Assembly (NCBI GenBank): GCA_036374135.1
Contig: DASUUK010000018.1
Span: 1-34,085, forward strand
From: Euzebyales bacterium
GTDB taxonomy: Bacteria > Actinomycetota > Nitriliruptoria > Euzebyales > JAHELV01
Length of the DNA: 34,085 bases
Direction: 5' to 3'
The position numbers were made by a program, and so were the translations under genes. The number at the start of each line of letters is the position of its first letter. Position 1 is the first letter of the stretch. The notes below the pieces were generated by a model. The model was given only the letters and a program-made list of their open reading frames with translations, was not told the DNA's origin and ran no database searches. Below are positions 1-34,085 of the stretch, piece after piece.

Positions 1-476
1 TCGTCGCCGCGTGCGACCGGATGCCGGATGCGGTCGAGCACGCGCGCGGTCACGGCAGGGTCCAGGAGCGACTCGCCGCGCCCCACCCGCCGGATCCCGT
101 CGACGAGGTGGTTGCCGCGGATCCGCTTGAGCACATAGCCGGAGGCCCCTGCCATGATCGCGTCGAACAACGCGCGACCCTCGGAGTACGACGTGAGCAT
201 CAGGACGGCGATGTCGGGATGCTCCGCCCGCAAATCCCGGCACACATCGATCCCCGACCGGTCCGGCAGTCGGATGTCCAGGACCACCACGTCGGGATGA
301 TGGGAACGCGCACCGAGCATCGCGTCCGCTGCGGTGCCGGCCTCGGCGACGACCTCGAGATCCTCACATCCACCGATCAGGGCGCGAAGGCCGGACCGGA
401 CAACCTCGTGGTCATCGACCAGCATCACCCGCGTGACAGGTCGAAGGTCACCGGATCGGCTCCGCATATCGGTCAT
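1..476 (-). CDS. DevR/NarL-type response regulator (3' end outside window)
   Basis: Receiver domain of a two-component response regulator that should continue into a LuxR-type HTH beyond position 1; 158 codons are visible. Seen in the translation: the acidic pair in VDDHE (residues 21-22), the phospho-acceptor Asp67 in VVLDIRLPD, the MLTSY switch threonine, and Lys in GYVLKRI. The linker ESLLDPAVTARVLDRIR closely resembles Mycobacterium DevR/DosR, as does the receiver as a whole. The start is ATG at 476; an in-frame ATG at 467 is also possible. The partner histidine kinase is not in the window. A DosR-box-like sequence lies about 60 bp upstream (533-552), which would fit autoregulation. The receiver family is certain. 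The DevR assignment is a judgement from resemblance, because the DNA-binding half is not visible. Confidence 0.9.
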   Translation of the reverse strand, partial: MTDMRSRSGDLRPVTRVMLVDDHEVVRSGLRALIGGCEDLEVVAEAGTAADAMLGARSHHPDVVVLDIRLPDRSGIDVCRDLRAEHPDIAVLMLTSYSEGRALFDAIMAGASGYVLKRIRGNHLVDGIRRVGRGESLLDPAVTARVLDRIRHPVARGD

Positions 477-532
477 GTCAGCAAGTCAAGACTCCCGCAC
501 TCACCACCGACAGGGAATGACGTGCCGTCGTG

Positions 533-552
533 TTCGGGACCAAATGCACCGT
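533..552. promoter_or_regulatory. DosR-box-like site upstream of the DevR-like regulator
   Basis: The left half reads TTCGGGACCAAA, close to the Mycobacterium DosR consensus TTSGGGACTWWAGTCCCSAA as I remember it. About 14 of 20 positions match, nearly all in the left half. It sits 57 bp upstream of the ATG at 476. The right half is poor, so a single-half-site or chance match is possible. Confidence 0.3.
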
Positions 553-582
553 GCCAGGGGCCGAACGACCCGAGTGGGTGCG

Positions 583-1395
583 TCAGCGGCGCGACGCCAA
601 CGCCGCGCTGACGGCCGGAGCGAGCGCATCGGCCAGCAGTTCGTAGCCCCGCGACGACGGATGGAAGCCGTCGATGCTGAGGGCCTCCGGAAGCCGGCGG
701 AACGCGGGGCCTGCGCTGCGCCGTGCATCGACGAACTCGACGTCGGTGACCCGACGCACGACCCGTCGCTGGATCCAACCGAGCATTCGCCCGTAGGCGA
801 CGGCGATGTCCCGCAACGGGTGCCCGACGATCGTGAGCGTGCGCAGCTCAGGCAGGCTGCAGACGATGACGGGCGCGTCCAGCCGGTCACGCAACATGGT
901 GTAGAGGTGACGAACCGCGCGGCCGTAGGCCCACGGTGATGTCACGTGCACGATGTCGTTCATGCCGGCCACGACGATGACGGCGTCGGGTGGGGCACGG
1001 TCGTCCAGGGCGGTCACCTGCCGCGCCGCGACGTCGGCCGTCCGCGCGCCTGACACGCCCAGCGCACGGACGTGCACCCGCCGGCCGGTCGTGTCGGCGA
1101 CCCGCTGGCCGATCTGCACTGCGAGGCAGCCCTCGAGACGGTCCGCGCCGATCCCGGCGACCGACGAGTCTCCCAGTGCGACGAGCCGCCACGACGGTGG
1201 CGCGACGAGCGCGACCCGCGGATGGACCTCGACATCGATCGCCGTCACTGGGGGATCGAGATGCACGACTCCGCGCGCCCGGCGCAGATCGCGCCACACG
1301 CTCCACAGCGCCGCCAACAGCCCTGTCACCGCCGTTGGGACGACTGCACCGCCGAGACCGGTGCCGGAGGACGCCGAGCTCTTCACGCGCCCCAT
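583..1395 (-). CDS. SGNH/GDSL-family hydrolase
   Basis: Secreted or membrane-anchored esterase/lipase-type hydrolase of the SGNH superfamily, 270 residues from the ATG at 1395. Block I is ALGDSSVAG with nucleophile Ser77. Block II Gly is in LGVSGA, block III is AGMND with Asn146, and block V is DGFHPSSRGY with Asp242 and His245. All four catalytic blocks are therefore present. A hydrophobic stretch at residues 17-31 could be a signal anchor. An upstream in-frame start at 1467 would add 24 Arg/Pro-rich residues and looks unlikely; neither start has a clear ribosome binding site. The gene precedes the response regulator on the same strand, with about 105 bp between them. Substrate cannot be read from the sequence. 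Confidence 0.88.
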   Translation of the reverse strand: MGRVKSSASSGTGLGGAVVPTAVTGLLAALWSVWRDLRRARGVVHLDPPVTAIDVEVHPRVALVAPPSWRLVALGDSSVAGIGADRLEGCLAVQIGQRVADTTGRRVHVRALGVSGARTADVAARQVTALDDRAPPDAVIVVAGMNDIVHVTSPWAYGRAVRHLYTMLRDRLDAPVIVCSLPELRTLTIVGHPLRDIAVAYGRMLGWIQRRVVRRVTDVEFVDARRSAGPAFRRLPEALSIDGFHPSSRGYELLADALAPAVSAALASRR

Positions 1396-1638
1396 TGTGC
1401 GCCACGGCCGCGCTGGTTGGCACGGCTTCGACGCGTGGGACAACGCCGGCGAGGACAGCGCCGACACACTGATCCCGGCAGCACCTCGCGGTCGGCGACG
1501 TGATCGCTGACGCGATGGGGCCGTTCGGCGCGGAGGACGCCTACGAACTGCTCGACGCCGTGTTCACGCGAAGGATGTCGACCGGCATCACCGCGATCAG
1601 TGCCATGCCGATCCGCCGGTGCCGCGCGCGCGGACAGC

Positions 1639-1665
1639 GACGGACGGGCGCAGCGCCCGTCCGTC
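1639..1665 (-). terminator. Stem-loop terminator after the DUF4389 gene
   Basis: Perfect 12-bp inverted repeat (1639-1650 pairs with 1654-1665) with a 3-nt loop, 26 bp beyond the stop codon of the DUF4389 gene. There is no T-run after it, as is usual for high-GC actinobacterial terminators. The rest of 1396-1690 holds no gene I can support. Confidence 0.7.
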
Positions 1666-1690
1666 ACCGGTCACGTGCTGGGTCGCTCTG

Positions 1691-3145
1691 TCAGACCTGC
1701 GCCGGGCGGTCATCCACCCGGCCTGCGACGGATGGCTCGTCGTCCGGTGGCGGCGGTGACGGGGGCGCTGGCTCGGTCTCACCGCCGTCCAGGCGGAAGG
1801 GCGGATACTCGTCGGTCATCAACGCGATGTAGACGACCACCCGGTACACCCAGCGGTTGAGGCCCATCACGAAGTCGTACAGCCCGCGTGGATACCGGCC
1901 CGTGAACAGCAGCGCGAAGGCCGCGATCATGACCAGCACGATGATCAGCCCACCGCCGGCGACCTGCACACGGTCCACCGGTGCGTCGGCGGTCGTCCAC
2001 GTCACGCCGTTGCCGACCAGCACACCCAGCACGATGTAGTGCGGGATGGCGAGCAGCCACCACTTGATCAGCACCAGGCCGCGCGACAGCGGGCCCGGCT
2101 CCTCGATGTGCAGGCGTGCTGGGTAGTCGGGAACATCGGCCAGCGTGAATGGCGGATAGCGATCGGTGGCGAGCGCGCTGTACCCGTAGTACCCGACCCG
2201 CCAACTCCACCGGAGCACGCCGGAGGTGAACATGAAGATCCCGCGGGGATAACGCCCGGTGATCAGGATCGCGATGCCCGCGACCAGCGTCAGCAGCGCG
2301 AAGGCGATCCACAGCAGCGCGAGCACGATGTAGTGCGGGATGAGCAGAAGCCACTTGACGATCCACAGTCCGCGGCTGGGCTTGTCCAGCCTCGCCTCCA
2401 CCATGACGGGGTAGATCCGGTCGGCCGACGACATCGGAGCGCCGACCGCGACCCGCTCGCCGGGTGCGCGATCCGCTGCACCGACCGTCGCCGCGATCAG
2501 CAGCGCGATCGCGCCGCCGAGCGCCAGGAGACCGAACACCAGCAGCGCGATCCCGACCGGAGACAGGATCCCCGTGGCGACGCCGGTTGTCGCTTCGACC
2601 GCGAACCCGGGTGACGCGTCGGCCGCCATCACGACGACGGCCCAGTTGCCGGAACGTACATCCCACGTGATGGTCTGCTCACCAGCACCGGTGCTCGAGG
2701 CGTCCCAGAACGTCTGGGTGTCTGGCGGCTCGGCCACGCGGTCGCCGTCGATGCGACCGTAGGCCACCTCATCGGGATCGTCGCCCAGTCGCGTGATCAC
2801 GTCGTGGCTGACGCCGCCCAGGTACCGGTCGACGTCGTCCTTTGGCCCGATGCCGACGAAGACCTCGTCGGAAGCGCCCTCAGGCACGACCGTCACGCGC
2901 GCGCTGACGTCGCCGAAGTCCGGCACCCAGCCGGCTGGATCGGCCTCCACGCGCAGGTCGATGTCTTCGGACGTTATCGCGTACCCGTCCGTCGACAACT
3001 GGTACGACGGGCTGGTGAAGTAGCCGTCGTCGTCCTGTCCGGCCGCGTCGAACACCAGCAGTGCAAGACCGGCAGCGACCAGGGCCAGGCCGATCAGTCC
3101 ACTGATCGCGCCGAGAACGATCACCGTCACACGCGTCGCTGTCAC
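1691..3145 (-). CDS. Membrane protein with two DUF4389 domains
   Basis: Polytopic membrane protein of 484 residues. It has an N-terminal membrane segment (about 5-32), an extracytoplasmic beta-rich region (about 35-190), a second segment (about 190-220), then two DUF4389 repeats (about 245-345 and 350-455). Each repeat carries the hallmark pattern of a K/R-x-x-L-x-IPHYIVL helix followed by TGRYPRG and a YPPF motif. The tail is Pro/Glu-rich. The start is GTG at 3145, chosen because GGAGGTG lies 8 nt upstream. DUF4389 has no established biochemical function. The extracellular part includes a segment that reads like a pre-peptidase or jelly-roll-type domain, but I cannot name it with confidence. 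It is transcribed alone. Confidence 0.85.
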   Translation of the reverse strand: MTATRVTVIVLGAISGLIGLALVAAGLALLVFDAAGQDDDGYFTSPSYQLSTDGYAITSEDIDLRVEADPAGWVPDFGDVSARVTVVPEGASDEVFVGIGPKDDVDRYLGGVSHDVITRLGDDPDEVAYGRIDGDRVAEPPDTQTFWDASSTGAGEQTITWDVRSGNWAVVVMAADASPGFAVEATTGVATGILSPVGIALLVFGLLALGGAIALLIAATVGAADRAPGERVAVGAPMSSADRIYPVMVEARLDKPSRGLWIVKWLLLIPHYIVLALLWIAFALLTLVAGIAILITGRYPRGIFMFTSGVLRWSWRVGYYGYSALATDRYPPFTLADVPDYPARLHIEEPGPLSRGLVLIKWWLLAIPHYIVLGVLVGNGVTWTTADAPVDRVQVAGGGLIIVLVMIAAFALLFTGRYPRGLYDFVMGLNRWVYRVVVYIALMTDEYPPFRLDGGETEPAPPSPPPPDDEPSVAGRVDDRPAQV

Positions 3146-3355
3146 CGCGCATCACCTCCGGTTGCCGGCAGCACTGCAACGCCGCGCCCGTCTGGCCCAC
3201 GGCCTATGCCGACGACAAGTGCACCGTCGCGCAACCATCGGCCGTGGGACAGGGCCGAAGGTCGCCCTTCGTGACGGTCGATGGTCGGTGCCCGGACGAT
3301 CTCCCCTCGCATCGCCGCTCTCGCGGTGCAACGCCGGCATCCGGAGGGGACCGAC

Positions 3356-4035
3356 ATGCGGCCCACACGATGCCATAGGACAGCATCACCATCCGTGATC
3401 CGTCACGTCGGCCGCCCGCTGGCCGTCGCCGGCACACTGGCGATGGTGTGCACGCTCATCCTCGCCTCCGTGCCCGCCGCAGCGGCACCGCCCGCGCTGC
3501 CCTCGTCCGAGCTCACGTCCCCGGCGGAGACCGGCCTCGAGCGCGGACGGGTCGACCTGTTCTGGCGCACCTCGTCCGGACTGCTGGCGCACCGTCGACA
3601 TCGAGCGGTTTGACGAGGTCAGCCGGTCACAGTTCACATCCGCCTCGTCGACCATCTGTCGCAGGTCCGCAGTGCGGACGCGCGCGTTGACCGGTCGACC
3701 CGTCACCGTTGAGGGTGGCGTGGACGACCCCGGCGTTGAGAGCACGCCCGTCACCCCGACGCGTGTGGCGCCGCGCGCCACGCATCACCCCCGCGTGCTG
3801 ATCGAAGCACACGGCCACGACGTCGCGGTCGTCGACCGACTCCCCGGCATCGGCACCGACCCTGGAGCACTCGGCGACCGACGGCACCTGGGCGTTCAGC
3901 AACGACACCGACCTGGTGAAGCTCTCGCGCAACAAGCGGACCACGTGGTCCGCATCCCGACCGCACACAGCCGATGTTCTCCGCCCCCAGCAACTCGCGT
4001 CGATCATCGTCGACACCCTCGACGGTGCCGACTGA
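3356..4035 (+). pseudogene. Decayed gene for a secreted protein of unknown family
   Basis: A good ribosome binding site (GGAGGGG, 3343-3349) precedes ATG 3356. It opens a reading frame with a clear Sec signal peptide: hydrophobic core VAGTLAMVCTLILAS, then VPAAAAPP as cleavage region. The frame breaks at 3613. Protein-like sequence with high GC at third positions continues in other frames: DIERFDEVSRSQF, then HIRLVDHLSQVRSADARVD, then VLIEAHGHDVAVVDRLPG, and finally TWAFSNDTDLVKLSRNK ending in IIVDTLDGAD and a stop at 4035. At least three frame changes are needed, so this looks like a decayed gene (or repeated indel errors in the assembly). I do not recognise the family. This accounts for most of the otherwise empty stretch 3146-4081. 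Confidence 0.42.
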
Positions 4036-4081
4036 TCGGGCGCGACACCGGGTCGCTCGCGCGGGTGGGTATCGTGCCGGG

Positions 4082-5125
4082 ATGATCGAAGAGGACATCA
4101 GGGCACACATCGATGCCGTACCCGGCTACTGCAACACGGCGTCGGTGGGCATCCCGCCGCGCGCGGCGGTCGAGGTGCTGCGCGGCTGCCTGGATGACTG
4201 GGCGGCCGGCACGGTCGACCTGCGGCGGTTCGACGCCGAGGTCGTCCGCGCCCGTGAGGCGTTCGCGACGCTGGCCGGCACCCATGTCGACAACGTCGCG
4301 ATGCCGGGCTCGGCGTCGATCACGGCGGGCGTGGTGGCGTCGAGCCTGCCCGATGGCGCCCGCGTGCTGTGCGCGCGGGAGGACTTCACGTCGGTGCTGT
4401 TCCCGTTCCTGGTCGACGACCGCCTTGACGTGACGGCGGTGCCAGTTGACGCGCTGCTGGATCACATCACCCCGACGGTCGACGTTGTCGCTGTCAGCGC
4501 GGTGCAGTCCGCCGACGGGCGAGTCCTCGACCTGGACGCGTTGGCCGGCGCGGCCGACGCTGCAGGAGCCCGCACCTACCTGGACGCGACCCAGGCCGTC
4601 GGGTGGCTGGCGGTCGGCGCCGACCGCTTCGACGTCACGTCGTGCGCCGCCTACAAGTGGCTGTGCTCACCCCGCGGCATCGGGTTCGCGACCGTCCGCG
4701 ACGACGTCGACTGGCTGGTGCCGCGCCTGGCCGGGTGGTACGCGGGCGCAGATCCGTGGGCGTCGTTGTACGGCCCACCGCTGCGACTCGCCGACGACGC
4801 GCGCCGGTTCACGGTCTCTCCCGCGTGGTTCGATGTCGCGTCGGCCACCGCGTCGCTCGAGGCCCTGGTCGCGATCGGGGTGGAGCGCATCCACGCCCAC
4901 GACGTCGGCCTGGCCAACCGCTTTCGGGGCGCGCTGGACCTGCCCGAGGACGACAGCCCCATCGTCAGCCTCGCCACCCACAGCGACGCGACCGCCGTTC
5001 TCGCCGCCGCCGGCATCACGACGGCCAATCGCGCCGGACGCACGCGTGTCTCGTTCCACCTGTCCAACACCACCGACGACGCCGATCAGGTCGCGTCGGT
5101 CCTGCGCGCTCACACCGTGGCGTGA
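4082..5125 (+). CDS. Aminotransferase class V-fold PLP enzyme
   Basis: PLP-dependent enzyme of the class V aminotransferase / cysteine desulfurase-like superfamily, 347 residues from ATG 4082. Cofactor residues are visible: Asp168 in YLDATQAVGW, which would bind the pyridine nitrogen, and Lys192 in CAAYKWLCSPRG, the Schiff-base lysine. Ser/Thr-rich GSASIT near residue 76 would contact the phosphate. The protein is shorter than SufS/NifS (about 400 residues), and no obvious desulfurase active-site Cys loop is seen. It could be a kynureninase-like or isopenicillin-N-epimerase-like enzyme; the sequence alone does not decide. An upstream in-frame start at 3974 runs into the decayed region and is rejected. 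It stands alone. Confidence 0.85.
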   Translation: MIEEDIRAHIDAVPGYCNTASVGIPPRAAVEVLRGCLDDWAAGTVDLRRFDAEVVRAREAFATLAGTHVDNVAMPGSASITAGVVASSLPDGARVLCAREDFTSVLFPFLVDDRLDVTAVPVDALLDHITPTVDVVAVSAVQSADGRVLDLDALAGAADAAGARTYLDATQAVGWLAVGADRFDVTSCAAYKWLCSPRGIGFATVRDDVDWLVPRLAGWYAGADPWASLYGPPLRLADDARRFTVSPAWFDVASATASLEALVAIGVERIHAHDVGLANRFRGALDLPEDDSPIVSLATHSDATAVLAAAGITTANRAGRTRVSFHLSNTTDDADQVASVLRAHTVA

Positions 5126-5454
5126 CACGACAGGGGCTGCCGACGGCACCAGCCTGACGGCTGTGGTACGAACCGCACAGGTCTCCGTTGTGACGGCGTC
5201 CCGAGCCGGACCACAGCCAGCCGGCTGCCTTGCTCGTCTATTGGAGTCGCGTTGCCATACAGCACGCCACTGCCAGCGGCATGGCGTCACCGCGATGTGG
5301 CGTGGTCAACAGCGACCACGTGCTGGGCCAAGCCACACACGTGTACGCGCGTTGCCGACCGATCGCGCGTTCAGACATCCGGGGCCCCGACATCCCTCAA
5401 CGCCCGGCCCCCAAGCGGAGAGTGGACGCGGCCCGAGCGGGGCGCGGTCAGCTG
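5126..5454. other. Intergenic stretch, no gene seen
   Basis: No reading frame here looks coding on either strand. The only structure I see is a 7-bp inverted repeat, CGTGGTC / GACCACG (5301-5307 and 5314-5320, 6-nt loop). It lies between two converging genes and could be a weak bidirectional terminator. Confidence 0.4.
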
Positions 5455-5811
5455 TTACGCTGCGCGCTCGTACGCCTCGAGGAGCCACCCTTGGACCTCG
5501 GCGTCGACATCGGCCACGTCGCGAATCTCGAGGTGATGCTGCCAGATCCGCGGCGAGGCATGCGTGACCTCCTTGAAGCGGCGCGACGTCAGTTTCCGAT
5601 CCATGGCGATCGACAGCACGACCTCAGCCTGTGGCGCCTTCAGGTACTTCCCCGGCAACCATAGGTACACGAAGCCGCGTCGCCGCCTGAAGGCAATCTG
5701 ACTCCTGGTCGTCGTGACCTCCACATTGCCGAACTCCGCGAGCGCTCGCTCCACGGCAGCAAAGACGTTGGCCCCCAAGACGCTGTCGCCGAGGAAGTCA
5801 TCAGGCGTCAT
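5455..5811 (-). CDS. DUF5655 domain protein
   Basis: Small soluble protein of 118 residues from ATG 5811, chosen because GGAG lies 7 nt upstream; an in-frame start at 5847 adds 12 residues. The core TTTRSQIAFRRRRGFVYLWLP followed by a short helix and the segment SRRFKEVTHASPRIWQHHLEIRD is typical of DUF5655-type proteins, which bear a conserved Lys/Ser/Gln-x-x-x-AFRR motif. The function of the family is not known. Some members occur fused to nuclease-like or restriction-related proteins, but nothing of that kind is nearby. It is transcribed alone and converges with the aminotransferase. Confidence 0.72.
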   Translation of the reverse strand: MTPDDFLGDSVLGANVFAAVERALAEFGNVEVTTTRSQIAFRRRRGFVYLWLPGKYLKAPQAEVVLSIAMDRKLTSRRFKEVTHASPRIWQHHLEIRDVADVDAEVQGWLLEAYERAA

Positions 5812-5971
5812 GGCGTCTCCGGCTCCGTGACCGGGCGATAGTCTCACACGTCTTCAGGACCGCGCGCCAACCGTACGCTCGCGTGACGTCACGGCTGGCT
5901 TTGGGGCGGACCGCCCAGGCCCACCATCGAGGCCCACAGGCCACGTCAGCGCGAGCGCCCCAAGTCCGGAC

Positions 5972-5996
5972 ACCGCGCGACGTGGCCTCGCGCGGT
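5972..5996 (-). terminator. Stem-loop terminator after FAD oxidoreductase
   Basis: Perfect 9-bp inverted repeat (5972-5980 with 5988-5996), 7-nt loop, starting 8 bp past the stop codon of the FAD-dependent oxidoreductase. No T-run. Confidence 0.6.
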
Positions 5997-6004
5997 AGCG
6001 GCGG

Positions 6005-7618
6005 TCACTGCGCCGTGACGCGGGGCCAACGACGCTCGACGCCGTGCCGATCGAGCACCTCCTGGAACCGAGCGAGGTGCTCCGGGTCCGCGCGGACCTG
6101 GGCCGGCGCCGCCCGGTGCGCGAGGCAGTAGGCGGCGAGCGCTCCCGCGACCTCGCCGACGTTCCACTCCGTCGGGTGCAGGCGGTAGCAGCCATTGGTC
6201 AGGTGGGTCGTGCCGATGTTCTTGCCGCCGGGCAGCAGGTTGCGCATGCGCACGGGGAGCAGGGCGCCCAGGGGCAACTGGTAGGGGCACGCGGCGATGT
6301 CGAGGAACGGATCGCCGCCTGTCGATGGATGCAGGTCGAGGCGGTACGCGCCGATGCCCACGGAGTCCGGATGTGACGCGGCCGTGCCATCCGGCCGCGA
6401 CGCGAGCGCGACGTCCTGCTCGACGATGGTGTGCTCGGCGCGGATCCGTCGGCTCTCCCGGATGTAGAGGTCCTTCGCGAGTGCGTCGCCGCTGCCGAGC
6501 ACATCCCCGCGTGGCCGCAGCCCGGGGAAGCCGGCTCCACCGTCTGGCCGGGGAGCCTCGGTCTGCAGCCAGTGCAGGAGGCTCAGGGCCAGCTCCCGTG
6601 CAGCGTCGCGGTGCCGGGCGGCGGCGACAGGATCATCTCCGATCATCGGCCCGTCGACGTAGTCGAGCATCGGCCAGTTGACCAGCGTGATGTCGCTCTC
6701 GTAGGTGCCGGCGATGAAGTTGCGGCGCGCGGCGATCCGGCGGAACGTCCACAGGTCGTTGACGTCCGGGTCGGCCCGGTGCGCCGCCATGGTCTCGTTG
6801 GGGTCACCGTCGGAGTTCGGCAGGAACGTGTGGCGGATCGAGCCGGTGACGTCGGTCGGGTCCGGTCCGTGGAAGCTGAAGCGGCGGCCCGGCCACCCGG
6901 GTGGCCGTTGATCCCGCCAGCGCTCGTACGAGGCCGGGCGGTCGATCGTGTGATCCTCTCCCGGTCGGTGGTCCACCGCGAAGCACGCCGACACGGCCTG
7001 CATCGCATCGGGCCGCGAGTGCGTGGACGCGTGCGGCTCACCGGTCTCGGCCTGCGCCTCGGCGCCGGTGACATGCTCGGTGCCCGTCATCGCCAGCAGG
7101 TCACCGAGCTCGGTCGCGTCGACGACATAGTCCGCCGTGACCGTGCACGACGTGCCGGCGTCCGACGTCAGGGTCACGCTCTCCACCCGGTCACCGTCGA
7201 CGGCGGCGGCGGTCGGGCGGTGGCCCAGCAGGACCGTCAGGCGGTCGGCGCTGCGCCACGGCGCGAGCATGCCGTCGATCACCGCGACCGCGACACGCGG
7301 CTCGTGGCACAGCCCGCTGACCCACCCGCCTCCTGGATTGAGCGTCGGATGCGCGCGGGCGGCCGCGGTCAGCGGGTACCAGCGGCGGTAGTACGCGCGG
7401 ATGCCGTCGCGCAGGCGCCGGTAGGTGGCCGTGCACCCGAACCGCTCGATCCACGGGTGCTCGTCGGGTGGGACCGCCTGCGTGGTCAGCTGCCCGCCGA
7501 GCCAGTCGTGTCGCTCGGTGAGCACGACGCGTCGTCCGTCCCGCGCCGCCGACAACGCGGCAGCCACGCCACCGAGGCCGCCGCCGACGACCAGGACGTC
7601 GGTGTGCTCCTCATCCAC
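6005..7618 (-). CDS. FAD-dependent oxidoreductase
   Basis: Flavoprotein of the FAD-dependent oxidoreductase family related to PF12831, 537 residues from GTG 7618. The dinucleotide-binding motif is right at the N-terminus (DVLVVGGGLGGVAAALSAARDG, then Glu in VVLTERHDWLGGQ). The mid-protein YVVDATELGDLL is the second FAD/NAD contact of this family, and the C-terminal LLPGGKNIGTTHLTNGCYRLHPTEWNVGEVAGALAAY closes the FAD site. The longer in-frame start at 7729 adds 37 Arg/Pro/Ala-rich residues and is less likely; no clear ribosome binding site supports either. Substrate is unknown; relatives act on sugars, xanthan degradation products or aromatic acids. It lies downstream of the carboxypeptidase but is separated from it by a hairpin. 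Confidence 0.88.
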   Translation of the reverse strand: MDEEHTDVLVVGGGLGGVAAALSAARDGRRVVLTERHDWLGGQLTTQAVPPDEHPWIERFGCTATYRRLRDGIRAYYRRWYPLTAAARAHPTLNPGGGWVSGLCHEPRVAVAVIDGMLAPWRSADRLTVLLGHRPTAAAVDGDRVESVTLTSDAGTSCTVTADYVVDATELGDLLAMTGTEHVTGAEAQAETGEPHASTHSRPDAMQAVSACFAVDHRPGEDHTIDRPASYERWRDQRPPGWPGRRFSFHGPDPTDVTGSIRHTFLPNSDGDPNETMAAHRADPDVNDLWTFRRIAARRNFIAGTYESDITLVNWPMLDYVDGPMIGDDPVAAARHRDAARELALSLLHWLQTEAPRPDGGAGFPGLRPRGDVLGSGDALAKDLYIRESRRIRAEHTIVEQDVALASRPDGTAASHPDSVGIGAYRLDLHPSTGGDPFLDIAACPYQLPLGALLPVRMRNLLPGGKNIGTTHLTNGCYRLHPTEWNVGEVAGALAAYCLAHRAAPAQVRADPEHLARFQEVLDRHGVERRWPRVTAQ

Positions 7619-7744
7619 GCGGGTGCCGATCAGGCCGGCGGCAGCGGCCGGGTTGTGTGCCGCAGGATGGCGCGGTGGCCGTGCCGATGAGCGACGACCG
7701 CTGCGCGGAACGCCTTGGACCGACAGCACGATCAGCGCACGACA

Positions 7745-7778
7745 CCACGGTACGGGGCCTCAACGGCCCGCACCGTGG
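7745..7778 (-). terminator. Stem-loop terminator after carboxypeptidase
   Basis: Inverted repeat CCACGGT / ACCGTGG (7745-7751 with 7772-7778) extended by an inner GC stem with one mismatch and a bulge, 17 bp past the carboxypeptidase stop. No T-run. Confidence 0.6.
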
Positions 7779-7794
7779 CATCAGCGACGCGTGA

Positions 7795-10581
7795 TCAGTC
7801 GTTGATCACGATCGTGGTCATGCGCGGGTTCACCATCTCGACGTTGCCAGAGGCGTCGATCGAGAACCACTTGATCGTGGTCGTCTCGTCGATGGTGATG
7901 CGCTCGCCACCCTCCCGGATGCCGGCCGACTCGTACATCGGGGAGTCGGTCGTCGGCGTCGAGCCGTCGAGCGTGTAGTGGATGTCCACCGGCTCGGAGT
8001 AGCCGAAGGTGATGTCCACCGGGCCGTCGTAGGTGCCGTTGCCGGGCTGGTTGACCCAGCTGCGCGGCGGACGACGGTCCGTGGTCCACTCCCGGGCGAC
8101 GTCGTAGAGCTCGATGACGCCGTTGCTGAACTCCATCATCTGGTTGAACGCCTCCGGCCACGCCGGCTGGAAGCTGGTGCCGACCTCGAAGTTCCAGGCG
8201 TACAACGCGTAGTCGTAGTACAGCATGTCGCCCGAGTTGCCGGCCGCCGAGTACAGGACGTCGGCGATCGGGCCGGTGCGCGCCGGCGTCACCGACAGGC
8301 CGCGCCACTGCTTGATCGCGGTGAGGATGTCCTCGGACGCGTCGAAGAAGTACTCCTCGGTCCCGAAGCTCGGCCGCGGCAGCGTGATGCGGCCGGGCAC
8401 GACGTACGCCCCGGGCGACCACATGAAGTAGTTGCCCGAGCTGTGGATGTTCATCGCGAACCGGATGTTGTCGTACTCCTGCGGGATCCAGTGCACGTTG
8501 GAGCTCTCCGGCTCCGACAGCTCGCCCGGTCCGGCGAACACGGCCGACGTGCAGCTGGTCGACGCCCCGGAGTAGCCGTCGAAGAGCGACCCGACCGTGT
8601 AGTTGCGGTTGTTGTCGACGCCCCAGGCATCACGGGCGTTGAAGTCATTCGGCTCGCCGACGCCGCAGTAGCGCTTCATGTTCTTGCGCTGGAACGCGAA
8701 GTCGTAGAAGCTGTACAGCGCCCCGTCCGGGTTGACCGTCGGCACGATGAAGATGTCGAGGTTGTCGACGATCTGCCGGGTCTTGCCGTCGGTCTGGTAG
8801 TTGTGCAGCAGCCGGTACGCCGTCTCGATGTTGACCAGCGGTGTCTGCCACTCCCGGGCATGCTCCTGCGAGTAGGTCAGCACCCCGGTCTTCGAACCGT
8901 CCCGGTGCTTGCCGATGCGCAGCATCTTCGGCTGGAACGGCGCGCGCCGCACGTGCTCCGGTGCGTTCAGGCCGTCGGTGAGGCTCTCTGCCGCCGCCGC
9001 GACCACCACACCCCCACCGCTGCTGCCCCGGTACGTGTACGCGAGGACCAGTTCGGACGCCTCGGCGTCGGCGTTGATCGCCGCCACCACCTGCGCAGCC
9101 GTCGACACCAGGGCGCCGGTGCCGTCGGTCGCCAGGTTCACCACGATGTCATCACCCGCGACCTCGACCGACAACGACGCGTTCGCGGCACCCGGGTCGA
9201 CGTAGGCCACGGTCAGGTCGTTGCCGCCCTCGTGACCCCAGGCCTCCGACGTCAACCCCACACGTTGTGACGAACCGCCATCTGACAGGTGCATCGCCTT
9301 GCGCCGGTAACCATTGGTCTCGTACGGCAGCTCGATGACCTCGGCCAGATCCGGGAAGTCGGCGGCGAGCTCCTCGATGATCTCCGTCAGCTCGTAGGCG
9401 TCGGGGTAGTGGTCGAGGAATCCCGTGAAATACGGGTTGCTCGGCGCCTGGTAGTTCGTCTCCAGCCACTCGGTGACTTCAGCCTCGGCGCTGCCCCCGT
9501 TCGAGCTGGTCACCCGCACCCGGGTGGGTGGCGGCTGCGTCTCGAGCAGGGCCAGCGTGCCCGCCGCGGGCAGCCCGTCGCGGATCGTCGCGCCGTCGGC
9601 CTGCGAGATCATGGCGGCCGGGATCGTGATCGACGGATCGGATCCGCCCATCGCGAACGGCGCCCCACTGTTGTTGTTGGCGACCACGACAGCGACTGCG
9701 CCCGCGGCCTGGGCGTTCGACACCTTCTGAGTGAACGGGCAGGACCCCCGGTCGATCAGCGCGACATTGCCGGCGGTGAACCCGACCAGTGGATCGCAGG
9801 CCTCGGTCGGGACACTCGAGCCGTCGTCGGCCAGCTCGACCGTGCCACTCGTGCCGGCGACGTCGAGCGGCGCGCCAAAGCTGGCGCCCACGGCCTCATA
9901 GGTACCGGCCGCCGGGCCGTCCGCGATCGTCAGCGCGGCGCGACCGCTCAGTTCGATCTCCTCGCGGTGGTACAGGTACTGACCGGCGTCGACGAACGGG
10001 TCGAGCTGGGCGCTGCCACCGTCACCGATCGCGGTGCCCGGTCCTGCATCCCACTCGACTGTCAGGTCGGCGGCCGCACCGTCCGTGCTCTTCGCCTCGA
10101 CCGACAGGAACTCGGCGTCTCCCGTCGAGGTGAAGTAGTCGGCGCGGGCGATGACCACCGTGTCGACCGCCGCGACGTTGAGCTCGTCGGCGAGTGCGGC
10201 CGCCGCGTCGAGCGTCTCCTGTCGCTCGGCCAGCATCGCCCGACGGCCGGCCTCGGCCTCGGCCTCATCGACCTCGACCTCGACCCGCACGCCCATGTCC
10301 TCGAGCTCCGCGATCTGCGCGCCTGTCACCACGGCGCTCGCGGTGATCCGCCCACCGGCACGGGTGACATCGTGATCGAGGTCGTACCCGCGATCGACGA
10401 CCTCGTCGAGCGTGGCCCTGTCGGGCATGGACAGCGAGACCAGCGAGACCGCGTCGGGGTCATCCGGCTGGTCACCAGAGGCTTCCTGGGCGCCGGCACC
10501 CCCGGGAAGCAGAGCCACCACCAGAATGAAGATCAGAAGTGTGATGAACACAGCACGGCTGTTCACATGTTCACGAGGCAT
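7795..10581 (-). CDS. Secreted M14 zinc carboxypeptidase with PA, inserted and CHB_HEX_C-like domains
   Basis: Large exported metallopeptidase, 928 residues from ATG 10581 (AGAGG about 11 nt upstream; a longer start at 10707 is rejected because it precedes the signal peptide by 42 residues). Order of parts: signal peptide (residues 8-31, cleavage near AGAQ), N-terminal region, protease-associated (PA) domain at about 240-345 (ALIDRGSCPFTQKVSNAQAAGAVAVVVAN), M14 peptidase at about 375-825, and a C-terminal beta domain at about 850-920 like the chitobiase C-terminal fold (VDIHYTLDGSTPTTDSP). Zinc ligands are His574 and Glu577 (QEHAREW) and His713 (NIHSSGN); Glu799 (WNFEVGTS) is the general base; NNRNY near 657 gives substrate Arg. 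A 95-residue domain (about 450-545) interrupts the peptidase just before the HxxE motif. It is probably a nutrient-scavenging exopeptidase. Confidence 0.92.
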   Translation of the reverse strand: MPREHVNSRAVFITLLIFILVVALLPGGAGAQEASGDQPDDPDAVSLVSLSMPDRATLDEVVDRGYDLDHDVTRAGGRITASAVVTGAQIAELEDMGVRVEVEVDEAEAEAGRRAMLAERQETLDAAAALADELNVAAVDTVVIARADYFTSTGDAEFLSVEAKSTDGAAADLTVEWDAGPGTAIGDGGSAQLDPFVDAGQYLYHREEIELSGRAALTIADGPAAGTYEAVGASFGAPLDVAGTSGTVELADDGSSVPTEACDPLVGFTAGNVALIDRGSCPFTQKVSNAQAAGAVAVVVANNNSGAPFAMGGSDPSITIPAAMISQADGATIRDGLPAAGTLALLETQPPPTRVRVTSSNGGSAEAEVTEWLETNYQAPSNPYFTGFLDHYPDAYELTEIIEELAADFPDLAEVIELPYETNGYRRKAMHLSDGGSSQRVGLTSEAWGHEGGNDLTVAYVDPGAANASLSVEVAGDDIVVNLATDGTGALVSTAAQVVAAINADAEASELVLAYTYRGSSGGGVVVAAAAESLTDGLNAPEHVRRAPFQPKMLRIGKHRDGSKTGVLTYSQEHAREWQTPLVNIETAYRLLHNYQTDGKTRQIVDNLDIFIVPTVNPDGALYSFYDFAFQRKNMKRYCGVGEPNDFNARDAWGVDNNRNYTVGSLFDGYSGASTSCTSAVFAGPGELSEPESSNVHWIPQEYDNIRFAMNIHSSGNYFMWSPGAYVVPGRITLPRPSFGTEEYFFDASEDILTAIKQWRGLSVTPARTGPIADVLYSAAGNSGDMLYYDYALYAWNFEVGTSFQPAWPEAFNQMMEFSNGVIELYDVAREWTTDRRPPRSWVNQPGNGTYDGPVDITFGYSEPVDIHYTLDGSTPTTDSPMYESAGIREGGERITIDETTTIKWFSIDASGNVEMVNPRMTTIVIND

Positions 10582-10712
10582 GACAACGCAACCTCTCTGC
10601 CCAGCGCCAGCGCACTGGAAGACAGGCCCGGCCTCATATCCCGGACGAACGTGACCTCGGCTGGGCCGGCCTGACGGCCCCCTTTGACGCGTCCCTGGCC
10701 GGCGCACTGCTG

Positions 10713-10741
10713 ATTCTTGTCCGCACTAGTGCGCCCGTCAA
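10713..10741 (-). promoter_or_regulatory. Promoter of the carboxypeptidase gene, with palindrome in spacer
   Basis: On the minus strand -35 TTGACG (10741-10736) and -10 AAGAAT (10718-10713) are separated by exactly 17 bp. The spacer contains the perfect 12-bp palindrome CGCACTAGTGCG (10722-10733), positioned as an operator. Predicted transcript start is near 10706, leaving a leader of about 125 nt before ATG 10581. Confidence 0.55.
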
Positions 10742-10749
10742 TGCCCTTT

Positions 10750-10793
10750 CCTGACCACACCGTGATCCACACCTGACCACACCGTGATCCACA
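10750..10793. repeat. Exact 22-bp tandem duplication upstream of the carboxypeptidase -35
   Basis: Positions 10750-10771 and 10772-10793 are identical 22-mers. On the minus strand they contain four TGTGG motifs spaced alternately 12 and 10 bp, roughly one helical turn each. The array ends 8 bp upstream of the -35 element, a typical activator position. Confidence 0.85.
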
Positions 10794-10823
10794 TGTGAAG
10801 CGCCCACCAGCTGGGACGCGGTC

Positions 10824-10856
10824 CGGGCCTGGCACGAGCGTCGCGTGCCAGGCCCG
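10824..10856 (-). terminator. Stem-loop terminator of the arsR-AHSA1-VOC operon
   Basis: Perfect 13-bp inverted repeat (10824-10836 with 10844-10856) with a 7-nt loop, 56 bp beyond the stop of the VOC gene. It also insulates the carboxypeptidase promoter region from read-through. Confidence 0.7.
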
Positions 10857-10912
10857 ACGTCCGATGACGAAGCGGGGTCGCGTGTGATCACACGTGGGTA
10901 GCGCCGCGGCGG

Positions 10913-11386
10913 CTACGCCCCGTCGGCAGCGGCGCGCACCGCCGCGATGTCGATCTTGGACATCGGCAGCATGGCTTCCATCGCGCGTTGCGCCCGCTGC
11001 GGATCGGGGTCCGAGAACAACTCGGCGAGCCCTTCGGGCACGACCTGCCAGGACAGGCCGTAGCGGTCCTTCAACCAGCCGCACTGCCCTTCCTCGCCAC
11101 CGTCGGACAGCCGGCTCCAGTAGTGGTCGACCTCGTCCTGGTCCGCGCACTCGACCGCCAGAGAGACCGCCTCGTCGAAGGTGAACTGCGGCCCGCCGTT
11201 GATGGCGGTGAACGGCTGACCGTCGAGCACGAAGTCGACGGTCAGGACCGTGCCCGCCTCGCCTGGTCCTGCCTCGGTGTAATAGCTGACGTCAGTGATC
11301 TTGGAGTTCGGAAACACCGAGATGTAGAACTCGGCCGCCTCGAGGCCCTCCGTGTCGAACCACAGGTTGGGGATGATGCGGGGCAT
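10913..11386 (-). CDS. VOC-superfamily PhnB-like protein
   Basis: Small protein of 157 residues in the vicinal-oxygen-chelate superfamily, PhnB / 3-demethylubiquinone methyltransferase-like branch. Typical features: IIPNLWFDTEGLEAAEFYISVFPNSKI at the N-terminus, VDFVLDGQPFTAINGGPQFTF in the middle, and CGWLKDRYGLSWQVVP followed by AMEAMLPMSKIDIAAVRAA at the end. Members carry out diverse or unknown reactions; despite old annotations there is no sign of a SAM methyltransferase fold. The start ATG 11386 has AGGAG 7 nt upstream. It is the third gene of the arsR-AHSA1-VOC operon, 38 bp after the AHSA1 gene. This trio is a recurrent neighbourhood in actinobacteria. Confidence 0.9.
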   Translation of the reverse strand: MPRIIPNLWFDTEGLEAAEFYISVFPNSKITDVSYYTEAGPGEAGTVLTVDFVLDGQPFTAINGGPQFTFDEAVSLAVECADQDEVDHYWSRLSDGGEEGQCGWLKDRYGLSWQVVPEGLAELFSDPDPQRAQRAMEAMLPMSKIDIAAVRAAADGA

Positions 11387-11424
11387 GTGAAGCTCCTGTC
11401 AGATCGTCCGCGTGGTGGCCGCCC

Positions 11425-11907
11425 TCAGCGTGCGAGCAGCTCGTCAAGTCGCTCGTAGCTCTGACGGATGCCGTCCTCCATGCCGCTCGCGACGAACGCA
11501 TCGCGTCCCTCGAACGAGTCGACCAGCGACGTCACCGTCAGCCGGGTGCGGCCGTCGCCCAGGTCGGTGAGCTCCAGCCGCTCCAGCGCCACGCCGTCGG
11601 GTGCGCCCTCGAACGTGAAGGTCTGCACGATCACCTCGGCCGGCCGCACCTCGTGGAAGCTGCCGTAGAACCCGTACTCGGCGTCGCCGTCGATGTGCAG
11701 GTAGCGGTACGACCCCCCGGTCCGGCAGTCGTAGTGGTCGATGCGCATCTCGTAGCCCCGGGGCCCCAGCCACTGAGCGACCAGGTCGGGGTCGGTGTGG
11801 GCGCGGAACACCTTCGCCGGTGGCGCGTCGAACTCTCGTGTGATCCTGACGAGCGGGACGTCCGGATCGATTGCGATCTCGGTCTCGTGTGTGCGGGTGA
11901 TGGTCAT
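11425..11907 (-). CDS. SRPBCC / AHSA1-family protein
   Basis: START-like hydrophobic-pocket protein of the AHSA1 (activator of Hsp90 ATPase homologue 1-like) family, 160 residues. Diagnostic segments are LVRITREFDAPPAKVFRAHTDPDLVAQWLGPRGYEM near the N-terminus, then GGSYRYLHIDGDAEYGFYGSFHEVRPAEVIVQTFTFEG, and the C-terminal helix SGMEDGIRQSYERLDELLAR. It probably binds a small hydrophobic ligand; the substrate is unknown. Start ATG 11907 has GGGAG 7 nt upstream. An in-frame ATG at 11925 overlaps the stop of the arsR-type gene as ATGA and is a possible alternative, so the two genes are translationally coupled or nearly so. Confidence 0.9.
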   Translation of the reverse strand: MTITRTHETEIAIDPDVPLVRITREFDAPPAKVFRAHTDPDLVAQWLGPRGYEMRIDHYDCRTGGSYRYLHIDGDAEYGFYGSFHEVRPAEVIVQTFTFEGAPDGVALERLELTDLGDGRTRLTVTSLVDSFEGRDAFVASGMEDGIRQSYERLDELLAR

Positions 11908-11921
11908 GCTGGTTCTCCCGT

Positions 11922-12263
11922 TCATGGGGTCGGGTCGACGTCGTCGGGCATGTCGCGCAGGACGTCGTCGAGACGGCGATAGCGCTCCTCCGCCTGACGG
12001 CGGTAGCGCTCGATCCACTTGCTCATCAGATCGAACACCTCCGCTTCGAGGTGCACGGGACGGCGCTGGGCTTCACGGGTGCGGCTGACCAGCCCAGCGT
12101 CCTCGAGCACCTTGAGGTGCTTGGACACCGCCTGAACCGTCACGTCGTACGGCTCGGCCAGCTCGGTCAGTGTGGCGTCGGCCACGCTCAACCGCGCGAC
12201 CATGTCGCGACGGGTGGGGTCGGCCAGCGCCGAGAACACCCTCGAGAGCGGATCCGCCGACAC
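11922..12263 (-). CDS. ArsR-family transcriptional regulator
   Basis: Winged-helix repressor of the ArsR/SmtB fold, 113 residues from GTG 12263 (GAAAGG 7 nt upstream; a TTG at 12281 is an upstream alternative). SRVFSALADPTRRDMVARL is the family's opening helix pair, and the recognition region is LTELAEPYDVTVQAVSKHLKVLEDAGLV (about 32-59). There is no Cys and no metal-ligand His cluster, so it is unlikely to be a metal sensor. This subgroup regularly precedes AHSA1 genes, and its ligand is unknown. The C-terminal tail is long and charged. It heads the arsR-AHSA1-VOC operon and is probably autoregulated through the two sites that flank its promoter. Confidence 0.92.
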   Translation of the reverse strand: MSADPLSRVFSALADPTRRDMVARLSVADATLTELAEPYDVTVQAVSKHLKVLEDAGLVSRTREAQRRPVHLEAEVFDLMSKWIERYRRQAEERYRRLDDVLRDMPDDVDPTP

Positions 12264-12276
12264 CGTGCAACCTTTC

Positions 12277-12294
12277 TTCAACTAACTGGTTGAA
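12277..12294. promoter_or_regulatory. ArsR-type operator, site 1 (over the transcript start)
   Basis: Inverted repeat TTCAAC-N6-GTTGAA. It shares the core CAACynACTGGTTrAA with site 2, 43 bp away, and lies just downstream of the -10 hexamer of the arsR-type promoter. It also overlaps the alternative TTG start. Confidence 0.65.
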
Positions 12295-12295
12295 C

Positions 12296-12324
12296 AGACT
12301 ACCGATCCATCCGCGCGTTGTCAA
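12296..12324 (-). promoter_or_regulatory. Promoter of the arsR-AHSA1-VOC operon
   Basis: On the minus strand a perfect -35 TTGACA (12324-12319) and a -10 TAGTCT (12301-12296) are separated by 17 bp. The operators at 12277-12294 and 12321-12337 bracket it. Confidence 0.72.
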
Positions 12325-12337
12325 CCGACTGGTTAAA
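12321..12337. promoter_or_regulatory. ArsR-type operator, site 2 (over the -35)
   Basis: TCAACCGACTGGTTAAA, an imperfect palindrome (AACC-GACT-GGTT) that matches site 1 at most positions and overlaps the -35 hexamer. The 43-bp offset from site 1 is close to four helical turns, so both sites face the same side. Confidence 0.6.
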
Positions 12338-12462
12338 TAGGACGTTTCCACACCCGACGTGCTGGCCCAGCCGCGAACAGCCTGCACGCGGGGGTACACA
12401 ACCGAGGGCCGACGACGCACAATGGGGTCCTGCGCGCTGTAGGCGACCGTGCTGGAGGCACC

Positions 12463-13158
12463 ATGGCGGTGACGCACCGGTATCCGCCCGACCACGTCCC
12501 GGTCCTGTCGCGAGGCAAGCACCGGACGCCGCGCAAGGGCGCATGCTTCATGGAGTTCGCCTCGTACCTCGCCGGCGAGCGTTGGAGCGACCATCCCGCC
12601 TGCACCCATCCCCTGCTGGCGACGCTCGCACGGTGCGTGAACGACCGGACGTCCGACACGGGCCGGCAGAACCTGGCACCGCTGATCCCGTCGGTCATCG
12701 GGTTGACCCGCGACGACCTGCGCGTCGATGTCCGCATCGCGCTGCTGTGCGCGCGCACCGCGCTACCGATCGTCAGCGCCGAGCAGCAGCGCGTCATGGC
12801 CGTCGGCGTGCTGTCGTGCGAGCACATGCTGGCCCACCTCGACGAGCGCATGGACGACCGCCTCGGGGACGAGAGCCGACGCGCGCTCGACCAGGCCCCG
12901 CACGCGGCGGAGTGGGCCCGGCGGTTCGTCACCGAACTGTCCCCGTCGGTCCGCAGCTTCCGACGCGTCGCCGCACCCAGCATCGTCACGAACGCGGTGA
13001 AGGGGATCGCCGATGCGGCCGTTCCCGATCGCGACGCCGTGCTCCGAGACCTGCTGACCGCGGCGATCGACGACTGCCGCAGAGCGATGGCTCCATCGGA
13101 CGACCGCGTCGCGCCACAGGGCGGCGACCGGGTGGGTGGGACACCGGCCACACGCTGA
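12463..13158 (+). CDS. Conserved actinobacterial protein of unknown function
   Basis: Soluble, mostly helical protein of 231 residues with no signal peptide or membrane segment. Start ATG 12463 follows GGAGGCACC, a good ribosome binding site. The N-terminal segment VPVLSRGKHRTPRKGACFMEFASYLAGERWSDHPACTHPLL is, from memory, a recurring signature in uncharacterised actinobacterial proteins. It contains Cys28 and Cys47 and several His, possibly a metal or redox site. The rest is helical (LTRDDLRVDVRIALLCARTALP and similar), and the C-terminus is low-complexity. It lies divergently from the arsR operon and 30 bp before the CapA-like gene. No function is proposed. Confidence 0.8.
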   Translation: MAVTHRYPPDHVPVLSRGKHRTPRKGACFMEFASYLAGERWSDHPACTHPLLATLARCVNDRTSDTGRQNLAPLIPSVIGLTRDDLRVDVRIALLCARTALPIVSAEQQRVMAVGVLSCEHMLAHLDERMDDRLGDESRRALDQAPHAAEWARRFVTELSPSVRSFRRVAAPSIVTNAVKGIADAAVPDRDAVLRDLLTAAIDDCRRAMAPSDDRVAPQGGDRVGGTPATR

Positions 13159-13188
13159 CCGCCACGCGGTAGCGACGCGGAGCACGCC

Positions 13189-14331
13189 ATGCACAGCGAC
13201 ACGGTGACGCTGTTCCTCGGCGGCGACGTGATGCTCGGCAGGGGCATCGATCAGATCCTCGCGCATCCTGGAGATCCGACGTTGCGCGAACCGCTGGTCA
13301 CAGACGCCCATGACTACGTCGCGCTGGCGGAGCGTGCGAACGGGTCGATCCCACGGCCGGTCGACTTCCGATGGCCATGGGGCATCGCGCTCGAGATCCT
13401 GGACCGCGCAGCGCCGGACGCCCGGATCATCAACCTCGAGACCAGCGTGACACACCGAGGGGAGTTCGAGCCCGACAAGCAGGTCCACTACCGGATGGCG
13501 CCGGAGAACCTGCCTGCGCTCGAGATCGCACGACCGGACGTGTGCACCCTGGCCAACAACCACGTGCTCGATTTCGGTCGCCCAGGTCTGCGCGAGACGC
13601 TCGCGGTCCTGTCAGGCGCGGGTCTGACCACGGCCGGTGCGGGTGGCGATGCGGGTGCGGCGCGCAGACCCGCGACCATCCCGGTCGACGGTGGAGGCCG
13701 CGTGGTGGTGGTCGCGGTCGGCATGGCATCCAGCGGCATCCCATGGTCGTGGGCGGCGACCGGCGACCGGGCCGGTGTCAACCTGCTCCCGGCGTGGCCC
13801 GGCGCGGCCCGGGACGTGGTCGATCCCCTCCGGCAGGGTCGACGGGACGGAGACGTCGTGGTCATCTCTCTGCACTGGGGCACCAACTGGGGCCACGAGA
13901 TCACGCGCCAGCAGCGGGCACTCGCTCACGCGTTGATCGACGGTGGCGTCGACGTGGTGTTCGGCCACTCGTCACACCATCCGCGACTGATCGAGGTGCA
14001 CCGCGGCAGGCTGATCCTGTACGGCTGCGGGGATCTGATCAACGACTACGAGGGCATCAGCGGTCACGAGGAGCACCGCGGCGACCTACGGTTGCTGTAC
14101 CTCGCGTCGATCAGGGCCGACACCGGCGTCCTCGCGGCGCTGCGCATGGTTCCGCTGCGGGCCCGCCGGTTGCGACTCGAACGAGCATCGACCCGTGACA
14201 CCCGGTGGCTGGGCGCCACACTCGATCTCGTCAGCCGTCCGTTCGGCTCGAGGATCACGGTGACGTCCGGCGACGAACTGGAGCTCGAATGGGACGGGGG
14301 GCGCCGTGCCGGCGTCGCGCGGTCGTCGTGA
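13189..14331 (+). CDS. CapA-family (PGA_cap) metallophosphatase-like protein
   Basis: Protein of 380 residues of the CapA/PgsA-related calcineurin-like phosphoesterase family. Metal-site motifs in order are GGDVMLGRGID (residues 11-21), INLETSVTHRG (80s), TLANNHVLDFGRPGL (about 120), VISLHWGTNWGHE (about 225) and VVFGHSSHHPR (about 260), then LILYGCGDLINDYEG. The pattern is complete, so an active enzyme is likely. In Bacillus the namesake acts in poly-gamma-glutamate capsule export, but isolated homologues like this one, with no capB/capC nearby, have unproven roles. There is no signal peptide at the N-terminus, unlike the membrane-anchored CapA proteins. It follows the hypothetical gene by 30 bp and converges on the flavoprotein gene. 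Confidence 0.88.
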   Translation: MHSDTVTLFLGGDVMLGRGIDQILAHPGDPTLREPLVTDAHDYVALAERANGSIPRPVDFRWPWGIALEILDRAAPDARIINLETSVTHRGEFEPDKQVHYRMAPENLPALEIARPDVCTLANNHVLDFGRPGLRETLAVLSGAGLTTAGAGGDAGAARRPATIPVDGGGRVVVVAVGMASSGIPWSWAATGDRAGVNLLPAWPGAARDVVDPLRQGRRDGDVVVISLHWGTNWGHEITRQQRALAHALIDGGVDVVFGHSSHHPRLIEVHRGRLILYGCGDLINDYEGISGHEEHRGDLRLLYLASIRADTGVLAALRMVPLRARRLRLERASTRDTRWLGATLDLVSRPFGSRITVTSGDELELEWDGGRRAGVARSS

Positions 14332-14349
14332 CGCCGCGCTTCACGGCCG

Positions 14350-14901
14350 TCAGTCGTCGGGGGTGTCCCAGTCGGTGACGTCCCGCCCGGCCTCACGGGA
14401 CAGGATGTCGAGCGCCGCCGTGGCGCCGGCGCCGGCGGAGATGATCGCCTGGCTGCGGTGCGGTCGCGCGACCCGACCGACGGCGTACAGACCGTCGACA
14501 CCGGTCGCGTACTCGGTGTCGACCACCACACGGCCGCCGTCGCGCTCCACGCCCAGCGCGTCGGCGAGCGCCTGGGAGGTCTTTCCGCCCGCGAGCACGA
14601 CATAGTCACCACGGTCGTCGTCCGCGCCGTCGACCGTGACCCGGAAGCCGTCGTCACCGCGTGAGATGCCGGACACTTCCTGGTCCCGCAGATCCGCGCC
14701 CTCCGCGACCACCTGTGCCCGCGCACGCTCCTGGAACCGCGAGCCATGGATCTCGTCGATGCCCAGGTAGTTGTGCAGCAGCGCGTAGTGCATCGCGGTG
14801 TCGTCCTGCGCGTAGACCACGACCTCATGGTCGCTGCGTGCGATGAACAGCGCTGCGCTGAGTCCGGCAGGACCGTCGCCGACCACGATCACCCGAGCCA
14901 C
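14350..14901 (-). CDS. Short thioredoxin-reductase-like FAD/NAD(P) flavoprotein
   Basis: Compact flavoprotein of 183 residues, roughly 60 percent of a normal thioredoxin reductase. The N-terminal VIVVGDGPAGLSAALFIARSDHEVVVY is the FAD Rossmann motif. The C-terminal part, GLYAVGRVARPHRSQAIISAGAGATAALDIL, has the TrxR FAD-closing shape. The central NADPH-binding domain and the redox CxxC of thioredoxin reductases are missing, and the protein contains no Cys. Start GTG 14901 has GGAAAGG about 8 nt upstream; an in-frame ATG at 14949 is the alternative. Similar short proteins occur in actinobacteria and haloarchaea. The electron donor and acceptor are unknown. Confidence 0.82.
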   Translation of the reverse strand: MARVIVVGDGPAGLSAALFIARSDHEVVVYAQDDTAMHYALLHNYLGIDEIHGSRFQERARAQVVAEGADLRDQEVSGISRGDDGFRVTVDGADDDRGDYVVLAGGKTSQALADALGVERDGGRVVVDTEYATGVDGLYAVGRVARPHRSQAIISAGAGATAALDILSREAGRDVTDWDTPDD

Positions 14902-15083
14902 CTGTCCATCCTTTCCATCGCGGTACCGCCTGCCGACACCAAAGGCCATCGCTGCGCGATCGCGCCCGACTCCGAGGTCTCCGCGTCACCGTACCCGTCG
15001 AGCCGCGCAGCATGACGCCGCATGAGGTCGGACCCACCTGGGCTAGGCTGCTGGCCGACGCCGGGGACGCACCAGGAGGGCCC

Positions 15084-16118
15084 ATGACCACGCACCTCGG
15101 ACTGTTGCCGACCTCGCTGGTCGGCAGCTACTGCCAGCCCGACTGGCTGATCGACCGGGAGGCGCTCGCCGGCCGCTTTCCGCCCCGCACGCGCGCGCAC
15201 GAGCTGTGGCGCATTCCTGCGGAGCACCTCGACGAGGCCCAGGACGACGCGACCCAACTGGCGATCCTCGACCAGGAGCGCGCCGGACTGGACATCATCA
15301 CCGACGGCGAGATCCGCCGCGAGAGCTACTCGAACCGCTTCGCGACCGCACTCGACGGTGTCGACATCGAGACGCCCGGCGAGGCGCTCGACCGGTCCGG
15401 CAAGCCCAACCCGGTCCCACGCATCGTCGGCCCGATCGCTCGCGTGCACCCAGTCGAGGTCGACGACGTGCGGTTCCTGCGGGTCCACACCGACCGCACG
15501 ATCAAGATCACCGTGCCCGGGCCGTTCACCATGAGCCAGCAGGCCCAGAACGACCACTACCCGTCCCGCGCCGACGCGGCGATGGACTACGCGCAGGCGG
15601 TACGCGAGGAGATCGCCGATCTGTTCGCCGCGGGCGCCGACATCGTGCAGCTCGACGAGCCCTACCTGCAGGGGCGGCCGGAGGAGGCCCGCAAGTACGG
15701 CCTCGAACCGCTCAACGCCGCGCTCGAGGGCGCGGCGGGAACGACCGCGGTGCACCTGTGCTTCGGGTATGCGGCGATCATCCACGACCGCCCGTCGGGC
15801 TACTCGTACCTGCCGCAGCTCGCGGACTGCACGGCCGATCAGATCTCCATCGAGACGGCGCAGTCGAACCTCGACACGTCGGTGCTCGAGGAGCTGCGCG
15901 GCAAGACGATCATCCTCGGCGTGCTCGACCTGTCCGACCACGCCGTCGAGGCACCCGAGACGGTCGCGGACCGCATCCGCCGCGCGCTGCCCCATGTCGA
16001 TGCCGACAAGCTGGTCGTCGCGCCCGACTGCGGCATGAAGTACCTGCCCCGCGACAGCGCGTTCGGCAAGCTGCAGTCGCTGGTGTCCGGCGCTGCCATC
16101 GTCCGCGGCGAGCTCTGA
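15084..16118 (+). CDS. MetE C-terminal-domain-like methyltransferase
   Basis: Zinc-dependent methyltransferase related to the C-terminal catalytic half of cobalamin-independent methionine synthase, 344 residues (full MetE is about 750). The four zinc ligands are conserved: His224 and Cys226 (AVHLCFGY), Glu257 (QISIETAQ) and Cys316 (VVAPDCGMKYL). Start ATG 15084 has AGGAGGG 4 nt upstream. Because the folate-binding N-terminal half is absent and the LLM oxidoreductase follows 51 bp later, a role in demethylating or activating another methylated substrate is as likely as methionine synthesis. The nearest regulator is the GntR gene beyond the LLM gene. Family membership is firm, the reaction is not. 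Confidence 0.9.
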   Translation: MTTHLGLLPTSLVGSYCQPDWLIDREALAGRFPPRTRAHELWRIPAEHLDEAQDDATQLAILDQERAGLDIITDGEIRRESYSNRFATALDGVDIETPGEALDRSGKPNPVPRIVGPIARVHPVEVDDVRFLRVHTDRTIKITVPGPFTMSQQAQNDHYPSRADAAMDYAQAVREEIADLFAAGADIVQLDEPYLQGRPEEARKYGLEPLNAALEGAAGTTAVHLCFGYAAIIHDRPSGYSYLPQLADCTADQISIETAQSNLDTSVLEELRGKTIILGVLDLSDHAVEAPETVADRIRRALPHVDADKLVVAPDCGMKYLPRDSAFGKLQSLVSGAAIVRGEL

Positions 16119-16169
16119 TCGGCCACACGCGCCCGCGCCGAGGCCGGTGCGGATCGGAGGAGCTGCATC

Positions 16170-17057
16170 ATGAGCGAGGCGCCCGGATCGTCGACCGCTC
16201 GACGTGCACCGTTGTTCGGGCTGTTCCCGTCGCCGGCGGCGGACGACCACGCGGAGACGGTCCGCCTCGTCCGGCTCGCCGAGCAGCTGGGGCTGGACCT
16301 CGTCGGGATCCAGGACCATCCGTACCAGCGGCGGTTCCTCGACACGTTCTCGCTGATCGCCGACCTCCTGGCACGCACCGAGCGGATCAGGATCTTCCCC
16401 GACGTCGCCAACCTGCCGCTGCGGGGCGCCGCCATGCTGGCCAAGTCGGCGGCGTCGATGGACGTGATGTCCGGCGGGCGCTTCGAGCTGGGGCTCGGCG
16501 CGGGCGGGCTGTGGGACGCCATCAGCGCGATGGGCGGGCCGCACCGGAGCCCGAGCGAAGCGGTCAACGCGCTGATCGAGGCGATCACGGTCATCCGCCA
16601 CCTGTGGAGCGGGGACCGTGGACTGCGCGTCGACGGCGACCATTACCGGCTCGCGGGGGTCCACAGCGGGCCGACCCCCGTCCACGACATCGGCATCTGG
16701 CTCGGTGCCATCGGCCCGCGGATGCTGCGTGTCACCGGCCACATGGCCGACGGCTGGATCCCGTCGTCGCCGTACGTCCCGCCGGACAAGCTGCTCGGCC
16801 GGCACGCGGTCATCGACGAGGCGGCGCACGAGGCGGGCCGCGACCCCTCTGACGTGCTACGCCTCTACAACATCAACGGCCGCATCACCGACGGCCCCAC
16901 CGAGCGGTGGCTCGTCGGCGACGAGGACCACTGGATCGAGCAGTTGCGCGACCTGCACACCGACAAGCGCATCGATGCGTTCATCTTCTGGCCCGACGGC
17001 GGCGGGCACGAAGCGCAACTGCACGCCTACGCCGAGATCGCCGCCGCACTGCGCTGA
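16170..17057 (+). CDS. LLM-class flavin/F420-dependent oxidoreductase
   Basis: Luciferase-like monooxygenase family protein, 295 residues. Start ATG 16170 follows GGAGGAGCTGC. Signatures: LVRLAEQLGLDLVGIQDHPYQRRFLDTFSLIADLLARTERIRIFPDVANLPLR, MDVMSGGRFELGLGAGG, and IWLGAIGPRMLRVTGHMADGWIPS, all characteristic of the TIM-barrel LLM fold. Whether FMN or F420 is used cannot be read off with certainty; the GG-F-ELGLGAG segment is common in F420-dependent members. Likely in one transcript with the MetE-like gene, which suggests a shared catabolic or detoxification pathway for a methylated compound. It ends 26 bp from the convergent GntR gene. Confidence 0.9.
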   Translation: MSEAPGSSTARRAPLFGLFPSPAADDHAETVRLVRLAEQLGLDLVGIQDHPYQRRFLDTFSLIADLLARTERIRIFPDVANLPLRGAAMLAKSAASMDVMSGGRFELGLGAGGLWDAISAMGGPHRSPSEAVNALIEAITVIRHLWSGDRGLRVDGDHYRLAGVHSGPTPVHDIGIWLGAIGPRMLRVTGHMADGWIPSSPYVPPDKLLGRHAVIDEAAHEAGRDPSDVLRLYNINGRITDGPTERWLVGDEDHWIEQLRDLHTDKRIDAFIFWPDGGGHEAQLHAYAEIAAALR

Positions 17058-17082
17058 GCCGGTCCGCCCGCCGGGAAGATCG

Positions 17083-17850
17083 TCAGCTCGCCGAAACGTC
17101 GGCGACCGCGTCAGCGTTGGGCACGAAGCGCGATGCGACCGCCCCGTAACTGGGCCAGCGCATCTCCAGCGCGAACAGCGACGATCGTACGAGGGTCACC
17201 CGGCGCTCGACCACCCGGCCGTCGGCCTCGCCCTCACGGTCGATGCGCAGGAGCGCCTCGTCGTCGTCGAGCTCGAGCACGTCGCAGAGCCGCTCGTCGG
17301 GGATGCGTGCGCTGATCGTTTCGTTGCCCCCGGTCACGCGGACCCCAGCGCGTCGTTCAATCTCGTCGTACAGGGCCGTGTGGGTCATGTCCGCCCCGAG
17401 GATCGGCAGGCCGACGTCGGGATGCAGCCACACCGTGTCCAACGCCAGCGGGCTGTCACCGGCGTGGCGGATGCGCTCGAGGTGCACCAGTTCGGTGTCG
17501 GGATCGAGGCCGAACCGTGCGGCAGCCGCCGGATCGGCGCACGCGGCGAACGACAGCACCGTGCTGCGCTGGACGACCCCGCGCGACTCGATCTCGCGGA
17601 ACAGGCTGTACAGGGTCCCCAGCGGCTGGACGAATCCGGTGCGGCGGACGATGCTGCCCCGTCCACGCTCGCGTTCGATGACCCCCAACGCGTGGAGCCG
17701 GCGCACGGCCTCGCGGACGGTGTGGCGGCTGACGCCGTAGGTCTCGACGAGCTCACGGTCGGTCGGGAAGCGATCGCGGATCTGCCCGGAGGCCATCCGG
17801 CGCTTGATGTCGTTGAGCACCTGCTCCCACAGCGGCTCGCCGCTGGTCAT
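17083..17850 (-). CDS. GntR-family regulator with UTRA domain
   Basis: HutC/FarR-type repressor, 255 residues from ATG 17850 (GAGAGGA about 8 nt upstream; an ATG at 17874 is the alternative). The winged helix occupies residues about 10-72 (RFPTDRELVETYGVSRHTVREAVRRLHALGVIERERGRGSIV), and the UTRA effector domain about 90-250 (ELVHLERIRHAGDSPLALDTVWLHPD). It converges with the MetE-like/LLM pair and diverges from the first CstB-like gene. It may control the former by an effector from that pathway. I could not identify a convincing operator in the 212-bp region 17851-18062. Confidence 0.92.
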   Translation of the reverse strand: MTSGEPLWEQVLNDIKRRMASGQIRDRFPTDRELVETYGVSRHTVREAVRRLHALGVIERERGRGSIVRRTGFVQPLGTLYSLFREIESRGVVQRSTVLSFAACADPAAAARFGLDPDTELVHLERIRHAGDSPLALDTVWLHPDVGLPILGADMTHTALYDEIERRAGVRVTGGNETISARIPDERLCDVLELDDDEALLRIDREGEADGRVVERRVTLVRSSLFALEMRWPSYGAVASRFVPNADAVADVSAS

Positions 17851-18062
17851 GACCGCTTCCTCTCCGCGTCGCACCGTGCTCCGAAGTATGACCGATCACC
17901 GCGCTGCGTCTCGCGGCGCCACGGGTCACTGGTCCGCACAAAAAGTTCGTACTATGCTTGCCCTATTCTCGATCGCCTGTCAAGCGCCGCGGGCACCCCG
18001 GGAGGAACCCAGCGGGCATCGACGGCGAACGCAACGGACGAGACTGCAGCCAGGAGTGCGGG

Positions 18063-19424
18063 ATGGTCGACATCGCGACGATCGAGACGACGAGCCTTGG
18101 CGACCGCAGCTACGTCGTGACCGACGGCACCGTCGCCGCCGTCATCGACCCGCAACGCGACATCGACCGCGTGCTCGACGTCGCCGCTGACCGGGGGGTC
18201 GAGATCACCCACGTGTTCGAGACCCACGTGCACAACGACTACATCACCGGCGGCTACCAGTTGGCCCGCTCGACAGGTGCGGCGTACCACCTGCATGCCG
18301 ACGATGAGGTGACCTTCGATCGTGTGGCCGTCGCCGACGGCGACGTGGTCCACGTCGGCGCGATGACGGTGCGCGCCGTCCACACACCGGGCCACACGCC
18401 GACCCATCTGTCCTACGTCGTCAGCGCCGACGGGGACGACGTCGCGGTGTTCACCGGCGGATCGATGCTGTACGGGACGGTCGGCCGCACGGACCTGATC
18501 TCCCGGGCGATGGCTGACGAGTTGACCCGCCAGCAGCACAGGTCGGTCCGCCGCCTGGCCGACCTGCTCGACGACGACGTCGCCGTCATGCCCACCCACG
18601 GCTTCGGCAGCTTCTGCTCCTCGGCAGTGGTCGACGCGGGCGACACGTCGACGATCGGTGACGAGCGCAAGCAGAACCTTGCCCTCACACTCACCGACGA
18701 GGACGACTTCGTCGAGCGCCTGCTGAGCGGGCTCGACGCCTATCCCCGGTACTACGTGCACATGGCACCACGGAACCGCCTGGGCCCAGAGCCGATCGAC
18801 CTGTCACCACCGGCACCGGCGGACCCGGCGGAGATCCGGGCCCGCATCCACAGCGGGGAGTGGGTCGTCGACCTGCGGGACAGGACGGTCTTCGCCGCCG
18901 ACTTCCTGCAGGGCACGGTCAACATCGGGCTGGACGACTCGTTCTCCACGTACCTGGGCTGGCTCATGCCGTGGAACATGCCGGTCACGCTGGTCGGCGA
19001 CACCGGCGATGACATCGCGGAGGCCCAGCGCCAACTGGTCCGCATCGGCATCGAACGCCCTGCGGCTGCCGCGGACGGGGGGATCGACGCCTTCGCGGGC
19101 GGAGGGCGGCGGCGCAGCTACAGGGTCGTCGACTTCGCCGACGTGGCGGACCTGGGAAGCGACCACGATCGACCGACGATCCTCGACGTCAGACGGTATG
19201 ACGAGTGGTCCGAGAGCAGCGTGACCGGTGCCACCCACGTCCCGCTCCACGAGCTCGACCGGCGCATGTCCGAGGTGCCCGGTGGTGAGGTGTGGGTGCA
19301 CTGCCGGTCCGGCTACCGCGCCTCGATCGCCGCCTCGCTGCTGGCCCGCGCCGGCCGCGACCCCGTGCTGATCGACGACGACTACGAGCGCGCCGACGCA
19401 CTGGGGCTCACGACCTCAGGCTGA
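18063..19424 (+). CDS. CstB-like MBL-fold/rhodanese fusion (persulfide dioxygenase-type), copy 1
   Basis: 453 residues with the three-part layout of Staphylococcus CstB: metallo-beta-lactamase domain (1-245), Cys-less pseudo-rhodanese (about 255-345) and an active rhodanese (about 365-450) with catalytic Cys414 in WVHCRSGYRAS. CstB-type enzymes oxidise low-molecular-weight persulfide and release thiosulfate. Metal ligands visible are His55, His57, Asp59 (THVHNDY), His111 (TPGHTPTH) and His179 (PTHGFGS). The Asp expected in the FTGD motif of persulfide dioxygenases is Gly133 here (FTGGSML). Start ATG 18063 has AGGAG 8 nt upstream. Unlike copy 2 it has no ATACCC-N4-GGGTAT operator upstream. It converges with the rhodanese gene. 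Confidence 0.9.
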   Translation: MVDIATIETTSLGDRSYVVTDGTVAAVIDPQRDIDRVLDVAADRGVEITHVFETHVHNDYITGGYQLARSTGAAYHLHADDEVTFDRVAVADGDVVHVGAMTVRAVHTPGHTPTHLSYVVSADGDDVAVFTGGSMLYGTVGRTDLISRAMADELTRQQHRSVRRLADLLDDDVAVMPTHGFGSFCSSAVVDAGDTSTIGDERKQNLALTLTDEDDFVERLLSGLDAYPRYYVHMAPRNRLGPEPIDLSPPAPADPAEIRARIHSGEWVVDLRDRTVFAADFLQGTVNIGLDDSFSTYLGWLMPWNMPVTLVGDTGDDIAEAQRQLVRIGIERPAAAADGGIDAFAGGGRRRSYRVVDFADVADLGSDHDRPTILDVRRYDEWSESSVTGATHVPLHELDRRMSEVPGGEVWVHCRSGYRASIAASLLARAGRDPVLIDDDYERADALGLTTSG

Positions 19425-19483
19425 AGGTCGGGCCGCCGGGCACGTCGTGTCCCGTCCGCGCTGGCCGTCGGCCGTGGCCGCCG

Positions 19484-20056
19484 TCATCCGGAGAGGCGGG
19501 CGAGGGCGTCGTCGATGTCCGCGGTGGGCGCGGCGTTGAACGGCAGGCGGGCCAGCACCGCACCCATGGCGCAGGAGTTGCTCAGGCCGGCCCAGGTCAG
19601 ACCGGCACCGACCGCACCGGCCACGAACCTGGCGCGGGGCCAGACGATGCTGGCGAGGATCGACACGAAGACGATCCCCCCGGCCGTGAGCCGGACCTGA
19701 CGCTCGATCGGCCATCCGGCGCCGTCGCCGACGCGGTCGACCGGCCCACCCGCGGCGGTCCAACCGGTCATACCGCCCTCGAGGACCTCGACATCGTCCA
19801 GACCGGCGGTGGTCAGCTTCTCACACGCCCGGCTGGCGCGGCCGCCGGACTGGCAGACGAGCACCATGTGCCCGCCAGCGTCGGCCACGATGCGCCGCAG
19901 GTGCGCGTCGACCTGGTCGAGTGGAAGGTTGATCGCTCCGGGGATGTGACCGGCCCTGAACTCCGCGGGGGTGCGGACGTCGACGACGAGCGTGTCGGGG
20001 TCGTCGGCCAGCGCCGAGCGCAGTCGGGTCGTGTCGGTCATCGTCTGGGTTGACAT
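19484..20056 (-). CDS. Rhodanese domain fused to DUF2892 membrane domain
   Basis: 190 residues. The N-terminal single rhodanese (about 10-105) has active-site Cys68 in VLVCQSGGRAS and the landmark DVRTPAEFRAGHIPGAINLP. The C-terminal part (about 115-172) is a DUF2892-type region with two short hydrophobic helices. It ends in SNSCAMGAVLARLPFN, which matches the Cys-containing close of such proteins. It probably holds a sulfurtransferase at the inner face of the membrane, passing sulfane sulfur from persulfide. GAGGAG lies 8 nt before ATG 20056. It starts 56 bp after the end of CstB-like copy 2 and is very probably in the same operon, hence under the palindromic operator at 21494. Confidence 0.92.
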   Translation of the reverse strand: MSTQTMTDTTRLRSALADDPDTLVVDVRTPAEFRAGHIPGAINLPLDQVDAHLRRIVADAGGHMVLVCQSGGRASRACEKLTTAGLDDVEVLEGGMTGWTAAGGPVDRVGDGAGWPIERQVRLTAGGIVFVSILASIVWPRARFVAGAVGAGLTWAGLSNSCAMGAVLARLPFNAAPTADIDDALARLSG

Positions 20057-20112
20057 GGATCATGCTCCTCGACGGGTGGGGTCGGGTTGGCGGGGTTGCG
20101 GATCGCGGACGG

Positions 20113-21450
20113 TCAGGCGGCGGGCGCGAGGTGGCCCGTCAGCTCGGCGGCCCCGTCGCGATCGAGCGTCACGGCCTCGATGCCGCCCGAGGCCAGCACG
20201 GACGCCGCGATCGCCGCACGACGGCCGGAGCCGCACACGATGTGGACACGGCGACCTGCGTCGATGCCAGGGGGCAGGCCTTCGGCGACGAGGTCCGGCA
20301 GGAAGCGCTCGTGTGCGCCCGGCAGCGGCTGTTCCTCGCGCTCGCTGGCCATGCGGACGTCCAGCAACTGCGCGTCGGCGTCGAGGTCGGCCACGAACCC
20401 GCCGAGGTCGAGCAGGGTGAAGCCCACGAGCTGCGCGCCGGTCAGTTCGCGGATCACGCCGCGGACATCGTCGACGCCGATCCGTGCGAGCTGGGTGGCG
20501 GCCTCGGCCACGTCATCGTCCGGACCGGCGACGAGCACGATCGGCGCGTCGTGCGGCGTGAGCCATCCGACCCACGACCCGAAGTCGTCGGTGAGCTCGA
20601 TGGCCAGTGAGCCGGGCAGCAGCCCGCCGGCCTGGACCGATCGCGGGCGGATGTCGATGACACGGGTGTCGTCGGGAAACAGGTCGAGCGCCGCGACCGA
20701 CATGGTGGGCACCACCGGCGAACGCATGTCGGGGACGCCGAGGGTGTTCGACGGCCCCATGTGCGCGTAGAAGCTCGGGATCGGCATCGGCCGGGCGAGC
20801 AGCAGGTCGGCCATCGCGTCGGCGCTGTCGACCTGCAGCACCGGGTTGGTGCGGCGCTCGTCGCCGATCGTCGACGTGTAGCGGCCGGCGTTGCTCGCCG
20901 TGCAGAACGAGCCCTCTCCGTGGGTCGGGTACAGGGCGACGTCGTCAGGCAGTGCCGCGAGCCGGCGGACGGACGTGTACTGCAGCCTGCCCAGCGAGCG
21001 CGCACGCGCCCACCCCAGCAGGTCCGGCCGCCCGGCCGACGCGACGAGCAGACTGCCACCACTGAACACGGCGACGGGAGCACCATCGATCAGCATGACG
21101 TAGCTGGTGTGCTCGGGCGTGTGCCCCGGCGTGTGCAGGGGGCGGATGTCGAAGCCTCCGCCGCCGATCGCCTCCAGGTGGAAGGCGGGCAGGTGGTCGT
21201 ACGCCGGCGCCGCCGCCGCTGGCACGACCAGCTCGGCACCCGTGCGGCGGGCGGCCTCGACGCCACCCGACACGTAGTCGTTGTGCAGGTGCGTCTCCAG
21301 CACGAACCGGATCTCGACGTCCCGTTCGTCGGCGACGGCGAGGAACCGGTCCACGTCGCGCTGGGGGTCGACCAGCACACCGACGCCGTCGTGTGTCCAC
21401 AGGTAGGTCTGGTCACCGAGGCCGGGGGTCCTGAACGGATCGACGCGCAT
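20113..21450 (-). CDS. CstB-like MBL-fold/rhodanese fusion, copy 2
   Basis: 445 residues with the same MBL / pseudo-rhodanese / rhodanese order as copy 1, and clearly a diverged paralogue. Ligands: His54, His56, Asp58 (THLHNDYVSGG), His110 (TPGHTPEH) and His177 (PTHGEGSFC). The FTGD aspartate is again Gly (FSGGSLL, residues 130-134). The middle domain lacks Cys; the C-terminal rhodanese has Cys406 in HIVCGSGRRAA. The start at ATG 21450 is chosen because the MBL domain begins there; the in-frame 21519 start would lie upstream of the promoter elements. It is the first gene of an operon with the rhodanese-DUF2892 gene, controlled by a CstR-type operator. A role in sulfide/persulfide detoxification is inferred. 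Confidence 0.92.
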   Translation of the reverse strand: MRVDPFRTPGLGDQTYLWTHDGVGVLVDPQRDVDRFLAVADERDVEIRFVLETHLHNDYVSGGVEAARRTGAELVVPAAAAPAYDHLPAFHLEAIGGGGFDIRPLHTPGHTPEHTSYVMLIDGAPVAVFSGGSLLVASAGRPDLLGWARARSLGRLQYTSVRRLAALPDDVALYPTHGEGSFCTASNAGRYTSTIGDERRTNPVLQVDSADAMADLLLARPMPIPSFYAHMGPSNTLGVPDMRSPVVPTMSVAALDLFPDDTRVIDIRPRSVQAGGLLPGSLAIELTDDFGSWVGWLTPHDAPIVLVAGPDDDVAEAATQLARIGVDDVRGVIRELTGAQLVGFTLLDLGGFVADLDADAQLLDVRMASEREEQPLPGAHERFLPDLVAEGLPPGIDAGRRVHIVCGSGRRAAIAASVLASGGIEAVTLDRDGAAELTGHLAPAA

Positions 21451-21490
21451 CGCGCAGCCCTTCGTGATAGCCGTACTTTTGATACGGACA

Positions 21491-21519
21491 AATATACCCA
21501 CCAGGGTATCTGCACGCAA
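21491..21519 (-). promoter_or_regulatory. Promoter of the CstB copy 2 - rhodanese operon
   Basis: Minus-strand -35 TTGCGT (21519-21514) and -10 TATATT (21496-21491), spacer exactly 17 bp. The palindromic operator occupies most of the spacer and overlaps the -10 by 3 bp, so a bound repressor would block polymerase directly. Confidence 0.68.
21494..21509. promoter_or_regulatory. CstR/CsoR-type operator, site A
   Basis: Perfect palindrome ATACCC-ACCA-GGGTAT, 44 bp upstream of the CstB copy 2 start codon. CsoR-superfamily repressors bind G/C tracts flanked by TA (TACCC...GGGTA), as known for CstR. An identically built site stands before the sulP-cstR operon. Confidence 0.72.
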
Positions 21520-21535
21520 CTCCGCGTCGGGGCGC

Positions 21536-21799
21536 TCAGGACATGGACATCAGCGTCCGCCGCAGCGCCTCCGCATCGACGTCGTCGCCCTCCTGCAGGC
21601 ACGCCTCGAAGGCGGTCACCGCAAGCACCATCCCGGCGGCGCGCAGCGCGTTGGACGTGGCGGTGAACTGGCGCAGGACGTCGCGGCAGTCACCGCCCTC
21701 CTCGAGGCCGCGTTGCAGTCCACGGATCTGCCCCTCTATCCGCCGCAGCCGCCTGTGCAGCGCCGCGACCTCGGACCGGTCGAGTCTGTCGACGTTCAC
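21536..21799 (-). CDS. CsoR-superfamily repressor, CstR-like (persulfide sensor)
   Basis: Four-helix DUF156 protein, 87 residues from GTG 21799 (GGAAGG 7 nt upstream). ALHRRLRRIEGQIRGLQRGLEEGGDCRDVLRQF is the family core. The sensing positions are Cys38 and Cys67, 29 residues apart, as in CsoR (Cys36/Cys65) and CstR (Cys31/Cys60). The copper-binding His four residues before the second Cys is replaced by Ala63. Two Cys without the His is the pattern of CstR, which responds to persulfides by forming di- to tetrasulfide links, not of copper-responsive CsoR. GTG overlaps the stop of the SulP gene (GTGA), so it is translationally coupled to it. Probable targets are the sites at 21494 and 23531. 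Confidence 0.9.
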   Translation of the reverse strand: MNVDRLDRSEVAALHRRLRRIEGQIRGLQRGLEEGGDCRDVLRQFTATSNALRAAGMVLAVTAFEACLQEGDDVDAEALRRTLMSMS

Positions 21800-23484
21800 G
21801 TGGTGGCCTTCCGGTCGCAGGGTGGCTGGCTGGACATCTGCCCGGTCACTCTGTCGCGACGCGATGTCGGAGCGGCGGCCGCGACGGCATCGCGGATGTG
21901 CACGTGTGTGCCGGCGAGCCGGTCGGGCACCGCCGTACGCGTCAGCACGTCGCGCACCGGCCCCTTGACTGCGGAGAGGTGCACCACCACGCCTCGGTCC
22001 GCGAGCTCGTCGATCAGCTCCGTCAGCGTCTCGACCGCGCTCGAGTCGATGTCGTTGACGCCCGACATGTCCAGCACGAGCGCCCGCGGGTGTGTGGCGG
22101 CGTCCATCACGTGCCGGATCCGGTCCTTCATGAACTCGGCGTTGAGATAGCTCAGCGACACGTCGAACCGGACCACGACGACCCCATCGGTCTGCTCGGC
22201 CTCGGGGAAGCGCTCGACGTTGCGGTAGGCGTCCGCGTCGGGAAGGTGGCCGAGCACCGCCGTGTGGGGGCGCATCATCCGCGCGAAGACGACGACCGCC
22301 GACCCGATCGCCGACACCGCGATCCCGAGCTCGACACCGAGCGCGAGGGTCGCGACGAATGCGCCGGCCAGGGTCCACCCGTCGGGGGGCTTGACCGTCA
22401 CGATGTGACGCGCCTCGTCGAGATCGATCAGCCCGGCGACGGCCAGCAGGACGACGGCGCCGAGCGTCGCCTGCGGCAACTGCGTGAACAAGGGTGTGAG
22501 CGCCACGAGCACCAGCAGCATGATCAGAGCCGTGATGACGCCCGCGGCGCGCGTCCTCGCACCGGCCTCAGCGTTGACGGCGGTGCGCGAGAACCCACCC
22601 GTCACGGGATACCCACCGACCAGTCCGGACGCGAGGTTGGCTGCGCCCAGTCCCAGCAGCTCACGGTTCGCATCGACGTCCTGCTGGTTCCTCCGGGCGT
22701 AGACCTTCGCGATGGCGATCGACTCGAGCACGCCGACGAGCGTGACCGCGAATGCGGCGGGTACGAGGTCGATGGCGAGCGACAGGTCGTTGGGCAGCGT
22801 GAGCGGTGGCAGCCCGCGCGGGATGTCGCCGACCACCGCGACGCCCCGGGCAGGCAGGTTCCACACGACCGACGCGACCGTCGTGACCGCCACGGCGATC
22901 AGCGCGGCCGGCAGCGTCGGGCGGAGCCGGCGCAGCACCGCCATCAACGCGACCGCGCCGGCGCCGACCGCGAGCGTGGGCAGGTGCGTGTCGGGGACGG
23001 TGGCCGCCACCGCGGCGATGCTCGCCAGCCAGTTCTCACCAGGTTCCGGGCTGGTGCCGAGCACGTGCTTGAGCTGGCTGGTACCGATGATCAACGCAGC
23101 GGCGGCCGTGAAGCCCACCAGCACCGGGTGCGACAGCAGCCGAACGAGGAAGCCCAGTCGACCGGCCCCCAGCACGAGGTGGACGATCGCGACCACGAGC
23201 GCGAGCAGGCCGGCGGCCGCCACGTAGGCCTCGGAGCCCTCCTCGGCGATCGGGGCGAGCGCCGAGGCGGTCAGCAGTGAGACGATCGCAACGGGACCCA
23301 CCGCGAGCTGACGCGATGTGCCGATCACGGCGTACGCCAGCAGCGGCACGGTCGACGCGTACAGCCCGACCTGTGGCGGCAGCCCCGCGAGCAGTGCGTA
23401 GGCCATGGCCTGCGGCACGAGCATGGCCGCGACCGTGAGTCCCGCCGCGAGATCGCTGCGCAGTGCGGTCCGCACCCAGGTCAT
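21796..23484 (-). CDS. SulP-family anion transporter with STAS domain
   Basis: Inner-membrane transporter of 562 residues (SLC26/SulP family). The N-terminal signature LRSDLAAGLTVAAMLVPQAMAYALLAGLPPQVGLYAS is the SulP hallmark, followed by 10 or more membrane helices to about residue 420. A cytoplasmic STAS domain (about 440-550) contains ALVLDMSGVNDIDSSAVETL. Substrates in the family are sulfate, bicarbonate and other oxyanions. In this setting export or import of sulfite, thiosulfate or sulfate is plausible but unproven; Staphylococcus uses a TauE-type exporter at this place. Start ATG 23484 has GGGGGAG 9 nt upstream. Its stop overlaps the CstR-like gene start. The operator at 23531-23546 lies 47 bp upstream. 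Confidence 0.95.
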   Translation of the reverse strand: MTWVRTALRSDLAAGLTVAAMLVPQAMAYALLAGLPPQVGLYASTVPLLAYAVIGTSRQLAVGPVAIVSLLTASALAPIAEEGSEAYVAAAGLLALVVAIVHLVLGAGRLGFLVRLLSHPVLVGFTAAAALIIGTSQLKHVLGTSPEPGENWLASIAAVAATVPDTHLPTLAVGAGAVALMAVLRRLRPTLPAALIAVAVTTVASVVWNLPARGVAVVGDIPRGLPPLTLPNDLSLAIDLVPAAFAVTLVGVLESIAIAKVYARRNQQDVDANRELLGLGAANLASGLVGGYPVTGGFSRTAVNAEAGARTRAAGVITALIMLLVLVALTPLFTQLPQATLGAVVLLAVAGLIDLDEARHIVTVKPPDGWTLAGAFVATLALGVELGIAVSAIGSAVVVFARMMRPHTAVLGHLPDADAYRNVERFPEAEQTDGVVVVRFDVSLSYLNAEFMKDRIRHVMDAATHPRALVLDMSGVNDIDSSAVETLTELIDELADRGVVVHLSAVKGPVRDVLTRTAVPDRLAGTHVHIRDAVAAAAPTSRRDRVTGQMSSQPPCDRKATT

Positions 23485-23527
23485 GCCAACATGCTCCCCC
23501 GGATCGGGAGGTTACGACGACTGGGCC

Positions 23528-23546
23528 ACCATACCCCCGTGGGTAT
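23528..23546 (-). promoter_or_regulatory. CstR/CsoR-type operator, site B, with overlapping -10
   Basis: Perfect palindrome ATACCC-CCGT-GGGTAT at 23531-23546, 47 bp upstream of the SulP start. The minus-strand hexamer TATGGT (23533-23528) overlaps it by 3 bp, exactly the geometry of site A, and may be the -10. The expected -35 position reads CGGCGG and is poor, so this promoter is weak or read by another sigma factor. Confidence 0.68.
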
Positions 23547-23567
23547 TTTCCCGCCGCGCGCGGGGGC

Positions 23568-24176
23568 CTATGACGCCACACCGGACACGAAGCCGAGCAC
23601 CCGCGGGCTGATCCGCCCCACCCGGACGTCGATGAACCCCGCCCCGCGGATGTGCTCGACGAAGTCCGACACGGACGGGCCGTGTCGGCCGACCAGCAGC
23701 GGCGCGACGCGCCCGACCGGTGCGAACTCGATCACGAACAACAGACCGCCGGGGCGTAGCACCCGTCGTGCCTCGGCCAGGGCATCGGGCACCCGGTCCT
23801 CAGCGACGTGATGCAGCGCGAGCGAGATCGTGACCGCGTCGACGGCATCGTCGGAGACCGGCAGATCCTGGGCGTACCCCTGGCGGAAGTCGACATCCAG
23901 GCCGAGGCGCGCGGCCTTGGCATGGGCGTACGCGACCATCGCCTCGCTCGGTTCGATGCCGACGACATCGCCGCCGGGCATCCTGCGCGCGAGGGCGAAG
24001 GACAGCGCCCCGGTGCCGCTGCCCACGTCGAGCACCGCGCGCGGCGCGTGCTCGGCCACCAGCCCGGCACCTCGCGCCATCGCACGATCCCTGGCGCCGA
24101 ACGTGCACCACCGGCCGGACCAGTCGTAGAGGCGTGGCCAGGTCAGGACGCGGTCCCGGTCGTGTGCGTGTGCCAC
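23568..24176 (-). CDS. Class I SAM-dependent methyltransferase
   Basis: Soluble methyltransferase of the UbiE/Methyltransf_11 type, 202 residues from GTG 24176 (AAGGAG 6 nt upstream; a longer start at 24236 is rejected). Motif I is AVLDVGSGTGALSFAL (about 47-62), motif II VVGIEPSEAMVAYA, motif III-like YAQDLPVSDDAVDAVTISLALHHV, then LAEARRVLRPGGLLFVIEFAPVGR. The C-terminus IDVRVGRISPRVLGFVSGVAS is a typical beta-strand closure. The substrate is unknown; the sequence suits a small molecule or quinone/lipid. It sits upstream of the SulP-CstR operon on the same strand, but site B lies in the gap, so separate control is likely. Confidence 0.9.
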   Translation of the reverse strand: MAHAHDRDRVLTWPRLYDWSGRWCTFGARDRAMARGAGLVAEHAPRAVLDVGSGTGALSFALARRMPGGDVVGIEPSEAMVAYAHAKAARLGLDVDFRQGYAQDLPVSDDAVDAVTISLALHHVAEDRVPDALAEARRVLRPGGLLFVIEFAPVGRVAPLLVGRHGPSVSDFVEHIRGAGFIDVRVGRISPRVLGFVSGVAS

Positions 24177-24242
24177 CGTTCGCTCCTTGCGCTCGATCCC
24201 TGCGACACTACCGGCGTGCCAGCACGTGCCTCCCACCGGTCG

Positions 24243-24630
24243 TCAATGACCGATCTGGTGCTCACCGGCCTCGTCGATGCCGCTCTCGTAAGCGAAGACG
24301 ATGAGTTGCGCCCCGGCCGCGGAGACCGAGCTTGGTCAACAGGCTGGAGGCGTGAGACTTGACGGTGGCGGCGCCGATGCACAGCTCCTTGGAGATCTCC
24401 GCGTTGTTGGCCCCGCGGGCGACCGGCCAGTCGGCGTCGGCGATGATCGCCGACGTTGCCTCGAGTCCATCCATCCGCCGCATACGGATGTCCATCAGGA
24501 TCACATCGGGCCGATGGATCCGGGCCGCCCGACGATGAGTGCCCGTCCCCGCGGACTGACCCGCTCAGGGACCGGCGCGCTGGTCGTCGGGGCGCCACGG
24601 CGGCCCGACGACCGGCACACCCGTTCGTCC
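24243..24630 (-). pseudogene. Decayed NarL/FixJ-type response regulator
   Basis: Remnant of a LuxR-type response regulator. In one frame I read an acidic DDQ (24588-24580), an in-frame stop, then AARIHRPDVILMDIRMRRMDGLEATSAIIADAD containing the phospho-Asp. About 60 or more residues are then missing: the rest of the receiver and the start of the HTH. It resumes directly with NAEISKELCIGAATVKSHASSLLTKLGLR, the LuxR recognition helices. After that the frame shifts, and the family's usual C-terminus AQLIVFAYESGIDEAG is found in another frame, ending at TGA 24243. An internal deletion, a frameshift and a stop make it non-functional. It lies back to back with a second truncated regulator. Confidence 0.8.
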
Positions 24631-24681
24631 TCACGGAGACACTGAGATCATGCCGGCGACCGCCACGACCGCCCCGACGTC

Positions 24682-25182
24682 GTGCTGATGGACGTGCGCA
24701 TGCCGGAGATGGACGGACTCGAGGCGACGCGGCGCATCACCGACGAACTAGCGGATCCACGGGTCGTCGTGCTCACGACGTTCGACGTCGACGACTACGT
24801 CTACGGAGCGCTGCGCCACGGTGCGAGCGGCTTCCTGCTCAAGGACGCCGGCGGCGACGAACTCGTCCACGCCGTCCGCGTCGTCGCCGCCGGCGACGCA
24901 CTGATCGCACCGTCGGTCACCGCGCGGCTGATCGCCGAGTTCGCGCGCCGCCCGCGCTCGGACGGCGTCATCGGGCTCGACGCGTTGACCGATCGCGAGA
25001 CGGAGGTCCTCGGGCTGGTGGCGAAGGGGTTGTCGAACGCCGAGATCGCCGGGCGGCTGCACGTCTCGGAGACGACGGTCAAGACGCACGTCTCCCACAT
25101 CCTCACCAAGCTGTCGCTGCGGGACCGCGTGCAGGCGGTCGTCGCCGCGTACGAATCAGGCCTGGTGACGCCGGGCGCCTGA
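24682..25182 (+). CDS. N-terminally truncated NarL/FixJ-type response regulator (likely pseudogene)
   Basis: Open frame of 166 residues from GTG 24682. It begins inside the receiver domain at LMDVRMPEMDGLEATRRI, so phospho-Asp, switch Thr (VVLTTFDVDDYVYGALRHGASGFLLKDAG) and Lys are kept. The first two beta strands with the acidic metal-binding pair are missing. The HTH is complete (LTDRETEVLGLVAKGLSNAEIAGRLHVSETTVKTHVSHILTKLSLRDRVQAV, about 105-155). Upstream in the same frame RPDVV is preceded by DHAGDRHD, then a stop codon, and further up a DD pair at 24607-24612. This suggests decay of the original 5' end. No ribosome binding site is visible. It may be a pseudogene or a constitutive DNA-binding fragment. 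Confidence 0.72.
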   Translation: MLMDVRMPEMDGLEATRRITDELADPRVVVLTTFDVDDYVYGALRHGASGFLLKDAGGDELVHAVRVVAAGDALIAPSVTARLIAEFARRPRSDGVIGLDALTDRETEVLGLVAKGLSNAEIAGRLHVSETTVKTHVSHILTKLSLRDRVQAVVAAYESGLVTPGA

Positions 25183-25321
25183 TCTGCCGCCCGGTGCCGG
25201 ATCAGCCCTGACAGACATCTGGCGCGTCGGTGAGCGCGCTCCTCGGACGTCGGTGCGTCCGTGTTCGCCACCGTCACCCCTTCCTCTTCCAGCTCGTCAT
25301 CACGTCATGGGACTCGCCCGG

Positions 25322-25657
25322 TCACGCGGCGACGAGGCGTCGGAGCCGAGCGAGGTTGAGTGCCCAACCGACGCCGAACGGACGCGGCGTGAACAGCCGC
25401 TCGTCGTCCGGGTTCCACCATGCGGCCCGCAGCCGCTGCAACGTCGGCCGCCGCAGGTCGTAGGGCACGAACCCCATCAGCTGACCGTGCCAGGTGCGCT
25501 GGCCGGCGGGAGCGCGCAGTTCCTTGATCACCGCCATCGCCACCAGTGCGAAGCCGGCGGCCTTCATCAGCGCACGCAGGGGTCGCCGCTCGTGGCCGCC
25601 GTCCCGGTCGTGGTCCGACTGCTGTTCGTGGTCGTCCATCGGCTCCTCCTCGGTCAT
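25322..25657 (-). CDS. DUF5808 domain protein
   Basis: Small membrane-associated protein of 111 residues from ATG 25657 (GGAG 9 nt upstream). It has an acidic/His-rich N-terminus, one hydrophobic segment (LMKAAGFALVAMAVIKEL, about 30-47), then a DUF5808 signature: RAAWWNPDDERLFTPRPFGVGWALNLARL near the C-terminus. The family is actinobacterial and of unknown role; the WNPDD-x-R-L-F/V-P motif is its hallmark, from memory. It is isolated: upstream is the hairpin-containing intergenic region 25658-25970, and downstream is the truncated response regulator on the other strand. Confidence 0.78.
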   Translation of the reverse strand: MTEEEPMDDHEQQSDHDRDGGHERRPLRALMKAAGFALVAMAVIKELRAPAGQRTWHGQLMGFVPYDLRRPTLQRLRAAWWNPDDERLFTPRPFGVGWALNLARLRRLVAA

Positions 25658-25777
25658 GCCACGATCTCCACCGTCGTGGCCGGCGTGGACGGCTCCGGAC
25701 GGTCGTCCGCACGAGCCGCCACCTTGCCAAGGTCACGCGCGATCGATGCCGACGCCCGAGTCGAAGGTGCGTCATCT

Positions 25778-25817
25778 GCGGACCGTTCGGTCCCCCGCGG
25801 GCGGCCGAACGGTCCGC
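25778..25817. terminator. 13-bp stem-loop between aldehyde dehydrogenase and DUF5808 genes
   Basis: Perfect inverted repeat 25778-25790 with 25805-25817 and a 14-nt C/G-rich loop. It lies about 150 bp past the aldehyde dehydrogenase stop and 120 bp before the DUF5808 start, so it could be a terminator or part of a regulator-binding region. No gene is seen in 25658-25970. Confidence 0.5.
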
Positions 25818-25970
25818 CCATGGTCACCGCGGCCTGTCAGCCGTCGGCGCAACGTGATCTCAGCAGTCTCACCGACACCTGCCAGTCGCCGACACGCAAC
25901 GGCTGCCAGCCTGGAGTCGCGGTGGTTCCTGACGTAGAAGATCTCTGGAACCGGATCAACGCGTTCCGCA

Positions 25971-27458
25971 TCACACGTTCCACTGGGAGGGGATCGACGG
26001 CACCCTGGTGCGGGGCTCGCCGATGCGGATGCCGACGTTCTTGGTCTGCACGTAGTTGCGCATCGCCTCCTGGCCCTTCTCACGGCCGAACCCGGAACGC
26101 TTGACGCCCCCGAAGGGCGTCTCCACGCCGCCGGCGTACCACTCGTTGACGAACACCTGCCCCGCGACCAGCCGGTCGGCCGTCCACAGCGCACGGTCCA
26201 GGTCCCGGGTGAACACCCCGGCCGCAAGCCCGTACTCGGTGCCGTTGGCGATCGCGATCGCCTCGTCCGCCGATCCGGCGCGCAGCACCGACAGGACCGG
26301 GCCGAAGACCTCGTCGCGTGCCACCTCGGCGGACGGATCGACGTCGACCAGCACCGTCGGCGCCATGAACCACCCCGGCCGGTCGAGCGCGGCTCCGCCG
26401 GTCGCCGCGGACGCGCCTGACGTGAGGGCCCGCTCCGTGAAGCCGGTGACCCGCTCCAGCTGGCGTGCCGACACCACGGGTGTCAGCTCGGCGTCGTCGA
26501 TCCCCGCGCCCACCCGCAGGCCCGCGCACAGCGTGGCCACCCGGTCGACGACCTCGTCGTGCACCGCCGGCGTCACGACCACCCGCGACATGGCTGAGCA
26601 CACCTGCCCGGCGTTCATGAAGATGCCCCACCGCGTCGAGTCGACGAGCGCGTCGAGATCGGCGTCATCGAACACCACGGCGGCGGACTTGCCACCGAGC
26701 TCCATGACCGTTGGCACGATGCGGTCGGCCGCCGCGTGCAGGATCGACCGGCCGGTCTCGACCGACCCGGTGAACACGATCTGGTCGACCCCGGCATGGC
26801 GGACCAGGGCCGCGCCGGCGTCCGCGCCGGCGCCGGTGATCAGGTTGAACGCGCCGTCGGGCAAGCCGGCCGCCTCGACGGCCTCGGCGATCACATGGCA
26901 GCCCAACGGGTCGAGCTCGGGCGCCTTGACCACCACGGCGTTGCCCGCGGCCAACGCCGGTGCGGTGCCCCGGCCGACCATCTCCGCCGGGTAGTTCCAC
27001 GGGATGACGTGGGCGGACACGCCGTGCGGCACGGGCACGGTGTAGTCGACGTAGCCGTCACCCAGCGGGATGTAGGCGCCCTCGAGCTTGTCGGCCAGCG
27101 ACCCGTAGTACTCGAAGTAGCGGATCGTCCCGTCGACCTCGACGTACGCCTCCGACAGCGCCTTGCCGGAGTCCCGGCTCAACACATGCGCCGCCCGGTC
27201 GCGCCGCGCCGCGAGCTCACGGCCGACGCCGGTCACCCACCGCAGCCGCTCGACCGGTCGCACCGACACCAGCGCCCGCGAGTCCACGCACCGCCGCGCG
27301 GCCGCGACCGCATCGTCGGCGTCGCGCGCCGACGCCAACGCGACCTCCGCCAGTGGCTCGGCGGTCGCCGGGTCCAGCACCGTCGTGCGCTGCCCGTCAC
27401 GCGCGTCAACCCACCGCCCACCGATGTAGTTGCGCCAGTAGGTGTCGATCTCGACCAT
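25971..27458 (-). CDS. Aldehyde dehydrogenase family protein
   Basis: NAD(P)-dependent aldehyde dehydrogenase, 495 residues, full length for the family. Conserved elements: Asn154 in PWNYP, cofactor-loop FTGSVETGR (about 229-237), catalytic general base Glu253 in MELGGKSAAVVFDDAD, nucleophile Cys287 in NAGQVCSAMSRVV, and C-terminal EVFGPVLSVLRAG and PFGGVKRSGFGREKG. The overall look is of the betaine-aldehyde / gamma-aminobutyraldehyde group, but substrate is not fixed by these motifs. Start ATG 27458 lies 54 bp after the end of the small CxxxxC protein gene on the same strand, and the two may share a transcript. The ribosome binding site is weak. Confidence 0.95.
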   Translation of the reverse strand: MVEIDTYWRNYIGGRWVDARDGQRTTVLDPATAEPLAEVALASARDADDAVAAARRCVDSRALVSVRPVERLRWVTGVGRELAARRDRAAHVLSRDSGKALSEAYVEVDGTIRYFEYYGSLADKLEGAYIPLGDGYVDYTVPVPHGVSAHVIPWNYPAEMVGRGTAPALAAGNAVVVKAPELDPLGCHVIAEAVEAAGLPDGAFNLITGAGADAGAALVRHAGVDQIVFTGSVETGRSILHAAADRIVPTVMELGGKSAAVVFDDADLDALVDSTRWGIFMNAGQVCSAMSRVVVTPAVHDEVVDRVATLCAGLRVGAGIDDAELTPVVSARQLERVTGFTERALTSGASAATGGAALDRPGWFMAPTVLVDVDPSAEVARDEVFGPVLSVLRAGSADEAIAIANGTEYGLAAGVFTRDLDRALWTADRLVAGQVFVNEWYAGGVETPFGGVKRSGFGREKGQEAMRNYVQTKNVGIRIGEPRTRVPSIPSQWNV

Positions 27459-27512
27459 CAGCGGGAGTTCCGGGTGCGGCTCATCCGCCGGACCAGCGAC
27501 CGGACGGAGCCG

Positions 27513-27707
27513 TCACACCTGCGCGCGGATCTTCAGCGGTCCGACGGCACCGGAGTGCGTCGCGAAGAAGTCGCCGGTCTGGATCACCGTGTAGTCCCGT
27601 CGCGTACGGTTGACGACGACCCGCCGGCCGCACTGCTCCTCCGGGCAGACGAACACGATCTCGGCACCGTTGTCCGCGTCGACGATCAACTCGTGGTGTT
27701 CTGCCAT
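27513..27707 (-). CDS. Small protein with CPEEQC motif
   Basis: Protein of 64 residues from ATG 27707, preceded by GGAG at 5 nt. It has an acidic N-terminus, then FVCPEEQCGRRVVVNR with Cys21 and Cys26, and a tail TVIQTGDFFATHSGAVGPLKI. Two cysteines spaced C-x4-C in so small a protein suggest a half zinc ribbon or a dimeric metal site. I do not know a characterised homologue; related short proteins appear in actinobacterial genomes, from memory. It lies 54 bp upstream of the aldehyde dehydrogenase, and 68 bp past a strong terminator, so it probably heads that transcript. Confidence 0.72.
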   Translation of the reverse strand: MAEHHELIVDADNGAEIVFVCPEEQCGRRVVVNRTRRDYTVIQTGDFFATHSGAVGPLKIRAQV

Positions 27708-27775
27708 CGCAGCTCCGTCGCTCGGGTGGGCGGCCGTGCATGCTACGACATTGCCGGACATGTGGCGTACGTAGG

Positions 27776-27814
27776 CACACGTCCCGCCGACCACGGGGGT
27801 CGGCGGGACGTGTG
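27776..27814 (-). terminator. Strong stem-loop terminator
   Basis: Perfect 17-bp inverted repeat (27776-27792 with 27798-27814) with a 5-nt loop, 24 bp past the stop codon of the beta-rich protein gene. It is the strongest hairpin in the window. No T-run. Confidence 0.85.
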
Positions 27815-27838
27815 TGCGCTCTGGCGCGCTGATGTCAC

Positions 27839-28264
27839 CTACGGGTTGCGCAGGTGGACGGCAGGTGCCTCCGCGAAGCCGGCGATGATGGTCTCGTTGT
27901 TCGCGTTGTTGCGGTGTTCGGCGACGACGGCGACCTTGTACAGCGACGAGATGGCGGGCGGACCACCGAACTGCGGCTGGTTGGGTCCGACGTTGATGTC
28001 GACGGTGTAGGTGCCGGTGCCGGTGACGGTCACGGTGTTCGAACCGAGGAACTCCTCGGGGCCGGGTCCGATGGACTCGACGAACGCATGGACCTCGAAC
28101 GAGGTGTTGACGAGCAGGTTGAAGGTGTCCTCCCACTCGATGCGCACGCGGATCGTCCAGGGCTCGTTGAGATCCAGCACGCGGGTCTCGCCGCCGGAGT
28201 TGTCGAGCACCTGCATCGCGACCGAGCCACCAAGGCCGGAGCCTGCGGGAACTTCCAGTGTCAT
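27839..28264 (-). CDS. Unrecognised beta-rich protein
   Basis: 141 residues from ATG 28264 (GGAAGGTGAGG directly upstream). No signal peptide or membrane segment is seen. The sequence alternates hydrophobic strands with Gly/Asn turns: SVAMQVLDNSGGETRVLDLNEPWTIRVRIEW, NTVTVTGTGTYTVDINVGP, and YKVAVVAEHRNNANNETIIAGFAEAP. This suggests a beta-sandwich, perhaps Ig-like. I do not recognise the family. It stands alone, with a 6-10-6 inverted repeat 60-80 bp upstream and a very strong terminator downstream, which suggests a well-expressed, individually regulated gene. A longer in-frame start at 28615 overlaps the reductase gene and is rejected. Confidence 0.75.
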   Translation of the reverse strand: MTLEVPAGSGLGGSVAMQVLDNSGGETRVLDLNEPWTIRVRIEWEDTFNLLVNTSFEVHAFVESIGPGPEEFLGSNTVTVTGTGTYTVDINVGPNQPQFGGPPAISSLYKVAVVAEHRNNANNETIIAGFAEAPAVHLRNP

Positions 28265-28323
28265 GTCCTCACCTTCCGTGAGTTGAACGGGTTCGAGGGA
28301 AGAGAGCCATGGATGCGCGCGGA

Positions 28324-28345
28324 GATACGAAAATGCGTACGTATC
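28324..28345. promoter_or_regulatory. Inverted repeat GATACG-N10-CGTATC
   Basis: Perfect 6-bp arms with a 10-bp spacer, 60-80 bp upstream of the unrecognised beta-rich protein gene, in a locally A/T-richer stretch. The arms are 16 bp apart centre to centre, about 1.5 turns. Operator-like, but no regulator is linked to it. Confidence 0.35.
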
Positions 28346-28433
28346 ATCGCGCCGTGCCGTGCCTCCGTAGCAGCGCGACGTCTCAGCGAATGACCACACG
28401 ACGTCATCGGCGCGTCGCAGCACCGAGGCGACG

Positions 28434-29156
28434 TCAGCCCGTGGGACCGAACCGTTCGGTGCGGATGGCGCCCGCGTCGAACCCGACGTCGACGAGCAAC
28501 TCGGTGGCCGCCTCGACGAACGCGTTCGACCCGCACACGAACGCGGTGCCCGAGCTGATGCCGGTGGTCGCGACGAGGTCGGCGTCGATCCGCCCGGTGT
28601 GGCCCGTCCAGCCATCCGGTGCTTCGCGTGTGTACGTCAGCAGCGCATCGCCGTCGAGCTCGTCGGCGTAGATGACGTCTTCGACCGTCCGCACCGAGTA
28701 CACGAGCCGCATCGTCGAGCCCGGCGTCGTCCGCCGCTTGTGGCGCAGCATCGCCATCAGCGGCACCACACCGGACCCGCCACCGACCAGCAGTGCCGGC
28801 GACTCGCCACGCCACACGAAGTACGACGCGAACGGCCCTCGCACCTCGACCTGGTCACCCTCGACCACGACGTCGTGGAAGTAGGTCGACACCTCACCCT
28901 CATCGAGCCGATCGATCGTCAACTCGACGCCGCCCTCGTCCAGCGGCGACGACGCCACCGAGTACGAGCGCTGCGCGGTGTACCCGTCCAGCGCCGTCAA
29001 CCGCACGTCGTAGTGCTGGCCCGGCAGGTGCGGCATCCACATGGGTAGCTCGATGCGGAAGGTCTTGACGCGGGGGGTCTCACGCCGGATCGCCGACACC
29101 GTACCGATCTGCCATCGGCCCGGCGCTCGCGGCGCGAACGTGGTCAGTCGTTCCAA
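28434..29156 (-). CDS. FAD-binding ferredoxin-NADP reductase-type oxidoreductase
   Basis: Flavoprotein reductase of the FNR superfamily, 240 residues. FAD site: RSYSVAS (63-69). NAD(P) site: LLVGGGSGVVPLMAMLRH (122-139), with CGSNAFVEAATELL near the C-terminus. There is no [2Fe-2S] domain, so it hands electrons to a separate partner. Start ATG 29156 lies inside the end of the sulfite-oxidase-like gene (13-bp overlap), so it is translationally coupled. This pair is common in actinobacteria. A likely role is delivering NAD(P)H electrons to, or receiving them from, the molybdenum protein. Confidence 0.92.
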   Translation of the reverse strand: MERLTTFAPRAPGRWQIGTVSAIRRETPRVKTFRIELPMWMPHLPGQHYDVRLTALDGYTAQRSYSVASSPLDEGGVELTIDRLDEGEVSTYFHDVVVEGDQVEVRGPFASYFVWRGESPALLVGGGSGVVPLMAMLRHKRRTTPGSTMRLVYSVRTVEDVIYADELDGDALLTYTREAPDGWTGHTGRIDADLVATTGISSGTAFVCGSNAFVEAATELLVDVGFDAGAIRTERFGPTG

Positions 29157-29758
29157 TACCGCTCCTCGCGCCAGGGATCGCCGCGGTTGTGGTAGCCGTT
29201 GGCCTCCCAGAACCCCGGCTCATCATGGTCCATGATCCGGAGCCCCGCGACCCACTTGGCGCTCTTCCACAGGTACAGGTGCGGTACCAGCAGGCGGACC
29301 GGTCCACCGTGCGCCCGCGGCAACGGCTCACCCTCGAACTCGGTCACGATCCACGCCCGGCCGTCCACGAGGTCCTCGACCGGCAGGTTCGTCGTGTACC
29401 CACCATGCGAGTGGGCCATCGCGAACGCGCCAAGAGGTTCGACCTCGTCGAGCAGCACGTCCAGCGACACGCCTCGGAACGTCGTGTCGAACTTCGACCA
29501 CTTCGTCACGCAGTGCAGGTCGGTGTGGATCGCTTCGAACGGCAGCGCGCGGAACTGCCCGGCCGTCCACGAGCGCGGTTCGGCCACCATGCCGTCCACA
29601 GTCAGCGCCCAGTCGTCGTCATCCCCGATCCGCGGTGTCACACCGGCCGTCAGCACCGGGAAGCCGGTTTCGACGTACTGACCGGGCGGCAACCTGTCCG
29701 CGTACTCCTCGGCCACCCGCCGACGACCGCCGAACCCGCGTGAGAAGAACGTCGCCAT
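29144..29758 (-). CDS. Sulfite-oxidase-like molybdopterin protein
   Basis: Molybdopterin-binding oxidoreductase of the sulfite oxidase / MsrP (YedY) fold, 204 residues, close to the size of a minimal catalytic domain. The Mo-ligand cysteine is Cys83 in IHTDLHCVTKWSKFDTTFRGV; VDGMVAEPRSWT opens the domain, and GGPVRLLVPHLYLWKSAKWVAGLRIMDHDEPGFWE closes it. Start ATG 29758 follows GGGAG at 7 nt. No Tat signal is visible at this start, so it may be cytoplasmic, unlike MsrP. A longer frame from 29854 adds an acidic segment with no signal peptide. It overlaps the FNR-type gene. Substrate may be a sulfoxide or other; the sequence does not decide. Confidence 0.92.
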   Translation of the reverse strand: MATFFSRGFGGRRRVAEEYADRLPPGQYVETGFPVLTAGVTPRIGDDDDWALTVDGMVAEPRSWTAGQFRALPFEAIHTDLHCVTKWSKFDTTFRGVSLDVLLDEVEPLGAFAMAHSHGGYTTNLPVEDLVDGRAWIVTEFEGEPLPRAHGGPVRLLVPHLYLWKSAKWVAGLRIMDHDEPGFWEANGYHNRGDPWREERYWND

Positions 29759-29820
29759 GTGACCGCTCCCGGCCGGACCGTCGTCCCGATCAGTGTGCAC
29801 CCCGACACCGGCCGCGTCAC

Positions 29821-29834
29821 CAGTCACCTGACTG
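29821..29834. promoter_or_regulatory. Palindrome CAGTCA-N2-TGACTG
   Basis: Perfect 6-bp arms, 63 bp upstream of the sulfite-oxidase-like start. Operator-like position in the 289-bp divergent region 29759-30047. I see no gene in that region and no convincing -35/-10 pair. Confidence 0.3.
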
Positions 29835-30047
29835 TCGTGAAACGGCTGGTCCACCTGTCAGCGTGCGGGCCTGTGACGCCCACTGACGCAGCCTCGGGCG
29901 CCGTCGACCCACCCCGCGCGGACGGGCGGGCGCGCGCAGCCGCTGACGACGGTCACCGCGCCCAGGACTGGCGATCTCACCGATGCGGCGCGGCGGGCGA
30001 CGTCCGTAGGGTCGCCGCACGGGCCCGCACGCGCCCTTCGACGAGCG

Positions 30048-31205
30048 ATGGCAGGAGAGCGGAACACCGTGGCAACGCGCGATGGCGCGACGGTCGAGCA
30101 CGTCGATGATGCCGACGGGTCGACGACCACGCCCGCAGGACGCCGGTCGCATCGACGCTCGAGAGGGCTGCCCGGTTGGCTCCGGTCGGTCGCCTCGATC
30201 GCGGTCATTGCCGCGATCCTGTGGGCCGGGCGCTCGCTGGTCGACTGGTCCCAGGTGTGGGCCGCGATCCTGGACATGTCCTGGCTCGAACTGCTGACGC
30301 TCGCGCTCGCGGCGGGCTGGAACATCGCGACCTATCTGTTCGTGATGATGGCCGCGATGCCGGGGCTGACGTACCGCGATGCGTTCATCGTCGGGCAGTC
30401 GTCCACGGCGGTGGCAGCGACGCTGCCGGCGGGCAGCGCGCTCGGCGTGGGGATGACCTACTCGATGTACTCGTCACTGGGCCACTCAGGAGCCGAGATC
30501 GGCCTCGCCACGGTGCTGACGGGCATCTGGAACAACTTCGTCAAGCTCGGCCTGCCAGTGGTCGCACTGGCGATCCTCGCGGTCATGGGCGACTCGACGA
30601 CCGCTGAGCTGGTCGCGGCGGGGACCGGTGTCGCTGCCCTCCTCGTCGCGGTCGCGGTCTTCGCCCTCGTGTTGCGCAGCGACGACCTCGCCGCGCGGAT
30701 GGGCCAGTGGGCGCAGCGGCTCGCGCGCCCGCTCCTGCGTGTCGTCCGTCGCGACGAGCGCGGACCGTGGGCCGATACCTTCGTCCAGTTCCGGCACCAG
30801 ACGATCGACCTGCTGCGCGATCGCTGGCTCGTGCTGACCGTCGCGACCGTGGTCAGTCACCTGTCCCTGTACGTCGTGCTGCTGCTGGCGCTCCGACACA
30901 TGGACGTGTCGGACGCGATGGTCGGGTGGGCGCAGGTGCTGTCGATCTTCGCGTTGACGCGGCTGGTCACCGCGCTGCCGGTGACCCCTGGCGGGCTCGG
31001 GGTCGTCGAGCTCGCACTGACGGCCGGCCTCGTCGTGGCGGGCGGTCCGCGGGCGCCCGTCGTGGCCGCGGTCCTGGTGTTCCGGGTGCTCACGCTGTTC
31101 GTCCAGGTCCCGATCGGCGCGGGCTGCTACGTGTGGTGGCGCGCCACCGATGGCCGTCGCTCGGCCGGTACCGCCGAAGTCGAACCGTCCTCCGGTCCGT
31201 CATGA
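30048..31205 (+). CDS. UPF0104 / lysylphosphatidylglycerol-synthase-TM-type membrane protein
   Basis: Polytopic membrane protein of 385 residues of the AglD/MprF-flippase-like UPF0104 family. A basic N-terminal extension (1-45) is followed by about eight helices. Family landmarks: GQSSTAVAATLPAGSALGVGMTYSMYSSLG (about 115-145) and LTRLVTALPVTPGGLGVVELALTAGLV (about 305-330, the PGG-x-G-x-x-E motif). Family members flip or stabilise lipids or isoprenoid-linked sugars; substrate here is unknown. The start is uncertain: ATG 30048, or GTG 30069 with AGGAG 11 nt upstream. Its stop overlaps the next start as ATGA, so it forms a coupled operon with the PAP2-kinase gene. Confidence 0.88.
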   Translation: MAGERNTVATRDGATVEHVDDADGSTTTPAGRRSHRRSRGLPGWLRSVASIAVIAAILWAGRSLVDWSQVWAAILDMSWLELLTLALAAGWNIATYLFVMMAAMPGLTYRDAFIVGQSSTAVAATLPAGSALGVGMTYSMYSSLGHSGAEIGLATVLTGIWNNFVKLGLPVVALAILAVMGDSTTAELVAAGTGVAALLVAVAVFALVLRSDDLAARMGQWAQRLARPLLRVVRRDERGPWADTFVQFRHQTIDLLRDRWLVLTVATVVSHLSLYVVLLLALRHMDVSDAMVGWAQVLSIFALTRLVTALPVTPGGLGVVELALTAGLVVAGGPRAPVVAAVLVFRVLTLFVQVPIGAGCYVWWRATDGRRSAGTAEVEPSSGPS

Positions 31206-32869
31206 CATCGGCGGACCCCGACGCCGTCGTCGCTCCGCCGACGGGTGCGCGGCGGCGACGCCGCCGGCCGTCCGGTGAGCCGGCGCCGCTCCCGAGGGGG
31301 GCGTTGTCGACCAGTGGTACGGCGTGGCTGGTGCTGGCCATCGTCCTGCTCCCCGGCGCGCTCGTCTGGTTCATCCCTCCGGTCGCCGCCGTCATGACGG
31401 GCGTCGACGAGGCGGTACTGCAAGGGCTCGCCCAACTGCGGGTCGACGCACTGACGCCTGTGATGCGCGGCCTGCAGACGCTCGGCTCACCGTGGACCAT
31501 CCGCGTGCTGCTGTGGCCGACGATCCTCGTCCTGGTCGTCTTCCGCCGGTGGCGTCACCTGTTCGTGCTGCTGGTGTCATTTGCGATCTACGACGAGCTG
31601 ATGGATGCGCTGGTGCTCATGATCGCGCGAGAGCGACCCGTGAGCGTGGAGATCCTCGGCGTGTGGCAGGGGTTCTCGCAACCGTCGAAGCCGTTGGGTC
31701 TGCTGGCGTTCGCGATGGTCGCCATGGTCTACGCGCTGGCTCCGCACGGGGCCGCACGCAACCTGGCGAAACGGGCGATCATGCTGCCCGTCGCCCTGCT
31801 GGCGGTAGCGCGGCTCTACCTCGCCGTCGACCACCCGACGGGGGTCATCGCGGCGGTGGTGGTCGGGGTGACGATCCCGCTCGTGGCTTTCCGGGTGTTC
31901 GTCCCCGACGAGCTGTTTCCTCTCGTGTACCGCCGTGGTCGAGCAGCACACCTGACGATCGACGAACGCAGGCTGCGCGCGATCCGGACGGCGCTGCAGG
32001 ACCAGTTGGGGATGACGGCACGCGAGGTCGCGCCGTTCAACCTGACCGAGTCGTTCGGCTCGACGCCGCTGCGGATCGTGCTCGACGACGGAGCCGTGGT
32101 GTTCGGCAAGCTGTACGCCGCGAGCCACATGCGTGCCGACCGCTGGTACAAGCTGGGGCGCACCCTGCGCTACGGGCGGCTGGAAGACGAGCGACCCTTC
32201 TCGACCGTGCGCCGGCTCGTCCAGCAGGAGGACTACATGCTGCGCGTGATGCGCGACGCGGGGCTGCCGGTCGCAGCGGCACACGGGTTCGTGGAGCTGA
32301 CACCCGAGCGTGAGTACGTGCTCGTCACCGAATTCTTTGGCGACGCGCGCGAGAGCAACGACGCCGAGATCACTGGCGCCACCATCGACGACGGGCTACG
32401 TGTCGTTCGACTGCTGTGGGACGCGGGCCTGGCGCACCGGGACATCAAGCCCGCGAACGTCATGGTGCGTGCCGACGGCACGGTCGTGATGATCGACGCG
32501 GCGTTCGGGCAGATCAGGCCGAGCCCCTGGCGTCAGGCCGTGGACCTCGCGGCGATGATGATCGTGCTCGCGCTGCGGACCGACGCCCCGACGGTGTACC
32601 GCCACGCGTTGCGGTATTTCACGCCGGAGGACGTCGCGGAGGCATTCGCGGCGACGTCCGAGGCGACACGCCCGTCGCTGCACCGCATGATGCGCGCGGA
32701 CGGTCGCGACCTGCTCGCGCAGTTCCGCGAGCTCGCACCCCCCCGTCCACGCATCCGGGTGCAGCGCTGGAGCATGCGCCGGATCGGCCTGACGATTGCC
32801 GTTGTGGTCGGCGGTGTCCTGGGCGCGGTGGCGCTGTTCGACAGCCTGCGTGAGACGGGGCTGCTGTGA
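31202..32869 (+). CDS. Degenerate-PAP2 / protein-kinase-like membrane fusion
   Basis: 555 residues, start ATG 31202 overlapping the previous stop. Residues 40-235 form a PAP2-type membrane domain, but its catalytic motifs are altered. The K-x6-RP lysine is Val138 (RP145-146 kept). PSGH reads PSKP (161-164). SR-x5-H-x3-D reads AR...D210...G214. Residues 255-525 are a kinase-like domain of the lipopolysaccharide-kinase/RIO type: Lys303 in VVFGKLYA, HRDIKPANV with Asp414 and Asn419, and Asp432 in MIDAAFG. A final helix (527-547) anchors the C-terminus. The kinase core looks competent; the phosphatase does not. It probably senses or phosphorylates a membrane-linked substrate, in one operon with the UPF0104 protein and two lipoproteins. 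Confidence 0.85.
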   Translation: MTSADPDAVVAPPTGARRRRRRPSGEPAPLPRGALSTSGTAWLVLAIVLLPGALVWFIPPVAAVMTGVDEAVLQGLAQLRVDALTPVMRGLQTLGSPWTIRVLLWPTILVLVVFRRWRHLFVLLVSFAIYDELMDALVLMIARERPVSVEILGVWQGFSQPSKPLGLLAFAMVAMVYALAPHGAARNLAKRAIMLPVALLAVARLYLAVDHPTGVIAAVVVGVTIPLVAFRVFVPDELFPLVYRRGRAAHLTIDERRLRAIRTALQDQLGMTAREVAPFNLTESFGSTPLRIVLDDGAVVFGKLYAASHMRADRWYKLGRTLRYGRLEDERPFSTVRRLVQQEDYMLRVMRDAGLPVAAAHGFVELTPEREYVLVTEFFGDARESNDAEITGATIDDGLRVVRLLWDAGLAHRDIKPANVMVRADGTVVMIDAAFGQIRPSPWRQAVDLAAMMIVLALRTDAPTVYRHALRYFTPEDVAEAFAATSEATRPSLHRMMRADGRDLLAQFRELAPPRPRIRVQRWSMRRIGLTIAVVVGGVLGAVALFDSLRETGLL

Positions 32870-33468
32870 GGGCACGGCACGTCGTTGTGGTCGTCATCCT
32901 CGCACTGCTCGTGGCGGGGTGCGGCGCCGAGGAGTTGGTCAGCCTGCGCATGCCGAAGTGCGGCGAGGTCGGTGCCAGGACCACCTTCCTCATGGCGCAG
33001 TCGGTCCCGGACGCCGATCTCGTCCCGTGCATCGACGCCGAGGCGTTGCCCGCCGACCTGTTCATGGAGGACATGCGGATCGACAGCGACGGCGCGCGGT
33101 TCGCCTTCGTCGGTGACTGGCCGGCCCCGGATTCCGATACCGCCGCTCCGCTCCGTCTCGAGGTGCGGTTCACCTCGAGCTGTGACGTCGGGGACGCCGT
33201 AGCCGTGCCATCCGATGAACGCGACGCACGGCGACTGGAACGTGTGGAACGCGTGGCGGCCGGCTACGCGGGTGAGCGCTTCTACGTCTTCGGCGGTGGG
33301 TGCGTCACCTACCGGTTCGATGCGCAGGGTGACGCCTGGCTGACCTTCGTGCACGAGGCGTCGCAGACCTGGACGTTCATGCCCAGGACCGAGGTCGACC
33401 GGCTGCGCGACGTCGCGTTCGGCGCGTGCGGCGAGGGCAGCGCGACCAACGTGTCGTGCGATCGGTGA
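32866..33468 (+). CDS. Lipoprotein of unknown function
   Basis: 200 residues, GTG 32866 overlapping the kinase stop (GTGA). The N-terminus VVVVVILALLVAGCG is a lipoprotein signal with lipobox Leu-Val-Ala-Gly-Cys19. The mature part has further cysteines (Cys32, 55 and others, including SSCDVGD and GGGCVTYRF) that could form disulfides in an exported domain. I do not recognise the fold. The C-terminal segment GDAWLTFVHEASQTWTFMPRTEVDRLRD reads as a small alpha/beta domain. Its position between the kinase and the binding protein suggests a sensor or accessory lipoprotein at the outer face of the membrane, but that is inference. Confidence 0.8.
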   Translation: MRARHVVVVVILALLVAGCGAEELVSLRMPKCGEVGARTTFLMAQSVPDADLVPCIDAEALPADLFMEDMRIDSDGARFAFVGDWPAPDSDTAAPLRLEVRFTSSCDVGDAVAVPSDERDARRLERVERVAAGYAGERFYVFGGGCVTYRFDAQGDAWLTFVHEASQTWTFMPRTEVDRLRDVAFGACGEGSATNVSCDR

Positions 33469-34085
33469 TGCGGCGCCTGGTGATCGTCGTGCTCACGATC
33501 GCCTGCGTCGCCGGGTGCACAGGCACGGCGTCCCGGCAGGTCGTCACGCCATCCCGCGAACCGGCTGGTTCGATCGTCGTCGCCTCGTTCGACTTCACCG
33601 AGAGCCTCCTGGTCAGTGAGATCTACGCACAGGCGCTCGACGCCTGGGGATACCCCACCGAACGCCTCCCCGGCGGGGCGCCGCGCGAGCTCATCGAACC
33701 CGCGCTCGAGCAGGGCGTGGTGGATCTCGTTCCCGAGTACGCCGGCACCGCGCTGCTGTTCCTCACCGGCGACCCGACGCTCGCGACCGCCGATCCTGTG
33801 GCGACCCACCGGCACCTGCGCGCCGCGTTCGCCGAGCGCGGCATCGCCGTGCTCGAGGCAGCCCCCGCCCAGAACCAGAACGCCCTGGCCGTCCTGCGGG
33901 AGACGGCCGAGCGGCACGGCCTGTCCACGGTGAGCGACCTGCGGCCGGTCGCGTCGACCATGGTGCTCGGCGGACCGCCGGAGTGCCCCACGCGACCGCT
34001 GTGCATGATCGGGTACGCCGATGTGTACGGCCTGCGCTTCCGACGGTTCGTGCCGCTCGACGTCGGAGGATCGCTGACGCTCGCG
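33468..34085 (+). CDS. OpuAC/ProX-type substrate-binding lipoprotein (3' end outside window)
   Basis: First 206 codons of an ABC-transporter binding protein of the ProX/OpuAC (osmoprotectant, glycine betaine/choline) family. Start ATG 33468 (TGATG overlap with the preceding stop; GTG 33465 is an alternative). Lipobox CVAGC (Cys17). The motifs SIVVASFDFTESLLVSEIYAQALDAWGYPTERLPGGAPRELIEPALEQGVVDLVPEYAGTALLFL are typical of the family: the FTES and PEYAGTAL segments shape the quaternary-amine site. The coupling to a kinase-like membrane protein and a flippase-like protein is unusual for an osmoprotectant system; permease and ATPase genes might follow beyond the window. Confidence 0.9.
   Translation, partial: MRRLVIVVLTIACVAGCTGTASRQVVTPSREPAGSIVVASFDFTESLLVSEIYAQALDAWGYPTERLPGGAPRELIEPALEQGVVDLVPEYAGTALLFLTGDPTLATADPVATHRHLRAAFAERGIAVLEAAPAQNQNALAVLRETAERHGLSTVSDLRPVASTMVLGGPPECPTRPLCMIGYADVYGLRFRRFVPLDVGGSLTLA

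What the first reader, a model, noticed from the sequence alone, without database searches (positions are those of the whole stretch)
21494..23546. A CstR-type sulfur-stress regulon with paired ATACCC-N4-GGGTAT operators
Two perfect 16-bp palindromes of identical design stand 44 and 47 bp upstream of two separate operons (CstB-like plus rhodanese-DUF2892, and SulP plus CsoR-family repressor). The repressor has Cys38/Cys67 with Ala where CsoR has its copper-binding His, the ligand set of the persulfide sensor CstR. Target genes are persulfide-processing types. All of this fits an actinobacterial counterpart of the Staphylococcus cst system with a different layout: no sqr, no TauE, and a SulP transporter instead.
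Basis: partly seen in the sequence, partly recalled or inferred. Interest (0 to 1): 0.8.

Follow-up and report, generated by a model that had tools for sequence, protein, structure and literature searches.

The report
Persulfide-sensor circuit with SulP transporter
A small repressor that very probably senses reactive sulfur switches on two neighbouring gene sets for burning off persulfides; this kind of circuit is already proven in Streptomyces, but here the usual sulfite exporter is replaced by a SulP-type anion transporter.

Summary
Two perfect ATACCC-N4-GGGTAT palindromes stand in the gaps of a same-strand array, before PDO/rhodanese (site 1) and SulP/CsoR-family repressor (site 2). They are the only sites with at most one mismatch in the 3.98 Mb genome. 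The repressor has Cys38/Cys67 and Ala63 where copper CsoR has His; the genome's copper CsoR lies elsewhere, beside CopZ/CopA.
The Streptomyces coelicolor ScCsoR circuit (PMC7533328) has the same operator (ATACC-N6-GGTAT), two reactive cysteines, a PDO-rhodanese enzyme, a rhodanese and a TauE exporter, shown in vitro and in vivo. It is a closer precedent than Staphylococcus.
What differs is SulP in TauE's place. CstR-linked SulP recurs in at least five other genomes, and a whole SulP subclade (26 of 31 loci at 42% identity or more, 0 of 6 below 40%) travels with PDO/rhodanese genes, mostly without this operator. The 'CstB-like' enzymes lack the Asp that binds iron in human ETHE1; published ScPDO appears to lack it too and is active.
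Verdict: new variant of a known kind. Persulfide sensing and the direction of SulP transport are untested.

The parts
21494..21509 (.). Operator 1, ATACCCACCAGGGTAT, before the PDO/rhodanese operon; on the - strand a TATATT box overlaps its promoter-proximal end, 17 nt after TTGCGT (weak promoter match read by eye)
   Evidence: the consensus promoter scan found nothing
23531..23546 (.). Operator 2, ATACCCCCGTGGGTAT, before the SulP/repressor operon
21536..21799 (-). CsoR-family, CstR/ScCsoR-type repressor, 87 aa, Cys38/Ala63/Cys67, start overlaps the SulP stop (GTGA)
21796..23484 (-). SulP anion transporter with STAS domain, 562 aa, of the subclade linked to PDO/rhodanese genes
20113..21450 (-). 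Type III PDO-like metallo-beta-lactamase/rhodanese fusion; HLHND, HTPGHT, but Gly in place of the ETHE1 Asp154-type iron ligand; rhodanese Cys kept
   Evidence: ligand identity from PMC4383860
19484..20056 (-). Rhodanese with YgaP-like (DUF2892) membrane tail, second gene of the operator-1 operon
18060..19424 (+). Second PDO-rhodanese paralogue, no operator; 52-56% identical to actinobacterial PDOs of the ScPDO type and 76% to a PDO next to SulP in a genome of the same genus

Best explanation
This is a local sulfane-sulfur detoxification circuit. The 87-residue CstR/ScCsoR-type repressor, in its reduced form, binds the two 16-bp palindromes and shuts both promoters, including its own. When persulfides or polysulfides build up they modify Cys38, with help from Cys67; the repressor lets go, and PDO-rhodanese, membrane rhodanese and SulP are made. 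The rhodanese domains hand sulfane sulfur on, the PDO domain oxidises it to sulfite, and SulP most likely exports the resulting sulfur oxyanion, the job TauE is thought to do in Streptomyces and Nonomuraea. New repressor made from the SulP transcript closes the loop. Shown here: sites, uniqueness, residues, gene order, conservation of the wiring. Inferred: DNA binding, persulfide sensing, enzyme activity, substrate and direction of SulP.
For: Only two sites with at most 1 mismatch genome-wide, both before sulfur genes of one locus. Operator with 0 mismatches in 12 of 61 related genomes and the reversed control in none; most sit beside CstR-type, PDO, SulP or VKOR genes, a few do not. Among CsoR-family genes, a strict operator lies within 2 kb of 31 of 36 with a small residue at the His position and of 1 of 49 with His; chance per window about 0.1%. 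The window's repressor falls in a supported 10-row set of small-residue regulators. Same-genome contrast: copper CsoR with His beside CopZ/CopA and a differently spaced TACCC-N5-GGGTA site. Experimental precedent with the same operator: ScCsoR, Cys37 persulfidated, C37S and C66S no longer released, PDO active on GSSH. CstR-linked SulP in independent loci: L078 (SulP 72%, PDO 68%, rhodanese 69%, sites but regulator 2.5 Mb away with its own site), L086 Miltoncostaea, and PDO-SulP-CstR clusters L045, L046, L047. Nonomuraea L234 has the same PDO-rhodanese pair followed by operator-TauE, so SulP and TauE fill the same slot.
Against: No binding or expression data. The residue-operator association is one evolutionary change on the tree, so the Fisher value (7e-17) overstates independence. 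The window's repressor is on a long branch (0.99) with Ala where most relatives have Gly. Both PDO-like proteins lack one ETHE1-type iron ligand. No SulP of this subclade has a tested substrate to my knowledge. Three same-genus genomes lack this repressor and operator, so the circuit is patchy.
Confidence: 0.8

Rival explanations
1. The repressor is a copper or other metal sensor of the CsoR/RcnR kind and the sulfur genes are targets by accident or answer metal-thiol stress.
For: Family membership PF02583; best solved-structure matches are copper CsoRs; G-tract palindromes are a family trait.
Against: The copper-binding His is Ala; the genome has a His-bearing CsoR beside CopZ/CopA; no copper gene adjoins the two operators.
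Confidence: 0.04
2. It is a general thiol-redox switch (disulfide, HOCl, electrophile or HNO sensor), not specific for persulfides, as proposed for T. thermophilus TTHA1953.
For: TTHA1953 is a two-Cys CsoR relative that binds DNA less well when oxidised and does not answer NaHS (PMC10318464). Related operators precede VKOR-like genes in class-mates.
Against: Targets here are persulfide enzymes; the ScCsoR precedent responds to polysulfide; TTHA1953 uses a different operator, and Thermaceae regulators form a separate group with aromatic residues and no such site.
Confidence: 0.12
3. The circuit is as described, but SulP imports sulfate or thiosulfate rather than exporting sulfite/sulfate.
For: Bacterial SulP proteins are usually described as uptake systems; the best solved match is a plant chloroplast sulfate transporter, 7lhv.
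Against: It fills the slot of TauE in the same operon type and no TauE was seen beside SulP-PDO genes; import of the end product during sulfur excess makes little sense.
Confidence: 0.3
4. The PDO-like proteins are not dioxygenases but sulfurtransferases or hydrolase-like enzymes because the iron-site Asp is missing.
For: Gly replaces the ETHE1 Asp154 equivalent in both window proteins and in a whole clade.
Against: SCO0618 (ScPDO) seems to belong to this clade: the published guide ACCGGCGGTTCGCTGCTGAT reads TGGSLL in frame and matches Streptomyces GG-clade genes with 1 mismatch; purified ScPDO consumed O2 with GSSH, Vmax 1.19 umol/min/mg.
Confidence: 0.15

Closest known systems
Streptomyces coelicolor ScCsoR circuit (SCO0618-SCO0621), Lu et al. 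2020, PMC7533328
   Same: CsoR-like two-Cys repressor, 16-bp ATACC-N6-GGTAT operators before pdo and before csoR/rhod, type III PDO with rhodanese domain, separate rhodanese, autoregulation
   Different: TauE exporter co-transcribed with pdo instead of SulP; two sites in the pdo promoter instead of one; csoR not in an operon with a transporter
Staphylococcus aureus cst operon (CstR, CstA, CstB, TauE, SQR)
   Same: CsoR-family persulfide sensor, PDO-rhodanese and rhodanese targets (from general knowledge; the S. aureus structure 3r2u is the second-best solved relative of the window PDO)
   Different: Different PDO clade (GD instead of GG at the iron-site motif), no SQR or TauE in this regulon, SulP present
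Arthrobacter SUL plasmid modules, PMC6305408
   Same: CsoR regulator, sulfur dioxygenase, rhodaneses
   Different: TauE exporter; SulP lies in a separate module with a MerR regulator
Methylophaga mto clusters, PMC6548844
   Same: sulP clustered with pdo and expressed during growth on dimethylsulfide
   Different: Gammaproteobacteria, SQR and methanethiol oxidase, no CsoR regulator described in the passages read

Membership tests
CstR / ScCsoR (persulfide-sensing CsoR family) | CsoR/DUF156 fold family | tested here: met
   PF02583, 64.8 bits against cut-off 22.8
CstR / ScCsoR (persulfide-sensing CsoR family) | Two cysteines at the CsoR positions | tested here: met
   C38 and C67, invariant in the CstR-type alignment
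CstR / ScCsoR (persulfide-sensing CsoR family) | Copper-binding His absent | tested here: met
   A63; Gly, Ala, Asn or Thr in 36 CstR-type genes of other loci, His in 49
CstR / ScCsoR (persulfide-sensing CsoR family) | Operator of the ATACC-N6-GGTAT type before sulfur genes | tested here: met
CstR / ScCsoR (persulfide-sensing CsoR family) | Phylogenetic grouping with CstR-type rather than copper CsoR | tested here: met
   Supported set of 10 rows, all small-residue type; long branch noted
CstR / ScCsoR (persulfide-sensing CsoR family) | Release from DNA by persulfide or polysulfide, not by metals | not testable with these tools
   needs purified protein
Type III persulfide dioxygenase (CstB-like) | Metallo-beta-lactamase plus rhodanese architecture | tested here: met
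Type III persulfide dioxygenase (CstB-like) | ETHE1-type 2-His-1-Asp iron site | tested here: not met
   Gly at the Asp position in both paralogues; Asp in 3r2u and 3tp9. The ScPDO group seems to share this change and is active
Staphylococcal-type cst regulon | TauE and SQR among the targets | tested here: not met
   Only two operators in the genome, neither before TauE or SQR
SulP (SLC26-like) transporters | Sulfate_transp plus STAS domains | tested here: met
   PF00916 351 bits, PF01740 69 bits; solved relatives

The most novel reading that the evidence does not exclude
A SulP subfamily is a dedicated oxyanion exporter of persulfide oxidation, standing in for TauE, travelling as a module with PDO and rhodanese and placed under different regulators (CstR-type here, perhaps GntR or ArsR types elsewhere); its partner PDO clade works with an iron site lacking the usual carboxylate.
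Probability: 0.35. Interest if true: 0.6.

Novelty: new variant of a known kind. Interest (0 to 1): 0.42.

Why it matters
It widens a circuit known from Streptomyces and Firmicutes to other high-GC, actinobacterial-type lineages and ties a subgroup of the large, poorly assigned SulP family to persulfide detoxification, which gives that subgroup a testable substrate and direction. It also points out that the experimentally active ScPDO group seems to lack one canonical iron ligand, a question of mechanism that can be settled with one purified protein.

Tried and rejected
Copper regulon: rejected on residue and neighbourhood. Wider regulon in this genome: no third site with at most 1 mismatch; the 2-mismatch sites match background and were not followed. 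The 2-mismatch site near a CopA-type ATPase on C56 (L008) was taken as chance. Consensus promoter and terminator scans found nothing. Fisher test on residue versus operator: kept, but weakened because the tree shows a single change and offers only one independent pair. A first version of the residue script had a faulty pattern and was replaced. Structure prediction was not used: the tool reports confidence and secondary structure, not metal-site geometry.

Full report
What is there. On the minus strand from 24236 down to 19484 lie a methyltransferase, a gap with operator 2 (23531-23546), SulP (21796-23484), the CsoR-family repressor (21536-21799), a gap with operator 1 (21494-21509), a PDO-like metallo-beta-lactamase/rhodanese fusion (20113-21450) and a rhodanese with a YgaP-like tail (19484-20056). 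The SulP stop and the repressor start overlap as GTGA, so the two are almost certainly one operon. The PDO start is set at ATG 21450 from the start of relatives (such as MKIESFRTPGLGDQ). Both operators are perfect and are the only sites with 0 or 1 mismatch in the genome.

Repressor type. Cys38 and Cys67 are at the CsoR positions and Ala63 replaces the copper His. The genome has three members of the family: one with C-H-C beside CopZ/CopA and a TACCCCCCATGGGTA site, one C-H-H type, and this one. Among 103 CsoR-family genes read from related genomes and from named public genomes, a strict operator lies within 2 kb of 31 of 36 with Gly, Ala, Asn or Thr at that position and of 1 of 49 with His; mononucleotide shuffles give a site in 0.1% of such windows. 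The tree, built with that column masked, shows the His-to-small change as a single event and puts the window's protein in a supported set of ten small-residue regulators. The association is therefore one old, well kept pairing, not many independent ones. Forty-nine sites give the motif ATACCC(C)-N2-(G)GGGTAT with nearly invariant TACC/GGTA and no clear conservation outside the 16 bp.

Wiring in relatives. An exact site occurs in 12 of 61 related genomes; the reversed pattern occurs in none. Most of these sites lie before PDO genes, CstR-type genes, SulP, a VKOR-like membrane protein or near an AhpD-like protein; the sites in L070/L083 and L075/L080 have no such clear neighbour. G012 is a natural test: it carries operator-SulP-operator-PDO-rhodanese at 68-72% identity to the window with no repressor beside them (the second site has one mismatch), while its CstR-type gene, with its own operator and another PDO, lies 2.5 Mb away. 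Miltoncostaea L086 has operators before SulP/CstR and before a PDO. In L045, L046 and L047 PDO, SulP and CstR are clustered around one operator. Nonomuraea L234 has the window-type PDO-rhodanese pair followed by operator-TauE.

SulP. Of 37 SulP loci from two searches, the window's own among them, 26 of 31 at 42% identity or more to the window's SulP have PDO-like and/or rhodanese genes within about 1.5 kb, and none of 6 below 40% do; no TauE was seen beside them. Most have no CstR operator. Several lie next to a GntR-type gene (L214, L216, L221, L227), and L257 and L251 lie next to ArsR-type genes; whether those regulators control the module was not tested. The window is thus a sulfur module with SulP, wired to CstR.

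PDO. Human ETHE1 binds iron with His79, His135 and Asp154 (PMC4383860). The window's two PDO-like proteins have FSGGSLL and FTGGSML where S. aureus 3r2u and 3tp9 have FSGD. Two clades are seen: HFHADF with (T/S)GD, and mostly HxHND with GG; window-type proteins are in the second. The guide RNA published for sco0618 reads TGGSLL in frame and is one mismatch from Streptomyces genes of the GG clade, whose loci include ones with the PDO-TauE-CsoR layout. So the active ScPDO most likely shares the change. This rests on 20 published bases and on homologues, not on the SCO0618 sequence itself.

Known versus new. The mechanism was shown for ScCsoR: binding to ATACC-N6-GGTAT, release by polysulfide, Cys37 persulfidation, loss of release in C37S and C66S, control of pdo, tauE, rhod and itself (PMC7533328). 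The window's circuit works, by all signs, in the same way. New are the SulP partner under this operator, the single site per promoter, and the transporter-repressor operon. My literature searches found no paper joining SulP to a CstR-type regulon, within the open-licence library only.

Limits. All functional statements about this locus are inferences from sequence and precedent.

Noticed in passing
L049, L051, L052, L066, L071, L081, L082, L084: In class-mates the same operator stands before a VKOR-like membrane protein with a CPFC motif, often followed by a CstR-type gene; a disulfide-forming protein may belong to sulfane-sulfur regulons there.
   Followed up: partly
L053:6143-7262 and L054:7346-8363: Operators near an AhpD/carboxymuconolactone decarboxylase-like gene (CDGCIASH motif) beside a CstR-type gene.
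   Followed up: no
window 18060-19424 and 20113-21450; many relatives: A clade of PDO-rhodanese proteins with Gly for the iron-ligand Asp; the published active ScPDO seems to belong to it.
   Followed up: partly
L214, L216, L221, L227: SulP genes, in three of the four loci rhodanese-SulP-PDO operons, without CstR operators lie next to a conserved GntR-type regulator.
   Followed up: partly
L257:9934-10269 and L251:4050-4409: ArsR-type regulators next to PDO-SulP genes in other families of the phylum.
   Followed up: no
window 24262-25182: Two neighbouring response-regulator pieces: a minus-strand receiver fragment joined directly to a LuxR-type end, and a plus-strand LuxR regulator whose open frame starts inside the receiver domain; decay or frameshift is possible.
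   Followed up: no
L098:3524-3539: The one His-type CsoR (Bacillota MAG) with a perfect ATACCCCGGGGGGTAT site, an exception to the residue-operator rule.
   Followed up: no
L124, L131, L133, L156, L163: CsoR-family regulators with Arg at the His position (mostly Thermoleophilia) also have the operator just upstream.
   Followed up: no
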